A stretch of 64,000 nucleotides of DNA from an uncultured Verrucomicrobiota bacterium (lineage in GTDB: Bacteria; Verrucomicrobiota; Verrucomicrobiia; Limisphaerales; UBA9464): contig CAIXUG010000052.1 in NCBI GenBank assembly GCA_903922605.1, forward strand, positions 62,001 through 126,000, in the 5' to 3' direction. Every line of letters begins with the position of its first letter. Position 1 is the stretch's first letter. This document shows, piece by piece, positions 1-64,000 of the stretch. Under the pieces are notes generated by a model, which worked only from the letters and a program-made list of their open reading frames with translations, was not told where the DNA came from and did no database searches. Made by a program: the position numbers and the translations under genes.

Positions 1-2175
1 CAGGGGGGAGTTGGTGAGCCAGGGGCTGAGCTGGTTGGGCAACGGACCGCGCTCCAGCACCAAGGTGCCTGCGTGGCCGCTGTCCCAATGGAGCGGGTAG
101 CTCCCGTCTGCCGACTGACTCAGGATCAGATCCGTGGTGGTGTCATGCCAGATGGCGAAGCGGCCGGCTTCCACGTCACCCATGCCGTAAAAGAGTCCGG
201 CCACGAACAGGTCATGCCCCTGCCATTGCAGCGCGTTCACCGTCTTGTCCCCAAACGTCTGCCCAATGGGCTCCCAGATGGTTTGATGACGCACCCAGGC
301 CTCGGAAGTGTTCGGGTTGAGGCTGCCGCACACCGCGATGGTGCCATCCTCCCGGACGGCAACGGTCGATGGGGCCACCAAACCCAGCCCATCCGCCAGG
401 GATTGCCAGCCGGTGGCGGTCCAAAGAGCCACGCCACGGGCTGCGATGCCGCCGATGTTGGTGAATGAGCCGACAACCACCAGGTCGTTGCCCCGGCGGG
501 CAAAGGCGCTAATGGGGCCATCGGGCGCGGGCGTTACAGGCTGCCAGGCGATTCCGTCCCAGCGGGCCAGATTGGTAACGGGCAGGCCGGCGATGGTTTT
601 GAACGCCCCACCGGCCACCGGCTGCCCGCCGAACAGGTCCAGAGCCTGCAGGGCGCCGTTCCCAAAATATCCGCCGAGCCGCTCCCAGGCGGCATTTTGC
701 CAACGGGCCACCGCGACGGGCTTGCCCGTCATGGCATCATCGGTGCCGCTGACATAGATGGTTTCGCCATCGGCCGCCAAAGCGGTCGAGGATTTTATGT
801 TGAGCGTCATTGGCGCGGTGAAAGCCACCCAATTGGTACCCTCCAGACGGGCCACCAAGTTTGCACCGGCGGGCGTCGTCGGACTCCGGCTTGCCTGGCG
901 GTAAATGTGGGCGGGCGTGGCGACAGTCCGGTTCCCCAATGTCAGGTTTGCCCCTGGCTCCGGAGGGGAGACGCCCAGCGTTTTCAGAAAGAATCCATCC
1001 CAGACAAAACCATAGGTGCCCGGATAATTTCGCACTCCGCCCGAGACCGACAAAATCATGCCGGACGGGGATGCCTTGACGTCGTTGACAATGTCAAAAG
1101 AAGCCAGTCCATTGCCATGCAGCCACCAGTCGTGCCCGTCGAACTGCCAGAGGGCGTGGTTGAGGTTGCCGTTGGTCAGGCCGAACTCAAGGGGCAGGAA
1201 GCTGATGATGAACAGCTCATCCCGGGTTGCCACTAGCGCCGGGGCGCCGGTGTGTGCAACGCCTGGGGCGTACTCTACCGGGCGCCATTGTCCATCCGTC
1301 AGACGAGCCACTCCGAAAAGGGGGTGGGTGAGGCCTTCCAGGCTGAAACCGGAGCCGGCGACATAGATGTCTCCTTGGAAAACCGCCAGTGAACTGGCCG
1401 TGCCGGTCAGCTTGGAGCTGCCATAGGGCTCCCAATGGTCGCCGGTCCAGGCCAGCACCGCAGCATTGGTGATGGAACTGACGGCGGCAATCAGCCTGCC
1501 ACCGTACCAGACCAGATCCTTGATCTGGCGAAAAGCCAGGTCCTCGCCGGATATGGGACCCAATTGCGACCAGACCGTCCCGTCCCAGTGCCAGACGGTG
1601 GCCGGTTGTACGTCGCTTTCCGCGATTCCGGCAAACAGGCCGCCTTCGGTCGCAGACAGCTTGACGACTTTGCCCGGAACTCCCCCGCCCAGCGCTTCCC
1701 AGTTGGTGCCATTCCAGCGTGCCACATTGGTGGCGGTGTTTCCTGGTCCGGCCACGAATTCACCGCCCGCGAGCAGCCCGACGCCATCAACGGTCAACGT
1801 GAGCATGCTGCCCGCCACTGCCGGAAGCACCACGGATTGGCCACCGGGGTTCACCTGGGTGACAGAATTGGTGCCGGGCAGACCCGCGAGCCAGGTGACT
1901 CCGTCCGAGCCGACCAAGTCCACGGGCGGGCGGGCGGATAGAGCGGTCCAATGATGGCCGTCCCAGCTCCCCACCGAAACGCCCGAGGAATTTGGGTTGA
2001 ACACAGAGAGGCTCCCGCCCGACATGAGCAGTTTGCCAGCGCCATCAGTGGCCAGCTTGGTCGCGGTCGTAAACTGGGCCATCCAGAGGCGCCGGTCCCA
2101 ATAGCCCTCGCCTTGCACCGCGATCGGCAGCAAACCGGACAGCAGCGCGATCAGGCAGGCGAGGCGGTGTTTCAT
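1..2175 (-). CDS. Secreted kelch-like/propeller repeat protein (3' end outside window)
   Basis: An unbroken frame of 725 codons starts at the ATG at 2173-2175 and runs off the left edge, so the C-terminus is missing. The first 20 or so residues (MKHRLACLIALLSGLLPIA, then VQG) are a signal peptide. The rest is built from about ten repeats with a W-(N/D)-G-x-x-W-x-x-(L)-G core (for example WNGTNWEALG, WDGTVWSQLG, WQNAAWERLG), spaced roughly 50-70 residues apart, as in secreted beta-propellers. The last visible residues (TLVLERGPLPNQLSPW) match the start of the C-terminal module seen in other secreted proteins here. It lies 50 bp downstream of the dehydrogenase-like gene and could be co-transcribed with it. 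No enzymatic motif is visible. Export and repeat architecture are well supported; function is unknown. Confidence 0.8.
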   Translation of the reverse strand, partial: MKHRLACLIALLSGLLPIAVQGEGYWDRRLWMAQFTTATKLATDGAGKLLMSGGSLSVFNPNSSGVSVGSWDGHHWTALSARPPVDLVGSDGVTWLAGLPGTNSVTQVNPGGQSVVLPAVAGSMLTLTVDGVGLLAGGEFVAGPGNTATNVARWNGTNWEALGGGVPGKVVKLSATEGGLFAGIAESDVQPATVWHWDGTVWSQLGPISGEDLAFRQIKDLVWYGGRLIAAVSSITNAAVLAWTGDHWEPYGSSKLTGTASSLAVFQGDIYVAGSGFSLEGLTHPLFGVARLTDGQWRPVEYAPGVAHTGAPALVATRDELFIISFLPLEFGLTNGNLNHALWQFDGHDWWLHGNGLASFDIVNDVKASPSGMILSVSGGVRNYPGTYGFVWDGFFLKTLGVSPPEPGANLTLGNRTVATPAHIYRQASRSPTTPAGANLVARLEGTNWVAFTAPMTLNIKSSTALAADGETIYVSGTDDAMTGKPVAVARWQNAAWERLGGYFGNGALQALDLFGGQPVAGGAFKTIAGLPVTNLARWDGIAWQPVTPAPDGPISAFARRGNDLVVVGSFTNIGGIAARGVALWTATGWQSLADGLGLVAPSTVAVREDGTIAVCGSLNPNTSEAWVRHQTIWEPIGQTFGDKTVNALQWQGHDLFVAGLFYGMGDVEAGRFAIWHDTTTDLILSQSADGSYPLHWDSGHAGTLVLERGPLPNQLSPWLTNSPL

Positions 2176-2225
2176 GCTGGGATTGGGTAGTCTGAGGGAG
2201 ACAATCGTATGGTGGGATGTGGAAC

Positions 2226-4610
2226 TCAGCGACTCAACTGCCGGGCAGCCGCTGTGCGGATACGCGGGTCCTCGGCGGCGACGAGTCCGGCCAGGAGGTC
2301 ATCCGCCGGCTGTTCGAAGGCCTCGTAGAGCCACATGGCTTCGAGCTTGGCACGCGGATCGGTCTGCTTCGCGAGCCAGGGCTTCACTTCCGGCAGGACC
2401 TTTTCGGCCCCGCGCTGGCGGAGCACGACACGGGACTGCTCCTGCTCCCAGCCGCTCGCGGAGAGCGTGCGGTCGAGCAGGGCGGGTGTCTTCAACTGGG
2501 TGAGGTTCTGCGTCTTGGCCAGCACACCGCCTTTCGCGGTCACCCGCCAGATGCGGCCGTGCTCGTGGTCGCGACGCGGGTCGCGGAAATCCACCTCGCC
2601 GTGCTGGATGATCGGGTTGCTCCAATCGGCGACGTACAGCGCGCCGTCCGGGCCGAAGCGCAGGTCGATCGGCCGGAAGGTCGCATTGGTCGAGCGCAAC
2701 AGGTCCGGCAGCTCCTTCGTCTGCCAGGTCGAGCCGACCTCTGTCAGGCCGAAGCGCACGACGCGGTGGGCGCGGAAGTCGCAGGTGATGACGCTGCCCT
2801 GCCAGTCGGCCGGGAAATTGGGGCTGTGAACGATTTCGAGGCTGGCGAACTTCGGATAGTTGCCAGGGCTGATGCTCTCGGCCTCGCGCCGCATGTCGGA
2901 ATAGGTGAAGTAGGTCGCCCCCTCCATCGCGTGATAGACGCCCTTGAAGCCGGCGCCATCGGTGAAGAAGGAGTTGCCGTACTGATCCCAGTGATGGCCC
3001 CACGGGTTGCAGCCGCCCCGGGTGAAGACCTCCAGCTTCCAGTTGTCGGGATTGAAGCGCCAGATGCCCGCGCTGTTCAGCCGGCGCACGCCCCACGGCG
3101 TCTCAATGTGCGTGTGGGTGTAGATCGACTGGTTGAAATACATGTGCCCGTCATAGCCCCAGCGCAGCGTGTGCAGGTTGTGGTGGGTGTCCTCGGTGCC
3201 GAAGCTGGAGAGCACAATCGTCTTCTGGTCAGCCTTGCCGTCGCCGTTGGTGTCGGCGAAGTGCAACAGCTGGCTGCTCGCGGCGACGTAGCAGCCGCCC
3301 TTGTCATCCGGCAGCACACCGGTCGGAATGAGCAGTCCGTTGGCGAAGACGGTGGACTTGTCGGCCTTGTGATCGCCGTTGGTGTCCTCCAGCACGACGA
3401 TGGAGTCGGCGGCGGTCTGGCCGGGCGCGATCATCGGGTAGGTCCGCGAGCTGGCGACCCAGAGCCGGCCCTGGGCGTCCCAGTTCATCTGGATGGGCTT
3501 GAACAGCTCCGGCTCCTCAGCCCACAGCGTGGCCTCGAAGCCGTCGGCGATGTCGAAGGTGGGGATCGGCTGCTCGGTCTTCGGCTGCGGCGGGGCGCTG
3601 CGGATTGCCTCCTCGGCGGCGAGCAGGTCATGAACTTCCTTCACGGTCGCCGGGTCCTGATGCTTCAGGTCGCGGAGCTTGGCGATGCGGGCGTCCCACT
3701 CGGCAATGAGCGGGTCAAACTTGGGAATCTCGACGCCGTTCTGGCCCTGCTCATGTTTACGGAAGCCGAAGAGGTAGGTCCAGTTCTCCGGCCGCCAGCG
3801 GTGGAAGAAGAGCTCGTTCTTTTTGAGAATGGCGGAGCGGAGAACTTCGAGTTTGGCGCCTGTAACTTCAACCTTGGCAGAGCCAAGCGACTTGGCGATT
3901 TGATCCGCCGCCAAATCATAGGTGGACTCATGGAGCAAGATGCCGTTCGCGGTATTGGCGAATCGATGATTTGCCCCCCCTCCTCTGGTGAGAGGAAGCA
4001 GGTCAATAAACCTGGCTGCTTTTTGCGCAGCCAAGTCATTGATGGTGGCCGCGATGGTTTGGCAAGTCCGAGAAGAGATCTTGAACTGAGTGTCGGTGGC
4101 AAATTCCTCGATTGAAATCGGCCCCACCAACACAAACCGCACCTTCTGCCCGCTGACCTCGTCAATCGCGTCCATCAGCTTGCCGAGATCGCCCTTGAAC
4201 TTCTCCAGCTTGGCCGCCTGTTCCTCGGGCTTGGTCTCGGAGAGTTCGAGCGCCGCCGTCATGCCGTAGCTGAGGAAGGCCACCGTCGGTTTCACGAGGG
4301 CGAGCTGTTCCTTCACGTGCGCCAGCCAGAAATTGTCGTCCTTGTTCCAGTCGAAGCTCGCGCGCGCCCGGCCCATCGGGCTGTCGCCGGCCCACGCCAG
4401 ATTGCGGTAGGTGACGTTGCGGTCAGGGAAGGCCGCCGTGAGCCGTGTCTCGATGTGGCCGTAGTCGCCCTCGCGCTCGAAAAACGTGTCGCCGATGAAC
4501 AGCACCCGGTCGCCATCCTTCAGCTCGAAGGGCTCGGCGGCGTGCGCCGAAGGCAAAAGGCAAAAGGCAAAAGGCAAAAGGAAGAGCAGGCAGCGTAAAT
4601 GGCGGCGCAT
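2226..4610 (-). CDS. GDSL/SGNH-like + PVC-type dehydrogenase propeller protein, C-terminally truncated
   Basis: The start was placed at the ATG 4608-4610 because it begins a clear signal peptide (MRRHLRCLLFLLPFAFC, cleavage after AHA); the frame is open further upstream but low-complexity. Domain order is: an SGNH/GDSL-like region (from about residue 25; block I reads FIGDTFF, so the usual Ser is Thr), a helical linker, then a propeller of the PVC membrane-bound dehydrogenase family with Ca-type loops (DTNGDHKAD, DTNGDGKAD). Relatives normally continue into HEAT repeats and a C-terminal CxxCH haem domain, reaching 1000 residues or more. This protein stops (AARQLSR) inside the first HEAT-like helix pair at about 794 residues with no CxxCH, so it is probably truncated and may be non-functional. 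The signal peptide is encoded by a heptamer tandem repeat. Confidence 0.8.
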   Translation of the reverse strand: MRRHLRCLLFLLPFAFCLLPSAHAAEPFELKDGDRVLFIGDTFFEREGDYGHIETRLTAAFPDRNVTYRNLAWAGDSPMGRARASFDWNKDDNFWLAHVKEQLALVKPTVAFLSYGMTAALELSETKPEEQAAKLEKFKGDLGKLMDAIDEVSGQKVRFVLVGPISIEEFATDTQFKISSRTCQTIAATINDLAAQKAARFIDLLPLTRGGGANHRFANTANGILLHESTYDLAADQIAKSLGSAKVEVTGAKLEVLRSAILKKNELFFHRWRPENWTYLFGFRKHEQGQNGVEIPKFDPLIAEWDARIAKLRDLKHQDPATVKEVHDLLAAEEAIRSAPPQPKTEQPIPTFDIADGFEATLWAEEPELFKPIQMNWDAQGRLWVASSRTYPMIAPGQTAADSIVVLEDTNGDHKADKSTVFANGLLIPTGVLPDDKGGCYVAASSQLLHFADTNGDGKADQKTIVLSSFGTEDTHHNLHTLRWGYDGHMYFNQSIYTHTHIETPWGVRRLNSAGIWRFNPDNWKLEVFTRGGCNPWGHHWDQYGNSFFTDGAGFKGVYHAMEGATYFTYSDMRREAESISPGNYPKFASLEIVHSPNFPADWQGSVITCDFRAHRVVRFGLTEVGSTWQTKELPDLLRSTNATFRPIDLRFGPDGALYVADWSNPIIQHGEVDFRDPRRDHEHGRIWRVTAKGGVLAKTQNLTQLKTPALLDRTLSASGWEQEQSRVVLRQRGAEKVLPEVKPWLAKQTDPRAKLEAMWLYEAFEQPADDLLAGLVAAEDPRIRTAAARQLSR
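4551..4581. repeat. Heptamer tandem repeat (AGGCAAA x4.4) inside a signal peptide
   Basis: Four perfect copies of AGGCAAA plus three bases. On the coding (minus) strand the CCTTTTG units encode the hydrophobic core LLPFAFCLLP of the signal peptide. Gain or loss of one unit would shift the frame. Confidence 0.9.
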
Positions 4611-4727
4611 AAGCGTGGCGGTGAGAGACGTACGGAAGCGTTGCGGCATTCGGCTCGTCCTGCAAGCGCGACGCTCAGGAACGAGGACGAGGGTGGAATC
4701 TGGAACACAGGAAAACAGGAACGGAAC

Positions 4728-4802
4728 TTGAACCACGGATTTCACGGATTTCACGGATGGAAAAGCCTTTATCCGTGTCGTCCGTGAAATCCGTGGTTCA
4801 AA
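4728..4802. repeat. Long palindrome with 9-base units
   Basis: Left arm 4728-4758 and right arm 4771-4802 are inverted copies; the outer 21 bases pair perfectly. Each arm repeats a 9-base unit (GGATTTCAC). The centre is AAAAGCC-rich. It lies in the 448-bp divergent spacer between the dehydrogenase-like gene and ltaE, which holds nothing else but a heptamer array. Confidence 0.85.
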
Positions 4803-5019
4803 CTCAAGATGCTGGCTCAGTGGCTTCGGGTGAGGGTTTCAAATGGTTTAGCCCCCTCCAGCCGCGCCTTGCCATCGGACCTTCCTCTGCCGATGGTCCC
4901 GGCATGACAAAGTTCGCCCCTGCGGCTGGGATTATCCCGGCCCCCGACGAGCGTGAAAGCCAGCTGAATGCGGTACGCGCGAGCGTCCTCTCTTCATCCC
5001 GGCGGCTGCCTTCTGCCAA

Positions 5020-5054
5020 CTCCTGACTCCCGTCTCCTGTCTCCTGTCTCCTCC
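5020..5054. repeat. Heptamer array (CTCCTGT type, 5 units)
   Basis: Five period-7 units (CTCCTGA, CTCCCGT, CTCCTGT, CTCCTGT, CTCCTCC) end four bases before the ltaE start codon, in the place where a ribosome binding site would be expected. No Shine-Dalgarno motif is visible. Confidence 0.85.
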
Positions 5055-5058
5055 CCCC

Positions 5059-6093
5059 ATGCCTACCCGCCATTTTGCTTCTGACAATTACGCCGGCATC
5101 ACGCCCGAAGCCTGGGCCGCCCTCGCCGAGGCCAACGCCGACCACGTGCCCGCCTACGGCAATGACGAATGGACCCGTCGCGCCGCCGACGCCATCCGCG
5201 AGGTCTTCGAGACGCCGTGCGAGGTGTTCTTCGTCTTCAACGGCACGGCCGCGAACTCCCTCGCGCTGGCGCACTCGACGCAGAGCTACCACAGCGTGCT
5301 CTGCCACAGCGTCGCGCACGTGGAGACCGACGAGTGCGGTGCGCCCGAGTTCTTCGGCAACGGCACCAAACTGCTCCAGCTCCCGGGTGAAAACGGCCGG
5401 CTCACCCCTGCCGGCATCGAGGAGGCCGTGAAGCGCCGCACCGACATCCACTATCCCAAGCCCGCGGTGGTCACGGTCACGCAGGCCACCGAGGTCGGCA
5501 CGATCTATACGCCGGGCGAGCTGCGGGCAATTGGTGCGATGGCCAAGAAGCACAAGCTCAGGTTCCACATGGACGGCGCGCGCTTTGCCAACGCCGTCGC
5601 CGCGCTCGGCGTTGCGCCGCGCGAGATCACCTGGCAGGCGGGGGTGGACGTCCTCTGCTTCGGCGGCACCAAGAACGGCATCCACGTCGGCGAGGCCGTG
5701 GTCTTCTTCGACCGCGAGCTGGCGAAGGAGTTTGATTACCGCGCGAAGCAGGGCGGCCAGCTCTGCTCCAAGATGCGCTTCGTGTCCGCGCCCTGGCTCG
5801 GGATGCTCAAGGACGGCGTGTGGCTCAAGCACGCCGCCCACGCCAATGCGATGGCCACGCTGATGCACGAGCTGGTCACCACCATCCCCGGCGTGAAGGT
5901 GCTCTTTCCGCACCAGGCGAACTCGGTGTTCGTGGACCTGCCCAAGCCGGCCATCCAGGCGATGTATGCAAAGGGCTGGCTCTTCTACAATTTCATCGGC
6001 GAGGGCGGCTGCCGCCTCATGTGCTCCTGGGACACGCAGGAGGAGGACGTGCGCGCCTTTGCCGCCGACCTCGCGGGCGTGATGCCGAAGTGA
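5059..6093 (+). CDS. ltaE: Low-specificity L-threonine aldolase (PLP-dependent)
   Basis: The enzyme cleaves L-threonine/L-allo-threonine to glycine and acetaldehyde using pyridoxal phosphate, in the cytoplasm. The 344-residue length is normal for the beta-eliminating lyase/threonine aldolase fold (type I aminotransferase superfamily). The Schiff-base lysine is K205 in GGTKNG, the PLP-ring aspartate is D172 in HMDGARFANA, and the N-terminal substrate segment DNYAGITPEAW and the HVETDECGA block are intact. It starts at the ATG after a heptamer array. It stands alone, divergent from the upstream gene, and is followed by an inverted repeat and a convergent pseudopilin gene. The family assignment is secure; stereospecificity cannot be read from sequence. 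Confidence 0.93.
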   Translation: MPTRHFASDNYAGITPEAWAALAEANADHVPAYGNDEWTRRAADAIREVFETPCEVFFVFNGTAANSLALAHSTQSYHSVLCHSVAHVETDECGAPEFFGNGTKLLQLPGENGRLTPAGIEEAVKRRTDIHYPKPAVVTVTQATEVGTIYTPGELRAIGAMAKKHKLRFHMDGARFANAVAALGVAPREITWQAGVDVLCFGGTKNGIHVGEAVVFFDRELAKEFDYRAKQGGQLCSKMRFVSAPWLGMLKDGVWLKHAAHANAMATLMHELVTTIPGVKVLFPHQANSVFVDLPKPAIQAMYAKGWLFYNFIGEGGCRLMCSWDTQEEDVRAFAADLAGVMPK

Positions 6094-6103
6094 GTCTGAG
6101 TCG

Positions 6104-6210
6104 AACCGCTCATCTTCACTGATCGACGCTGATAAGCGGGTTCAGGAACCGCCCGGACTGTGAACGCTGGGATTCTTCAATGAGTGAAGATCAGCGCAGA
6201 TCAGCGGTTT
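6104..6210. repeat. Inverted repeat of the AACCGCTGATCTGCACTGAT family
   Basis: Arms 6104-6133 and 6181-6210 are imperfect inverted copies. The right arm, read on the minus strand, matches the repeat at 49118-49147, so this is an interspersed family. It sits between the convergent ltaE and pseudopilin genes and could also work as a transcription stop. Confidence 0.7.
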
Positions 6211-6263
6211 AGCTCTTCAGAGCCTTGTCTACATCTTTGGGGAAGGTCGGTCGGCGTCGGCAC

Positions 6264-6977
<714 letters not shown>

Positions 6978-7111
6978 GGCCGATCTTTCGGGGAGACGCT
7001 CATTCGTAGTCGCGCCGTATCCGGCAGACAAGAGGATTTCCCGTGACACCGGAACGGAATTGCGGTGTGAAGACTGGCGAAGGAATGGCCCCAGAGGTCG
7101 GAAGTCACCTT

Positions 7112-7150
7112 CCCCCTCACCCTGACCCTCTCCCTTGGGGAGAGGGGACA
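7112..7150. repeat. REP-like hairpin, left copy
   Basis: CCCTCTCCC-TTG-GGGAGAGGG is a near-perfect hairpin preceded by CCCTCACCC. A related inverted block lies at 7598-7640 (CTCTCCCTGAGGGAGA, GGGTGAGGG). The two bracket the 265-bp repeat. Confidence 0.7.
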
Positions 7151-7262
7151 GCCAGGCGGCCGTATCGGTTTTCTGGACGAGCCTTCAGTAACTCCAGCGC
7201 ATCTTTTCGCCGAGAGACGGACGACAATTCTCCCTACCCATGAACCGCTCTGTACGGACAGA

Positions 7263-7525
7263 CGGTTCCGGCTCTGTAGCCGCAGCGCTGAAAGCGCGTT
7301 TGAGTGATGCCTGGGGTGGAGCGAACGCAGAGAGCGCAGCCCCAGGGGCACGCGCTCCCGATCGGTCCGAGGGCTGAAGGCCTGATCAAGAGGGAGACCG
7401 ACCTTTCGGACGCGCTTACAGCGCTCGACCTCTATTGCCGGGGCAACCTGGGGCTGCGCTCGCCAGGCTCGCTTCACCCCAGGCATTATTCGGACGGGCT
7501 TTCAGCCCGGCCGATATGCCTTCAA
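7263..7525. repeat. Interspersed ~265-bp repeat, copy 1
   Basis: This block fills most of the 758-bp gap between the pseudopilin and the EF-hand gene. It contains several short hairpins (AGCGCTGAAAGCGC, GGGCTTTCAGCCC) and TGCCTGGGGT...ACCCCAGGCA pairs. Its reverse complement matches 59170-59425 along the whole length, with the same order of sub-blocks. No coding potential is convincing, although frames are open by chance. Confidence 0.85.
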
Positions 7526-7597
7526 CTGACGGACGGATGTCTCGGAGTTGAGCCAACGAGGTTCAGGGGCACAATTCGCGCCTTTTGGGACGTGGAA

Positions 7598-7640
7598 TCT
7601 CTCCCTGAGGGAGATGGCCTGGGTGAGGGGGAAGGGCGCG
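7598..7640. repeat. REP-like hairpin, right copy
   Basis: CTCTCCCTGAGGGAGA hairpin followed by GGGTGAGGG, inverted relative to the block at 7112-7150. The rest of the 6978-7735 gap shows no gene. Confidence 0.65.
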
Positions 7641-7735
7641 TAAATTTTCATTCCGCGCCCTTTGTCGCGCGGCCGGGGGCGGAACCCCAGCCGCACGGTT
7701 CCCCGCAAATCGTCTTGGCACAACGGCTGCCCCGG

Positions 7736-8272
7736 TCAGGCGTAGGCCTCGATCAATCCGCGATCGCTGTCGATCTTCGTGGTCGAGCTGGAGGAGTTTG
7801 CCTCCGGATGGCTGGCGGCGTAGGCGAGCTTTTCCTGGTCGGAAACAGTGCCGTCCTTGTTGGCGTCCATCTTGTCGTAAATCTTGTTGGAACTGGCAGC
7901 GCCACCGGCACCCGAAGCTTTTCCGGCGCCTCCGGAGGGTGGCCTGCCGCCGGGAGGAGGACCGCCGGGGCGACCGGCGGGGCGCTGTGCGATGGCCTGC
8001 TTGATGTCGGCGAAGGCGGCCTGGGCCGACTTCACATCGCCGGAATCGACGGCTTTGCTCAGCGCGTCCAGCTTCTGGCTCATGGGGTTGGAAGCTCCGT
8101 CGGCCGGTTTGGGACCGGACTTTTGCAGGGTCTCCAACGCCTTCTTGGCAGCGGACAAATTGCCTGAATTCAAGGCGCTGCCGAGGTCCTCGAACGCCTG
8201 CTTGATTTTGGCGAACCGGCCATCGCCTGAGGCATGTTGCGTTGCGCCAGTGGTTGCCGAACCGATTTGCAT
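7736..8272 (-). CDS. EF-hand domain protein
   Basis: The start chosen is the ATG 8270-8272 (MQIGSATTGATQ), giving 178 residues. The N-terminal two thirds is helical and Ala/Lys-rich with two related segments (AFEDLGSALNSGNLSAAKKAL and AKAVDSGDVKSAQAAF-like), followed by a Gly/Pro-rich hinge. One canonical EF-hand loop follows (DANKDGTVSDQE: Asp1, Asn3, Asp5, Gly6, Glu12), so Ca2+ binding is likely. No signal peptide or membrane segment is visible. It lies upstream of a block of repeats and shares its strand with argH, but is separated from it by a 159-bp repeat-containing spacer. The helical duplicates resemble small Verrucomicrobia hypothetical proteins. The EF-hand is secure; the role is unknown. 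Confidence 0.75.
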   Translation of the reverse strand: MQIGSATTGATQHASGDGRFAKIKQAFEDLGSALNSGNLSAAKKALETLQKSGPKPADGASNPMSQKLDALSKAVDSGDVKSAQAAFADIKQAIAQRPAGRPGGPPPGGRPPSGGAGKASGAGGAASSNKIYDKMDANKDGTVSDQEKLAYAASHPEANSSSSTTKIDSDRGLIEAYA

Positions 8273-8346
8273 GGTGTGATTCGTTAAAGCTTTTTGATCG
8301 CGGGCGGAACCGCATCTGCGGTTCAACCATTTACACCTGTATCGGC

Positions 8347-8435
8347 ATAGAAATCGGAAACTGTAACCGATCGCGGCAACGGATCGGGGTTTCCGTTGGA
8401 AACACGGTTTCCATCCGTTTCCCATCGGTTTCTAT
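8347..8435. repeat. Imperfect palindrome overlapping the argH stop
   Basis: ATAGAAA...CCGAT motifs at 8347-8371 are inverted at 8413-8435, with a central GTTTCC-GTT-GGAAAC hairpin. The right arm covers the argH stop codon (8432-8434). It may act as a 3' structure. Confidence 0.5.
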
Positions 8436-9844
8436 TTCAGATTCTTCTTCCATCGCGCCAGTTGCTTCTTCACCTCGGCGGTGCCGGGAGCGCCGGTGAG
8501 CTGGCGGCGGGCCATGGCCTGCTTCAGGTCGAAGACGGCGGTGACATCGGCTGCGAAGGTAGCGTCCACGCCCTGAAAGTCGGCGAGGGTCAGTCGGTCG
8601 AGCGGGCGGCCGGATTTCTCCGCGAGTGCGACGACGGCCCCGACGACGTGATGGGCCTGGCGGAAGGGCATGCCTTTCTTCACGAGGTAGTCGGCGAGAT
8701 CCGTCGCGAGCAGCAGCGGATCGGCGGCGGCGGCGGCGCAGGCGGCGGCGTTCACGGTTGTGTTGTCCAGCATCGCGGCCATCAGACGCACGCAGGCGCG
8801 CACCGTGTCGGCGGTGTCAAAGAGGCGTTCCTTGTCCTCCTGCAGGTCGCGGTTGTAGGTCATTGGCAGGCCCTTCAGCAGCGTGAGCAGCGACATGAGG
8901 TTGCCGATCACGCGGGCGCTCTTGCCCCGGGTCAGCTCGGCCACGTCGGGGTTCTTCTTCTGCGGCATGAGCGACGAACCCGTGGTGTAGGCGTCGGCGA
9001 TCTTGATGAAGCCGAACTCGCTGCTGACCCAGAGGATCACATCCTCGCTCAGCCGGCTGAGATGCACCGCGAGCAGCGCGGCGGAAGCGGCGAACTCGAC
9101 CATGAAGTCGCGGTCGCTCACGCCATCCATGGAATTCTGCGTGACGCGCGGCTTGCCGGTCTTAGGGTCGGTGAATTCCAGCAGTTCGGCGACCAGCTCG
9201 CGGTCGAGCGGCAGCGTGCTGCCGGCAATCGCGCCGGAGCCGAGCGGGCAGACGTTCACGCGCGACCAGCAGTCCTCCATGCGCTCGATGTCGCGCGCCA
9301 GCATCTCGACGTAGGCGAGCAGGTGGTGGGCAAAGTAAACCGGCTGGGCGCGCTGGAGGTGGGTGTAGCCCGGAATGACCACGGCGGCGTTCCGGGTGGC
9401 CAGCCCGACCAGCGCCCGCTGGAGGCCGTGCAGCTCGGTGTCGAGCTGTTCGATCTCGTCACGCAGCCACAGGCGGACATCCACGGCCACCTGGTCGTTG
9501 CGCGAACGTCCGGTGTGCAACTTCGCCCCGGCGGGGACGCGCCGGGTCAGTTCGGCCTCGAGGTTCATGTGGACATCCTCGAGTTCCGCCTTCCAGACGA
9601 AGGTGCCTGCCTCGATCTCGGTGCCGATCTCGGCAATTCCGCCCTTGATGGCCTTCAGTTCGGAGGCCGTGAGCACGCCGATCTTCCAGAGCATGGTGGC
9701 GTGGGCGATGGAGCCCCGGATGTCATGGCGCCACAGCCGCCAGTCAAAGCTGATCGATTCGGAAAAGGCGGCGACATCGGCGGCAGGACCGCCAGCGAAG
9801 CGGCCGGAACGGGAGACGACGGAAGAAGGCGTACTTTGTGCCAT
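8432..9844 (-). CDS. argH: Argininosuccinate lyase
   Basis: The enzyme catalyses the last step of arginine synthesis, splitting argininosuccinate into arginine and fumarate as a cytoplasmic homotetramer. The 470-residue length is normal. Superfamily blocks are intact: TGRSRNDQVAVD (residues 111-122), the catalytic-base histidine region GYTHLQRAQP (159-168), and the fumarase/aspartase signature GSSLMPQKKNPD (289-300) with the catalytic serine in the flexible loop. It starts at an ATG with no strong ribosome binding site. No other arg gene lies nearby. The upstream 343-bp spacer to accA holds tandem-repeat palindromes, so the two are divergently transcribed from a repeat-rich region. Confidence 0.97.
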   Translation of the reverse strand: MAQSTPSSVVSRSGRFAGGPAADVAAFSESISFDWRLWRHDIRGSIAHATMLWKIGVLTASELKAIKGGIAEIGTEIEAGTFVWKAELEDVHMNLEAELTRRVPAGAKLHTGRSRNDQVAVDVRLWLRDEIEQLDTELHGLQRALVGLATRNAAVVIPGYTHLQRAQPVYFAHHLLAYVEMLARDIERMEDCWSRVNVCPLGSGAIAGSTLPLDRELVAELLEFTDPKTGKPRVTQNSMDGVSDRDFMVEFAASAALLAVHLSRLSEDVILWVSSEFGFIKIADAYTTGSSLMPQKKNPDVAELTRGKSARVIGNLMSLLTLLKGLPMTYNRDLQEDKERLFDTADTVRACVRLMAAMLDNTTVNAAACAAAAADPLLLATDLADYLVKKGMPFRQAHHVVGAVVALAEKSGRPLDRLTLADFQGVDATFAADVTAVFDLKQAMARRQLTGAPGTAEVKKQLARWKKNLK

Positions 9845-9962
9845 AAGTCTCCGGGAGTCTGAGGGCAGGGGGGCGGGGGAGAAAGGGAGAAAGGGCGGGG
9901 GCAGGGGAGACAGGAGACGGGAGCGACCTTGCGGTCGGGAGACAGGAGTGGCGGATATCTTG

Positions 9963-10057
9963 TTCGTGCTCTTGCTCTTGCTCTTGCTCCTTCCCCCACC
10001 GTTCCGCCTTCCTCAGATTCCGCTCAAACTGAGTAAGAGCAGGAGCAAGAGCACGAA
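9963..10057. repeat. Palindrome with hexamer arms (GCTCTT units)
   Basis: The left arm 9963-9990 carries GCTCTT units. The right arm 10031-10057 is its inverse (GGAGCAAGAGCACGAA). The loop is about 40 bp. Directly to the left, 9876-9950 holds GGGAGAAA octamers and a CGACC-TTG-CGGTCG hairpin. Together these fill the argH-accA spacer (9845-10187); no gene is seen there. Confidence 0.8.
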
Positions 10058-10187
10058 CGGGGGCTCCCTCGGTTGTCCATGAGCTCAGGTTCACCACAGG
10101 GGAAAGGCCCTGGAATTCGCGGATTGCCTGCCGGCGGACCGCTTCCTAAGTTCCAGCTTCGCCCCCGGGACCAGCCCGGTCGCACAC

Positions 10188-11165
10188 ATGAAGCACTACC
10201 TCGACTTTGAAAAACCGATCATGGAACTCCAGCGCCGGCTGGAAGAGCTGAAGCAGCAGCCGGAACAGCACGCGATCGGCGTGAGCTGGGCGGAGGAGAT
10301 CAAGCTGCTGGAAGCCAAGATCGAGGAGGCGCGGCGCCAGATCTTCACCAATCTCACCCCCTGGCAGCGGGTCCAGCTCGCGCGGCATCCCAAACGGCCT
10401 TATTCGCTGGACTACCTCCGGCAGACCTTCACCGGCTTTGAGGAGATCCATGGGGACCGGATGTATTCCGACGACCGCGCCTTTGTCGGCGGCTTTGCCC
10501 GGCTCGGCGACCAGCGGGTCATGGTGATCGGCACCCAGAAGGGGCGCGACACCAGGGAGAACATCCTCCGCAACTTCGGCTCGGCCCATCCCGAGGGCTA
10601 CCGCAAGGCCCTTCGCCTGATGCGCCTGGCCGACAAGTTTTCCCTGCCCATCATCACCCTGATCGACACCGCCGGCGCGTATCCCGGGATCGGTTCGGAA
10701 GAACGCCACATCGGCGAGGCCATCGCGGTGAACCTCCGCGAGATGATGCTGCTGGAGGTGCCGATCATCACCGCCGTCATTGGCGAGGGTGGTTCCGGCG
10801 GCGCTTTGGGTGTGGCCGTTTCCGACCGGGTGCTCATCCTCGAGAACGCCTATTACTCCGTCATCAGCCCGGAAGGCTGCGCAGCCATCCTCTGGAAGGA
10901 CCGGGCGGCCTCGCCCAAAGCAGCGGCAGCCCTGAAGATCACCGCCGGCGACCTCAAAGAGCTTGGTCTTGTGGACGAGGTCGTGCCGGAGCCGTTGGGC
11001 GGCGCGCACAATGACTACGCGGCCACCGCCAGCTCGCTGAAGGAGGCACTGCTGCGCAACCTCGCGGAGATTCAGGCGCTGCCGGTCCCTCAGCGGCTTA
11101 AGGGTCGCTATGACAAGTTCCGGGCCTTCGGCCGGGTCACGGAGCCCCAGGCTGCGGCCGCCTGA
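10188..11165 (+). CDS. accA: Acetyl-CoA carboxylase carboxyltransferase subunit alpha
   Basis: With AccD, this forms the carboxyltransferase that moves CO2 from carboxybiotin to acetyl-CoA, making malonyl-CoA for fatty acid synthesis. At 325 residues it is a standard AccA. The N-terminal coiled helix (LDFEKPIMELQRRLEELK) is followed by the crotonase-like core with LARHPKRPYSLDYL, EIHGDR, IDTAGAYPG, and the GEGGSGGALG oxyanion loop. The C-terminal SPEGCAAILWKD block is intact. It starts at the ATG at 10188. accD is not in the window. manA follows after only 13 bp, so the two genes are probably co-transcribed although they belong to unrelated pathways. Confidence 0.97.
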   Translation: MKHYLDFEKPIMELQRRLEELKQQPEQHAIGVSWAEEIKLLEAKIEEARRQIFTNLTPWQRVQLARHPKRPYSLDYLRQTFTGFEEIHGDRMYSDDRAFVGGFARLGDQRVMVIGTQKGRDTRENILRNFGSAHPEGYRKALRLMRLADKFSLPIITLIDTAGAYPGIGSEERHIGEAIAVNLREMMLLEVPIITAVIGEGGSGGALGVAVSDRVLILENAYYSVISPEGCAAILWKDRAASPKAAAALKITAGDLKELGLVDEVVPEPLGGAHNDYAATASSLKEALLRNLAEIQALPVPQRLKGRYDKFRAFGRVTEPQAAAA

Positions 11166-11178
11166 GCCTGCCAGCGCC

Positions 11179-12165
11179 ATGCTTTATCCGCTGACCTTTC
11201 AGCCCATCTTCAAGGAACGCGTCTGGGGCGGACGCAAGCTCGCCGGGCTCTACGGCAAGGCCCTGCCGGAGGGCAAAACCATCGGCGAAGCCTGGGAGAT
11301 CACCGACCGCCCGGAAGGCGTATCGGTCATTGCCAACGGCCCGCTGGCCGGCCGGGATCTGCGCTGGCTGATGGAGCAGCATGGGGCCGAGGTGCTCGGT
11401 CGTCCGGTGGCCGAAGGTGAACGGTTTCCCTGGCTGGTGAAGCTGCTGGATGCCAGCGATGACCTGTCCCTGCAGGTACACCCGCCGGCGCACAAGGCCG
11501 CCCAGCTCGGCGGTGAGCCGAAGACCGAGATGTGGTTCATCGCCGACGCGGAGCCGGGGGCTAAAATCTACACTGGTCTCAAACGCGGGGTGACGCGGAC
11601 CGAGTTTGAGCGTAAGACCCGCGATGGGACGGTGGCGGACTGCTTCCATGTCCATCATGTCGTCCGGGGCGACACGATGTTCCTGCCCAGTGGCCGCGTC
11701 CATGCGTTGGGCGGTGGCAGCATCATTTTCGAGATCCAGCAGAACTCGGACACGACCTACCGGGTGTTCGACTGGAACCGGGTCGGCCTCGATGGCAAGC
11801 CCCGGGAGCTGCACCTGGAACAGTCATTCGCCTCGATTGATTTCTTCGACTGCGAACCGCCGCTGGTGGCGACGCCGTTCGCCGGCGGCGCTTCCGGCAC
11901 GGTTTCGCGTCCGGTGGTGCGGCATGGGCTCTTCAGCATTGATCACGAAAAAATCACGGCCACGACGCCCACGGAAGGCCAATGGTCGGCGGGATTGACC
12001 GTGGTCGGTGTGGTGGCCGGCACGCTGGAGGTCACCGGCAGCGGGATGTCCGTGCCGGTCGGGTCGGGCGGCTTTGTGCTGCTGCCGGCGGCTCTGGGCG
12101 GGGTTGGTTTCCGCTCAGAAGGTCCCGTAGAGTATCTGCGGGTGACAACGGCTGCCGGCGGGTGA
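11179..12165 (+). CDS. manA: Mannose-6-phosphate isomerase, type I (class with short C-terminal domain)
   Basis: The zinc enzyme interconverts mannose-6-phosphate and fructose-6-phosphate, feeding GDP-mannose synthesis or mannose catabolism. The start was placed at ATG 11179 (MLYPLTFQPIFKERVWGG), which is the usual family start; the frame is open into accA but those codons are not homologous. Cupin metal ligands are visible in LQVHPP and GEPKTEMW, and in GRVHALGGG. The SDTTYRVFDWNR block is conserved. At 328 residues it matches the shorter bacterial/Bacillus-type isomerases rather than the E. coli length. It lies 13 bp after accA and 13 bp before the first TPR-like gene, giving a four-gene plus-strand run. 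Confidence 0.94.
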   Translation: MLYPLTFQPIFKERVWGGRKLAGLYGKALPEGKTIGEAWEITDRPEGVSVIANGPLAGRDLRWLMEQHGAEVLGRPVAEGERFPWLVKLLDASDDLSLQVHPPAHKAAQLGGEPKTEMWFIADAEPGAKIYTGLKRGVTRTEFERKTRDGTVADCFHVHHVVRGDTMFLPSGRVHALGGGSIIFEIQQNSDTTYRVFDWNRVGLDGKPRELHLEQSFASIDFFDCEPPLVATPFAGGASGTVSRPVVRHGLFSIDHEKITATTPTEGQWSAGLTVVGVVAGTLEVTGSGMSVPVGSGGFVLLPAALGGVGFRSEGPVEYLRVTTAAGG

Positions 12166-12178
12166 AACTGGCCGTGCA

Positions 12179-14053
12179 ATGAGCAACGTCCCCAAGCCGG
12201 ATCACCCGTTCTGGCTGACGCCGGAACAGCGCCGGCGGATCGATCAGCAGGAGTATGTGGTACTGTCGCCCCTGCGACAGGCCTTGCAGTATGTGTGGGT
12301 GCGGCTGGCGGTCGTGGTGCTGACTTTGGGGGTGGTGGCGGTCTGCCTGTCCCTCCCTCCGATGTGGCGGAGCAGTCCGTCGGGGTTCACCCCGGTGGTA
12401 AGGATCAGCCTGCTCGAATGGTTGCAGTGCCGTTCGCTCAAGCAGTCGGCCTCGCAGATGGCGGCCGCCGGCAAGCTGGATGAGTCCATCCTCGCCTGGC
12501 GGCAGGCCATCGCCAACAACCCGGCCGATCTGGAGGCCAACCGGGGCTTCCTGCGGACCCTGAGCATCGCGAAGCGGCCCGCCGCCGGCAACCTGTCGCA
12601 GGGGCTCTGGCGCGCACAATGGCTGCTGCGCATCACGGCCACGAATCTGGCAGACGTCGAGGTGGTCGGGCACCTGGCCCAGCGTTACGAGGTGAACGAT
12701 CTGGCGCTGGCGCTCCTGACTCCGAAGGAGGCAAGACTTTCCGACGCCTCCCTTGGCGATCTGCTGCGCACGCTGTTTCGCGGCGGGCAGATGGAGCAGT
12801 TCGCCGCGGTTTGGAAGCGGCATCCCGGAGTGGAGCGGAATGATCCGGAGCTGGCGCTATATCATACCGCCTGGGAGATCGCCTGGGGACCGCCCCGGGG
12901 CATTGCCGCCGCCCGGTCGAACCTTCAAAAGGCCAAGGAGGACCTGGAACTGCGGGTGACCGCCCACGAGTTGCAGCTGTACGTCAGCGATTCCCTCGCC
13001 GATTTGGAGGGCTACGCCGACTCGCTCCAGCAGCTGCGGGATCTGCACTACGACCGGCCGCTCGATCATGTGCGCTACTGGCGGATGCTGCTCGCGACCG
13101 GACGCAAGGCGGAGGCGGCGGCGCTGGCGCGTGTTTACGCTGCCCCCCCGGAAACCGCGCTCGAGACCCGGCTCATGTTTGACACCTTCGTCCAGGTGGA
13201 CCTGAAGGAATACGCCGCCGAATTTATGCAGCGACATCTGCCGACCTTCGAGTTCGACCGTGAGCTCTGGGTGCGCCAGGCCGAACTGCTCATCACCCTC
13301 GCTCACTGGGATGAGCTGCGCGCGCTGGCCGTGGACCTGCGGGCGACCCAGCGGCAATTTCTCGGCCTGACCGGCTACGCCTGGTTCATCGAGGGGCTGG
13401 CCAACTATCGCAGCCACCTGCCGGAGCCGGCCTGGGAGGCCTTCCGGAAGATTCCGGCCTGGCCGGTGGATGACGCCCTGCTGGGCTATCGCATGGCCAA
13501 GGATCTGAGTTCCTTTGGAAATCCTGAGCTGGCCAAGGAGGTTCTGCTCAGCCTGGAAAAGGCGGCGGGCGACACGGCGGAATACTGGTTCCACCTGGTC
13601 GTGGCCTCCTACGAGGCGCACGAGTTTGAAACCATGCTGGCGGCCGCGGAAAAGGCCCATCAGCTGGCGCCCAACAACCTGGTCTACATCAACAACTACG
13701 CCGCCGCGCTGCTCATGCAGCGCAAGGATCCGCCCCTGGCCGCGCAACTGACGCTCCGCAAGCTCACCGCCACCCCCAGAGATGACGGCGCGCGCCTGAA
13801 TCATGTGCTGGCCCTGTTGCAAAATGAACGGACCGCCGAGGCCGGGGCCCTGTTGCAGGAGGTCGATCCCAAGCGTCTCGACAGCCGGTTATTCACCTTC
13901 TTCAATCTTGCGCTGTTTGAACTCAAGTACCGCGAACAGCGTCCCAGGGAGGCGCTCGCAGCATATGGGCAGATTGAAAGTCGCTTCCTCCTGCCCCCAC
14001 AACTAAGCTGGCTGGAACAGACCCACGCGCGGCTGGTGGACACTGGCCATTGA
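12179..14053 (+). CDS. Membrane-anchored TPR-like protein, paralogue 1
   Basis: This 624-residue protein has a cytoplasmic N-terminus, one membrane helix (about residues 41-59, VRLAVVVLTLGVVAVCLSL) and a long extracytoplasmic helical region. TPR-like pairs are visible, for example SASQMAAAGKLDESILAWRQ followed by NNPADLEANRGFL near residue 100, and APNNLVYINNYAAALLMQRK near residue 500. It has no catalytic motif. The next gene is clearly a diverged duplicate: both share the WTS/WRSS-P-x-F-x-P-V-I/V-R segment after the membrane helix, an A-W-G-P-P block near residue 240 and NNYAAAL near residue 505. Spacing to manA is 13 bp. The likely role is a scaffold at the envelope, inferred from architecture only. 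Confidence 0.85.
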   Translation: MSNVPKPDHPFWLTPEQRRRIDQQEYVVLSPLRQALQYVWVRLAVVVLTLGVVAVCLSLPPMWRSSPSGFTPVVRISLLEWLQCRSLKQSASQMAAAGKLDESILAWRQAIANNPADLEANRGFLRTLSIAKRPAAGNLSQGLWRAQWLLRITATNLADVEVVGHLAQRYEVNDLALALLTPKEARLSDASLGDLLRTLFRGGQMEQFAAVWKRHPGVERNDPELALYHTAWEIAWGPPRGIAAARSNLQKAKEDLELRVTAHELQLYVSDSLADLEGYADSLQQLRDLHYDRPLDHVRYWRMLLATGRKAEAAALARVYAAPPETALETRLMFDTFVQVDLKEYAAEFMQRHLPTFEFDRELWVRQAELLITLAHWDELRALAVDLRATQRQFLGLTGYAWFIEGLANYRSHLPEPAWEAFRKIPAWPVDDALLGYRMAKDLSSFGNPELAKEVLLSLEKAAGDTAEYWFHLVVASYEAHEFETMLAAAEKAHQLAPNNLVYINNYAAALLMQRKDPPLAAQLTLRKLTATPRDDGARLNHVLALLQNERTAEAGALLQEVDPKRLDSRLFTFFNLALFELKYREQRPREALAAYGQIESRFLLPPQLSWLEQTHARLVDTGH

Positions 14054-14072
14054 GGCGCTGCCGCCCGTTTGC

Positions 14073-15965
14073 ATGATGACCAACGACGATTCCAAAGACC
14101 CAAATCCCCCGCCCACGCCACCCGAAACGGTGGAAATCGAGGATGAGCTCAAACCCATCACCGGCAGCAGCATCCTCCGGGTGCTGCTGTACGACCTGTG
14201 GTTCCGGATTGCCGCGGTGCTGATCCTGCTCGTGTTTCTCCTCCTGGTCCTGTTCCTCCCGAAGATCTGGACCTCGACGCCGCCGGACTTCCTTCCGGTT
14301 ATCAGGGTCAGCGGTTTGGACAAGGTCCAGGCCGGGGCGTTGCGACGTTCGGCGGAAAAATTTCGCGCCGAAAGGAAGTACCCGGAGGCGCTGCTGGCCT
14401 GGCAGTCCGCAGCCCAGAACGACCCGGGCAACCCTGAGCTCGCCCGGGGCACGCTGCGAACCCTGATCGAGCAGCCGATGCTGAACCGCCCAAACCTGGG
14501 ATGGGGGGTGGACCGGAGTTTCTGGCTGCTGCGCCTTGCCCACACCAATACCGCCGACCTCTCGCTGGTGGTCCGGTTTCTGCATCATGGCGATCTGGAC
14601 GAATTGGCGGGGCAACTGATTGGTACTCATGTCGAGGAGCTTTCGCCCGAGGCGTTGGCGGATGCCCTGGTCGTCTATTTCCGGCTGGGCCAGATGGACC
14701 ATTTCAACGAGCTATGGCAGAAGCACCTGCAACCGTTCACGAATTCTCCGGCGCTCCGGCTGCATCAGATCGCCTGGCAGGCCGCCTGGGGACCGCCAGT
14801 GACGTTGCGTCCGGCACGGATCGCGTTGGAAGCGGCGCAGAACGATGCCAATACCGACATCGCCCGGCTGGCCCACCAGTTGCAACTGGTGGTCAGTTCA
14901 TCCCTGGGTGAACTTGCCCGCTACGAGAGTTCGCTGAACTGGCTCGAGGAGCATCATTTTGACCGGGTCGCCGACCACATCAACCATTGGCACATGCTCG
15001 TGGTGAGCGGACAGCGGGCCCGGGCGCAGGAGCTGGCCCGCTCCTTTTCCCAGCCGCCGGATGGCGCGACCGATGCCGCCGGCATGGCCGCCGTCTATCA
15101 GACCCTCGGCCTTGATGATTACGCGGTGGAGTTTCTGGAGAAGCAGGTGCGGGAATTCCCGTTTTATGGCCAGCTCTGGATTCAGCTGGCCCAGTTGCAC
15201 ATCAACAAGAAGCGGTGGGACGAGGTGCGCAATACCGCCGTGACGATCCGGAACACCACCGAACTGCGGGGGGAGCTCGACGGCTACAGCCAGTACCTTT
15301 CCGGGCTGGTCGAACTCAAACAGGGCGGGGTCGAGGCCGCCGCCGCCACTTTTGCCAAGATTCCTTCCCAAAGGTTCAGTGAACCGTTGCTGGCCTATTC
15401 CGTCGCGCGCGAGCTGCTCCACCTGGGCTATGGGGAGATTTCCTCGAAAATGCTGCAGAAGCTGGAGGCCGACTATGGCGACAAGGCCACCTTCTGGTTT
15501 GACCTGACGGTGGCGGCATACGAGGCCCGCGAAATGGACGTGCTGGAAACCGCCGCGCGCAAGGCGTGGGAAATCGAACCTAACCGCATCGACATCATCA
15601 ACAACTATGCCGCCGCGCTCATCGTGCTGCGCAAGCTTCCGGATGAGGCCGTCAAACTGACCCTCAGCCTGGTCACCAGCCAGCCGAAGCGGCCTGAATT
15701 CAAGGTGAACCACGCGCTGGCCCTCTTGCAAAATGGCCGGCTGTTCGAAGCGGAGGACATCCTCAAGGCGCTCAATCCCACCCAGCTCACGGTCAACGAC
15801 AGCGCGGTCGCCGATTACGGCTGGTTCGAATTGGCCGTCCACCGTGGTGATGCGGACGGAGTCCGAAAGATCTATCCCACCATACAGCGTTCCCAGCTCC
15901 TTCCGCCGCAGCTGGAATGGCTGGACGCCGAATACAAGAAGGTTGCCAGCGACGCGGCCAAGTAG
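14073..15965 (+). CDS. Membrane-anchored TPR-like protein, paralogue 2
   Basis: This 630-residue paralogue of the preceding gene starts 19 bp after it. A Pro/Glu-rich cytoplasmic tail (about 40 residues) is followed by a single membrane helix (about 44-62) and the motif WTSTPPDFLPVIRVSG. TPR-like helical hairpins follow (RAERKYPEALLAWQSAAQNDPGNPELARG near 95; NRIDIINNYAAALIVLRKLPDEA near 510). The tandem order and matching repeat phase indicate gene duplication. A second ATG three bases downstream (14076) is an equally good start. The two proteins may form a hetero-oligomer, but no partner-specific signal is visible. Function unknown. Confidence 0.85.
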   Translation: MMTNDDSKDPNPPPTPPETVEIEDELKPITGSSILRVLLYDLWFRIAAVLILLVFLLLVLFLPKIWTSTPPDFLPVIRVSGLDKVQAGALRRSAEKFRAERKYPEALLAWQSAAQNDPGNPELARGTLRTLIEQPMLNRPNLGWGVDRSFWLLRLAHTNTADLSLVVRFLHHGDLDELAGQLIGTHVEELSPEALADALVVYFRLGQMDHFNELWQKHLQPFTNSPALRLHQIAWQAAWGPPVTLRPARIALEAAQNDANTDIARLAHQLQLVVSSSLGELARYESSLNWLEEHHFDRVADHINHWHMLVVSGQRARAQELARSFSQPPDGATDAAGMAAVYQTLGLDDYAVEFLEKQVREFPFYGQLWIQLAQLHINKKRWDEVRNTAVTIRNTTELRGELDGYSQYLSGLVELKQGGVEAAAATFAKIPSQRFSEPLLAYSVARELLHLGYGEISSKMLQKLEADYGDKATFWFDLTVAAYEAREMDVLETAARKAWEIEPNRIDIINNYAAALIVLRKLPDEAVKLTLSLVTSQPKRPEFKVNHALALLQNGRLFEAEDILKALNPTQLTVNDSAVADYGWFELAVHRGDADGVRKIYPTIQRSQLLPPQLEWLDAEYKKVASDAAK

Positions 15966-15982
15966 GCCCGCCCGGTAGGGCA

Positions 15983-16076
15983 GTGAGCCAGTAATCAGTA
16001 ATCAGTGAGGAGGCAGCAGACACAAAGCCGACCGATCACTGATTTACTGATTACTGATTACTGATTACTGATTACT
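15983..16076. repeat. Palindrome with heptamer arms (ACTGATT units)
   Basis: The left arm (15983-16008, AGTAATC units) is inverted in the right arm (16036-16075, ACTGATT units, five copies) around a 26-bp centre. It fills the 116-bp spacer between the convergent TPR-like and C39-like genes. Confidence 0.9.
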
Positions 16077-16081
16077 CGCCC

Positions 16082-17203
16082 TCACCTCGGCCCCACCGGC
16101 CAGGGCACAGCCTGGGCTTCGGGCCAGACGAGATAGACGGTGCGCTGCGAATGGGCCCAGGCCCGGGCAAAGTCTGCGCGGGGGAAGGTGCGCCGGACGC
16201 GCCCGCGCCGGACCCCGGGATCGTTCACCACCACATCGCCCGTGGCGGTAAAGCCGCAGACGACCACCAGGTGGCCGTTCTCCGGCAGTGGCACCGGCGA
16301 ACCCTGCAGCATCGTGTAACTCAGGGAGACGGCGACCGGGACGCCCCGGCCCGTCCACTCCTCCAGATCGGCGACATCTTCCAGACGGGCGACGCAGGCG
16401 CGCAGGCCCGGCTGGGAACCGGCGAAGGCCATGTTGAAAGGCCAGTTGCCCGTCCCGTCCCAGGCCAGATCGAAGACGCTGGCTGCCGTGGTCCGTACGT
16501 CGAAATCGAGCTCGGGACGGCGCAGTTCGCCCGCCCAGTAGGCCAGCAGCATCGTGGTGCAGGTCGGGCTGCACCATTTGGTGACGCCCTCGGGATAATC
16601 GGCCTGCGAGCGCACCGGCACCGCGATGGTCCGTCCCCACGCGGACTTCTGGGGCGGCTTGGGCTCGTACGGCCGGTGGACATCGGCCAGGCACAGGGTC
16701 AAAAACTTCAGGCGTGCATCCGCGCCGTGCAGCGTCACGCGCACCTGCACGCGCGGGGCGGGCTGCTTCAGGATCAGTGTGTCGGTCTCGACCCGCGCCG
16801 TGTCGTCGTGCTGATCGTTGACGCTGGTGCGCGCGTTCGGCTTCGCGCAGTTGCTCCACCGGCCCAGGGTGAACCAATGAGTGGGGCCGTCCGTCGTGAC
16901 CGCGCGCGCCTCACAGACCAGCGACCCGTTGGTGGTCATGGTCGCATTCCAGGAGACAATGAGTTCGTCCCAGGCCAGGCCGGCCTCCAGTTCCGGGGAC
17001 AATAGGACCGTTTCGTCCTGCGCCGTTGTCCGGGTGAAATTAGTGAAGCTCGAAAAGGTGAGCAGCGCCGTCGCCGGTGCTGATGCCCGGGCCTTGCCGG
17101 GGCAAGCGATCACAGCGGCCAGCATCAGCAGCCGGCCAAGCGTACGGCCCGGCCTACGCCAGCAGCCGGTGACGGTGCTGATAATGCACGACGGAAAATT
17201 CAT
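16082..17203 (-). CDS. Secreted C39-like cysteine peptidase
   Basis: The protein has up to 373 residues. The N-terminal stretch GRLLMLAAVIACPGKARA is a signal peptide. A beta-rich region (45-175) precedes a peptidase C39-like (papain-fold) domain: C211 in KWCSPTCTTMLLAYW, H311 in NGHLVVVCGF, and D328 in VVVNDPG form the expected Cys-His-Asp set. The ATG at 17203 overlaps the folA stop by 50 bp. A second ATG at 17125 would remove the overlap but leave a shorter signal peptide, so the first is slightly preferred. It is not linked to an ABC transporter, so it is more likely a secreted hydrolase than a leader peptidase. Substrate unknown. Confidence 0.82.
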   Translation of the reverse strand: MNFPSCIISTVTGCWRRPGRTLGRLLMLAAVIACPGKARASAPATALLTFSSFTNFTRTTAQDETVLLSPELEAGLAWDELIVSWNATMTTNGSLVCEARAVTTDGPTHWFTLGRWSNCAKPNARTSVNDQHDDTARVETDTLILKQPAPRVQVRVTLHGADARLKFLTLCLADVHRPYEPKPPQKSAWGRTIAVPVRSQADYPEGVTKWCSPTCTTMLLAYWAGELRRPELDFDVRTTAASVFDLAWDGTGNWPFNMAFAGSQPGLRACVARLEDVADLEEWTGRGVPVAVSLSYTMLQGSPVPLPENGHLVVVCGFTATGDVVVNDPGVRRGRVRRTFPRADFARAWAHSQRTVYLVWPEAQAVPWPVGPR

Positions 17204-17636
17204 AGTCGCTTAGCACTTCGCCGATGGGCGTGAACATGTCCTCGAACGGGGGAAAAAAGGCGTCCCCAGGCACGATCCGTTTGACCCGGGTCAGGTACAG
17301 GTCGGTGCAGCTCGGCAGCAGCAGCGCGTAGATTTCCGCCCCGCCGGCGATCCAGACTTCGCGGGGATCATCCTCGACCGCTGCCGCCAGCGCGGCCTCG
17401 TCGGGCACCGTGCGGGTGCCGGGGGCGATGAAGCCCGACCGGCTCAGGATGATGGTCTCGCGCCCCGGCAGGGGGCGTCCGATCGATTCGAAGGTTCGCC
17501 GCCCCATGACCAGGATGTGGCCCAAGGTCGCCTGCTTGAACCAGCGGAAATCCGCGGGCAGATGCCACGGGATTTTCCCGCCGGCCCCGATCACGCGGTT
17601 GTCCGCCATCGCGGCAATGGCTTTGCAGGCCCTCAC
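17154..17636 (-). CDS. folA: Dihydrofolate reductase
   Basis: The enzyme reduces dihydrofolate to tetrahydrofolate with NADPH. At 160 residues it is the standard chromosomal size. Conserved features are the N-terminal AIAAMADNRVIGAGGKIPWHLPADF (catalytic acidic residue D28 in LPADF, Met20-loop GKIPWHLP), VMGRRTFESIGRPLPGR for the cofactor, the IILSR strand and VWIAGGAEIY, the GG-containing nucleotide site. It starts with ATG at 17636. Its 3' end overlaps the start region of the C39-like peptidase gene, so the two are probably co-transcribed. No thymidylate synthase gene lies in the window. Confidence 0.95.
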   Translation of the reverse strand: MRACKAIAAMADNRVIGAGGKIPWHLPADFRWFKQATLGHILVMGRRTFESIGRPLPGRETIILSRSGFIAPGTRTVPDEAALAAAVEDDPREVWIAGGAEIYALLLPSCTDLYLTRVKRIVPGDAFFPPFEDMFTPIGEVLSDYEFSVVHYQHRHRLLA

Positions 17637-17724
17637 AAGGCCCCTTTCGTAGGGGTTGTCCCGTACGCTGTCATTCGCGTGTCCATGCTATCAGTGCGCG
17701 TCCGACGAATCCTAGGCCCTGGTT

Positions 17725-17759
17725 CCGCGCTCCCCACTCCCCGCTCCGCGCTTCCTCTC
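17725..17759. repeat. Heptamer array (CCCCGCT type, 5 units)
   Basis: Units CCGCGCT, CCCCACT, CCCCGCT, CCGCGCT, TCCTCTC at period 7. The array ends at the stop codon of the YlbF-like gene. Confidence 0.75.
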
Positions 17760-18183
17760 AGTGGCAGCCGCAGCTCGGGCCGCAGGAACCGGCAAAGTCA
17801 GACGGCTTGGGCACCCGGCCCAGTTCAAAGGCCTTGGTGACGTGGGTGGTGATCATATCGCGCATTCCCTGCATCTCCTCCTGCGCGGCGAGAAATTCCT
17901 GGGCCAGCGGATTGGCCAGAAAACCTTCCCGCAGCCGTTCGAAGCCGGCGATCTCGCCATCCTCCAGCTGCATGCCCATCTGCTGCTTCTGCTGGAGCAG
18001 GCCGGCCTGTTCGTTCAGGGCCGCGAGCTGTTCGCGGGCGGCGGGGTCCTGCCCGAACCGCTCGATGCGGTCGCGGATGGAGACGAACTCCGGCGCAGCG
18101 ACGAGCGCGGCACAAAGTTCGTGAATCTTGGGCAGGAGCAGGCTGCCGGTGGGGGCGATCGCGATATCGGTATCGGTTTCCAT
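17758..18183 (-). CDS. YlbF-family protein with C-terminal cysteine cluster
   Basis: The start was set at ATG 18181-18183 (METDTDIAIAP), giving 141 residues. The body is helical with the YlbF/YmcA pattern: an N-terminal helix pair (LLLPKIHELCAALVAAPEFVSIRDRIERF), a central Gln-rich coiled segment (LLQQKQQMGMQLEDGEI) and FLANPLAQEFLAAQEEMQ. The C-terminus ends GSCGPSCGCH, a C-x3-C-x-C-H cluster that could bind an Fe-S cluster or metal. In Bacillus subtilis the YlbF-YmcA-YaaT complex carries Fe-S clusters and affects RNase Y and development; carrying that role over to this organism is inference. No partner genes are adjacent. Confidence 0.75.
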   Translation of the reverse strand: METDTDIAIAPTGSLLLPKIHELCAALVAAPEFVSIRDRIERFGQDPAAREQLAALNEQAGLLQQKQQMGMQLEDGEIAGFERLREGFLANPLAQEFLAAQEEMQGMRDMITTHVTKAFELGRVPKPSDFAGSCGPSCGCH

Positions 18184-18338
18184 AAGCGTGGCAACGTCGG
18201 CGAAACGGACCATCCGTCCCGGCAGCGCGTCAGACAAGAGTGCCCGAGCGGACCACGATGGCAAAACCTAGTTGTCGAAATCCTGCGGGCCGGTCTCACA
18301 ATTCGGGAGGGCACTTTTCCCAATTTTCAGACGGGCTC

Positions 18339-20993
18339 CTATGGCACCCGCACGCGGAAGAAGCCCTGCGCGGTGTCGGCGGGCGGCGTCCACGACTCGC
18401 CCGTGGCCAGCGTCCTGACCGGTTGCCACTGCGCGTCGTCGCCCAGCAGCTCGCTGAACTCCACGGTGTAGGTTGCACCGGCAATGCCATCCACTTGCAG
18501 GGTCAGTACCGGAGCCGCGGTGAGCCTGAGTTCTGGCACCTGAACCACCAGGGGCTGGATTGTGCCCGTGAGCGCGAAGCTGAAGGGGTTTCCATCGGCG
18601 AGATTGTTCGTCAACCGAACCGGACCGGAGAAAATGCCGGGTGTGGTCGTGTCGAGCGCGACGGTGAAATTCGTCGAGCTGCCCGGGGCCACATTCGTGG
18701 GAAACTGGCCCAGCAGCTCGAAACCGGCGGGAAGCGAAAGCAGTCCCAGGGTCAGCGGCGAGCCGCCATCATTGCGGACCGTATAGGTCCGCGTGGGCCC
18801 GGGACGTCCCTGCAGGGTGCTGCCGAAATCCGTGCCGTCCGCAGCCGACGGCGTCGTGTCGCCGTTGATGATCGTGAGGTCACCGCCGAAAACGGCGATC
18901 TGGGCGGGGCCCGGCACAAAGCTGATGCCATTGGCCACCAGGGCGTCGCCCGAGCCGGTCGTGGTGATCTCCGCCTCATAGCCGCCAGTCTCGGTTTCGC
19001 CGGTGAAATGGGTGGCATACTGGTTGGCCAACCAGGGCCCGACGATCCCGGCCAGCAGCCGGGGGAGGAGGAAGTACTGGCCGACGAGATCGGTGGGATG
19101 CAGAAGCAGGTAGTTGAAGAGGAAAACAGCATCCCCATGCGCATCGATCGGATCCACCTGGTCGCCCTCGACCACAAACGCCTCGTCTGCCGTGACGGGC
19201 GATTCGGCGGAACCCAGCACCGAGGTGTGAAACGACCAGGAGAACAGTGAGTCGCGGGCGAAGTTGACCTGGGCCGGGTCTTCCGGATCGAAGCCGCCCG
19301 GGATGTTTTCCGCCGCATCCAGCGCGACGATGGTGTCCACCCCGCCCAGGTTTTCCGCGAGTTGGTCGGCTACGTAGCTGCCGAAGGAGTGGCCCACGAG
19401 GTTCAGGTTCGTACCGTGAAAGCCATAGGCGGCCAGCGCCGACGCGGCCCATTTGGCCACGGGAACGATCGAGGCTTCCGCGTCGAACGGATCAAGCACG
19501 CTTGTGTCCGCCGCCGCGCGCCAGTCGAGCGTGAGCACCTGGTCATCTGGCCTGACCTGCGCGAGGCTGGCCGTCGCCTCGGCGATGTTCTGGTTGGTGC
19601 GGGAACTCCGCCAACCGTGGATGACAATCCACGTCCGCACATTGGGGTCAATCGGTCCCGGATTGGGACCGAAGCGCAGGATGTCCACCGGGTACTCCGT
19701 CGTGTCGCCCGGTCGTTGGATGGTGCCGGCAATTCCCGGGGACACCACCAGCGTGTAGGATCCTGTGCTGCCGGCCGTGTCACCCTGGCCGCCCACGGCA
19801 TCGTAAGCCTCATTGCCGACGCCCGACACCCCCACGTAGTAGGTGCCACCGACGGGGAACACCTGCTCCAGATCGGCCTCCGCCTGCAGGACGTCATTGG
19901 TTCGGAGACCGCCAGCGGCATGCGCCAGTTCGTTTCCGGCCGAATCGAAGACGCGCAGATAGGGCGTTACGCCACCGTTCGCATTGAAAGCAATGCGCTG
20001 TCCATCCGTCACCGTGAACGAATACAGGTCCACGTCGTCGGTGGCGCTGATCTCACCCACCAGCGAACGCGTCTGCGTCAGGGGACCGAAGGGGATGGCC
20101 TCGGTGATCTGGTCGTCGCGATCGTTTCGGGACACATGCATCAGCACGGCATCGTCGCTGCCGGACTCGAGGGACGCATCGTCGCGGTACGCCACGAAAG
20201 AATATTTTGGATCCCTGCCCCCGTCAGAGATCCAGAGTGCGGGCCAGGCCGCGTCCGCAAAGAGGCCACCATTGCTGGTGTTGGTGTACACCGTGCCCTG
20301 CACCGTCGCGACCGTGTCGTAGCCCAACAGACCGTGGTCCTCGCGGATTTCAAAGCTGATCAGTTCGCCCACGGCAAACCCGGTTAACTCCGCCCGCAGG
20401 GTGACCACGGTACCCTCGACCACCTGCCGCGGCGGCACCCAGTAGGCACTCAGGAAACCTTCCGGATCGGCGACGTCGATGGTGAGGGTGTAATCGCCCG
20501 AACCCGAGGAGAAGAAATCCGCACTGGTGCAACGGAGATAATAGGTGGAACCGCTGTCCAGGGTGACCGAAAGCGTTTCCGCCCCATTGTCGCCATTCTG
20601 GTCCTGGGTGGCCACCACGGTGCCGCGGGAGGTCAGGGGACCGTTCGCGGATTCCAGTTCCAGCTTGGCGTCGAGATCGTGGTCGCCGGACGTCGGCGTC
20701 ATGGTGAAGGTGAGCTTCCGGGGAATGGGGGCCACCGGAACGCTGATTTTGTAGTAATCCACGTCCGTGAGCGTGGCAATTTTGGCGACGCTCACCCGGG
20801 CGTGATTGCTGGAGTCGATCACGATCGGGGTGGCGACGTCCCGGCTGTCGTTCGGTTCCTGTTCCACGATGTCAGCCCGGAGTGCCGGCGTGACACCCAG
20901 CAGCAGGAGGCCCAGCCACAGCCATTGTGGCCAGTGCGATGCGAACGGCTTCCCGCTGTTGGAGGGATGATTCGTGGTGTCCGTCAGGATCAT
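18339..20993 (-). CDS. Secreted modular lipase-like alpha/beta hydrolase
   Basis: The start was set at ATG 20991-20993 (884 residues). The signal peptide covers PQWLWLGLLLLGVTPALRA. Domain order: a PPC-like beta domain (about 40-175, starting DIVEQEPNDSRDVATPI), an Ig-like region, a second PPC-like domain (about 300-415), then an alpha/beta hydrolase of the lipase class with WIVIHGWRSS (oxyanion), the nucleophile S536 in LVGHSFGSY, D559 in IVALDAAEN, and a likely catalytic His in IDAHGDAV. A choice-of-anchor/HYDIN-like beta domain follows (TYTVRNDGGSPLTLGLL). The C-terminal module is YTVEFSELLGDDAQWQPV ending GFFRVRVP. It probably acts on an exported lipid or ester. Substrate unknown. Confidence 0.85.
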   Translation of the reverse strand: MILTDTTNHPSNSGKPFASHWPQWLWLGLLLLGVTPALRADIVEQEPNDSRDVATPIVIDSSNHARVSVAKIATLTDVDYYKISVPVAPIPRKLTFTMTPTSGDHDLDAKLELESANGPLTSRGTVVATQDQNGDNGAETLSVTLDSGSTYYLRCTSADFFSSGSGDYTLTIDVADPEGFLSAYWVPPRQVVEGTVVTLRAELTGFAVGELISFEIREDHGLLGYDTVATVQGTVYTNTSNGGLFADAAWPALWISDGGRDPKYSFVAYRDDASLESGSDDAVLMHVSRNDRDDQITEAIPFGPLTQTRSLVGEISATDDVDLYSFTVTDGQRIAFNANGGVTPYLRVFDSAGNELAHAAGGLRTNDVLQAEADLEQVFPVGGTYYVGVSGVGNEAYDAVGGQGDTAGSTGSYTLVVSPGIAGTIQRPGDTTEYPVDILRFGPNPGPIDPNVRTWIVIHGWRSSRTNQNIAEATASLAQVRPDDQVLTLDWRAAADTSVLDPFDAEASIVPVAKWAASALAAYGFHGTNLNLVGHSFGSYVADQLAENLGGVDTIVALDAAENIPGGFDPEDPAQVNFARDSLFSWSFHTSVLGSAESPVTADEAFVVEGDQVDPIDAHGDAVFLFNYLLLHPTDLVGQYFLLPRLLAGIVGPWLANQYATHFTGETETGGYEAEITTTGSGDALVANGISFVPGPAQIAVFGGDLTIINGDTTPSAADGTDFGSTLQGRPGPTRTYTVRNDGGSPLTLGLLSLPAGFELLGQFPTNVAPGSSTNFTVALDTTTPGIFSGPVRLTNNLADGNPFSFALTGTIQPLVVQVPELRLTAAPVLTLQVDGIAGATYTVEFSELLGDDAQWQPVRTLATGESWTPPADTAQGFFRVRVP

Positions 20994-21068
20994 GTGTGGT
21001 TTTGCGGGCCGAGGATTGCCGTCGTTAAGCAACCGCGCGGTAAAAAGCAACCCGAATGCGGACCTCAT

Positions 21069-21157
21069 GGGAACGGCGAACGGCGTGAACAGCGAACGAC
21101 GGTCAACGAACAACGCCCCCGCTTCTTCACCGAAAACCGAAAACTGAAAACCGAAAA
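21069..21157. repeat. Heptamer arrays (GAACGGC and CCGAAAA types)
   Basis: 21069-21117 is a loose period-7 array starting with two GAACGGC units. 21130-21157 has four clean units (CCGAAAA, CCGAAAA, CTGAAAA, CCGAAAA). Both lie upstream of the lipase gene in the 349-bp spacer 20994-21342. Confidence 0.8.
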
Positions 21158-21171
21158 CTCTCCCCGCCTTC

Positions 21172-21275
21172 CTACCCCGCCGCCATCCCGTCCTTCCGGC
21201 TCTCGCTCGCAGCGATCCACACGCGGTCGGTGCGATCCCGCATCACGGCCTGGCAGTTGCCGAACGCGCGTCGGG
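21172..21275 (-). pseudogene. Remnant of a second gamma-glutamyltransferase 3' end
   Basis: Read on the minus strand this encodes about 30 residues ending QAVMRDRTDRVWIAASESRK-DGMAAG and a stop. That is nearly the same as the last residues of the intact ggt at 23809-25515 (QAVMWDKTNRVWIGASESRK-DGMAAGW). DNA identity is roughly 85 percent by eye, and many differences are conservative at protein level, so it is a diverged paralogue rather than a fresh duplication. Upstream coding sequence is missing: homology ends near 21275. It lies in the same orientation as the intact copy, so the stress cassette 21343-23779 sits between two ggt 3' ends. Confidence 0.8.
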
Positions 21276-21342
21276 ACATCGTCTGCCTGGTAGGGTTTGG
21301 CCCCTCTATCTTAATCGGAATCCTCCGCCAGTGTGGAGCTGC

Positions 21343-21468
21343 ATGACCGCCCTCATCGTAATCCCCATGTTCGCCGCCGCCGGTTACTCCCTGGTCTATC
21401 TGCTGGGAGGGGGCGGCTTTTTCGGAGCCGTCGTCGTCTTCTTCGTGGCCAAACTGCTCGGCAAGTAA
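21343..21468 (+). CDS. Small membrane protein, 41 residues
   Basis: ATG 21343 to TAA 21466-21468. The protein is almost entirely hydrophobic: one helix (MTALIVIPMFAAAGYSLVYL), a GGGG turn, and a second helix ending FVAKLLGK. It is the first gene of the four-gene plus-strand cassette, 42 bp before the next start. Similar tiny two-helix proteins accompany stress genes, but no named family can be claimed. Coding is inferred from codon use, position and the helix pattern. Confidence 0.6.
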   Translation: MTALIVIPMFAAAGYSLVYLLGGGGFFGAVVVFFVAKLLGK

Positions 21469-21510
21469 GGGGCGTTCCCCGACTCAACCCCCACTCCCCC
21501 TTCTTGAATC

Positions 21511-22440
21511 ATGATTGCTGACCCTTCCGTGCGGCTTACGACGGCAACCGTTGTCCCGCCATACGACCGCAGCCTGTTTCCCAACCTGTGCTGGGGCTCG
21601 ATCATTGCCGGAACCATCGCCGCGATCGGAATTCACCTGCTCCTGAGCGCCTTGGGCGTGGGGGCCGGGCTGGCCGCTTTCACGCCGGTGAGCGATGCCA
21701 ATCCGGTTGAAAATTTCAGCCTTGGGGCCGCCATCGTCTGGACGCTTTGCGCCCTGGTCGCGCTGGGCTTTGGAGGCCTGATCGCCGGCCGGTTCTCCCA
21801 TTCGCAGCACAGCGGGCTGGTTCACGGAATACTGGTCTGGAGCCTGACCATGATCATCACGGTACTCCTCCTTTCCATGGGCACCGGCATGGTGCTGGGC
21901 GGTGCGCTCAAAGTCCTGGGTGAAGGCCTGGGAATTGGCGGAAAGACGGTGGCCACAGCCACGGGCAGCGTGGCCCAGGAAGGCATCAAACGGGGGGCGG
22001 ATCAGTTGCAAAGCTTCATCGATGAGGGCGTTCAATCGGCTCCGACCAATGCCGTCCCAGGCGACGCGATCCGGGCAAAACGCGAAATTGGTTTTGCCGT
22101 CACGAAGCTGTTTGCCCCGGGAAACGACCCCGCTTCTCCCGCCAACCGCCAGGCAGCCGTGAAGGCGCTCATGGCCCAGGCGAAAATGAGCGAGGCGGAT
22201 GCCACCAAGACCGTCGATGACTGGACCGCTTCCTATCAGGCGCTCAAGGGCGACTTGGAAAGCGTCAAAACCATGGCCGACCAGAAGGCCCGGCAGGCCG
22301 CCGACCAGGCCGCCAGCAACCTTTCCTGCGCCGCCATCTGGTCCTTTTTCGCGCTGGCCCTGGGCCTGTTGGTCACCGGGCTTTCGGCCAGCCTGGGGGC
22401 AAAACGGGCGGTGCACTGGGTCGGGGTTCAGCGCGCCTAG
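21511..22440 (+). CDS. Multi-pass membrane protein (YrzE-like)
   Basis: 309 residues with an N-terminal pair of helices (WGSIIAGTIAAIGIHLLLSALGVG; LGAAIVWTLCALVALGFGG) containing Gly-rich packing, a third helix (GILVWSLTMIITVLLLSMG), a long soluble helical segment of about 140 residues (165-265, Ala/Lys/Gln rich) and a final helix (IWSFFALALGLLVTGLSASLG). The PxLxWGxIIAG start is typical of YrzE/TIGR04086-like membrane proteins found with envelope stress genes. It is followed by a 78-bp gap and the GSP17M-like gene. Function unknown. Confidence 0.75.
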   Translation: MIADPSVRLTTATVVPPYDRSLFPNLCWGSIIAGTIAAIGIHLLLSALGVGAGLAAFTPVSDANPVENFSLGAAIVWTLCALVALGFGGLIAGRFSHSQHSGLVHGILVWSLTMIITVLLLSMGTGMVLGGALKVLGEGLGIGGKTVATATGSVAQEGIKRGADQLQSFIDEGVQSAPTNAVPGDAIRAKREIGFAVTKLFAPGNDPASPANRQAAVKALMAQAKMSEADATKTVDDWTASYQALKGDLESVKTMADQKARQAADQAASNLSCAAIWSFFALALGLLVTGLSASLGAKRAVHWVGVQRA

Positions 22441-22518
22441 GCAATCGGGGATCGCGAAGTCCCGAACTCTTTCCATCGGGGAATCTCACCAAACAGCAAC
22501 GTCCATACACACACTATC

Positions 22519-23106
22519 ATGTCCAAGAAATCTGTATTCTGTATCACCACAAACCGGGGGCAGGCCGAACAAATTGTTGACCGGCTCAAAGCCGCCAACT
22601 TTTCCAACAACGACATTTCCGTGCTGTTCCCCGACAAGGGCACCTCGCGGGATTTCGCGCACGAGAAGAACACCAAGGCGCCGGAAGGCGCGGTCGCCGG
22701 AGCGAGCACCGGTGGCGTGGTCGGCGGGGCGTTGGGCTGGATTGTCGGCATTGGCGCGCTCACCATTCCCGGCATCGGGCCGTTCATCGCGGCGGGTCCC
22801 ATCATGGTGGCACTCAGTGGTGCGGCCATTGGGGCGGCGGCGGGTGGTATTGCCGGCGGTCTGATCGGCCTGGGCATTCCCGAACTGGAAGCCAAGCGCT
22901 ACGAGGGCAAGGTCAAGGAGGGCAACATCCTGCTCTCCGTCCACGCCGAGAATTCCGACGAGATCAAGCGGGCCAAGGAAATCTTCACGACCGCCGGGGC
23001 CCACGACATCTGCACCACGGGCGAATCCTCAGCGCCCGACGCGCCCAAAAAGGTCACTGAACATGGCTCACGCGAGGACAGCAGGCTCGTAGGCGTGGAG
23101 GACTGA
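22519..23106 (+). CDS. General stress protein 17M-like protein with glycine-zipper core
   Basis: 195 residues. The N-terminus (VFCITTNRGQAEQIVDRLKAANFSNNDISVLFPD) has the beta-alpha-beta pattern of the GSP17M/YflT domain. It is followed by a Gly/Ala-rich hydrophobic hairpin (GAVAGASTGGVVGGALGWIVG ... GGIAGGLIGLGIPE) of the glycine-zipper kind, then a second alpha/beta segment (EGNILLSVHAENSDEIKRAKEIF). Such proteins are induced by envelope, salt or desiccation stress in other bacteria. It is the third gene of the cassette. Membrane association is inferred from the zipper. Confidence 0.78.
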   Translation: MSKKSVFCITTNRGQAEQIVDRLKAANFSNNDISVLFPDKGTSRDFAHEKNTKAPEGAVAGASTGGVVGGALGWIVGIGALTIPGIGPFIAAGPIMVALSGAAIGAAAGGIAGGLIGLGIPELEAKRYEGKVKEGNILLSVHAENSDEIKRAKEIFTTAGAHDICTTGESSAPDAPKKVTEHGSREDSRLVGVED

Positions 23107-23170
23107 TCTACCCAACCCATTTCTGCGGCCGGGACATCCCGGCCGCGGAAATATTTTGACCTCTCAAAAA

Positions 23171-23779
23171 ATGAAAACGAAAACACTCAAAGACCTGTTC
23201 CTGGACGAACTTGCCGACATGTATGACGCCGAGAAGCGCATCGTGAAGGCACTGCCAAAATTGGCCAAGGCCGCGACCTGCACCGACCTCAAGGGCGCGA
23301 TTGAAAAGCACCTGCGGGAAACGCAAGGCCACGTGACCAAGCTGGAGCTCGTCTTCCAAAGCTTCGACCTGCCGGCCAAGGGCAAGACCTGTGAGGCGAC
23401 CAAGGGGCTGCTGGAAGAGGGCGACGAGATCGTCGCCGATTTCAAGGGCACGCCCGCCATCAATGCCGCCATTGTCTCCGCCGCCCAGAAGGTCGAACAC
23501 TACGAGATGGCCTCCTATGGCTGCCTGCACGAGTGGGCCGGATTGCTCGGCAACCAGAAGGCCGCCGCGCTTTTGGAGACAATCCTCAACGAGGAGAAGG
23601 CCGCCAACGAAGGGCTGACCGATCTTGCCATCGCGAAATGCAACCCGGAAGCCTTGGGCGAGTCCAGTGATCTGGCCGGCGAAATAAAATTGCCGAAAGT
23701 GTCGGGAAAGTCCCGTCAGCCTGTTTCCCTGGATGTGCTCAGCAAACAGCCGCTGCTGAAGCCGTTGAAGAAGAAGTGA
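23171..23779 (+). CDS. YciE/YciF-type ferritin-like protein (DUF892)
   Basis: The start was set at ATG 23171 (MKTKTLKDLFLDELADMYDAEKRIVKALPK), the standard DUF892 N-terminus, giving 202 residues. Four-helix ferritin-like ligands are spaced as expected: E in LDELADMYDAEK, E...H in AIEKHLRETQGH, E and H in KVEHYEMASY, and the E-x-x-A pattern in LNEEKAANEGL. A Lys/Pro-rich tail extends beyond the fold. YciF proteins are stress-induced di-metal proteins of unclear substrate. It ends the cassette, 29 bp before the convergent ggt stop. Confidence 0.9.
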   Translation: MKTKTLKDLFLDELADMYDAEKRIVKALPKLAKAATCTDLKGAIEKHLRETQGHVTKLELVFQSFDLPAKGKTCEATKGLLEEGDEIVADFKGTPAINAAIVSAAQKVEHYEMASYGCLHEWAGLLGNQKAAALLETILNEEKAANEGLTDLAIAKCNPEALGESSDLAGEIKLPKVSGKSRQPVSLDVLSKQPLLKPLKKK

Positions 23780-23808
23780 TCGGGCGGGTGCCAAGCCGTT
23801 CCTGGCAC

Positions 23809-25515
23809 CTACCAACCCGCCGCCATCCCGTCCTTGCGGCTTTCGCTGGCACCGATCCACACGCGGTTGGTCTTGTCCCACATCACGGCCTGGTAGCCGC
23901 CGAAGGCGGGGACGGAGGCCGCGCCCAGCTTGTGCCCGAGCTTCTGAAGGTCACGGACGCTTTCCGGCGGAAAGCCGGCCTCGAGGTTCACGGTGCCACC
24001 GTCACTCATCACCGTGCCGTCGGGATCGCTGGAGCCGGTGTGGTAGATGCGCGGCGCATCGCCGGCCTCCTGCAGGTTCATGCCGTGGTCGATCCAGTTC
24101 ACGAGTACCTGGACGTGTCCCTGCGGCTGCATGTCGCCACCCATCACGCCGAAGGCCATCAGCGGCTCTCCGTCGCGCGTCACGAATGCAGGGATGATCG
24201 TGTGAAACGGACGTTTGTGCGGTGCGTAACTGTTGGGCCGGCCGGGCGTGAGGTCAAACGCCTCGCCCCGGTCGTGCAGGCCGAAGCCGAGACCGGGCGG
24301 CACCATCCCGCTGCCCATGCCGCGGTAGTTGCTCTGGATGAACGACACCATCATGCCGTTCGGATCGGCGACGCAGAGGTAGATCGTGTCGCTCGTGCGC
24401 AGCGCGGAAATGCCCGGATCGTAATGCTTCGCCGCGCTGTCCGGCCGGATCAGCGTGCGCCGTTTCGCGGCATAGTCCTTCGAGTTCAGCTCGGCGATGG
24501 GCGTCTTGAAGAAGTCGGGATCGGCATAGAGCCGGGCGCGATCCTCGTAGGCCAGTTTCTTGGCCTCGATGAACGTGTGCATATAGGCCGTGCTCCCAAA
24601 ACCCATCGCGTGGAGGTCGTAGCCTTCGAGAATGTTCAGCATTTGGAGCACGGAGAGGCCCTGGCCATTCGGCGGCAGCTCCCAGATGTCGTAGCCCCGG
24701 TAATTGGTGGAGATCGGGTCCACCCACTCGGACTTCTGTTCGGCGAAGTCGCCCTCGGAAAGGAAGCCGCCCTGTTCCTGGATAAACGCGCAGATCGTGC
24801 GGGCGATGTCGCCCCGGTAGTAGGCGTCGCGTCCGCCAGCGGCGATTTTCAACAGCGTGACCGCGAGCTGAGGATTCTGGAAGCGCTCCCCTTTGCGCGG
24901 TGTGTGCCCGTGAGGCGCCCAGAGATTGGTCACGTTGGGCCATTTGGCGAGGATGGCGACGTTTCGCTCCCAGCCTTCAGCGATCACTTCGCTCAGCGGA
25001 AAACCATCGCGGGCGTAGCCGATGGCCGGCGCCAGATTTGTGGCCATGGGCAGGCGGCCGAACTTGTCGTGGAGCGCGAACCAGCCATCGACCGCGCCGG
25101 GCACGGTGACGGGCAGGGGACCGTAGCTGGGCACATTGGTCAGACCGCGCTTTTGGAATTCCTCCGGCATGAGGGCATAGGGTGAATGCCCGCTGGCATT
25201 CAGGCCGTACAGCTTCTTCGTGGCCGGGTCCCAGACGATCGCGAACAGGTCGCCGCCCACGCCGCAGCTGATCGGTTCCATGAGGCCGAGGCAGGCGTTC
25301 GCCGCGATCGCGGCATCCACCGCCGAGCCGCCGGCCTTCATCACGTCAATTGCCGCCTGCGTGGCGAGGGGCTGGCTCGTGCAGGCCATCCCATGTGGTG
25401 CAATGGTTTCCGAGCGGGTGGCGAAGCCGCGGTTCACGGGCCGCTGAGTGGCATGCATGGCGAGAGGAAAGAGCACGAGGGCGAGGATGGGCGTGAGCAG
25501 GCGGTGCGATGCCAT
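23809..25515 (-). CDS. ggt: Gamma-glutamyltransferase
   Basis: 568 residues with a signal peptide (LLTPILALVLFPLAMHA), so periplasmic. It cleaves gamma-glutamyl bonds such as in glutathione after autocatalytic processing. The new N-terminal nucleophile of the small subunit should be T377 in RTSDTIYLCVADPNG. Conserved blocks are GGSAVDAAIAANACLGLMEP, CGVGGDLF, LPPNGQGLSVLQMLNILE, SNYRGMGSGMVPPGLGF and the GVMGGDMQPQGH block. The length is typical. A decayed copy of its 3' end lies at 21172-21275. It is transcribed convergently with the stress cassette. No glutathione synthesis gene is nearby; the physiological donor is unknown. Confidence 0.95.
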   Translation of the reverse strand: MASHRLLTPILALVLFPLAMHATQRPVNRGFATRSETIAPHGMACTSQPLATQAAIDVMKAGGSAVDAAIAANACLGLMEPISCGVGGDLFAIVWDPATKKLYGLNASGHSPYALMPEEFQKRGLTNVPSYGPLPVTVPGAVDGWFALHDKFGRLPMATNLAPAIGYARDGFPLSEVIAEGWERNVAILAKWPNVTNLWAPHGHTPRKGERFQNPQLAVTLLKIAAGGRDAYYRGDIARTICAFIQEQGGFLSEGDFAEQKSEWVDPISTNYRGYDIWELPPNGQGLSVLQMLNILEGYDLHAMGFGSTAYMHTFIEAKKLAYEDRARLYADPDFFKTPIAELNSKDYAAKRRTLIRPDSAAKHYDPGISALRTSDTIYLCVADPNGMMVSFIQSNYRGMGSGMVPPGLGFGLHDRGEAFDLTPGRPNSYAPHKRPFHTIIPAFVTRDGEPLMAFGVMGGDMQPQGHVQVLVNWIDHGMNLQEAGDAPRIYHTGSSDPDGTVMSDGGTVNLEAGFPPESVRDLQKLGHKLGAASVPAFGGYQAVMWDKTNRVWIGASESRKDGMAAGW

Positions 25516-25608
25516 GCACCGGGTCTAGCAAGGGTTCGGCTTGTGGGCACGAGAAACTTCGGCGTTCGAAACGCGCTTGATTTCGGCTCCCCAGCCGCCC
25601 CGGCCGGT

Positions 25609-28329
25609 CTAGTCTTTCAGACGATAAAACCGCACGGCTGAATCGGGGCAGAAGTAGGGGCTGCCAATGGCACCCGGTGCCGGCTGCCACGCGCCGCCGT
25701 CCTTCAGGTCGGTGGACGTCTCCAGGGTGTAGCCGTCGCTATTCCAATACAGGGTCGTGCCCCCGCCCGGCTCCATCAGGAGATTGAGGTGGGGTTGCAG
25801 CGTGGGCGGGACCAGCAGTGTGAGCGACGATCCCAAAGTGAGGTCGGGGCTATCGGCCGAATAATTGTGAACCTCCACGGCCAGCAGGTTGCGTCCCGTC
25901 AGCAGGTTGGTGAGCCCCTCGCCAGCGAGGGAGAAGATGATCGGACAAGTGGCGTCGCCATCGCAGTTGAAGCCGGTCGCCAGCGTCGCGTGACGGATGG
26001 TTTCGGGCGCTGCCGGCAGGTTGTTGCGGTAGATTTCGGAACCGTTCAGATAGAAAACAGCACCGTCATCAATGTAGTTGGTAAACAGGAGCCGCACGTC
26101 GGGCCGGTCGCCTGTGAAGTCAAACCAGGTCCGGAAATAGTAGGTGGGAAAAGGCAGGCCGGTGGCCGGGTTGACCGGCAGTTGTGAGCCTATGGGCTGC
26201 AGGTCCGGATTGGGCGCGCCTGACCGGGCATCGGCCCAAAGCAGGCCTTGCCCCACCGGCCAGGCTGCATCTGCAAACCCGGGGGTCGGCCAGGGAGTGC
26301 CATCCAGGTCGTTGGTCGAGTAACGCCAGGTGTTCGTGAGCGAAACCAGCTCACTTGCGACCGGCTGGGGCAGGGGTGGAACGGTGAATTCTCCGACGCG
26401 GGTTGCCACCCGGCCTCCGTTGCCGGAACGGATCCGGTATTGCACCAGGGCGCCCGGTCCGGGCACGGCCAGCGTGGCGACGTGGCGAAACGTGGGCGTC
26501 CCCACCGGCACGGAGCTCTGGCCGTATTGCAGCCCTTCGCCGTAATCGACGGCGGTCGGGCAGGGCGCCGTCGTTGTCCACAGCAGGTTCACCGTCGTCG
26601 CGCCGGGAGTGGCGTCCACTTGTACACCGCCGGCCACCGGATCAGGCGTCTGCGCGAGCGGCGTCACGCGGATGACATCCGCCGCCAGCGTGTTGGTCTG
26701 GCCGGGAGCGGAGGTCCCCAGGAGGACGACCCGGTTCGTCTGGGCGGGGTCCAGCCACGCCTCTCCCAGCCGGACCCAGCCGGTGGGCGTGCCCTGCGGA
26801 AAGGACCGGCTCAGCACGTTGCTGGAGCCCGCCCAAATCTGCCAGACCGCCGGGGCGGCGTCCGTCCGGCGCGGGAGCTGGGCCAGCACGGCGTAGCTCC
26901 GTGCTTCGGTCACCGGCAGCAGCCATTGGGCGGTGGCCGTTTCGCTCGGGGCGGGGTGTGACTCCCGGGCATCCACCCCCCAGGCCGCCGAAGCGGTGTT
27001 CGTCCAAGTGCCGGACGGTTCGAAATACCCGGGTGAGAGATTGTCCAGATACAGGTCGTCAGGGACCCAGCGCACGATTTTGATCGCCAGGTTCCCTGCC
27101 GGATCGGTGACCGCGACGCCCGCCTTGGCGAGGCTGGCGGGCGGCAGGGGCAGTAGGGCGGTCCATCGGTTGGAGCCGGCCGGCACACAGATCGCGATGC
27201 CGTAATTCTCGGAGACGTCCTTAAATCCCACGAAGGGCGCTTCCTGGTAGATGGGGCCGGAGGTGGTGATTTCCAAGGTGCCCAGCCCTCCGGTCTCCGT
27301 CGGCTTCACCGTCAGCGTGGGCGGCTGTTGGCCGGTCAGCCCGCGCCAGCGCTGCATCGCCTCGACCGCGCTGCAATACCGGAACTTCACGTCCGGATAC
27401 TTGGCGGCGGCGGCATGGATGAGCGTGTCCATGCGTTCCATGTCCGACACGAAGAAGCTTTCCGGCAAATGCGCCCAGAATGAAACCACCTCGTCGGTCC
27501 CGTCCGCCGCCTGGGCGAAAATGTCATCCACGAGCGGCTGTGTGACGCTGATGGTCTTCACCGACCGGACGTTCCACGCCGATTCCGCGCCCGGCAGCTG
27601 GTAGTTGGTCGTGGCGGGGTGGAAGGGCACGAAGTTGGTCGGCGCCTGCGACCAGTCGAGCACGTTGAAGAAGGGCTGCACCGTCTGCCCGCTCTTCAGC
27701 GGGGAGTCATCATCCATGTTGTAGGGCCACAGGCGGTCGATATAGGTCTGCCATTCGTTGTCCATGTAGTGCCAGCCGCTGCGGAAGGTCACGGTGAACG
27801 TCTCCTCCTCGATCAGCGACTCGGCCAGCGCCCGGTCAAAATCGCCGCGGCACTCGCGGAACGTCTTCGCCTGGTTCCAATAGTGGGTCCCATCCCCGGA
27901 GTAGTCGCTCCACAGGAACGTGTGGTAGTGCAGTGTCAGCTCGTCCCCGAAGTCCCGGAGGGCCGCCCCGTGATAGTGGCGCATCAGGTAGAGGGGGAGC
28001 AGGTTCGGCACGGGGGCGTCGAGGTTGTCGCTTTGTCCGTACACGCTGCCGACGAGCATCCACCAGGTCAGTTTGAGCGGATTGCCGTAGGAGTCGGCGA
28101 ACTTCGCCCGCCAGGCGGGATCCATGACCTGGTAGGCGTGATTGGTCGGGTCGGTGTAAAGGTCAGTGGAGAAATGGTTCGTGTGGACGTAGATGTTGAT
28201 GCCGCCTGGGAAGTTCCAGAGCGCCGTATCGGAGCCGAGCACAAAGGAGATCGTGCCGGCCGAGAACGCCCGTAACTGGGCGAACAGGGCCAAGGCCAGC
28301 AGCCTTATCCACAGGTGCTTCAGCTTCAT
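25609..28329 (-). CDS. Secreted polysaccharide-deacetylase-like multidomain protein
   Basis: 906 residues with a signal peptide (WIRLLALALFAQLRAFSA). The N-terminal 330 residues resemble a glycoside hydrolase/deacetylase barrel: HTNHF, ELTLHYHTFLWSDYSGD, VSFWAHLPESF and DVKFRYCSAVEAM, with His/Asp-rich loops that may bind metal. A golvesin/Xly-like carbohydrate-binding segment follows (about 440-570, SPGYFEPSGTW to AADVIRV). Next come a fibronectin-like segment and a galactose-binding-like domain (DDGAVFYLNGSEIYRNNLP). The C-terminal module reads YTLETSTDLKDGGAWQP ending VRFYRLKD. It is likely an exported carbohydrate-active protein. The deacetylase link is moderate; the secreted multidomain layout is secure. 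Confidence 0.75.
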   Translation of the reverse strand: MKLKHLWIRLLALALFAQLRAFSAGTISFVLGSDTALWNFPGGINIYVHTNHFSTDLYTDPTNHAYQVMDPAWRAKFADSYGNPLKLTWWMLVGSVYGQSDNLDAPVPNLLPLYLMRHYHGAALRDFGDELTLHYHTFLWSDYSGDGTHYWNQAKTFRECRGDFDRALAESLIEEETFTVTFRSGWHYMDNEWQTYIDRLWPYNMDDDSPLKSGQTVQPFFNVLDWSQAPTNFVPFHPATTNYQLPGAESAWNVRSVKTISVTQPLVDDIFAQAADGTDEVVSFWAHLPESFFVSDMERMDTLIHAAAAKYPDVKFRYCSAVEAMQRWRGLTGQQPPTLTVKPTETGGLGTLEITTSGPIYQEAPFVGFKDVSENYGIAICVPAGSNRWTALLPLPPASLAKAGVAVTDPAGNLAIKIVRWVPDDLYLDNLSPGYFEPSGTWTNTASAAWGVDARESHPAPSETATAQWLLPVTEARSYAVLAQLPRRTDAAPAVWQIWAGSSNVLSRSFPQGTPTGWVRLGEAWLDPAQTNRVVLLGTSAPGQTNTLAADVIRVTPLAQTPDPVAGGVQVDATPGATTVNLLWTTTAPCPTAVDYGEGLQYGQSSVPVGTPTFRHVATLAVPGPGALVQYRIRSGNGGRVATRVGEFTVPPLPQPVASELVSLTNTWRYSTNDLDGTPWPTPGFADAAWPVGQGLLWADARSGAPNPDLQPIGSQLPVNPATGLPFPTYYFRTWFDFTGDRPDVRLLFTNYIDDGAVFYLNGSEIYRNNLPAAPETIRHATLATGFNCDGDATCPIIFSLAGEGLTNLLTGRNLLAVEVHNYSADSPDLTLGSSLTLLVPPTLQPHLNLLMEPGGGTTLYWNSDGYTLETSTDLKDGGAWQPAPGAIGSPYFCPDSAVRFYRLKD

Positions 28330-28447
28330 ATTTCCGAACCGCCTTCAGGCCGCCGACCGCGCGGGTGGGGACTCCGTGCTTCCTCGTCTCAGAGTGACGG
28401 CAGAACCTGGTAGAATGCACTCAGTCTAGCAAACCGGCGGGCCAATT

Positions 28448-28489
28448 ACGAGTTGCGAGTTGCGAATTGCGAGTGACGAGTGACTCGGC
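28448..28489. repeat. Heptamer array (GCGAGTT type, 6 units)
   Basis: Exact period 7: ACGAGTT, GCGAGTT, GCGAATT, GCGAGTG, ACGAGTG, ACTCGGC. It lies in the 207-bp spacer between two minus-strand genes. Confidence 0.9.
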
Positions 28490-28506
28490 CGGCATAGGGC
28501 TGACTA

Positions 28507-28534
28507 GGGACCCAGGACCCGAAACCCGGGACCC
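28507..28534. repeat. Heptamer array (GGGACCC type, 4 units)
   Basis: GGGACCC, AGGACCC, GAAACCC, GGGACCC at period 7, ending two bases from the stop codon of the permease gene. Confidence 0.85.
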
Positions 28535-28536
28535 TG

Positions 28537-31212
28537 TCATTCAAACCGCAGCGCCACCATCGGATCAACCCGCGTTGCGCGACGGGCCGGGACATAGCAC
28601 GCCAGCAAGGCCACAGCGCCAAGCGTCAACGTCACCGTCGCAAAGGTGAGTGGATCGGTGGGCGCGACCTGGAAGAGCACGCTGGCCAGAACCCGCGTCA
28701 AAGCGAAGGAAGCCAGCAGCCCGATGACGACGCCCGCGAGGATCAACCGCATCCCCTGTCCGACCACCAGCCGGAGCACGTCGAACCGTCGGGCCCCCAG
28801 CGCCATGCGGATGCCGATCTCCCGCTGCCGCTGGGCGACGGTGAAACTCAGCAAGCCATAAAGCCCGATGATGGCCAGGACGAAGGCGAGAGCGGCGAAG
28901 CCCCCGATCAGCCCAAGATTGAGCCGTTCCGGGGCCACGCTGTTGTTCCGGACCTCATCCATGGTCTGCATTCCGAAAATCGGCATCGCCGGATCAAGCT
29001 GGTACACCTGCTGCCTCAGGGTGCTGAGCATGGCGACGGGGTCGGTGGCAGTTTTCACCACCACCGTGTTCTGGAGGGTTTGCTGATAGATGGGAAAATA
29101 CGCCTGCACCAGTCCGCCCTGATCCTTCAGGCGGTTCTCTTTCACGCGTCCGACGATCCCCACAATGGTTATGACGGGCTGTTTCTCGCGTTCCCCCCAA
29201 GGAATCCGGATGCGCTGGCCGATGGGGTTCTGGTTGGGCCAATGGCGCTTGGCGAACTCCTCATCGATGATCACCGAGTTGAGCCCGGCTCCCCAGTCGT
29301 TGCCGGCGGTGCCACGCAGGTGTTCCCGGTTTTCCTGTTCCGTAAAATCACGTCCCTGCCGCAGCGGAATGCCCATGGTCCGGAAGTAATCGGGTGTGAT
29401 CAGATGAACCTGCAACGATGGTTGCAGCTGCGGCGGTGGCTCGGGTTGGCCTTCAATCACGAAGCGCATGTCCCAGCCCCCTTCATGCAGGGGCGTGGTC
29501 TGGGAGGCGACGCTGGCGGCCTGTACCCCCGGCAGTGCGCGCAACTTTTCGAGCAGCGCATGGTAGAAAAGAATCTGCTGCTCCGGCGTCTGATATTTGT
29601 CGGGGGGCGCATTGAAGCGGAAGGTCAGCACATGGTCGGCCGCAAAGCCGGCATCGACCTTCAACAGCCGCTGAAAGCTGAGGAGCAGCAGGCCGGCCCC
29701 GACCAGCAGCACGAACGTCAGCGCGACTTCCGCGATGACCAGCCCCTGCCGCAGTCCCGCCCGGCCGGAGGTCGCACCGCGTCCTCCTTCTTTCAGGGTG
29801 CCGTGCAGATTGGGACGGCTCGCAAGCCATGCCGGAGCCAGGCCGAAGATCACATCTGTGAACACCGCCACCAGCCCCGAGAATAGCAGCACGCGCGGGT
29901 CCAGGCTGATCTCGGCTGCCCGCGGCAGACTGTCGCCCGCCAGCGCCACCACAACCCGGAGCAGGCCCTTGGCGAAGAGCAGACCCAACGCCGCGCCTAT
30001 CAGTGAAAGGAGGCCGCTTTCCGTGAGCAACTGTCGCGTGATCCGCCAGCGTCCCGCTCCCAGCGCCGCGCGCAGGGCCATTTCCTTCTCGCGGGCCGCC
30101 GCTCGTGCGAGCAACAGGTTCGCGACGTTGGCGCAGGCGATTACCAGCACAAAGCTGACCGCCCCGAGCAGAATCCACAGCGCGCGCCGGACGTTGCCCA
30201 CTTTCTGGTCCAACAGCCGGTCGATCTGCACACCACGGGTTTTGTTGGACTCCGGGTATTGCTGTTCCAGGCGCACAGCGATGACGTCCAGGTTGGCCCG
30301 CGCCTGTTCCAGTGTGACTCCCGGTTTGAGCCGAGCCAATCCGAGCAATCCCGGATGATCGTCGCGGTTCTGCCAGCCGGGCGCGATCGGACCCACCGGC
30401 AGCCAGAGGTCAGCCTTGTAGGGGAAATCAAATCCCACGGGCATGACTCCCAGGATGGTGTAGGACTTCCCGTTGAGGGTGATCGTCTGGTTGGCGATTC
30501 CCGGCTGGCCGCCAAACTGGCTCTGCCACAGCGCGTGGCTGATCACGGCCACCGGCGGCGCTCCCGGTTTGTCTTCGTCTTCACCGAACACCCTCCCGAT
30601 TTCCGGCTGGGTGCGCAGGGCCGCAAACACGTCCGCCGACATCATCACTCCCGCCAGCCGGAGCGTCTCGCCGGCGCCGGTGAAGGTGAAACTGTTCCCA
30701 ATATAGGTGCCAAACTTCTCGAACACCGTTTGTTGATTCTTCCAATCGGTGAAATTCGGGTAAGCCAGAGATCCACCTGACCAATCAGGTCCGCGCTCGC
30801 TCAACACGACTAGCCGGCCCGAATCGGGGTAGGAGAGCGGACGCAGCAGCACCGCATCCACCACGCTGAAAATAGCCGTATTCGCGCCACTGCCCAGTGC
30901 CAGTGTGAGCACCGCCACGGCTGCGAAGCCCGGATTCTTGCGCAGCTGCCGCGCGCCGAAGCGGATGTCCTGGAAGAAGGTTTCCAACAGAGGCACCCCA
31001 AGCTGGTCCTTATAGGATTCCTTCGTGGCTTCGATCCCGCCGAGCTGGATCAACGCCTGGCGGCGTGCTTCCTCAGGCATCATGCCCGCGGCCAGATTGT
31101 CCTCGATGCTCATCTGGAGGTGGCTTTCGAGCTCATCGTCGAGCTCGTGGTGCTTGTGCTGCCGGTTAAACAGGCCGCCCAACCGCATCATCCATCCGCG
31201 AAGTTTTCTCAT
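28537..31212 (-). CDS. ADOP-type (MacB-like/FtsX) ABC permease
   Basis: The start was set at ATG 31210-31212, overlapping the padR stop (ATGA), which gives 891 residues. The N-terminal soluble segment (ELDDELESHLQMSIEDNLAAGMMPEEARRQAL) is the prefix domain of acidobacterial duplicated orphan permeases. Two FtsX/MacB-PCD halves follow: a membrane helix near 95 (FAAVAVLTLALGSGANTAIFSVVDAVLLRP), a periplasmic domain, three helices with an AAREKEMALRAALGAGRWRI coupling segment, then a second half with QRQREIGIRMALGARRFDVLRL. The family usually works without an adjacent ATPase gene; none is present here. It is almost always linked to padR, as here. The exported substrate is unknown. Confidence 0.92.
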   Translation of the reverse strand: MRKLRGWMMRLGGLFNRQHKHHELDDELESHLQMSIEDNLAAGMMPEEARRQALIQLGGIEATKESYKDQLGVPLLETFFQDIRFGARQLRKNPGFAAVAVLTLALGSGANTAIFSVVDAVLLRPLSYPDSGRLVVLSERGPDWSGGSLAYPNFTDWKNQQTVFEKFGTYIGNSFTFTGAGETLRLAGVMMSADVFAALRTQPEIGRVFGEDEDKPGAPPVAVISHALWQSQFGGQPGIANQTITLNGKSYTILGVMPVGFDFPYKADLWLPVGPIAPGWQNRDDHPGLLGLARLKPGVTLEQARANLDVIAVRLEQQYPESNKTRGVQIDRLLDQKVGNVRRALWILLGAVSFVLVIACANVANLLLARAAAREKEMALRAALGAGRWRITRQLLTESGLLSLIGAALGLLFAKGLLRVVVALAGDSLPRAAEISLDPRVLLFSGLVAVFTDVIFGLAPAWLASRPNLHGTLKEGGRGATSGRAGLRQGLVIAEVALTFVLLVGAGLLLLSFQRLLKVDAGFAADHVLTFRFNAPPDKYQTPEQQILFYHALLEKLRALPGVQAASVASQTTPLHEGGWDMRFVIEGQPEPPPQLQPSLQVHLITPDYFRTMGIPLRQGRDFTEQENREHLRGTAGNDWGAGLNSVIIDEEFAKRHWPNQNPIGQRIRIPWGEREKQPVITIVGIVGRVKENRLKDQGGLVQAYFPIYQQTLQNTVVVKTATDPVAMLSTLRQQVYQLDPAMPIFGMQTMDEVRNNSVAPERLNLGLIGGFAALAFVLAIIGLYGLLSFTVAQRQREIGIRMALGARRFDVLRLVVGQGMRLILAGVVIGLLASFALTRVLASVLFQVAPTDPLTFATVTLTLGAVALLACYVPARRATRVDPMVALRFE

Positions 31213-31553
31213 GCCAGGCCCTCCTGGGGGTTCAGGAAGCAGGCCACGATGGCCGTCATCTGTTCCCATGCCTGGGTTTCCTTCTGGATCTGTTTTCGGC
31301 CCGCGCGGGTGAGCTGGTAAAACTTCGCCTTCCGATTGCTTTCCGAGAGGCCCCATTCCGAAGTGATGTAGCCCTCCTGCTCCAGCTTGAGCAGCGCCGG
31401 GTAGAGCGTGCCGTAATTGACCGACAGCAGGTCGGCGCTGGTGCGCTCAATCTGCCGGGCGATCCCGTAGCCGTGCAACGAACCGGTACGTTCGAGCGTC
31501 TTCAAGGCCATCAGCGCCAGCGTGCCCTGCCAAACCTCAGGCTTGCCATTCAT
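31209..31553 (-). CDS. PadR-family transcriptional regulator
   Basis: 114 residues with the winged-helix PadR pattern: QGTLALMALKTLERTGSLHGYGIARQIE (helices 1-2), VNYGTLYPALLKLEQEGYITSEW (recognition helix and turn), and the wing SNRKAKFYQLTRAGRKQIQKE. The C-terminal helix is short, as in the subclass linked to ADOP permeases. The stop codon overlaps the permease start by four bases (ATGA), so the pair is translationally coupled and the regulator probably represses its own operon. The inducer is unknown. Confidence 0.94.
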   Translation of the reverse strand: MNGKPEVWQGTLALMALKTLERTGSLHGYGIARQIERTSADLLSVNYGTLYPALLKLEQEGYITSEWGLSESNRKAKFYQLTRAGRKQIQKETQAWEQMTAIVACFLNPQEGLA

Positions 31554-31763
31554 GGAGCGAGACTGAGGTATCTCATATTGGAAAGCAATAGGAACAATCG
31601 GACCCTCTCTGCTTTGCTCCGCCGTCTCGGGAGGCGTGTCGGAATGGGGCGCGCTGGCGGGTGGCGGGACGGTGCCATGGGCCTGCCGGATGATTGCGCT
31701 CGACTTTGCGACCCGTCCCGCCAGCGTCCTAATACCGCCCTGACATTGCCATACGTCTTGCCA

Positions 31764-34441
31764 ATGAAGATCCCGTTTCTCCTCGGGCTAGCCACGAGCC
31801 TCGCCCATTTGCTGTCGGCGGCCACCTTTACTGTCACCACCACGTCCGACAACGGTGCCGGCTCGCTGCGCCAGGCGATTCTCGATGCCAACGCGAGTGT
31901 CGGCGAACGGGATACCATCGTGTTCAATGTTCCGGGCGAAGGGGTGTCGGGGGTTCAGGTCATCCGGGCGGTTGACCTGCCTGCCATCACCGATCCGGTG
32001 ATTCTCGATGGCACGACGCAGCCCGGCTATGCGGGCGTGCCGCTGATCCTTCTGAACGGGGAAGGGCAGCTGGCGACGGACTCGGGCGGACTGACGATCA
32101 TGGGTGGCAATTCGGTCGTGCGCGGCCTGGCCTTCGGCTTCATGGGCCAGTGCTGCGACGCAGGCCAGCGACCCGCTCTGCTGCTGACTGGCGGTGGGAC
32201 CAACCAGGTGGAGGCCTGTTACATCGGTTTGGATCCCCTCCGGCCGGCATCGCTGGGGAACGTCTCGGCGGGACTGGTCATCAGCAACTCCGCCGGGAAC
32301 GTCATCGGTGGGGCGGAGGCGGCCGCGGGCAACGTGATCTCCGGCAACCGGGGGGCCGGCCTGCAGGTCGTGGGCCCGTTGGCGGTGGGCAACCGCATCC
32401 AGGGCAATTTCATCGGCACCGATGCCACGGGCACCAATGCCGTGGGCAACGGCCAGGGTGGCGTGGAGATTTACGGGGCGGCCCACACCCTGATCGGCGG
32501 TCCCGACCGGGGCATGGGCAATGTGATTTCCGCCAACGGCGGTCAGGGCATCCTGCTCGCCGGCCAGCTGGGGCAACCAGCCTCCGACACGGTCATCTTC
32601 GGCAACCTGCTGGGACTGCCCCTGTTTGCCCCCACTGTGGTCGTGGATTATCCCGCATCCGACGATCACAAGCGGTCGCCGAGCTCGCCCGGCGCTCCGA
32701 ATGAGGGCACGGCCGACTGCCTGGAACATTTTCTGGTCTGGTATCTGGCACGAACCGGGCCGGTGGTTTCGGACGATTTCCAAAACCGGCAGGGCGCCGT
32801 GCTCAATTCGCTGGCCGACCGCACCACCGTGGGGGGTGCGGCCGTACCGCTGGTGTATCCTTTGGCAAACCTCATGGGCTTCGGTCCGGGCAAACCGGCC
32901 GTGGTCGCCACCACGGGAAGCGGCCTGGTCCTCGGTGGCAATGGCTACCTCAATCTCCATGGGGACAGCACGGCTGATGTGGCCTTCGCCCCCGGGGTGA
33001 ACGGGGGCATGCCGGTGTCGCCGGTGGTCACGAAAGCGGCTTCCCGGGGCGACACGCTGCTGGTGGAGGGCGTGGCCTCGGCTCCGGCCCAGGCCGCCGT
33101 GGTGGTCGAAGTCCGGCGGAATTTCGACGTTCTGTCGGGCGGAGGCGGACATGCCGCTTTCAGTTTTCCGGTGGCGTCCCTTTCCGGAACGGCCGGTGAG
33201 GACGGCAAATTTGCCTTTGCCGTGGAGACCGACGCTTGGGAGTCGCTGGTTCCCCGCACCGGGGGCACTGTGCTCGCCACCGCCACGCAGGGCGGAGCGA
33301 TGACCTCGCCGGATTCGGGGCCGTTGGCGATGACCATCCTGCCGGATATTCGTCCGGATTCGTTCGGGTTGGATTACCGCCAGGCGGACGCCTTCTCGGG
33401 AGGGTGGAGCACCCCGGTCTACCGGCACGTTACGTCCAGGCGACGGCGACGGCCCGGTTGCGGCCGGTGCGGCTCAATTCGTCGTTGCCGGGGCCGCTGT
33501 CGCTGACCAGCCCCGATTTGGTGGCTGCGTTTCCCGCTCCGGCGACGGTGCCCATGGTACAGGATGTCAGCGTACGGATTCCCCAACCGTCGGACCTCGC
33601 CGGCAACCGGTTTCAATTCGGGTTTGCGGATCTGTTGGCTCCTGACGGCGGAGGAGCGTTTTTTTGGGCAACTTCGCGGGTTCTGGTTTGCCCGCCGCCA
33701 TTGCCCGCCCAGGCGCCCGCATTGGGAAGTTTCACACGCACCGGAGACGGGCTTCAGCTCATGTGGGCGGGTTATTCCCATCTCCAGGTTTCGACCAACC
33801 CGGCCGGCCCATGGGCCACCCTTCCTGGCGCGATTTCCCCCTACGCCCCCCCGGCTGCCGAGGAGGGCGGATTCTTTCGGCTGGCGGACCGTGTGCCCAT
33901 GGGGTTGGTCTTTGGGGAGATTGCAGGCGAGGGACTGTCATTCGGCACGGTAGTCCAAGTGGGGGCGGGCGGTCCGGTGGCGGCCACCTATTTCGGCTCG
34001 TTCTCGCTCTATGAGGTGCCGGCGGGCGAATTCGACCTGCTGATCCATGCGCGGATGACTGTGACCAATATGCCCGCCGGTAGCCGGGAAGATCACATTG
34101 TGGCGGTGGGGTGGCCGATGGCGGTTACGCCCGGAAACGCTGCCCAGGTGGTGATCAACCAGGTGGAGTTCAGCCAACCGCCCGGTCAGACCCCCTGCCA
34201 ATGCACCCCCTGGTGCGGCCTGCTGGGCGGCACGGTGGAGGGGGTACCACAGGTGGCCGCCTTCGGCGGCAAGAATGGCACCTGCGACGAAGTGGCGGAG
34301 GTCACCATCACAACGCCCGATGGAACGCGGATCAGCAATCCGAAGCAGCGCGTGAGCTTCCGGCCGGCGCCCAATGGCACTTATTCGGTGACCTCGACCG
34401 TCTGCGGGGTGACCAGGACGTGCTCAATCACGCTGCCGTAA
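31764..34441 (+). CDS. Secreted right-handed beta-helix protein, interrupted by a frameshift
   Basis: The start at ATG 31764 gives a signal peptide (IPFLLGLATSLAHLLSA) and a CSLREA-like opening (ATFTVTTTSDNGAGSLRQAILDAN). Parallel beta-helix rungs follow (NVISGNRGAGLQVVGPLAVG; GNFIGTDATGTNAVGNGQGG; NVISANGGQGILLAG). The frame leaves the homologous sequence near 33420 and soon meets a stop at 33504-33506. Coding quality resumes at RYVQATATARLRPVRL in another frame and runs to the stop at 34439-34441, so one base seems to be missing near 33415-33435. The second part holds the shared C-terminal-type module (LQVSTNPAGPWATLPG, GGFFRLAD) and a Cys-rich tail (PCQCTPWCGLL). It may be a pseudogene or an assembly error. 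Confidence 0.75.
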
Positions 34442-34523
34442 AGCGAGTGACTGGGGCCAGGAGTCAGGATTCACCGATTGGATCCGGAGCACAAAGAACC
34501 GGGCTCCGTTGGAACCGGGAATC

Positions 34524-34551
34524 ATATTTCGAAATTCGAAATTCAAAACTC
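34524..34551. repeat. Heptamer array (GAAATTC type, ~4 units)
   Basis: ATATTTC, GAAATTC, GAAATTC, AAAACTC at period 7, in the 139-bp spacer before the DUF6797 protein gene. Confidence 0.65.
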
Positions 34552-34580
34552 CGTGCCAAGCCTGTCACGCTCCGCCCAAC

Positions 34581-36953
34581 ATGCATCCCCTGCGCTGCCT
34601 CCTTGTCCTGGCCACGGCCATGACCGCCCTTGGCGCCGAAGTTCCCAAGTGGGACCAGATGGACTACGGCTCCTTCCTTGCGTCCTCCGTGACCATGCCG
34701 TGGTCGAAGAACGGCGAGGATGTGGATGGCATCACGCTCAAGGGCCTGACTGTGAAATTCGGCACGAATGGCGCGGCCTGTTTCGACACGGCGGAGCTGC
34801 GCTGGGCCGGCGCGTGGACCGGCGGCTGGCTGAAGCTGATGGGCACGCCCTTCGACGGTACGCACCGGCCGCCGGAGCGTTCGCGGCCGACTGTGGTGGG
34901 CACGCCGATCTTCGGCACCTCGCATGGTCCGGGCTGGGCGAGGGAAGGGGACTGGCGCGACCCGCGCACGGAGCCGTACGTGCCGCTGCCGCCTGATTGG
35001 GCGAAGTGGGGCGGGCTCCATCGCGTCGGTAACCGCACGGTGCTGGGCTATTCGGTTGGCCCTACGCCGGTGCAGGAACTGCCCGCGCTCGTCATCCGTG
35101 GCGGCACGACGGCGTTCGCGCGCACCCTGATAGTCGGTGCCCACCGGCAGCCGCTCAGCCTGCTGGTCACCGAGCTGCGCCTGGAGCTGCGTCGCGAGCA
35201 GGCGTCCGTGGGGGTGCCGCCCGAACCCGACAACCGCATCATGCCCTTCGGCCCGCTCACAGCGGGAGCAGACCGTCTGCCCGCCGGCGCGCGCTGGGAG
35301 ATTCTCGCCGGCAGCCGGCTCGTGCTGCATCTGCCCGCCGCCTCAGAACCGACCTCGCTGCGGCTCTTCGTCGCGCACACGGGACCCGAGGCCATGCGCC
35401 GTCTGGTCGAGGCCGAAGCTGCTTCACCGTCGGCTCAGGCAATTGCCGTGGGCGGGCGCAAGTGGACTGATGCGGAAGTGGTCGGTGAGCTTGCAGGCGT
35501 GAAATCGGCAGGCCGCCCCCAACTGGATTTCCCTGCCGCCTGGCCAGAACCGATCGTCACGTCGGCCAAGCTCGGGGTCACCGGTGCGGCCTATGAGCTG
35601 GATTCGGTCGCCCTGCCCGACGAGAACCCCGGGCACGCCTGGATGCGTCCGAGCGGTTTCGATTTCTTCAGCGACGGCACCCGCGCCGCCGTCTGCACCT
35701 GGAGCGGTGACGTGTGGATTGTTTCCGGCCTCGACGGCTCGATCGCGAAGCCGACGTGGCACCGCTTCGCCGCGGGTCTCTTCCAGCCACAGGGGCTGAA
35801 GATCGTGAAGGATCAGATCTATGTCCTGGGGCGCGACCAGATCACGCACCTGCTGGACCGCAACGGCGATGGCGAGGCGGATTTCTACGAATGCTTCAAC
35901 AACGACGTGAGCGTCACACCGAACTTCCACGAGTTCGCCCTCGACCTGCACGCCGATGCCGCCGGGCGGTTTTACTTCACCAAGGGTGGCCCGCTGCTCG
36001 GCACGGAGTATTGGGACCCCATTGGCGCGCACAACGGCTGCGTGCTCCAGGTCAGCGCGGACGGCCAGAAGCTCACACGCTATGCCACCGGCCTGCGTGC
36101 GCCCAACGGCTCCGGGGTCGGGCCGCACGGAGAAGTGACGTGCAGCGACAACGAGGGCATCTGGACGCCCGTGTGCCGGCTGAACTGGGTGAAACCCGGA
36201 GGCTTCTACGGCGCGATGGGGCTCGATCACCGCGACACGCGGCCGACCACCTATGATCCGCCACTATGCTGGCTGCCCTTCGCGATCGACAACTCGTCCG
36301 GCGGCCAGGTCTGGGCCGGGGAGAAGTTCGGCCCACTCGGTGGCGAGCTGATCCACCTGAGCTACGGCAAATGCCGGTCGTTCCACGTGCTGCGGCAGGA
36401 AGTCGGTGATACGATTCAGGGCGGTGTGGTGCCGCTGCCCTGGCGGTTCGATTCCTCCGCGATGCGCGGTCGCGTGAATCCGCGCGACGGATCGCTGTGG
36501 ATTGCCGGGCTCAAGGGCTGGCAGACCACCGCGGCCCACGACGGCGCATTGCACCGCATCCGTTACACCGGAAAACCCTTCCCGACGTTGGTCGGTTTCG
36601 CGGTTAAGCACGACGCGTTCGAGCTGGGTTTCAACACCCCACTGGATCGTGCGACGGCCACCGACGTTCAGAATTGGGACGTGCAACAATGGGATTACCT
36701 CTGGAGCGAACACTACGGCTCCGATCTCTATTCCGTCGCCGAGCCCGGCAAACTCACCGGCAAGAAGGGCGAGCTGAAGGGCGACCACCTCACCGTTAGC
36801 TCGGTCGAACTGACCGACGGCGGGCTTGGGGTCCGGCTGAAAGTGTCCGGTATCCGCAAGGCGATGCAGCTGATGGTCCGCGCGACCTTGAAGACCTCGG
36901 ACGGCACCGAACTTCCGGTGGAATATTACGGCACCATCAACGCCGTTCCCTGA
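34581..36953 (+). CDS. Secreted DUF6797-like / dehydrogenase-propeller protein
   Basis: The start at ATG 34581 gives a signal peptide (MHPLRCLLVLATAMTALGAE) and 790 residues. The N-terminal domain (WDQMDYGSFLASSV ... LKGLTVKFG ... FDTAELRWAGAWTGG) matches the DUF6797 pattern, including PPDWAKWGGLHRVGNRTVLGYSVG. A propeller region follows (about 330-700) with a Ca-type loop (DRNGDGEADFYE), NFHEFALDLHADAAGRFYF and PHGEVTCSDNEGIW, as in PVC dehydrogenase-like proteins. No CxxCH haem site is present. It is probably exported to the periplasm or surface and may act on sugars, but the substrate is unknown. It lies 68 bp upstream of another secreted protein gene and the two are probably co-transcribed. 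Confidence 0.8.
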   Translation: MHPLRCLLVLATAMTALGAEVPKWDQMDYGSFLASSVTMPWSKNGEDVDGITLKGLTVKFGTNGAACFDTAELRWAGAWTGGWLKLMGTPFDGTHRPPERSRPTVVGTPIFGTSHGPGWAREGDWRDPRTEPYVPLPPDWAKWGGLHRVGNRTVLGYSVGPTPVQELPALVIRGGTTAFARTLIVGAHRQPLSLLVTELRLELRREQASVGVPPEPDNRIMPFGPLTAGADRLPAGARWEILAGSRLVLHLPAASEPTSLRLFVAHTGPEAMRRLVEAEAASPSAQAIAVGGRKWTDAEVVGELAGVKSAGRPQLDFPAAWPEPIVTSAKLGVTGAAYELDSVALPDENPGHAWMRPSGFDFFSDGTRAAVCTWSGDVWIVSGLDGSIAKPTWHRFAAGLFQPQGLKIVKDQIYVLGRDQITHLLDRNGDGEADFYECFNNDVSVTPNFHEFALDLHADAAGRFYFTKGGPLLGTEYWDPIGAHNGCVLQVSADGQKLTRYATGLRAPNGSGVGPHGEVTCSDNEGIWTPVCRLNWVKPGGFYGAMGLDHRDTRPTTYDPPLCWLPFAIDNSSGGQVWAGEKFGPLGGELIHLSYGKCRSFHVLRQEVGDTIQGGVVPLPWRFDSSAMRGRVNPRDGSLWIAGLKGWQTTAAHDGALHRIRYTGKPFPTLVGFAVKHDAFELGFNTPLDRATATDVQNWDVQQWDYLWSEHYGSDLYSVAEPGKLTGKKGELKGDHLTVSSVELTDGGLGVRLKVSGIRKAMQLMVRATLKTSDGTELPVEYYGTINAVP

Positions 36954-37021
36954 CCGCAGCAACTTTCGCCAAGCAAGTTGAATTCCCGGCCTCTCATCGC
37001 GTCAGCCGACGACACCTGACC

Positions 37022-39295
37022 ATGCGTTTACCCCTCCTGTTCTTCCTTACATTGGGCCTGCTGACGGCTGCACTGCACGCCGCCGACCTCACGCCGGCTC
37101 CGCAGCAGTTCCGGCAGGAGATCGCCCAGCGGTTCACGGTGGCCGACGGCTTGCCGGCGAATGATGTGCAGTTGGTGGATCCCGCTGCGGATGGCACGCC
37201 ACGGGCCTTTGCCGGTGGCAAGTGGAGCGAATTGCGCGAGGGGAAGTGGCGCGAACTGCCGGCGCTCGCGCCTAAGTCGGAACGCGAATTTGTCGTCGCC
37301 GATGCCACCGGTGCGCCGATCACGGTGGAGTTGCCATGGGCCGGGGTGAGGCAGGTCGTCTGCGCGGGCGCGGACACATGGCTCGTCACAGCGGCCGATC
37401 CTTTCCTCGTGCACGAAGGACGCATGACGTCGCAGGGCTGGCCCAGCAAATGGCGCGTGAACCAGCTCGCCGTCGGTCCCGGTGGCGAAGTGTTCCTCGC
37501 TTCCAGCGGCGGACTGTTCCGGCGCGTCGCCGCCGGCTGGAAGTCTCAGGACATTTTCGACGGTCTCGGTCGGGCGTGGGCGGTGAGAGACGTGCTCGGC
37601 GTCGCGTTTGATTCGATGGGACGCCTCTGGTTCGCGACGAAGGCGGGCGTGGGTTGCCATGATGCGGCCGGTTGGAAATTCTATGAGGGCAAGGACGGCC
37701 TGCCGTGGAATGACTTCACCGGGCTCGCCGCTGGGCCGGATGGTGAGATGTGGTTTGGCACGCATCTCGGGGCGATCCGTTGGGACGGCCAGGATTTCCA
37801 ATATCGCCAGGGGCCGCTCTGGCTGCCGAATGACGACATCCGTGGCCTCGTGGTGAACGCGAAGGGCGATGCCTGCTTCGCCACCGCCGGCGGGGTGAGC
37901 GTGATCGTGCGTCAGCCGATGACGCTCGCCGCGAAGGCCGAGCACTACGAGGGCGAGATTGACCATTACGTCAAGCGGACGCCCTTCGGTTACGTGGCCG
38001 AAGCTCCGCTGGGCAAGCCCGCCGACCGGTCCACCGCCACGCCCCACGACTCCGACAACGACGGCCTGTGGACTGCGATGTATGGCGCGGGTGAGTGCTT
38101 CGGTTACGCGGCGACCAAGGATGCCAAGGCCAAGGCGCGGGCGAAGCAGGCGTTTGAGGCGCTGCGGTTTTTGCAGAAGGTCACGCAGGGCGGTACGCCG
38201 TCGCCGCCGAAAGGCTACGTCGCCCGCACCATCCTTCCGGGCGATGGGCCGGACCCGAACGTGGGCCGCATCGCCTTCGACCGCGAGGAGCAGAAGCATG
38301 ATGTGTTGTGGAAGGTGTACGAGCCGCGCTGGCCCAAGAGCGCGGACGGCAAATGGTATTGGAAATCCGACACGAGCAGCGACGAGCTCGACGGTCACTA
38401 TTTCTTCTACGCGCTCTATTATGATCTTGTGGCTGACACCGAGGCGGAGAAGGAGCGCCTACGCGAAGTCGTGCGCGACCTGACCGACCACCTCATCGGT
38501 CACGGTTTCAACCTTACCGATGTGGATGGCACGCCGAGCCGTTGGGGGGTATTTGGGCCCCAGTATCTGAACCACAATCCCCGTTGGTGGGCCGAGCGCG
38601 GGATGAACTCGCTCAGCATCCTCACCTACCTTGCGGTTGCGGAGCACGTCACAGGTGATCCGAAATATGCCGCGATCGCTCGGGAGCTGATCGACAAGGA
38701 AGCCTATGGGCAGAACGTGATGTATCCCAAGGTGCAGGCCGGTCCGGGCTCGGGCAACCAGTCCGATGACGAGATGGCGTTCATGTGCTTCTACGGAATC
38801 CTGCACTGCTCGAAGGACGAGACGCTGAAGAACAGCGTGCGCGCCTCCTTTTATGCCTACTGGCAGAACGAGGAGCCGGAGCGGAACCCTTTCTTCGACT
38901 TCGCCTACGCGGCGCAGGGACTCGGGCAATCCATCACGAACGTGTGGGGCACTTTCCCGGTGTCACCGCGCGGCGACTGGTTCGCCGATTCGATGGCGAC
39001 CCTTCGTGGCTTCCCGCTCGACCGGCTGACCTGGTCTCACAAGAACTCGCACCGGCTCGATGTCGTGCCGCTCGGCCGCGTGCGGTCGAAGGACTCCTAC
39101 ATGCCAGGCGAACGGGGACGCGGCAACCGGGTCGATGGCAAGGTGTTGCCGGTGGAGAACCGCCATTTCGGCCACTGGAACACCGATCCCTGGGAGCTCG
39201 ACTACGGTGGCAACGGCAACGAGCTCGATGCCGGCACCGTGTTCCTGCTGCCCTACTACATGGGGTTGTACCACGGATATATCGCGAAGCCGTAA
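37022..39295 (+). CDS. Secreted regulator-propeller + (alpha/alpha) barrel protein
   Basis: 757 residues with a signal peptide (PLLFFLTLGLLTAALHAAD). Residues about 140-310 are sensor-type (Reg_prop) propeller repeats: VLGVAFDSMGRLWFATKAGV, FTGLAAGPDGEMWFGTHLGA, IRGLVVNAKGDACFATAGGV. These repeats normally sit in periplasmic sensor kinases. Here they lead instead into a helical (alpha/alpha)-barrel-like region (about 345-757; DNDGLWTAMYGAGECFGYAA, DELDGHYFFYALYYDLVA, NPRWWAERGMNSLSILTYL) of the kind seen in carbohydrate-active enzymes. The acidic residues in DSDNDG and SSDELDG are candidates for the active site. It is probably co-transcribed with the DUF6797-like gene. Substrate unknown. Confidence 0.75.
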   Translation: MRLPLLFFLTLGLLTAALHAADLTPAPQQFRQEIAQRFTVADGLPANDVQLVDPAADGTPRAFAGGKWSELREGKWRELPALAPKSEREFVVADATGAPITVELPWAGVRQVVCAGADTWLVTAADPFLVHEGRMTSQGWPSKWRVNQLAVGPGGEVFLASSGGLFRRVAAGWKSQDIFDGLGRAWAVRDVLGVAFDSMGRLWFATKAGVGCHDAAGWKFYEGKDGLPWNDFTGLAAGPDGEMWFGTHLGAIRWDGQDFQYRQGPLWLPNDDIRGLVVNAKGDACFATAGGVSVIVRQPMTLAAKAEHYEGEIDHYVKRTPFGYVAEAPLGKPADRSTATPHDSDNDGLWTAMYGAGECFGYAATKDAKAKARAKQAFEALRFLQKVTQGGTPSPPKGYVARTILPGDGPDPNVGRIAFDREEQKHDVLWKVYEPRWPKSADGKWYWKSDTSSDELDGHYFFYALYYDLVADTEAEKERLREVVRDLTDHLIGHGFNLTDVDGTPSRWGVFGPQYLNHNPRWWAERGMNSLSILTYLAVAEHVTGDPKYAAIARELIDKEAYGQNVMYPKVQAGPGSGNQSDDEMAFMCFYGILHCSKDETLKNSVRASFYAYWQNEEPERNPFFDFAYAAQGLGQSITNVWGTFPVSPRGDWFADSMATLRGFPLDRLTWSHKNSHRLDVVPLGRVRSKDSYMPGERGRGNRVDGKVLPVENRHFGHWNTDPWELDYGGNGNELDAGTVFLLPYYMGLYHGYIAKP

Positions 39296-39305
39296 AGCGG
39301 GGCGG

Positions 39306-41972
39306 CTATTGTTGGACGGCGCGGACGAAGCGGGGGCCGGATTTGGTTCCGTAGGGATCAGAAATGAAAGACACGCGGTTCGCCGGGATCACAGGCATCG
39401 AGTAGATCCAATCGGTCAGGTTGGTGGAGATCTGCACCCGGTACAGGTTGGTCGCACCGCCCACGAGGCCCACCCGTATCGCGGTTTCGGAGGGTTTTTC
39501 CAAGAAGGTCAGCGTGGGGGAGTCGGCCACGGCCGGCAGCACCGTGAATGATGTGCTGAGGGCATCCACGCCGGAATCGTTGGCGACAAAGACCGAATAG
39601 GTGCCTTCGTCCTCACCCGTCACTTGGCGCAGTGTCAGGAGGGCGTTGGTTTCCCCGGGCAGGGCCGTTCCATCGTGAAACCACTGGAACAACCGGGGGG
39701 ATGTGCCCGTGATCATCCCACCCAGATTCACGCTGTCTCCCGCCCGCGCTGAGAAGGCCGCCGTGAGGGAGGTGATCTGGGGCGTGAGGCTCAGCGGCGG
39801 GCCACCCTTCAATTTGGCCAGGCCCCAGCATTCTTCGCCGTTGAAGCGGGTGAATCCGCCATACACCACCAGGTCATCACCCGGCAGCACAAACAGCTTT
39901 TCGATGGGCGCATCCGGGCCGTCGCCGGAGTTGAAACTGGCGTCCGGTGTGCCATCCGGAAGCAGCCGGGCCACGCCGCCATGAGGTTGGCCGGCCAGGG
40001 TTTTGAAGGAGCCGGCGACCACGATCCGCCCCTGACTGTCGAGCCGGATCACGTTGACCAATCCGTCACACGACAGCCGGGTATTAAATTGGGTGTCCCG
40101 GCTGCCGTCCTCATTCAAGCGGCGGAACTGATAGACGTGAGTCGTGTTGTTCGTGTGGAAATCGCAGAAGAGAATCACTTTCCCATCGGGTTGGGGTTCG
40201 GCCAGCAGCACCTCGGAGACGCGCGGAAGCGAGGAATGGAAGCCGGGATCGGCCCGGATGAGATCGGGTCTGAGCCGACCGATGGCATTTTCCGGCAGAC
40301 CGGCGAGGGTGGTGGAGAATCCCCAGAGCAGCACCTTGTCGTCCGGTAGCACATTGAACCCGTGTATTCCGCCGAAACGCCCACTGCCCTGCTGACCAAA
40401 CTGGGTGTGACCGTCCGGCCGGATGCCGTACGCCATCTCGTCGGTGCGTTGGATCAATGACCCGTCGCTTTGAAACTGAAGTTCTTCGCCCTCCCCAGGA
40501 GAAAATGTGGTCCAGTGGCCGCTGAGGACACAGAGCGAGCTGTCACGGCCGACGGAGATGAGCATCTGGGTGATTGGGTCAAAGGCCAAAACCGTGCCGC
40601 CTGTGGCCTGCAAGGGGGTCCATTGGGACTGCCCCCGGGTAAGCAAAGTGAATGTCAGATCCAGGCTGCCTGAGGCGGTCAGGAGGGCCGGACCGGTCAC
40701 AATGTTTGCGCCCATGGTTTCGAAATACGGATTCGCTGATCCGCCATGACCAAAGAGCAGCGCGCCATCGGCGAAGGCTGCCGGGACCGGTGGCTTCACC
40801 GCCTGGCGAAGCGCGAAGTCTAGCGTGCGCAACAGCTTGCCCTGCGGTGAGTAGATCCTCGGAGCGCCGGCATTCTGCACCAGATAATCCAAGGTGGGCA
40901 GCACGGTGACCGTCAGATACGGGCCGAAGTTCGCGGTCCCGCTGAGGGGGACGCTCGTCGCGAGGCTTCCATCATGGTGCAGTTCGGCAACCGACGTGAT
41001 CCCCGTGGTGGCAGCCGTCGTCTTGACCAGCATATGCCCGTTGGGAAGAAGGCTGACAAACTGGCCCGGCGAGACGACGGGATGGAAATCGGGATCCAGG
41101 CTGCCATCCGCTCGTAACCGCACAAAGGGATGCACCGTTCCGGAGCCACCTCCCAGCAAACTCTGGTCCGTGCCGTAAATCGCGATCAGGACCTCCCCGT
41201 CGGGTGACACGGCGCTGAAACTGCCGGTAGCGAAATTCGCGGGCGCGGGGTTGTACGACTTGTCGAACGATCCATCCGGCATAAGCCGCGTCCATTCCGA
41301 GACTCCATACTCGTGAAATGCGGTCGGCGTGAATTCGACAAGCATGCGGTCATCGGCCAGCACTGACACCGCCAAGATGCGCGCCCCGTTGATGTCGCTC
41401 GTGAACGTGGGGTCAATGCTGCCGTCCGGTTGCAGACGGAGCAGCTTGTATTGGTCCACTATCAGGGTGGCCGGCCGTTTCACCGCCGCCAGAATCTTGC
41501 CATCCGGCTGGACGGCCATCAGCCGCCACTCATCGGCGTCGGTCTGTACCGGCAGCTGGAACGATTCGTCGCGGGTGCCGTCGGGGTTCAGACGCAGGAA
41601 GCGGACTGGCGTTTGGGGGTATATCGGCGTGGGTGGGCCGTATGCGACCCAGATCTTCCCGTGGGCCTGGACTTGGGAAATGGAGGCGTTGGTCAGAAAG
41701 GCCGGACTGACAAAGGTCGGCACGATGACTCCACTGGCGTTGACCTGTGCCAGAAGCCGCACCTCGTAACCGTTTAATCCGACCACCTCGGGACCCAGTT
41801 CGACAATATAGCCACCTGTAAATGAAGGATGCAGAACAAGGTACCCGCCGGCCTTCTCAAAGCGGGGGCGATAATCCGGATCAAGCTGGCCAGGATTGAG
41901 GGATGCGCCGGTGACTATAAAATCGCCCACGAGAAATAAAAGAAGGCTTAGCCACTTGGGTATGGGAGTCAT
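39306..41972 (-). CDS. Secreted delta-60 repeat protein with Ig-like domain
   Basis: The start at ATG 41970-41972 gives 888 residues and a signal peptide (PKWLSLLLFLVGDFIVTGA). Delta-60 repeats fill residues about 25-710: for example RFLRLNPDGTRDESFQLPV, KLLRLQPDGSIDPTFTSDI, FVRLRADGSLDPDFHPV and VARLLPDGTPDASFNSGDG, each followed by VQPDGKILAA-type strands. An Ig-like domain follows (about 725-810, RAGDSVNLGGMITGTSPRLFQWF ... EDEGTYSVFVAND). The C-terminal module is YRVQISTNLTDWIY ending RFVRAVQQ. The repeats predict a large extracellular propeller. It stops 10 bp after the convergent neighbour ends. Function unknown. Confidence 0.85.
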   Translation of the reverse strand: MTPIPKWLSLLLFLVGDFIVTGASLNPGQLDPDYRPRFEKAGGYLVLHPSFTGGYIVELGPEVVGLNGYEVRLLAQVNASGVIVPTFVSPAFLTNASISQVQAHGKIWVAYGPPTPIYPQTPVRFLRLNPDGTRDESFQLPVQTDADEWRLMAVQPDGKILAAVKRPATLIVDQYKLLRLQPDGSIDPTFTSDINGARILAVSVLADDRMLVEFTPTAFHEYGVSEWTRLMPDGSFDKSYNPAPANFATGSFSAVSPDGEVLIAIYGTDQSLLGGGSGTVHPFVRLRADGSLDPDFHPVVSPGQFVSLLPNGHMLVKTTAATTGITSVAELHHDGSLATSVPLSGTANFGPYLTVTVLPTLDYLVQNAGAPRIYSPQGKLLRTLDFALRQAVKPPVPAAFADGALLFGHGGSANPYFETMGANIVTGPALLTASGSLDLTFTLLTRGQSQWTPLQATGGTVLAFDPITQMLISVGRDSSLCVLSGHWTTFSPGEGEELQFQSDGSLIQRTDEMAYGIRPDGHTQFGQQGSGRFGGIHGFNVLPDDKVLLWGFSTTLAGLPENAIGRLRPDLIRADPGFHSSLPRVSEVLLAEPQPDGKVILFCDFHTNNTTHVYQFRRLNEDGSRDTQFNTRLSCDGLVNVIRLDSQGRIVVAGSFKTLAGQPHGGVARLLPDGTPDASFNSGDGPDAPIEKLFVLPGDDLVVYGGFTRFNGEECWGLAKLKGGPPLSLTPQITSLTAAFSARAGDSVNLGGMITGTSPRLFQWFHDGTALPGETNALLTLRQVTGEDEGTYSVFVANDSGVDALSTSFTVLPAVADSPTLTFLEKPSETAIRVGLVGGATNLYRVQISTNLTDWIYSMPVIPANRVSFISDPYGTKSGPRFVRAVQQ

Positions 41973-42081
41973 GATCTTGGAGTGACCCGCCTTTGCAAGT
42001 TCCGTGCCGGATATCAAACACGTCCGGATTGAAGCTGATTAGCAGGACAAACCCAATGTTTTGACTGCGCCCTCCCCGTTT

Positions 42082-42109
42082 ACTGATTACTGACCACTGT
42101 TCACTGATT
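42082..42109. repeat. Heptamer array (ACTGATT type, 4 units)
   Basis: ACTGATT, ACTGACC, ACTGTTC, ACTGATT at period 7, upstream of the RNase P RNA gene. The unit is the same as in the arms at 15983-16076. Confidence 0.8.
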
Positions 42110-42215
42110 CCTCTCCATTTCCGGCCCCTCCGGATGGCCGTTGCCCGCACTCCGGCCCCTTTCTTTTGCCGTCACGCGCCTTGCTCCGAGGTTGCCGCCT
42201 GCTAGCGTCGCCGTG

Positions 42216-42614
42216 GTCTTGGAAGAGCGGAGGATCGCTCGCGGCGCAAGCTGCGGGAGGAAAGTCCGAACTCCATAGGGCGCAGGCCCACGTAACTCCG
42301 GTCAGGCCGGAGATACACGCGGGCAGCCGGGGCGAAAGCCCCGGTTGACAGACAGTGCCACAGAAAATGCAGACCGCCTTGGATCGCAAGATTCCGGGTA
42401 AGGGTGAAACGGCGGGGTAAGAGCCCACCGCCCGAAGCGCAAGCGACGGGGCACGGAAAACCTGCCTGGGAGCAAGACCAAATAGGGAACCTCGGTGCGG
42501 CCCGCACCAGTGACTGCGCAAGCGGTCCGGGTTCCGGGTATCGGTTGCTCAGATAAATGATTCTCTCCGCCCGCAAGGGTGCAGACAAAATTCGGCTTAC
42601 AGCTCTTCCAAGAC
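42216..42614 (+). ncRNA. rnpB: RNase P RNA, bacterial class A
   Basis: The catalytic RNA removes 5' leaders from tRNA precursors. The 5' strand GTCTTGGAAGAGC (42216-42228) pairs with the 3' strand GCTCTTCCAAGAC (42602-42614) to close P1. The universal CR-I block GAGGAAAGTCCG (42275-42287 region), the P4 partner ending AGATAAATGATTCTC, the ACAAAATTCGGCTTA segment and the GCGCAAGCGGT-type internal loops are in order. About 399 nt is normal. Short frames that cross it are not genes. Confidence 0.95.
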
Positions 42615-42619
42615 CAAAT

Positions 42620-42637
42620 CGCCGCCCGAAGGCGGCG
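42620..42637 (+). terminator. Candidate rnpB terminator hairpin
   Basis: CGCCGCC-CGAA-GGCGGCG lies six bases after the RNase P RNA 3' strand. The stem is GC-rich with a tetraloop, but no clean T-run follows, so Rho-independent activity is uncertain. Confidence 0.4.
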
Positions 42638-42672
42638 AACCGAGTTTCCCACAGCTGAAGAAGGCCAACCGC

Positions 42673-43290
42673 TCAGCGGTGACCGCGGAAGCCGCCGCCG
42701 CGAAATCCACCCCGATAGCCGCCGCCGTAGTAACCGCGACCACCGAAGCCAAACGAGAGCGAAACGCCCGGGCCGTAATAGCGAGGTCCGTAATAGCCGT
42801 AGCCGTAGCCGTAATACGGGTAATAGCTGTAGTCATACACCACCGTGGGAGGGGCGGTGACCACGACCGGGGCCGATTGGACGTAAGTGGTTGTGGGCGG
42901 AGCCTGCTGCACGACAACCGGACCGGGCGTCGAGGCGGTGAATTGGGCGGGTGCCGGCGCCGATGCCACGGAGTCACCCGGGCGTGCGTGGGTTAGCATC
43001 GCGCTCATGACGGGCTCGGAAACGCCTTCGCCCCGCAGATAGATGAGGTCCGAGGCGCTCAACGAGTACGCGATGCGCGCGTTGTTGATGTAGGCCACGA
43101 TGGTGTCGTCGCCCACCTTCGCCTTGACCAGCTTGAGCACCTCCGTCGCGCCAAAAGGCAGGGAGGGGGTGGCGGCGGCTGCCGTCCCGGTGGTCGGAGC
43201 TGTCTGCGCCGAAACGGAGGCAGCGAACTGGCCCACCAAGACCAAACCCGCGATGACGATTGACAACTTCGAACCGATGCGATTTTTCAT
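42673..43290 (-). CDS. Secreted Gly/Tyr-rich protein
   Basis: The start at ATG 43288-43290 gives 205 residues with a signal peptide (LSIVIAGLVLVGQFAASVSAQ). A small alpha-helical domain (about 45-95: FGATEVLKLVKAKVGDDTIVAYINNARIAYSLSASDLIYLRGEGVSEPVMSAML, a helix-turn-helix-like oligomerisation pattern) is followed by a Pro/Val/Thr linker. The C-terminal 60 residues are Tyr/Gly repeats (YYPYYGYGYGYYGPRYYGPG and GGYRGGFRGGGFRG). Such low-complexity tails are common in surface or matrix proteins of this phylum. It is convergent with rnpB. Function unknown. Confidence 0.8.
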   Translation of the reverse strand: MKNRIGSKLSIVIAGLVLVGQFAASVSAQTAPTTGTAAAATPSLPFGATEVLKLVKAKVGDDTIVAYINNARIAYSLSASDLIYLRGEGVSEPVMSAMLTHARPGDSVASAPAPAQFTASTPGPVVVQQAPPTTTYVQSAPVVVTAPPTVVYDYSYYPYYGYGYGYYGPRYYGPGVSLSFGFGGRGYYGGGYRGGFRGGGFRGHR

Positions 43291-43479
43291 AAGACTCAGC
43301 TTTGCCTGCGGTTGGAATTTCGTGTTCCTACTCCGTCCGTCAAGCAATAGAACAGACGATCAGGCCGGTTCCGCATTCATTGGCCTCAAGGGGCAGCCTT
43401 GACGGTTTGTTTACAAAATGTTGCAGCGTAAACACTTAAGATTTAATCTCCTGATTGGATTGCACCCTCCCATCTGGCT

Positions 43480-44556
43480 TTACGGTAGGAAACGTACGGC
43501 ATAGACCGGGGGAAAATTGTGCCCCAGTTCGGTCCACGAATCGCCCCGGTCCGCGGAGAAGAAGACGTTGCCGGTGGTCGAGCCGAAGGCCAGCGCATCC
43601 ACCTGCTGATCAAGCGCATGGCGGAGCACGATGTCGTAGGTGCGTTCCTGCGGCAGCCCGTTCGTGAGCGTCTGCCAGCTTTTCCCGCCGTCGGTCGTGC
43701 GGCAGACGCACAGGGCGCCGCCCACGGCCATGCGCTGTTCGTCGGCCTTCGCCGGCACCACCCAGGCTGTCAGCGGGTCGTGCGGATCGGCGGCGATGGC
43801 AAAGCCGAAGAAAGCCGGTCCGCCGGGCTGCGCGACGTCCTGCCACGAAGCGCCGCCATTGGCGCTGCGGAAGATGCCGCAGTGATTCTGCTGCCACAGC
43901 ACGTCGGGATGCGCCGCGCACGCCGCGACCAGATGCGGATCGTGGCCGACCTCGGTGTTCGGGTCCGGCAGGAATGAGGCGGTCAATCCCCGGTTGCGCG
44001 GCGCCCATGTGGTCCCGTCGTCGGTGGTTTCGAAGACGCCGGCGCAACTGATCCCGACCAGCACCCGTCGCGAGTCGCGCGGATCCACGATCACCGAATG
44101 GATGCCCGGGTGATCACGGCCGCCGCCGAACCAGTTCCCCGGGCGCGACGGATGGTTCCACAGCCCCTCGACGATCTGCCAGGTATCGCCACCGTCGCCG
44201 CTCCGGAAGAGCCCACCGGGCTCCGTGCCGAGATACAGGCGCTGGGGCTGGTCCGTCCCGCCGTGCGCGAAGACCCACAGGTAGCGCAGCGTTGCCGGGA
44301 CGCCGGGCTTGATCTCCGCGCCCTCGGGATACTTCGGCGCGGTCACTTCCTCCCAGGTTGCGCCGCCATCGCGCGAGCGCTGCAGCTTCTGGCCCCAATG
44401 CCCGTGATCCAGCGTCGCCCAGAGCGTGCCGGTACGCGGATCGGCGGCGGCGTAGGCGACCGGCACGCCGGGAAAAACCTCCCGCGTGATGCGGCTTCCG
44501 GTGGCCGTGGGTTCGACAAACAGCAGTCCCTTACGGGTGGCGAGCAGGATGGTCAT
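43480..44556 (-). CDS. Asp-box (BNR) propeller protein, sialidase-like fold
   Basis: 358 residues with no signal peptide. Six Asp-box turns are seen: SRDGGATW, SGDGGDTW, TDDGTTW, SANGGASW, TTDGGKSW and SADRGDSW, giving a six-bladed propeller. The Arg triad and Tyr/Glu pair of true sialidases are not evident, so an enzyme name is not justified. It is cytoplasmic by sequence. The gene lies next to a MoaD/ThiS-family gene on the same strand. As I recall this pairing recurs in other bacteria, which suggests a functional link; that is from memory and unverified. The 158-bp gap between them is filled by heptamer arrays. Confidence 0.85.
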   Translation of the reverse strand: MTILLATRKGLLFVEPTATGSRITREVFPGVPVAYAAADPRTGTLWATLDHGHWGQKLQRSRDGGATWEEVTAPKYPEGAEIKPGVPATLRYLWVFAHGGTDQPQRLYLGTEPGGLFRSGDGGDTWQIVEGLWNHPSRPGNWFGGGRDHPGIHSVIVDPRDSRRVLVGISCAGVFETTDDGTTWAPRNRGLTASFLPDPNTEVGHDPHLVAACAAHPDVLWQQNHCGIFRSANGGASWQDVAQPGGPAFFGFAIAADPHDPLTAWVVPAKADEQRMAVGGALCVCRTTDGGKSWQTLTNGLPQERTYDIVLRHALDQQVDALAFGSTTGNVFFSADRGDSWTELGHNFPPVYAVRFLP

Positions 44557-44565
44557 GGGGGGAAG

Positions 44566-44642
44566 GAGTCAGGATACAGGATACAGGAGTCAGGAGTCAG
44601 GATGAAGCGCGGAGCGGGGAGCGGGGAGCGCGAAGCGGGGCG
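44566..44642. repeat. Heptamer array, 11 units, two unit types
   Basis: Exact period 7 over 77 bp: five GAGTCAG/GATACAG-type units, one GATGAAG, then CGCGGAG, CGGGGAG, CGGGGAG, CGCGAAG, CGGGGCG. The unit sequence changes part way through while the phase is kept. Confidence 0.95.
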
Positions 44643-44679
44643 ACAATGGTGCGCAGGTGGCGGATGGAGTTGTTCGGCA

Positions 44680-44714
44680 ATTCGTCATTCGAAACTCGTC
44701 ATTCGAAATTCGCC
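44680..44714. repeat. Heptamer array (ATTCGAA type, 5 units)
   Basis: ATTCGTC, ATTCGAA, ACTCGTC, ATTCGAA, ATTCGCC at exact period 7, ending immediately before the stop codon of the MoaD/ThiS gene (44715). Confidence 0.95.
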
Positions 44715-44987
44715 TCATCCGCCGGAGAGGGCTTGGAGAATGAACACCTCGTCCTCGGGCACGAGCGGGTCCGACAGCCGCTCCCGGTCCTGCACGGGGC
44801 TGGCGTTCACGAAAATGTTCACATGCTTGCGGAGAGCGCCCTGGTCGTCCGTCACGTAGCCGGCGAGGCCGGGATGCAGCCGGTCCAGCGCCGCGACGGT
44901 CTCCGCCACGGTTGTGCCGGCGATGACCATTTCCTCAAGCTTCGGAAAGAAGCGCCGCAGGTGGGAGGTGAACCGCAGACGAGGCAT
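44715..44987 (-). CDS. MoaD/ThiS-family sulfur-carrier-like protein
   Basis: The start at ATG 44985-44987 (MPRLRFTSHLRRFFPKLEEM) gives 90 residues, the usual size for the beta-grasp fold. The chain has the pattern of MoaD/ThiS: VAGTTVAETVAALDRLHPGL, VNIFVNASPVQDRERLSDPL and VPEDEVFILQALSGG. It ends in Gly-Gly, as needed for thiocarboxylate formation after adenylation. No MoaE, MoeB or ThiG is nearby. It is paired with the Asp-box propeller gene, so it may serve a non-molybdenum, non-thiamine pathway. That is inference. Confidence 0.85.
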   Translation of the reverse strand: MPRLRFTSHLRRFFPKLEEMVIAGTTVAETVAALDRLHPGLAGYVTDDQGALRKHVNIFVNASPVQDRERLSDPLVPEDEVFILQALSGG

Positions 44988-45045
44988 CGGACGAAAGCGA
45001 AGCGCAGCGCGCCACCGGCGGCAAGCCCTGGCTGGTTGTGGAAGC

Positions 45046-46938
45046 CTATCTGCCCTGCACATAGAGGATCGCCCCGGGAACGGCGTACACTTTTTGGCCC
45101 AAAGCCTTCAGATTGCCATCGACGACAAAGACCAGATAGGGGTCCGCCAGTTTCAACTGTGCGATTAGGCGTTCGACGAGTTTCCGGTTGCTGCTCCGCC
45201 GGCGGAGTTTCCACCAGGGAACGGAGAGTCTCACCGCGATGGTGCGATACGGTTTCTGAGGGAAATGCTGCACCTGCTTGCGGGCGACCGCCGCGGAGGC
45301 GATGTCCTTTTCCGTGGCCAGGATACTTTTCAGGATGGCGAGCTGATCCGGCGCAATCTCGGGCGGCAGAAAGGTGTCCTTGACCGTGATCTGGTTGCGC
45401 TCCTGCTGGGCCAATGCGGTGGCCTCGCGAAACTGGTCCACCCGGTGTTCCAGCGGGCGGAGCCGCTCGCGTTGGCCGGTGCGGTTGAAATGCGCGTACA
45501 TCAGTCCGCAGCCGTCCTCGGTCAGCAACGGATCCGCACGCAGGGCGGCCTCGATCAGGTCCACACCCTGCGCATCATCGGCTTTCAGGCGCACCCGTCC
45601 GAGGATGAAGGTGGCCCCGGCGTGCTGAGGTTCCAGCGCCAGCACCTCCTGCAGCACGGGCAGGGCCGCTTCGTCACCGTGCAGGTTCACCAGCTTGAGC
45701 GCCTTCTGCCAGAGCTCCTTCGCGCCGGGCGGCGAATCGGGGGAGGTGCTGGCGGCCAGCTCTTCAGCGAGCTTGCGCGCCTGGGCGTGACGTTCCTGCC
45801 ATTGGGCGCGGATGGCGTTCTGCCATTCCCGACTGAGCTGCCAGGCCACGGTGGGGACCTCGGGGCCGAGGAAATGTTCGGCCGCGCTGGTCCCGAATGG
45901 CGGGGGCGGAGCCGGCGTATCCAGCTCCGCTGCCGGCCGGCCGATGGCCCGCAGTCGGTCCCTGAGGCAGGGATGCGTGTCGGCGTTGCTGGTTTGCTGC
46001 AGGAAGGCCTGGCGCAGCCAGCGTGCGCCGTCGTTCTCAGTGGGGCCGCGTTGCAGAGCCTGCAGCAGCTCCGCCATGACCTCGGCCGGCGGCAACTCGG
46101 AGTCGGTGGCCCGGGTGAAGATGCCGGGCCAGAACTTCTCGCCCAGCAGCGCGGCATCCAGCCGGACGCGGACCAATGCCCGGCCGGTGATTTCCGCACC
46201 CGCGAGACGCACGGAGCACGCATCGGCCACATATTCGTTCGCCCGGGCCAGCACGAAGGTGTGTCCGCTGAACTTCGGCCAGAACCAGTCGAGGAATTTC
46301 GTCAGCACCCAGCTCCAGCGCGTGCGCTGCCGGGCCATCTGCCCGATGACCTGCGCCCAGGTCCGGCGCACCCGGTAAAGCCAGTTGCCGAAGCGCCCAT
46401 GACCACGCGACGAGTGGGCGAACTCGTGCGCCAGCACCGCGCGGAACTCCTCCGGCGACAGGCTGGCCATCAGCGGCAGCCCCAGCACCAGGTAGTTCCG
46501 GTGCCAGCCGAAGATGCCGAGCCGGGGAATCTGCACCACGGCGGCATTGAGGTCGCTGACCATGTGGACGTGGTGAAAGGGCTGGCAGTTGAGCGACCCG
46601 CGCAATTCCTCCAGCAGGGCGAACAGCCGGGGCGCCTGTTCGCGGGTCACGGGCCAGCCGCCGGGCGGCTCGATGCGCACCTGCAGCCCGCGCAGCACGG
46701 CCAGGAAAAGGCGGCCGAAGACGACGAGGCCGATGAGCGCCAGCTTGATGGTCGCCGGGGCCGCGAAGACCATCGCCACCATCAGCAGCGACAGCGCGAG
46801 CGTGCCCAGCAGCACCAGCAGCAGGTAGCCGTAGGCCAGGACGACCAGGCCGACGATGCGCGCGAGATACAGCCGGGGCCGTTCCCGCGAGATTTTTTCG
46901 TAGCGCAGGATCAGCGCGTCAAATTCCTCCCGAGTCAC
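45046..46938 (-). CDS. M48-family membrane metalloprotease
   Basis: 630 residues. Two membrane helices lie near the N-terminus (about 27-48 and 51-83), followed by an M48 (HtpX/Ste24-like) domain with HEFAH at 171-175 as the zinc motif and the third ligand in ARANEYVADACSV. An alpha-helical TPR-like C-terminal region (about 380-560; VLQEVLALEPQHAGATFILGRVRLKADDAQGVDLIEAAL) is unusual for HtpX and resembles BepA-type architecture, though the N-terminal helices differ. A role in membrane protein quality control is likely. It ends 58 bp upstream of the MoaD/ThiS start, on the same strand. Confidence 0.88.
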   Translation of the reverse strand: MTREEFDALILRYEKISRERPRLYLARIVGLVVLAYGYLLLVLLGTLALSLLMVAMVFAAPATIKLALIGLVVFGRLFLAVLRGLQVRIEPPGGWPVTREQAPRLFALLEELRGSLNCQPFHHVHMVSDLNAAVVQIPRLGIFGWHRNYLVLGLPLMASLSPEEFRAVLAHEFAHSSRGHGRFGNWLYRVRRTWAQVIGQMARQRTRWSWVLTKFLDWFWPKFSGHTFVLARANEYVADACSVRLAGAEITGRALVRVRLDAALLGEKFWPGIFTRATDSELPPAEVMAELLQALQRGPTENDGARWLRQAFLQQTSNADTHPCLRDRLRAIGRPAAELDTPAPPPPFGTSAAEHFLGPEVPTVAWQLSREWQNAIRAQWQERHAQARKLAEELAASTSPDSPPGAKELWQKALKLVNLHGDEAALPVLQEVLALEPQHAGATFILGRVRLKADDAQGVDLIEAALRADPLLTEDGCGLMYAHFNRTGQRERLRPLEHRVDQFREATALAQQERNQITVKDTFLPPEIAPDQLAILKSILATEKDIASAAVARKQVQHFPQKPYRTIAVRLSVPWWKLRRRSSNRKLVERLIAQLKLADPYLVFVVDGNLKALGQKVYAVPGAILYVQGR

Positions 46939-47015
46939 GCGGGCAATGTTTTGCCGGGCGAGTGGCGGGCGGCAACCGCATTTGAATATGCTTCGCGCAC
47001 GGAATCGGTGCCTTG

Positions 47016-49109
47016 CTAGGCTCGGACGAATTCCGCGTGCAACTGGGCGTAGGTGCCGCCGAGGGCGAGGAGTTCGGTGTGGGTGCCGCGCTCGACGATG
47101 CGGCCGTGGTCGAGAACGAGGATCAGATTGGCGTGGCGCACAGTGCTGAGGCGGTGCGCGATCACAAAGCTCGTGCGGCGCGCGAAAAGCTCCTCCAGCG
47201 CGTGCTGGATCAGCCGCTCCGTCTGCGGGTCCACCGCGCTGGTGGCCTCGTCGAAGATGAGGATGCGCGGCTCCGCCACCATCGCCCGCGTGATGGTGAT
47301 GAGCTGCCGCTCGCCCGCGCTCAGGTTCCCGCCGCGCTCGCCGACCTTGGTGTGATACCCGTCGGGCAGCCGCGCGATGACGTCATGCGTGCCGAGTTTC
47401 GTGGCGGCGGCGATCACTTCGGCTTCGGTGGCGTCGGGCCGGCCAAAGCGCAGGTTGTCCAGCACGGTGCCGGTGAAGAGGAAGTTCTCCTGCGTGACGA
47501 TGCCGAGCTGGCGATGCAGGGATTCGAGGGTGTGCCGGGAGATGTCGAGGCCGTCGGGCGCGGAGGCGGCGTCGGAGAGTGAGCCAGTAGGCCAGTGGGT
47601 CAGTGGGTCAGAGGAAGAGGCAACAGAAGGACGGTCTTCCCTCTGGCTTTCTGGCTCACTGGCTGACTGGCTGACTTGGGAGGGAAATGGAGCCTCCTCA
47701 CGTCGGCTGCTACCAGAGTCGAGGAGGATGCGCCCGCGCTGCGGTTCGTAAAGGCGGGCGAGCAGGCTGATGATGCTGGTCTTGCCGGAGCCTGTGTGGC
47801 CGACGAGCGCGACGGTCTCGCCGGCGCGCACGGTGAAGCGGATGTCGCGCAGGACCCATTGGTCGGCGGGTGTGGTGTCGTAGAGGAAGGAGACGTCGTC
47901 GAAGGTCACGTCGCCGTGGAGCGATGGCAGCGCCTTGGCTTCGGCGCGGTCGCGGACCTGCGGTTCGGTGTCGAGGAGGGCGAAGATGCGTTCGGCGCTC
48001 GCAGCGGCGGAGAGCATCGCATTGTACAGGTCGCCCATTGTCTGGATCGGCCCGAAGAACATGCCGAGGTAGAGCACAAAGGCCGCGAGCGCGCCGACCG
48101 TGAGCGCCCCGTGCTGCACGCGCCAGCCGCCGTAGCCCAGCAGCACCGCCGTCGAGATGCCCGCGAGAAAGCCGACGAACGGCATGTAGGTGTGGAACAC
48201 CCGCGACGAGGCGACCCAGCGTGCCGTGAAATCGTCGTGCAACGCCTGAAAGCGGTTCAGGTTCTCCGTCTCCCGGCCGAAGGCCTGGACGACCCGCATG
48301 CCCGAGATGTTCTCGGCCATCGAGGCGGTGAGACGCGACATCGTGCCGCGCAACTGGCGGTAGGCTTCGCGGCCCTTCACATGAAACCATTTCGTGGCCC
48401 AGGCGAGCGGTACCAGCACGGCGCAAACGGCGAGGCACAGCCGCCAGTCATAGTGCAGCAGCAGCGCGACGACGCCCACGAGCGTCACGAGGCTGGAGAG
48501 CGCCTGCGTCGCGCCCCAGGTGAGGACGCGATCGAGGGCGTCCACGTCGCTGTCGGCCCGGGCGATGATGCGGCCCTGATGGGTGCGGTCGAAGTAGTTC
48601 AGCGAGAGCCGCTGGATATGCTCGAAGACGGCCAACCGCAGATCATTCATCGCGCCCTGGCCGATCGTGATGGCCGCGCGCACCTGGATGACCGACAGCG
48701 CCCAGCCGACCAGGAGGTTGGCGAGGTAGAGGGCGCTCACGATGAGGATGCCCTGTGAGGGGGAAAGTGAGTCAGTGGGAGGGGGGGAGAGTGAGCCAGT
48801 AAGCGAGTGAGCCAGTGAGTCAGACGAAGCAACCGAACTACGGTCTTCGCTCTGGCTTACTGGCTCACTCGCTGACTGGCTTACTTTGCTGCTAATGGCA
48901 AACGCAGGCGTCAGGTACTCGTCGATGCCGTACTGGATGAGCTTTGGTCCCAGCAGGGTTGAGGCGGTGGCCAGGACCGTAAGGATGAGGTTCCAGATGA
49001 AGGCGCGGCGGTACGGCCGGGTGTACGAAAATAGCCGGCGCACGAGCGAGCCGCGCATTTTCGTCTGCGCGAATTCCTCGTCGAGGGCAATGTCGTCGTG
49101 GGTGGCCAT
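47016..49109 (-). CDS. ABC exporter half-transporter (TMD-NBD) carrying two repeat-derived insertions
   Basis: 697 residues. Six-helix exporter domain then an ATPase domain. Walker A GHTGSGKT (437-444), Q-loop at Q540, signature LSAGERQ, Walker B ILIFDEATSA and the switch HRLS are intact. Two stretches are foreign to the fold: residues about 74-119 (between membrane helices 1 and 2) and about 465-517 (between Walker A and the Q-loop, after RILLD). Both encode nearly the same peptide (VSQSASEPxSQxEDRxSVASS, then TGSLS) and come from the same DNA repeat, in the same frame. The gene forms a pair with the next gene, probably a heterodimeric exporter of the MsbA/LmrA type. Substrate unknown. Confidence 0.93.
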   Translation of the reverse strand: MATHDDIALDEEFAQTKMRGSLVRRLFSYTRPYRRAFIWNLILTVLATASTLLGPKLIQYGIDEYLTPAFAISSKVSQSASEPVSQSEDRSSVASSDSLAHSLTGSLSPPPTDSLSPSQGILIVSALYLANLLVGWALSVIQVRAAITIGQGAMNDLRLAVFEHIQRLSLNYFDRTHQGRIIARADSDVDALDRVLTWGATQALSSLVTLVGVVALLLHYDWRLCLAVCAVLVPLAWATKWFHVKGREAYRQLRGTMSRLTASMAENISGMRVVQAFGRETENLNRFQALHDDFTARWVASSRVFHTYMPFVGFLAGISTAVLLGYGGWRVQHGALTVGALAAFVLYLGMFFGPIQTMGDLYNAMLSAAASAERIFALLDTEPQVRDRAEAKALPSLHGDVTFDDVSFLYDTTPADQWVLRDIRFTVRAGETVALVGHTGSGKTSIISLLARLYEPQRGRILLDSGSSRREEAPFPSQVSQSASEPESQREDRPSVASSSDPLTHWPTGSLSDAASAPDGLDISRHTLESLHRQLGIVTQENFLFTGTVLDNLRFGRPDATEAEVIAAATKLGTHDVIARLPDGYHTKVGERGGNLSAGERQLITITRAMVAEPRILIFDEATSAVDPQTERLIQHALEELFARRTSFVIAHRLSTVRHANLILVLDHGRIVERGTHTELLALGGTYAQLHAEFVRA
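47559..47717 (-). repeat. Octamer-armed hairpin element, copy A (inside ABC exporter gene)
   Basis: On the coding strand: five GT(C/G)AGCCA-type octamers, a GAAGACCGT...CTTCC hairpin core with bulged G, then inverted octamers (CCACTGAC/GGCTCACT types). The coding region is enlarged in frame by about 53 codons. The core and arms match copy B. Confidence 0.9.
48753..48890 (-). repeat. Octamer-armed hairpin element, copy B (inside ABC exporter gene)
   Basis: Same layout as copy A: GTGAGCCA/GTAAGCCA octamers, core CGAAGACCGTAGTTCGG, then inverted TCACTGGC octamers. Stem bases differ from copy A at paired positions (G-C versus C-G), keeping the hairpin. Adds about 46 codons in frame. Confidence 0.9.
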
Positions 49110-49117
49110 CGGAATTT

Positions 49118-49147
49118 AACCGCTGATCTGCACTGATCTGCACTGAT
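49118..49147. repeat. 10-base-unit repeat, AACCGCTGATCTGCACTGAT family
   Basis: CTGATCTGCA repeats at period 10. The sequence matches the minus strand of 6181-6210. It sits just upstream of the start of the ABC gene. Confidence 0.8.
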
Positions 49148-49178
49148 ATAAAAAGGGAGAAGAGCAACGCACGCACGC

Positions 49179-49308
49179 GGTAGGGACGGTGCGCTGCGCC
49201 GTCCCTGCCCTGAAAAGGCTGGCAGAAGCCTGCGGATGCCGCAGGCCTTCGTTCCGTCGCCTGACGCTGCGCTCGGCGACGGGGAGGGCGCGGCGCGCCA
49301 TCCCTACC
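49179..49308. repeat. 130-bp palindromic element
   Basis: Ends are inverted copies (GGTAGGGACGGTGCGCTGCG... and ...CGCGGCGCGCCATCCCTACC). Two internal hairpins (GCCTGCGG-ATG-CCGCAGGC and CCGTCGCC...GGCGACGG) fill the middle. It lies in the spacer between the two ABC genes; MITE- or REP-like, no coding content. Confidence 0.8.
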
Positions 49309-49330
49309 GGCGGTTGGGGGCGATCCGGGT

Positions 49331-51184
49331 TCATGGGCGGACCTCCTCTTCAGTGAGCTGGGTGGCGAACAATTCCCGATAGACGCCGTTTTGCGCGAGC
49401 AGTTCGGCGTGGGTGCCGCGCTCAACGAGGCGGCCTTCCTTGAGCACGAGGATCAGGGCGGCATGGCGGACGGTCGCGACGCGTTGGGCGACAATGAGCG
49501 TGGTGCGGCCCTGGCACAGTTCGGCGGTGGCCTCGCGGATCTCGCGCTCCGTCTTCGGGTCGATGGCGCTGGTGGCGTCGTCGAGCAGGATGACGCGCGG
49601 GTCGGTCAGCAAGGCCCGGGCGATGGCGAGGCGCTGCCGCTGGCCGCCGCTAAGCGAGATGCCGCGCTCGCCGATGATCGTGTCGTAGCCCTGCGCCAGC
49701 TCGCCGATGAAGTCATGCGCCCGCGCCGCCTTCGCCACCCGGATGATGTCCTCGCGCGCCGCGTCGGGCCGGCAAAAGGCGATGTTGTCGGCGATGGACG
49801 CGCTGAAAAGAAACGTCTCCTGGAAGACAATGCCGATGCGGCGGCGCAGCGCGAGCAGGTCGAGTTCGCGGACGTCCACGCCCTCCACGAGCACGCGCCC
49901 GGCGGTCGGATCGTAAAAGCGCGGGATGAGCGCCAGCAGCGTGGATTTGCCCGCACCCGTCGGCCCAACCAGCGCGACCGTCTGGCCGGGTACCAGGTCG
50001 AACGACACGTCATCAAGGGCCATCCGGCGGGCCGTTTTTGGCGCATCGGGCGGCTTCGGCGGCTCAGCGGCGTCATTTTCGACTAGCAAAGACGGTGTGT
50101 TCGGATACGTGAACGAGACGTGCTCAAAGCAGACGGTCGTCGCGGCGGTGCCCTCCGTGGGCCACGGACGCGTGCCGCCCCGCAGGGTGACCGGTGAGTT
50201 CAGGATTTCGTGGACCCGCTGGGCCGCCGAGCTGGCGTTCTGGATGATGTTTGTGACTTGCCCGATGACGCCGATACGTCCGCCGAGCGCGAGCAGGTAG
50301 AAGACCGCCTTCGCCAGATCGCCCAACGGCATATCGCCCGCGATGACCTGCCGCCCTCCGACCCAGAGCACGAGGGGCACGCCGAGGCCGAAGAGGAACT
50401 GGGCAAACGGCACGCGCGCGGCCCAGTAGTTCACCGTGCTGAACATCTCGGCGAGGAAGGCGTCGCGCTTGCTCCGGAACTTGGCGATCTCGGCCGATTC
50501 GCGGGCAAAGGCCTTCACCACGCGCACGCCGGCGATGTTCTCCTGGATGACCGTGCTCATCGCGCTGTGCTGCTCGTGGACCTTGCGCCAGCGCGGTTGC
50601 AGCCGGGCGGCAAAGAAGGCCATCGCCCCGACCGTCGGCACCATGGCGGCGACGGCGAGCCAGCCGAGCGTGGCGCTGAGCGCGAAGATGTAGGCCAGCG
50701 TGCCGAGCAGCCCGACGGTCACGTCCACGCTGAAGAGCAGGCAGACGAACATGAAATCCTGCAGCCGGAAGACGTCGGTGCTCGCGCGGGAGATCAGCTC
50801 GCCGGTGCGGGCGTTGTCGTGCCACGAAAAGGTCTGGCGCTGGAGCGCGTCATAAACGGCGGCACGGATGTCGCCGAGGGTCTGCTGGGCTGTGGTGTTC
50901 CGCAGCGGACCGAGGAACAGCCCGATGACCGCGCGCAAGGTCACGAGCCCGGCGAAAGCCGCCACCAGATGGAAAAGCGAAAAGGAATCGGCGGCACCTT
51001 TGCCCCGGCCGAGGTGGGTGATGGCGTTGCCCAGGAACTGCGGCAGCGAGAGCTCGATGCCGATATTGACCAGCAGCAGGCCCACCGAACCGGCGACCAT
51101 CCATGGCCGGCGACGGAGGAACTTCACCACACCCCACAACGCGCGCAGCGCGCCGGGAGCGGCGCTGGGGGCGGCGTCACTCAT
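49331..51184 (-). CDS. ABC exporter half-transporter (TMD-NBD), partner
   Basis: The start was placed at ATG 51182-51184 (MSDAAPSAAPGALRALWGVV), giving 617 residues; upstream codons are repeat sequence. The exporter domain has the first helix at about 23-45 and an intracellular-loop block DNARTGELISRASTDVFRLQDF. The ATPase domain has Walker A GPTGAGKST, signature LSGGQRQRLAIARALL, Walker B VILLDDATSA and the H-loop QRVATVRH, where the usual His switch is less clear (I read AQRVAT rather than xHR). The two ABC genes are 221 bp apart, with repeats between them, and probably encode a heterodimer. Confidence 0.93.
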   Translation of the reverse strand: MSDAAPSAAPGALRALWGVVKFLRRRPWMVAGSVGLLLVNIGIELSLPQFLGNAITHLGRGKGAADSFSLFHLVAAFAGLVTLRAVIGLFLGPLRNTTAQQTLGDIRAAVYDALQRQTFSWHDNARTGELISRASTDVFRLQDFMFVCLLFSVDVTVGLLGTLAYIFALSATLGWLAVAAMVPTVGAMAFFAARLQPRWRKVHEQHSAMSTVIQENIAGVRVVKAFARESAEIAKFRSKRDAFLAEMFSTVNYWAARVPFAQFLFGLGVPLVLWVGGRQVIAGDMPLGDLAKAVFYLLALGGRIGVIGQVTNIIQNASSAAQRVHEILNSPVTLRGGTRPWPTEGTAATTVCFEHVSFTYPNTPSLLVENDAAEPPKPPDAPKTARRMALDDVSFDLVPGQTVALVGPTGAGKSTLLALIPRFYDPTAGRVLVEGVDVRELDLLALRRRIGIVFQETFLFSASIADNIAFCRPDAAREDIIRVAKAARAHDFIGELAQGYDTIIGERGISLSGGQRQRLAIARALLTDPRVILLDDATSAIDPKTEREIREATAELCQGRTTLIVAQRVATVRHAALILVLKEGRLVERGTHAELLAQNGVYRELFATQLTEEEVRP

Positions 51185-51312
51185 GGGCGGGCGCGGAGGC
51201 GGAACCGTCGGATTCGCCGGGTGCTGGAAATGCCGGAGGCATCGGGGCGCGGAGCGTGGCAGCTGGCAGCCCCGTGGCAAGAGCTCGTGGGGTGCAGGGG
51301 ACGAGGAACCAT

Positions 51313-51340
51313 TTTTCGGTTTTCGGTTTTCGGTTTTCAG
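51313..51340. repeat. Heptamer array (TTTTCGG type, 4 units)
   Basis: TTTTCGG three times then TTTTCAG at period 7; the inverse of the CCGAAAA units at 21130-21157. It lies in the 312-bp divergent spacer between the ABC exporter and eutB, where I see no gene. Confidence 0.9.
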
Positions 51341-51392
51341 TGAAAATGCGGACTTGGGTGGTTTCATATCTACAACTGCCTGGAGCGCGCTT

Positions 51393-51434
51393 GCCACTCG
51401 CCACTCGTAACTCGCCACTCGTAACTCGTAACTC
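51393..51434. repeat. Heptamer array (GTAACTC/GCCACTC, 6 units)
   Basis: GCCACTC, GCCACTC, GTAACTC, GCCACTC, GTAACTC, GTAACTC at exact period 7, in the same divergent spacer upstream of eutB. Confidence 0.95.
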
Positions 51435-51496
51435 CCCCCACTCCCCGGTCCGGGGGCATTGCCAGCGGCGGCCGGGATTGCGAACCTGTGCCTGCC

Positions 51497-52864
51497 ATGA
51501 CCGCCACGAAGGACCTGCGAACCCTGCTCGCCCATGCGTCGCCGCTGCGCTCCGGGGACCAGCTCGCCGGTGTGGCTGCGCACACGCAGGAGGAACGCGT
51601 GCGGGCGCAGATGGAGCTGGCTGATACGGCGCTCACGCGATTTCTCGAGGAGCCGGTGGTGCCATACGAGACCGACGAAGTGACGCGGCTCATTGTGGAC
51701 ACGCATGATGCTGCCGCCTTTGCCCCGGTGCGCGGGCTGAGCGTGGGGCAGTTCCGCGAATGGCTGCTGGCCTATGAGACCGATGCGGCCGCCCTGACCG
51801 CCCTCGCGCCGGGGCTGACGCCGGAAATGGTTGCGGCCGTGAGCAAGCTGATGAGCAACCAGGATCTGGTGCTCGTGGCGAAGAAATGCTCGGTGGTCAC
51901 GCGTTTCCGCAACACGCTGGGCCTGCCCGGCCACCTCGCGGTGCGGTTGCAGCCGAACCATCCCACGGATGACCCGCGCGCGATTGCGGCGAGCACGCTC
52001 GACGGGCTGCTCATGGGCGCGGGGGACGCGGTCATCGGCATCAACCCGGCGTCGGACAACGTGGCTTCGCTGGAGCATCTGGTCCGGCTGCTCGACGAGC
52101 TGATCACCGGCTACGGAATTCCCACGCAGTCGTGTATCCTTGGGCATGTCACCACGCAGTTGCAGGCCATCGAGCGCGGCGTGCCAATTGATCTGGTGTT
52201 CCAAAGCATCGCGGGTACGGAGGCGGCGAACGCAAGTTTCGGCGTGAACCTGAAGCTGTTGGCGGAGGCCCACGCGGCGGCGCGTTCGCTGAAGCGCGGT
52301 ACGGTTGGCGACAACGTGATGTATTTCGAGACGGGGCAGGGGTCGTGTCTCTCCGCGAACGCCCACCACGGCGTGGACCAGCAGACGCTGGAGGCACGCG
52401 CCTACGCGGTGGCGCGGGCGTATTCGCCGCTGCTGGTCAACACGGTGGTCGGCTTCATCGGGCCGGAATTCCTAGCGGATGGGAAGCAGATCATCCGTGC
52501 GGGCTTGGAGGACCATTTCTGCGGCAAGCTGCTGGGCCTGCCGATGGGCTGCGACGTGTGCTACACGAATCATGCCGCCGCCGATCAGGACGACATGGAT
52601 ACGCTGCTGACGCTGCTGGGCGTCGCGGGCGTGAACTACATCATGGGCGTGCCCGGCGCGGACGACATCATGCTCAGCTACCAATCCACGAGCTTTCATG
52701 ACGCGCAATACATCCGGCAGGTACTGGGGCTGAAGCCCGCGCCGGAATTCGCGGCGTGGCTGGAGCGGATGCAGATCAGCGACGGTCCGCGGCGCCTGCG
52801 GCAGGATGCCCGGCAATCCGACCTGTTCCGTCACCGGTTGCTGGCAGAGGGTGGCGGTGAGTAA
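51497..52864 (+). CDS. eutB: Ethanolamine ammonia-lyase large subunit
   Basis: The B12-dependent enzyme splits ethanolamine into acetaldehyde and ammonia. The start ATG 51497 (MTATKDLRTLLAHASPLRSGDQLAG) gives 455 residues, normal for EutB; an in-frame GTG nine bases upstream is possible. Conserved segments are ANEASPLRSGDQ-like start, KLMSNQDLVLVAKKC, RLQPNHPTDDP, GDAVIGINPASDN, FQSIAGTEAANASFGV, YFETGQGS, MGCDVCYTNHAAADQDDMD and GVPGADDIMLSYQSTSFHD. The active enzyme needs EutC, which normally follows directly. Here the next gene is an unrelated amidase and no eutC is in the window. No microcompartment genes are present. Confidence 0.95.
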   Translation: MTATKDLRTLLAHASPLRSGDQLAGVAAHTQEERVRAQMELADTALTRFLEEPVVPYETDEVTRLIVDTHDAAAFAPVRGLSVGQFREWLLAYETDAAALTALAPGLTPEMVAAVSKLMSNQDLVLVAKKCSVVTRFRNTLGLPGHLAVRLQPNHPTDDPRAIAASTLDGLLMGAGDAVIGINPASDNVASLEHLVRLLDELITGYGIPTQSCILGHVTTQLQAIERGVPIDLVFQSIAGTEAANASFGVNLKLLAEAHAAARSLKRGTVGDNVMYFETGQGSCLSANAHHGVDQQTLEARAYAVARAYSPLLVNTVVGFIGPEFLADGKQIIRAGLEDHFCGKLLGLPMGCDVCYTNHAAADQDDMDTLLTLLGVAGVNYIMGVPGADDIMLSYQSTSFHDAQYIRQVLGLKPAPEFAAWLERMQISDGPRRLRQDARQSDLFRHRLLAEGGGE

Positions 52865-52917
52865 CCCCGGCTACATTCGGCTTGAACGGCCTCCGCCGGG
52901 CCGCTTAATCGCGCGCC

Positions 52918-53982
52918 GTGTTTTCTTGCCGAAACGTTTCCCGCCTGCTGGTGCCGATGCTGGCCATTTTGCTGGCGGGATGTGGCTCCTCCCCCACGCC
53001 GCCTCCCCGGATGGAACCCCATGTGGTTTTTGCGCCTCCGGTGCTGCAACCCGCCCATGACCAGGAACCGGAAGGCGCGCGGATCGAGCCGCCGCCACCC
53101 GTGGTGCCGGTGCTACCGGTAGTGACGAATGCTCCGGCCACGCCGGTGCCAAATCCGAAACCGGCCGTCGTATGGGTGGATTGGGAAAAATGGCTCGCGG
53201 AGAATGGCCACCCGCCGGTCAAAGTCATCCCGGGAAGCCGTCGGGCACTCTGGGCGGGAGCGGCGGTCTATCTCGGCTTCGAACCGCGCCTGCTGAACGG
53301 TCGCGTGGAGGTGTTTCACCGGGATATCGAGAAGACTTTTGACGTGCTGCTGGCCACCAATTCGCCGGTGCGGAAGGTTCCACCCCTGATTGTGATCGAT
53401 CCGGGGCATGGCGGCACCAATTGGGGCACCCGCAGCCTGGTGGGGAATGCTCACGAGAAGGAGTACACCCTGGACTGGGCGCGGCGGTTGCAGGGGTTGC
53501 TGGAAGCCAGGGGCTGGTCGGTGGTGCTGACGCGGACGAATGACGCCAGCATGGAGCTGCCGGAACGGGTGGCGGTGGCCGAAAAAGCGGGCGCAGCGCT
53601 CTTTGTCAGCCTGCACTTCAACGCCGGCTTTCCGAACCAGGAGGCCCACGGCCTGGAGACCTATTGCCTTACGCCGCAAGGCTTGCCGTCGAATGTCATC
53701 CGTGATTTCGCGGACGATGCCACGCAAGCCTGGCCGAACAATGCTTTCGACGCGGAAAATGTCCGGCTGGCGATGCATGTCCATCGGCGGCTGTTACGAG
53801 CCACCGGGGCGGAGGATCGGGGGGTGAAACGGGCGCGTTTCATGGGCGTGCTGCGGGGGCAGAACCGGCCGGCCATCCTGATCGAGGGTGGTTACCTTTC
53901 GAATCCGCAGGAGGCGCGGAAGATTGCCACGCCCGAATACCGCCAGAAACTCGCCGAGGCGGTGGCGGCAGCGTTGAACTGA
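52918..53982 (+). CDS. N-acetylmuramoyl-L-alanine amidase, lipoprotein (Amidase_3)
   Basis: The GTG start (52918-52920) gives 354 residues. The lipoprotein signal is LLVPMLAILLAGC, with C22 as the lipidation site. A Pro-rich linker (25-85) is followed by a short region with WVDWEKWLAENG and then the zinc amidase domain: H164 in VIDPGHGG, E182 in HEKEYTLDWA, a His in FVSLHFNAG and the catalytic Glu in LIEGGYLSNPQEA. It cuts the bond between MurNAc and L-Ala in peptidoglycan. It lies 53 bp after eutB and 48 bp before the epimerase start. The lipid anchor suggests an outer-membrane location. Confidence 0.94.
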   Translation: MFSCRNVSRLLVPMLAILLAGCGSSPTPPPRMEPHVVFAPPVLQPAHDQEPEGARIEPPPPVVPVLPVVTNAPATPVPNPKPAVVWVDWEKWLAENGHPPVKVIPGSRRALWAGAAVYLGFEPRLLNGRVEVFHRDIEKTFDVLLATNSPVRKVPPLIVIDPGHGGTNWGTRSLVGNAHEKEYTLDWARRLQGLLEARGWSVVLTRTNDASMELPERVAVAEKAGAALFVSLHFNAGFPNQEAHGLETYCLTPQGLPSNVIRDFADDATQAWPNNAFDAENVRLAMHVHRRLLRATGAEDRGVKRARFMGVLRGQNRPAILIEGGYLSNPQEARKIATPEYRQKLAEAVAAALN

Positions 53983-54030
53983 GCGGAATTGCGGCTTTTG
54001 TCAAAACCCGCGAGCGCGCATCCTGACGCG

Positions 54031-54981
54031 GTGCAAAAGCCTGTTCTGGTCACCGGCGGAGCCGGGTTCATTGGCTCGCACCTGGTCGAACGGTTGTTGG
54101 CCGGGGGTGAGTCCGTGGTGGTCATTGACGATCTGTCCACCGGGAGCCGGGAGAATCTGAAGGCGGTGGCGGGGCATCCCGGGCTGCGGTTCATCGAAGG
54201 GAAGGTTTCGGAGATGAACGCATTGGCAGAGCTTTGCGCGCAAAGCGGTTACATTTTTCATCTCGCGGCGGCAGTCGGAGTCGAACTGGTGGTCAATTCA
54301 CCCATCCGCACCATCGAAACCAACCTGCGGGAAACGGAGGCGATCCTCCAGGCCGCCGCTCCGGCCAAGGTGCCGGTCCTGCTGGCCTCGACCTCGGAAG
54401 TATACGGTAAGAGTACCAAACCGGTCTTCAGCGAGGACGACGACCTGCTGATCGGGCCGCCCACGCTGGGGCGCTGGAGTTACGCCTGCTCCAAGCTGAT
54501 GGATGAGTTCCTCGCCCTCGCGTTCATGCGCGAGCGCGGGTTGCCCGTGACTATCGTGCGGCTGTTCAACACCGTGGGTCCGCGTCAGACCGGGCGCTAC
54601 GGCATGGTGCTGCCGCGTTTCATTGAGGCGGCCAAGGCGGGCAAACCGTTGCGGGTGTATGGGGATGGAGGTCAGACGCGTTGCTTCTGTCATGTGGCGG
54701 ATACCGTGGAAGCGCTGGTGCGGCTGCGGAAGTGTCCGGCGGCGGTGGGCGAGGTCATTAATGTTGGCAACGACGAGCCGGTCACCATTGGCGACCTAGC
54801 CACCCGGGTGATCCGGGAACTTTCCTCGGCTTCGGCCGTCGAGTTGGTGCCTTATGACCAGGCCTATGCGGCGGGCTTTGAGGACATGCGAAACCGCCGC
54901 CCGCGACTCGAAAAACTGAACTCGCTGATCGGCTTCCGCCCGGGGCGGTCCTTGGTCCAGATCATCCACGCCTCGGCCTGA
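54031..54981 (+). CDS. NAD-dependent sugar-nucleotide epimerase/dehydratase
   Basis: The start at GTG 54031 (MQKPVLVTGGAGFIGSHLVERLL) is preferred because upstream codons are not homologous; 316 residues. Rossmann motif GGAGFIG near residue 10, the catalytic S-Y-K set in STSEVYGK and SYACSKLMDE, and the C-terminal VRLFNTVGPRQTGRYGMVLPRF segment are typical of extended SDR enzymes such as UDP-glucose 4-epimerase or dTDP-glucose 4,6-dehydratase. Which substrate is used cannot be told. It is the last gene of the eutB-amidase run and ends before a strong bidirectional terminator. Confidence 0.88.
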   Translation: MQKPVLVTGGAGFIGSHLVERLLAGGESVVVIDDLSTGSRENLKAVAGHPGLRFIEGKVSEMNALAELCAQSGYIFHLAAAVGVELVVNSPIRTIETNLRETEAILQAAAPAKVPVLLASTSEVYGKSTKPVFSEDDDLLIGPPTLGRWSYACSKLMDEFLALAFMRERGLPVTIVRLFNTVGPRQTGRYGMVLPRFIEAAKAGKPLRVYGDGGQTRCFCHVADTVEALVRLRKCPAAVGEVINVGNDEPVTIGDLATRVIRELSSASAVELVPYDQAYAAGFEDMRNRRPRLEKLNSLIGFRPGRSLVQIIHASA

Positions 54982-55006
54982 TTCGAGGCCGAGGGCTGGA
55001 AACAAA

Positions 55007-55034
55007 AAAGGCATCCCCGGTTGGGGATGCCTTT
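55007..55034. terminator. Bidirectional terminator hairpin
   Basis: AAAGGCATCCCC-GGTT-GGGGATGCCTTT, a perfect 12-bp stem with A/T flanks on both sides. It separates the convergent epimerase and pseudopilin genes. Confidence 0.9.
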
Positions 55035-55064
55035 GAATTGAGGGGAAAGTATCGGCCCGAGGGC

Positions 55065-55853
55065 TTACTGCTTGCCGTTGGTGTTCGGGAAGATGAAGTC
55101 CAGCTCGGACTGGGTCGCATTGTAGGCGTCGCGCAGGGAGTCCTGCACGCGGCCGCTGGTGACCTGCTGCACCGAGCCATCACCCAGCAGGATGTTGCCG
55201 GCGGAGGTGTGGGTGGAGGCGCTGAAGCCGATCGTGTTTTTGGGAGAGGTCAGGCTGACCTGGGCGGAGACAAGCGCCCACTTCGCGGCGGGGGTGCTGT
55301 TGTTCTCACCGATATACTTGACGGGGGTCGTGGTGGTGTCGGCAGTCATGTTGCGGTCACCGCTCAGAATCGACTGCGGCTGGGTTTCATCCGCCGACAG
55401 GCCGATGAAGTAGCTGATGGCCTTGTTGAACAGGTAGTCATTGGTCTTGAGGATCGCGGTGAAGTTGGGCGCGATCTTCTTGTCCGTAACGGTGGTGGTC
55501 GGGGCCGGCTTGGCGGAATCGCTCGGGCAGACCAGGATCTTCGGGCTGCTCAGCTCGTTGGAGATGGCGACGAACTGGGCCCAGGTGTGGTCATGATCCT
55601 GGACGATTTCAGAAGAACCACCCTGGTTGGTGCTGATACCCCAGGGAAACTGGCCGCTGTTGTCGGTCGAGAAAATACGGAAGGCGAGGCCGATGTTCTT
55701 CAGGTTGTTCACGCAGGAGATGCGGTTGGCCTTGGCCTTCGCCTTGGCGAGGGCGGGCAGGAGCATGCCGGCGAGGATCGCGATGATCGCAATCACGACG
55801 AGGAGTTCGATCAGCGTGAAGGCGCTGAAACGCTGTTTTTGGAGACGGTTCAT
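55065..55853 (-). CDS. Prepilin-like protein with H-x9-DG motif
   Basis: 262 residues. The leader [11 protein letters not shown] is followed by [28 protein letters not shown]-type prepilin helix (cleavage before Phe, with Ala at -1). The periplasmic domain holds a cysteine pair (ISCVNN, ILVCPSD), and [12 protein letters not shown] near residue 220 is the H-x9-DG signature. It is the same family as the gene at 6264-6977 but only the prepilin helix and the H-x9-DG block are alike. It is likely a pseudopilin-like surface or secretion protein. The gene is followed by a bidirectional terminator and preceded by a 584-bp intergenic region. Confidence 0.92.
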
Positions 55854-56326
55854 AGGTTTTGTTTATGTAACGGAGTTGCGGTGGCGGACTATCTAGTGAC
55901 CCCCACTTCGACAGTCAACGCCTTTCTGTTGCAGTTAAGCAGTGCCGATGCCAGCCCGGTCAATTATCGGTTTTTCCTGATTCGGCCCATTTCTGAGCCT
56001 CCTTTTGCGCGGCGCGGGGACGAATGAGTGATTCTCACGCGCCCGTTGCGCGAGCCAAGGACACTTGTGAACGACGCCGGCGCTCCCGAAGCGCTGCGGC
56101 AAGGAGTGGCGCCCGGCACCCGAAACCGGATTCGGACCCCGTACGCCCGAATGACGTTTTCAGCCTCCCCCATGCCGGACAAGCGTGCCTGCGAGAATTG
56201 AACAGGGTTGGTCAAAAAGAGCCAAAATATCCCAATTGAGCGCCCGTGGAATCTCTTTTTTACATTTCGTAACTCATTGCGGTCGAAAATGTTGAGAACA
56301 CATTTTGGAGGCGTCCCGTAACCTCA

Positions 56327-56342
56327 TGGCATTCCCGCTGCT
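56327..56342 (+). promoter_or_regulatory. Candidate sigma-54 promoter upstream of glnK1
   Basis: TGGCATTCCCGCTGCT fits the sigma-54 pattern: GG (56328-56329), ten bases, GC (56340-56341). It lies about 97 bp before the glnK start. This is a motif match only. The rest of 55854-56437 shows no gene, only AT-richer sequence upstream of this site. Confidence 0.45.
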
Positions 56343-56368
56343 GATTGGGTTCGCCGGCCCGCGAGTGA

Positions 56369-56776
<408 letters not shown>

Positions 56777-56801
56777 GCCGGCTGGTTTGGACCTGTTCTG
56801 A

Positions 56802-57422
<621 letters not shown>

Positions 57423-57463
57423 GCGTTGGGCTGACAAATTTTAAAAATCCATAAACCAAACCA

Positions 57464-58972
57464 ATGAAAAAACTATTTCTTTCCCTTCTAGTCGCCGTGG
57501 TGGGCCTGACCGGTGCCGTCTCCCTGCGGGCCGAGGACGCCCCGGCCGCCGCCGCCTCAGCAACCAATGCTCCTGCTGCTGCTGCGGCCAAAGCCGATCC
57601 AACTCTGGAACAGCGTATTACCGACCTCGAAGCCTACGTGAACAACAGCGCCCGCCTAGCGGATGCCGCCGACGCCAAGGTAAGCTCGAAGATCAGCGGC
57701 TCCGGCCCCGGTCATAACAGCTTCCAGATGGTCTGCGCGGCCCTCGTGCTGTTCATGACGCTGCCCGGCCTGTTCCTGTTCTACGGCGGTCTCGTCCGCA
57801 AGAAGAACATCCTCTCCGTGGTTGCCCAGTGCTTCGGCATTGCCGGCCTGGTGACGATCCTCTGGTGGGCCTTCGGCTACAGCTTCGTGTTCGGTGATGG
57901 CTCCACGCCCTGGATCGGCAGCTTCAGCAAGTTTGCCTTCCTCAAGGGTGTCGATTCCAATCCCAACACGAACTACAGCTACTGGGTCTCGCACAACGTG
58001 TTCTCCATGTACCAGCTGATGTTCGCGATCATCACCCCGGCGCTGATCGTCGGCGCGATCGCGGAACGCATGAAGTTCTCCGCGATCATGCTCTTCGTTG
58101 GCCTGTGGATGGTCGTCGTTTATTTCCCGCTCGCCCACGCGGTCTGGGGCATTGACGGCGCCATGAACGGTGTCTGGAACCCCAAGGCCTCCATCCGCGC
58201 GATCGACTTCGCCGGTGGTACCGTGGTGCATATGAGCTCCGGTTGGAGCGCGCTGATCCTCTGCCTCATCCTCGGGCCGCGCACGGGCTTCGGCAAGGCC
58301 AACATGGCCCCGCACAGCATGACGCTCTGCGCCATCGGCACGGGCATGCTCTGGGTCGGCTGGTACGGCTTCAACGCCGGTTCGGCGGTGGCCGCTGACG
58401 GTGTCGCGGCAAACGCCTTCATGACTACGACGATGGCGACTGCCGTTGCCTCCTTCGTCTGGCCCATGCTCGAATGGGTGCTCAAGGGCAAGCCCAGCAT
58501 CCTCGGCTTCTGCTCCGGTGCCGTGGCCGGCCTGGTGGTCATCACGCCCGCCTGCGGTTTCGTGAACACCACGGGTGCGGTCATCATCGGCGTGCTCGCC
58601 GGTGTGGTTCCGTACCTCGCCTGCGCCTACCTCAAGCCGTTGCTCAAGTATGACGACGCGCTCGACACCTTCGGCGTCCACGCCATCGGCGGTACGCTCG
58701 GCGCCCTCGTCACCGGTATCCTCGCGACGGCCGACGTCAATGCGAACCTGACGGGCGATCCCGCGAAGGCCAACGGCCTGGACAAGCTGGTCGGTCACGG
58801 CCTCTGGCTCGAACAGCTCAAGGCCATGGGCTTCACCATCGTGCTCGCAGTCGTGGGCACCGTGGTCATCGCCTACATCGTCAAGGCCGTTGTCGGCCTG
58901 CGTCCGACGGTCGAACAGGAAGACACCGGTCTCGACCTCAGCGACCACGGCGAAGAGGGCTACCACAGCTGA
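57464..58972 (+). CDS. amt: Ammonium transporter
   Basis: 502 residues. The N-terminus is a cleavable signal (MKKLFLSLLVAVVGLTGAVSLRA) followed by an Ala-rich spacer with a short helical segment (40-70), as in Amt proteins of several phyla. Eleven channel helices follow. The twin-histidine pore is in VVHMSSGWSAL and FGVHAIGG, and the pore phenylalanine/gate segments GLFLFYGGLVRKKNILSV and ITPALIVGAIAERMKF are conserved. The 50-residue C-terminal tail (RPTVEQEDTGLDLSDHGEEGYHS) is the PII-interacting end. It takes up ammonium across the cytoplasmic membrane. A strong terminator follows. Confidence 0.97.
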   Translation: MKKLFLSLLVAVVGLTGAVSLRAEDAPAAAASATNAPAAAAAKADPTLEQRITDLEAYVNNSARLADAADAKVSSKISGSGPGHNSFQMVCAALVLFMTLPGLFLFYGGLVRKKNILSVVAQCFGIAGLVTILWWAFGYSFVFGDGSTPWIGSFSKFAFLKGVDSNPNTNYSYWVSHNVFSMYQLMFAIITPALIVGAIAERMKFSAIMLFVGLWMVVVYFPLAHAVWGIDGAMNGVWNPKASIRAIDFAGGTVVHMSSGWSALILCLILGPRTGFGKANMAPHSMTLCAIGTGMLWVGWYGFNAGSAVAADGVAANAFMTTTMATAVASFVWPMLEWVLKGKPSILGFCSGAVAGLVVITPACGFVNTTGAVIIGVLAGVVPYLACAYLKPLLKYDDALDTFGVHAIGGTLGALVTGILATADVNANLTGDPAKANGLDKLVGHGLWLEQLKAMGFTIVLAVVGTVVIAYIVKAVVGLRPTVEQEDTGLDLSDHGEEGYHS

Positions 58973-59043
58973 TTTCCGCTTTGTGCGCCAATAAACGCGG
59001 CCCGCGAGCCGTCGTTGGCGCATGAAGCAGCTGGCAATCTCAG

Positions 59044-59073
59044 ACGCCTGCAACGCAAGTTGCAGGCGTTTTT
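59044..59073 (+). terminator. Terminator after amt
   Basis: ACGCCTGCAAC-GCAA-GTTGCAGGCGT, an 11-bp perfect stem with a tetraloop, followed by TTTTCTTT. It lies about 70 bp after the amt stop. Confidence 0.9.
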
Positions 59074-59169
59074 CTTTGCCGGGAACTGCGGTGTCACGGT
59101 CAGAGAAGAGATGGTTCTCCGTGAGCCCTTTCCCTCTGACCGCCTGTGAGCAATCAATCCGTCACGGAA

Positions 59170-59425
59170 GCGTGCATCAGCAGGGCTGAAAGCCCGTCCG
59201 AAGAATGCCTGGGGTGAAGCGAGCCCGGCGAGCGTAGCCCCAGGTTATTCGGACAAAAGAGATCGAGCGCTGTAAGCGCGTCCCAAAAAATCGCCACCAA
59301 CCCTTTGGGAAGGGCCTTCAGCCCTCAGATTGATCCGAGAGCGCTGGCCCCTGGGGCTGCGCTCACTGCGTTCCCTCCACCCCAGGCATTCCTCGAACGC
59401 GCTTTCAGCGCGGTGGACGGAAGGA
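59170..59425. repeat. Interspersed ~265-bp repeat, copy 2 (inverted)
   Basis: The reverse complement of the block at 7263-7525, with the same ordered sub-blocks: GGGCTGAAAGCCC, TGCCTGGGGTGAAGCGAGCC, AGCGCTGTAAGCGCG, CCTTCAGCCC, CCCTGGGGCTGCGCTC and CGCGCTTTCAGCGC. It fills the 472-bp gap 58973-59444 after the amt terminator. No gene is seen there. Confidence 0.85.
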
Positions 59426-59444
59426 CGGGACTGGCGGCCTGTCC

Positions 59445-60299
59445 TTAACCAATCTGGATTACCAATGCTGTGGTGTTGTCGCGGCCATCCTTGGAGACGG
59501 CGGAGGTGACCAGTTCCTGAGCGGGGTTACCCGGCTTCTTGGGTGGCTTGGCCGGCCGCAGCAGATCAACCAGATCGTGGGTGTAGAGCCCCTCGGTCAG
59601 GCCGTCCGAGCAGATGAGAAAAATATCCCCCCGTTCATAGGCGACCGCCCCGACCTGCGGGTCCACAAACTGGTTGCCGCCGCCCAGGGCCTTCTGGAGG
59701 ACGTTCCGGCGCGGATGCGTGCGGGCTTCCCGTTCATTGAGCTGCCCCTGGCGCACCAGCCAGCCGACGTGCGTGTCGTCCTGGCTGAGCTGCCGGATTC
59801 CGCCCTCCCGGGCCGGCAGGTAGTAGATCCGGCTGTCGCCGATGTGGGCGAAATACATCCAGTCCGGCGCAAACCAGCAGAGGCTCAGCGTGGTCTCCAT
59901 CCCTGAGCATTCCTCGTAGCTGCTGCCGACATACACCAGCGCCCGGTGGATTTGCGCGTAAAGCTCCGTCAGCACATCGGAAAAACCGGCCGCCAGGCCG
60001 GTGGCGGACTGCTGAAACGAGCGCGGGAGCAGGGTGGTGATTTTTTCCACGGCGATCCGGCTGGCGAATTCCCCGGATTTTGCTCCGCCCATGCCATCGC
60101 TGACCGCAAACGCAAAGTCGGTGCTGCGGACGGAAGCCTCGCCAAATTTGCCCAGCCGATGCACCTCGCGGGCGTCGAACCGGAGGCCCAGAAAGGCGTC
60201 CTCATTGTTTTTTCGAACCCTGCCCACATCCGTGCAGCCGAACCACTTCAGCTGCCCGACCGCAGATTTTCGGGGGGGATGATCCAGGCCGGACTTCAT
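59445..60299 (-). CDS. PP2C-family serine/threonine phosphatase
   Basis: 284 residues. The PP2C metal-binding motifs are present in order: TDVGRVRKNNEDAF, FAVSDGMGGAKSGEFAS, HIGDSRIYYL, SDGLTEGLY and DGRDNTTAL. No regulatory domain is attached. Its start (ATG 60297-60299) overlaps the stop of the small kinase-like gene by four bases, so the two are translationally coupled. It probably reverses phosphorylation by that or another Ser/Thr kinase. Targets are unknown; its place between amt and the glutamine synthetase gene may be coincidence. Confidence 0.95.
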   Translation of the reverse strand: MKSGLDHPPRKSAVGQLKWFGCTDVGRVRKNNEDAFLGLRFDAREVHRLGKFGEASVRSTDFAFAVSDGMGGAKSGEFASRIAVEKITTLLPRSFQQSATGLAAGFSDVLTELYAQIHRALVYVGSSYEECSGMETTLSLCWFAPDWMYFAHIGDSRIYYLPAREGGIRQLSQDDTHVGWLVRQGQLNEREARTHPRRNVLQKALGGGNQFVDPQVGAVAYERGDIFLICSDGLTEGLYTHDLVDLLRPAKPPKKPGNPAQELVTSAVSKDGRDNTTALVIQIG

Positions 60300-60679
60300 T
60301 CGAACCCGGGAAGGAGGGTGGCAAACTCGAAATCGATCACACAGAAGCGGCCGTCCGACTGACGGTAAGTCACGTTGCGCATGTCGGGATCATCATGGCG
60401 GACGCCGAACTGCTCAAGCTCGGCAAACAGCTCCCGCATCCGCGTTTCGTCCAGGTGTTCCACGCGGGATCCGCAGTTGGTGGTGATGATGCGCAGCTTG
60501 TCGGCATCCGCCTCCAGCAGGCGGGGAGTGAAGCCGCAACCCTGCGCTTCCAGGTGCTTCAGGATCCGCACCTCGTTGGCAAAGCGCGTCGTGGCGTCCG
60601 GGCCGTGGTAGGTCTTGGACACCCGGCCATCGAACCCCAGATAGACCGTGGCCCTGAGCGTATCTTTGACTTTCAGCAT
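60296..60679 (-). CDS. Small kinase-fold protein (RIO/Bud32-like minimal kinase)
   Basis: The start at ATG 60677-60679 (MLKVKDTLRATVYLGFDGRVSKTYHG) gives 127 residues. The frame continues upstream to 60817 but without homology. A short N-lobe carries a likely VAIK-type lysine in SKTYHG and a helix C glutamate in FANEVRILKHL. A C-lobe fragment has RHDDPDMRNV in place of the HxDxxxxN catalytic loop and DFE in place of DFG. It is much shorter than usual kinases, so it may be a minimal or degenerate one. It overlaps the downstream PP2C gene by ATGA, implying a kinase-phosphatase unit. Confidence 0.7.
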   Translation of the reverse strand: MLKVKDTLRATVYLGFDGRVSKTYHGPDATTRFANEVRILKHLEAQGCGFTPRLLEADADKLRIITTNCGSRVEHLDETRMRELFAELEQFGVRHDDPDMRNVTYRQSDGRFCVIDFEFATLLPGFE

Positions 60680-60932
60680 GGTCGTGGGTAGCCGGTGCCA
60701 CCCGAAGGCAGCCGGCTGTGTCCCAGTATGCCCACAATCGGACCGTCCCGTAAGTGCCGAATGCGATTTCGGTTCAGTTTTTTTGCGGGGGACCGATGGG
60801 ATGGCTGGGTGTTCCACCCGCGCAGCATAAGACCTGCTTTCGGGTAAAAGTCGGCCTCGGCATTATGCGGGGTGCTTTTCTGCACGGAATTGCCCACCTC
60901 ATACGCCTTGGGTGCGCAATCGGGGGCAGGGT

Positions 60933-60947
60933 GGTCAAACGGCTGCA
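60933..60947 (+). promoter_or_regulatory. Weak candidate sigma-54 promoter upstream of glnII
   Basis: GG (60933-60934), ten bases, GC (60945-60946) within TGGTCAAACGGCTGCA. It lies about 190 bp before the glutamine synthetase start. The match is weaker than the one before glnK. The spacer 60680-61135 has no other recognisable feature. Confidence 0.25.
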
Positions 60948-61135
60948 TGGGCATTCCACCCTTTTTCCCTCTGCAAATCGGCGTTTCCGGCCGGAATTCC
61001 ATGAAAGCTCTTCACCCATACCGTGTTCTTGATTCTTCCCTCCGAGACTGCGCATGTTTTTGCGTACGCGGCATCCCACGTGCTTGAAATGCCCCGCTCT
61101 GCGGGACCAAATCAATAAGTCCCACAATTACATCC

Positions 61136-62194
61136 ATGGCTAAATACAAACTAGAATATATCTGGCTCGATGGTTACGACCCCGTGCCGAACCTCCGTGG
61201 CAAGACCCAGATCAAGGAGTTCGCCAGCTTCCCCAAGCTGGAAGAACTCCCGATGTGGGGTTTCGACGGCAGCTCGACCCGTCAGGCTGAAGGCCGCAGC
61301 TCCGACTGCATGCTGAAGCCGGTTGCGGTCTTTCCCGACACCACCAAGAAGAACGGCGTGCTCGTCATGTGCGAAGTCATGATGCCGGATGGCGTCACCC
61401 CGCACTCGACCAACTCCCGGGCAACCATTCTTGACGACCCCGGCGCCTGGTTCGGGTTCGAGCAGGAATATTTCCTGTACAAGGACGGCGCTCCCCTCGG
61501 CTTCCCGCCGGGTGGTGGCTTCCCGCCGCCCCAGGGTGAGTACTACACCGGCGTGGGCTACAAGAACGTCGGCTGCATCGCCCGCGAGATTGTCGATACC
61601 CACCTCGACCTCTGCCTCGACGCCGGCATCAACCACGAAGGCATCAATTCCGAAGTGGCGAAGGGCCAATGGGAATTCCAGATCTTCGGCAAGGGCTCGA
61701 AGAGCGCGGCCGACCAGGTCTGGATGGCCCGTTACCTCCTCCTCCGCCTGTGCGAGAAGTACGGCGTGGACGTCAACTTCCACTGCAAGCCCCTCGGCAA
61801 GGATGTGGACTGGAACGGTTCCGGCATGCACTCCAACTTCTCGACCAAGCACATGCGCGAAGTCGGCGGCAAGGACTACTTCGAGGCGCTCATGGCGGCC
61901 TTCGACAAGTACAAGAACGAGCACATCGCCGTCTACGGCCCGGACAACCACCTGCGCCTGACCGGTCTGCACGAGACGCAGTCCATCGACAAGTTCAACT
62001 ACGGCATCGCCAACCGTGGCGCCTCTGTCCGCGTCCCCCACAGCTTCGTCAACAACGGCTACAAGGGTTACCTTGAAGACCGTCGTCCGAACTCCCAGGG
62101 CGATCCGTACAAGATTGCGAGCCGCATCCTGCAGACCATTGCTACCGTGCCGCTGCCCGCTCCACCGACCCCGGCGAAGAAGGGCAAGAAGTAA
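61136..62194 (+). CDS. glnII: Glutamine synthetase, GSII (eukaryotic-type)
   Basis: It makes glutamine from glutamate, ammonium and ATP. At 352 residues it is far shorter than GSI (about 470) and matches GSII, the type found in eukaryotes and some bacteria. Diagnostic segments are ELPMWGFDGSSTRQAEG near the start, the metal-binding Glu in WFGFEQEYFLYKDGAPLGFPPGG, NHEGINSEVAKGQWEFQIF, the ATP-region ARYLLLRLCEKYGVDVNFHCKPL and NYGIANRGASVRVP. GSII is not adenylylated, so control is likely at transcription or by small effectors. A strong terminator follows. It is one gene removed from glnK-amt. Confidence 0.96.
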   Translation: MAKYKLEYIWLDGYDPVPNLRGKTQIKEFASFPKLEELPMWGFDGSSTRQAEGRSSDCMLKPVAVFPDTTKKNGVLVMCEVMMPDGVTPHSTNSRATILDDPGAWFGFEQEYFLYKDGAPLGFPPGGGFPPPQGEYYTGVGYKNVGCIAREIVDTHLDLCLDAGINHEGINSEVAKGQWEFQIFGKGSKSAADQVWMARYLLLRLCEKYGVDVNFHCKPLGKDVDWNGSGMHSNFSTKHMREVGGKDYFEALMAAFDKYKNEHIAVYGPDNHLRLTGLHETQSIDKFNYGIANRGASVRVPHSFVNNGYKGYLEDRRPNSQGDPYKIASRILQTIATVPLPAPPTPAKKGKK

Positions 62195-62219
62195 GCCGGA
62201 GGAATCCTCACTCTACGGA

Positions 62220-62250
62220 CGGCGCGGGTTTTTGCCCGCGCCGTTTTTTT
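62220..62250 (+). terminator. Terminator after glnII
   Basis: CGGCGCGGG-loop-CCCGCGCCG followed by seven T; classic Rho-independent terminator, 26 bp after the stop codon. Confidence 0.95.
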
Positions 62251-62448
62251 GTGCCTGAAGTTCAACGCCTCGGCCACCTGTGGCCCGAGTTCCCCAAAGA
62301 TGGACGGCGCGGCCTGCCCGTCCTCTGGTCGCTTTTCACTCTCGCGTTGGCCACCGGCGGCTGCGAAGACAATGATGTAAGACGGGCGAGACGCACCTCT
62401 CCTCGGGAAGGGATGGTGTGTCGTGTGACCACCGGTCTGAAATTCAGC

Positions 62449-62480
62449 ACTCGTAATCCGAAGTTCGCCGTTCGTAATTT
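62449..62480. repeat. Degenerate heptamer array (GTTCGTA type)
   Basis: ACTCGTA, ATCCGAA, GTTCGCC, GTTCGTA, ATTT at period 7. It lies in the 425-bp spacer 62195-62619, which otherwise holds only the glnII terminator. Confidence 0.6.
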
Positions 62481-62619
62481 GCAAGGCTCCCCAATTCGGG
62501 GCAGCAGAGCGATCCGGCCCTTGCTGGACGGGGCTGAAATGCACTTCGTCCGGTGACATCCTGGCCGGCAAAATGATTGTTACTGGCGAGGTGTCGCGCC
62601 GCCACGTTAGTTTGGGCGC

Positions 62620-63348
62620 ATGCAATCTGCGCGTACTTCCGTCGCTGCGGTTTCGCCGCCGCAGCTGGTGGTGTTTGATCTCGCCGGCACCACTGTCGAG
62701 GACCACGGCAATGTCGCCGGGTTCCTCATTGAGGCGATGGCCCTCTCTGGCCACATGGTCACGCTGGCCGAGGCCAATGCCGTGATGGGCGAGCCCAAAC
62801 CGGTGGCCATTGCGCAGCTGCTGTCCGCCCGCATCGGACCGGTGACCAAGGATCACGAGCGGGTGAAGGCCACGCATTTGGAGTTCCTGCGCCGGATGAA
62901 CCACTACTACGCGACCTCGTCGGCGATCCGGGAAATGCCGGGCACCTCGCGGGTCTTCCAGGCGCTGCGGGCCCGTGGCATCAAGGTGGTCTGTGACACC
63001 GGCTTCGAACGCAGCACGGTGGAGGCCCTGCTGGGGCGGCTCGGCTGGCGGGAACGGGGTCTGGTGGATGACGTGGTGCCCAGCGATGAGGTGGCGCGGG
63101 GCCGTCCGGCGCCCGATCTGATTTTTGAGGCGATGCGGCGCGTCGGTGTGACCGAGGCCAGTCGTGTCGCAAAAATCGGCGACACGCCGAGCGATCTGGG
63201 CGAGGGGCATTCGGCCGGCTGCGGCTGGGTGATCGGCACAACCTATGGCTCCCATCGCGCGGATCAGCTGGAGCCGCATCACCCCACCCACATCATTGAC
63301 CGGATCGAGGACCTCCTGCCGATCCTGCTGGACGGAGCCACCGCATGA
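62620..63348 (+). CDS. Phosphonatase-like HAD hydrolase (TIGR03351 type)
   Basis: 242 residues. HAD motif I is VFDLAGTTVEDHG with D20 as nucleophile; motif II is in VVCDTGFERST, and the motif III-IV region is GRPAPDLIFEAMRRVG with IGDTPSDLGEG. The DLAGTT start and TGFER block are those of phosphonatase-like enzymes related to phosphonoacetaldehyde hydrolase. The last bases (ATGA) overlap the start of the FAD oxidoreductase gene. That same gene pair is a known association, proposed for catabolism of an aminophosphonate other than 2-aminoethylphosphonate. The exact substrate is not determined. Confidence 0.9.
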   Translation: MQSARTSVAAVSPPQLVVFDLAGTTVEDHGNVAGFLIEAMALSGHMVTLAEANAVMGEPKPVAIAQLLSARIGPVTKDHERVKATHLEFLRRMNHYYATSSAIREMPGTSRVFQALRARGIKVVCDTGFERSTVEALLGRLGWRERGLVDDVVPSDEVARGRPAPDLIFEAMRRVGVTEASRVAKIGDTPSDLGEGHSAGCGWVIGTTYGSHRADQLEPHHPTHIIDRIEDLLPILLDGATA

Positions 63349-64000
63349 GTGTCGCGGGACGGGCTGAGGTCGGCATCGTGGGCGCCGGTATCGTGGGATT
63401 GGCGCTGGCCGTGGCCTTTTCCGAGCGCGGGCTGCGGGTGGTCGTCTTCGACCGTGAGGAGCGTCCCGTTGGGGCCTCGATCCGCAATTTCGGCCTGGTC
63501 TGGCCGATGGGGCTGCAGCGCGGTCCGCGCTGGCAACGCGCCTTGCGGAGCCGGGCCCGCTGGCTGGAACTGGGGAAGAAGGCCGGCTTCCACGTCGCCG
63601 AGAATGGCTCGCTCCACCTGGCAGAGACCGAACTGGAGCTGCAAGTGCTTCGTGAGTTTCTGGAGCTGCAGGCCCCGCCAGATTTTCAGGGGGAACTGCT
63701 GAACCACCGGGATCTGGCCCTGCGATCGCCGGCGGCTCGGGCAGACCGGCTCGCCGGCGGCCTGTGGAGTCCGCACGAACTGACGGTGGACGGCCGCGAG
63801 GCGCTGCCGGCGATCTGGCGCTGGCTGGCGGCGGAGCGGGGAGTGACCGTGCTGCCCGACGCGGCGGTTTCGCGGGTGGCGATGCCGGCGGTGCATACCG
63901 CCAAAGGTGTCTGGGAAGTGGACCGGCTCTTTGTGTGCACCGGAGCCGAATTGCGCCTGCTGTATCCGGAGGTGTTTCGGGCTGCGGGCGTCACCAACTG
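63345..64000 (+). CDS. FAD-dependent oxidoreductase (TIGR03364 type), 3' end outside window
   Basis: The first 218 codons are visible; the frame is open to the window edge. The start ATG 63345 overlaps the upstream stop (ATGA). The N-terminal Rossmann motif is VGIVGAGIVGLALAVAFSERG, followed by VFDREERPVGASIRNFG, the expected flavin-binding continuation in the DAO superfamily. VDRLFVCTGAEL is the second FAD contact. The neighbouring phosphonatase-like gene supports the TIGR03364 class, thought to oxidise an aminophosphonate. Substrate specificity lies in the missing part. Confidence 0.88.
   Translation, partial: MSVAGRAEVGIVGAGIVGLALAVAFSERGLRVVVFDREERPVGASIRNFGLVWPMGLQRGPRWQRALRSRARWLELGKKAGFHVAENGSLHLAETELELQVLREFLELQAPPDFQGELLNHRDLALRSPAARADRLAGGLWSPHELTVDGREALPAIWRWLAAERGVTVLPDAAVSRVAMPAVHTAKGVWEVDRLFVCTGAELRLLYPEVFRAAGVTN

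Follow-up and report, generated by a model that had tools for sequence, protein, structure and literature searches.

Introduction

Minisatellites with variant units are characterised by interspersed variants and by whole-unit changes in copy number, and both features are found in the arrays described here, the units of which are, however, very short and spread across many loci with common words. In bacteria, heptamers are over-represented in the gaps between genes, and published proposals link slippage to the polymerase footprint. The GGGNATC-type heptamer repeats of Xanthomonas and Nostoc form quadruplexes, four units being preferred (Rehm et al., 2015; PMC4692102). With the present arrays they share a 7-base unit over-represented in gaps, a G-rich strand that is antisense upstream of ORFs and sense downstream of stops (outward, as here), and a length and sequence that vary at a given gene pair among related species; their word GGGAATC is also compatible with the GA grammar described below. 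Yet, they comprise essentially one word type per genome, whereas the present genome uses many words, mostly without a GGG tract (PMC4692102). The TAACTGA repeats of Beggiatoaceae (MacGregor, 2015; PMC4679880) are likewise dispersed intergenic direct heptamers, but their word is invariant, with near variants rare as repeats, and they lie mostly immediately upstream of starts; the present arrays typically contain variants and occur at starts as well as at stops. REP/BIME elements, which are targets of insertion sequences (Tobes and Pareja, 2006; PMC1525189), resemble the present arrays in being dispersed, intergenic, often arranged in inverted pairs and associated with a specific insertion sequence, although their units are palindromic and the present ones are direct repeats (spacer fold z-score +0.89).

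Intergenic heptamer repeats are a known kind of element; new here is the occurrence of many words under one grammar, and a literature search, mainly of open-access papers, found no account of multi-word heptamer arrays in Verrucomicrobia. Many bacteria have an excess of heptamer repeats, and dozens of words under one position grammar uncouple the period both from word identity and from the formation of quadruplexes. In addition, pairs of congeners allow a direct reading of the array mutation process.

Materials and Methods

The window, i.e., the whole stretch of 64,000 nucleotides that was analyzed, covers positions 62001-126000 of contig 52 in a genome of 5.3 Mb and 90 contigs from an uncultured Verrucomicrobiota bacterium (G000). 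A close relative, an uncultured Verrucomicrobia bacterium, has an orthologous stretch that is 89.5% identical. For comparison we used G004, a congener of G000, G006 and G007, more distant congeners with 70% identity, and the distant genome G046. Genome-wide counts cover about 1.3 Mb of G000 and 0.9 Mb of G004. The assemblies are draft metagenome assemblies, most statistics come from the two related genomes G000 and G004, and thresholds were set by us, several of them being reported. Genes were called with our own simple predictor, which was checked on known genes within the window. The grammar was fitted by a gene-blind alignment in which every array was free in strand and rotation.

Results and Discussion

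The spacer under study (44557-44714, 158 bases) contains three short heptamer arrays, named 1a, 1b and 2, between two genes on the minus strand:

43480-44556, minus strand: Asp-box/BNR-repeat gene, start codon side at the left spacer border (ORF call; Pfam Sortilin-Vps10, E 9e-12; BNR, E 2e-8)
44564-44605, plus strand: array 1a, units AGGAGTC, AGGATAC, AGGATAC, AGGAGTC, AGGAGTC, AGGATGA; GA register 4 mod 7
44606-44640, plus strand: array 1b, units AGCGCGG, AGCGGGG, AGCGGGG, AGCGCGA, AGCGGGG; GA register 1 mod 7
44641-44679, no strand: non-repetitive core of 39 bases by its lag-7 trace, with GA-type arrays to its left and a TC-type array to its right
44680-44714, minus strand: array 2, units in plus-strand reading ATTCGTC, ATTCGAA, ACTCGTC, ATTCGAA, ATTCGCC
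44715-44987, minus strand: ThiS/MoaD-like ubiquitin-fold gene, stop codon side at the right spacer border (Pfam ThiS, E 1.9e-8)

The ThiS/MoaD-like product carries a C-terminal Gly-Gly, and its gene matches NCBIfam SAMP1 with an E-value of 1.6e-10, under the cut-off of that model. An earlier note on this DNA had described the spacer as made almost wholly of heptamers, which overstates the case, since the arrays occupy only 112 of the 158 bases and 44641-44679 is non-repetitive. Its count of an 11-unit and a 5-unit array is reproduced by cutting every seven bases from 44564 and over 44680-44714, respectively, but Tandem Repeats Finder splits the first into two adjacent arrays (44564-44603 and 44604/44606-44637/44640). 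The lag-7 identity of array 1 amounts to up to 24/28, a score attained by 0 of 2000 shuffles, and falls at the join of 1a and 1b. Taken as a heptamer array only, array 2 is weak, with a score of 13/21 that 55 of 2000 shuffles match; it fits period 14 better than period 7. In all five of its units TC stands at one register, its words recur at other loci and their minus-strand reading is GA-type (GGCGAAT, TTCGAAT, GACGAGT). As the note had stated, array 2 ends exactly at the stop, the last unit abutting TCA at 44715-44717. The layout of the spacer is GA...TC, with different words in the two arms. GGG is absent inside the units of 1a and array 2, 1b has three GGGG tracts, and by its sequence the spacer does not qualify as a GGG quadruplex repeat. 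The head-to-tail units without unique spacers also set it apart from a CRISPR array. No RNA structure was found at the spacer (fold z-score +0.89) and no Rfam family matched it.

The change of word within array 1 had been taken to preserve phase and therefore to be hard to explain by slippage. Phase is preserved for the letters AG only; in the GA register, 1a and 1b are offset by 4 bases. Words of both families occur commonly at other loci. In G004, the orthologous spacer retains the two flanks, arrays 1a and 1b and their junction AGGATGAAGCGCGGAGCGGGG; as this junction is common to both species, it predates their split. The 'unit switch' is thus an inherited boundary between two arrays; it reveals no new mechanism and poses no particular difficulty to slippage. 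Array 1 of G004 is shorter by 7 + 14 bases, 1a lacking one unit and 1b two, and with one extra base the spacers differ by 22 in total; array 2 has the same number of units and carries substitutions. These whole-unit differences contradict the fixed-length constraint that had been suggested. In G006 and G007 the orthologous spacer holds no heptamer array, and G006 has a short non-heptamer repeat there. Overall, array pairs abut at 10 sites, 8 of them same-strand, of which 3 are in a common register, and nine additional word switches inside arrays are all in register. Mixed arrays are normal, and the 1a/1b switch is not an in-register case.

The studied arrays are real, ordinary members of a set dispersed in the gaps of the genome. 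The window contains 10 period-7 arrays, with none in shuffles, and 5 of period 8. In the analyzed part of G000, 69 period-7 arrays lie in 181 kb of gaps vs 18 in 1131 kb of genes, compared to 12 and 8 at lag 8, 21 and 16 at lag 6, and none at lag 5; counts at periods 14 and 21 mostly re-count period-7 arrays. G004 is similar, with 31 period-7 arrays in 129 kb of gaps. The arrays belong with the intergenic heptameric simple sequence repeats, given the excess of 7-base tandems, mainly in gaps, and a unit number that varies among relatives. There is no single invariant word (287 distinct units among 844), and most words genome-wide lack a GGG tract.

These words nevertheless share one register, which on the GA strand reads K R B G A R Y (approximately KRBGARY) with GA fixed in position. 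The grammar holds 3.68 bits per unit, vs 2.41 +/- 0.03 after permuting columns within arrays (134 arrays), and is recovered separately in each genome. Four tandem copies of the pattern occur 49 times in G000 and 25 times in G004, while the reversed control gives 0 in both; through the phylum its distribution is patchy, and in some other genomes the reversed control matches too. G046 has few arrays, and the 7 found look compatible with the grammar. That nearly all words have the GA register presumably stems from a bias in the sequence of the heptamers that undergo slippage or are retained.

At starts and stops alike, the GA strand tends to point away from the closest gene end: 65 of 96 (P 3e-4) and 33 of 46 (P 2e-3), counts that are not independent because the two genomes share orthologous arrays. 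Scored on the GA strand, the arrays thus follow the outward orientation of Rehm-type repeats, as a bias and not as a strict rule. It weakens when very short arrays are included (61 of 96, 33 of 50) and when plain GA minus TC counts replace the gene-blind grammar. Where two arrays occupy one gap, GA...TC is found 17 times and TC...GA 3 times, and the words of such inverted arms are alike (0.61 vs 0.46 +/- 0.04). Since array-free gaps upstream of starts show a bias of the same sign, a general composition effect may account for part of the orientation. An enrichment of arrays near gap edges was rejected: the median border distance is 7 vs 19 for random placement in G000, but 28.5 vs 28 in G004. 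As separate observations, the sense strand of the 40 bases before starts in array-free gaps of G000 and G004 is about 56% pyrimidine, opposite to a Shine-Dalgarno bias, and an inverted pair CAGTAAT...GATTACT in one gap of the window (15989-16076) differs strongly from its counterpart in the congener in core and unit number.

In our reading, the spacer probably contains three heptamer microsatellites of the dispersed set, which change by unit-wise slippage and drift, the switch being an old junction. Arrays would gain and lose whole 7-base units through replication slippage, and a point change in a single unit would be passed to its neighbours at the next duplication, letting words drift along the array; the drift is demonstrated statistically and the enzymatic step is presumed. 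Arrays 1a and 1b would be different-word arrays whose adjacency is older than the split of the sister species, and the bias toward gaps would arise because gaps tolerate array growth and genes do not. Identical adjacent units number 137 vs 91 +/- 6 after permutation, and among interior units the slope of Hamming difference with unit distance is 0.58 vs 0.25 +/- 0.04 (84 arrays); in G046 unit differences likewise grow with distance. Both the excess of identical neighbours and the distance-dependent difference are the expected outcome of neighbour-unit duplication combined with point mutation, and they bear out the gradual drift that the earlier note had offered as one explanation. Among indels of at least 5 bases, 8 of 23 inside arrays are multiples of 7 vs 50 of 340 outside.

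Slippage alone, however, does not account for the use of identical words by unrelated loci, nor for the change of words at near-constant length in the orthologous arrays C3:8244 and C64:2068, where length changed little or not at all. The outward GA orientation and the word match of inverted arms are equally beyond it. Across orthologous arrays, GA columns differ at 8.5% of positions vs 15.9% in other columns (nominal P 5e-4, with some arrays counted from both genomes). With some orthologous arrays having changed their words in register at little or no change in length, and with the GA columns diverging at about half the rate of the others, a process beyond neutral slippage may be involved.

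One such process would be ectopic gene conversion or template switching between loci, guided by the GA register, in which case the switch would record a copy of another array. The vocabulary is indeed narrower than the grammar requires, with 66 distinct major units in 122 arrays vs 109 +/- 3 when drawn from the position grammar; a composite CTCCTGACTCCTGACTCCGGACGCAGTCCCTCCTGTCTCCT recurs at three loci (C58, C20, C16); the orthologous arrays C3:8244, C17:6768 and C64:13789 differ in words while keeping the same register; and the likeness of inverted arms within a gap points the same way. Against this, unit similarity within arrays declines smoothly with distance, of the three copies of the composite, two lie next to the same mobile element end and could have been carried along by that element, and at the studied locus G000 and G004 retain the same two arrays and junction. 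We therefore regard copying as rather unlikely to explain the switch, although the words that loci have in common suggest a degree of inter-locus copying as well. The suggestion of stepwise copying from different templates accordingly is not borne out at the studied locus and finds limited evidence elsewhere. It is quite improbable that heptamer arrays of diverse words across bacteria (e.g., GGGAATC of Xanthomonas) form one class set by GA register and outward orientation instead of quadruplexes, and are generated or remodelled by a shared machinery that copies words from array to array in register.

The slower divergence of the GA columns and the outward orientation would also fit functional sites, such as protein-binding sites or leader/trailer RNA elements, in which selection holds the GA register and the rest drifts. 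This is very unlikely in view of the missing heptamer array in the spacers of the 70%-identity congeners G006 and G007, the placement of arrays beside both starts and stops, and the lack of a detected RNA structure at the studied spacer. That the arrays result from chance or misassembly of a draft genome in 90 contigs has a negligible probability, with 0 of 2000 shuffles speaking against it and orthologous arrays in the second assembly, G004, refuting it.

All five copies of the right end of an IS481-family element lie at G000 contig ends (C58:77425, C54:78, C22:47, C20:1 and C13:22439; loci L235-L239), and in every case a stretch of exactly 13 variable bases separates the right end from a CTCCTGA heptamer array beyond it. 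An intact IS481-family relative with transposase lies at L246 (NCBIfam IS481, E 2e-62, slightly under cut-off), and relatives in G029 and G052 are mostly near direct repeats too. Heptamer arrays may be an insertion target of this element. A 41-base composite of two short arrays flanking GGACGCAGTCC is present at L235, L238 and L244, two of which adjoin an IS481-family end.

Other repeats are found in the same genome. An ABC transporter gene in the window contains two inverted octamer-array pairs, AGTGAGCC...CTGGCTCA, at 47571-47682 and 48777-48888, with similar cores, of which no intact copy was found elsewhere in the genome; these octamer arrays are in frame, encode added serine-rich stretches and are also present in G004. 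In addition, gaps of G000 (e.g., C3:38521, C17:3042, C64:154063) are rich in dispersed palindromic elements belonging to several families, including GTAGGTCGGGCCGCTGGCCCGAC... and CTTGGACTGCGGCAGCCCTCTGCCGC....
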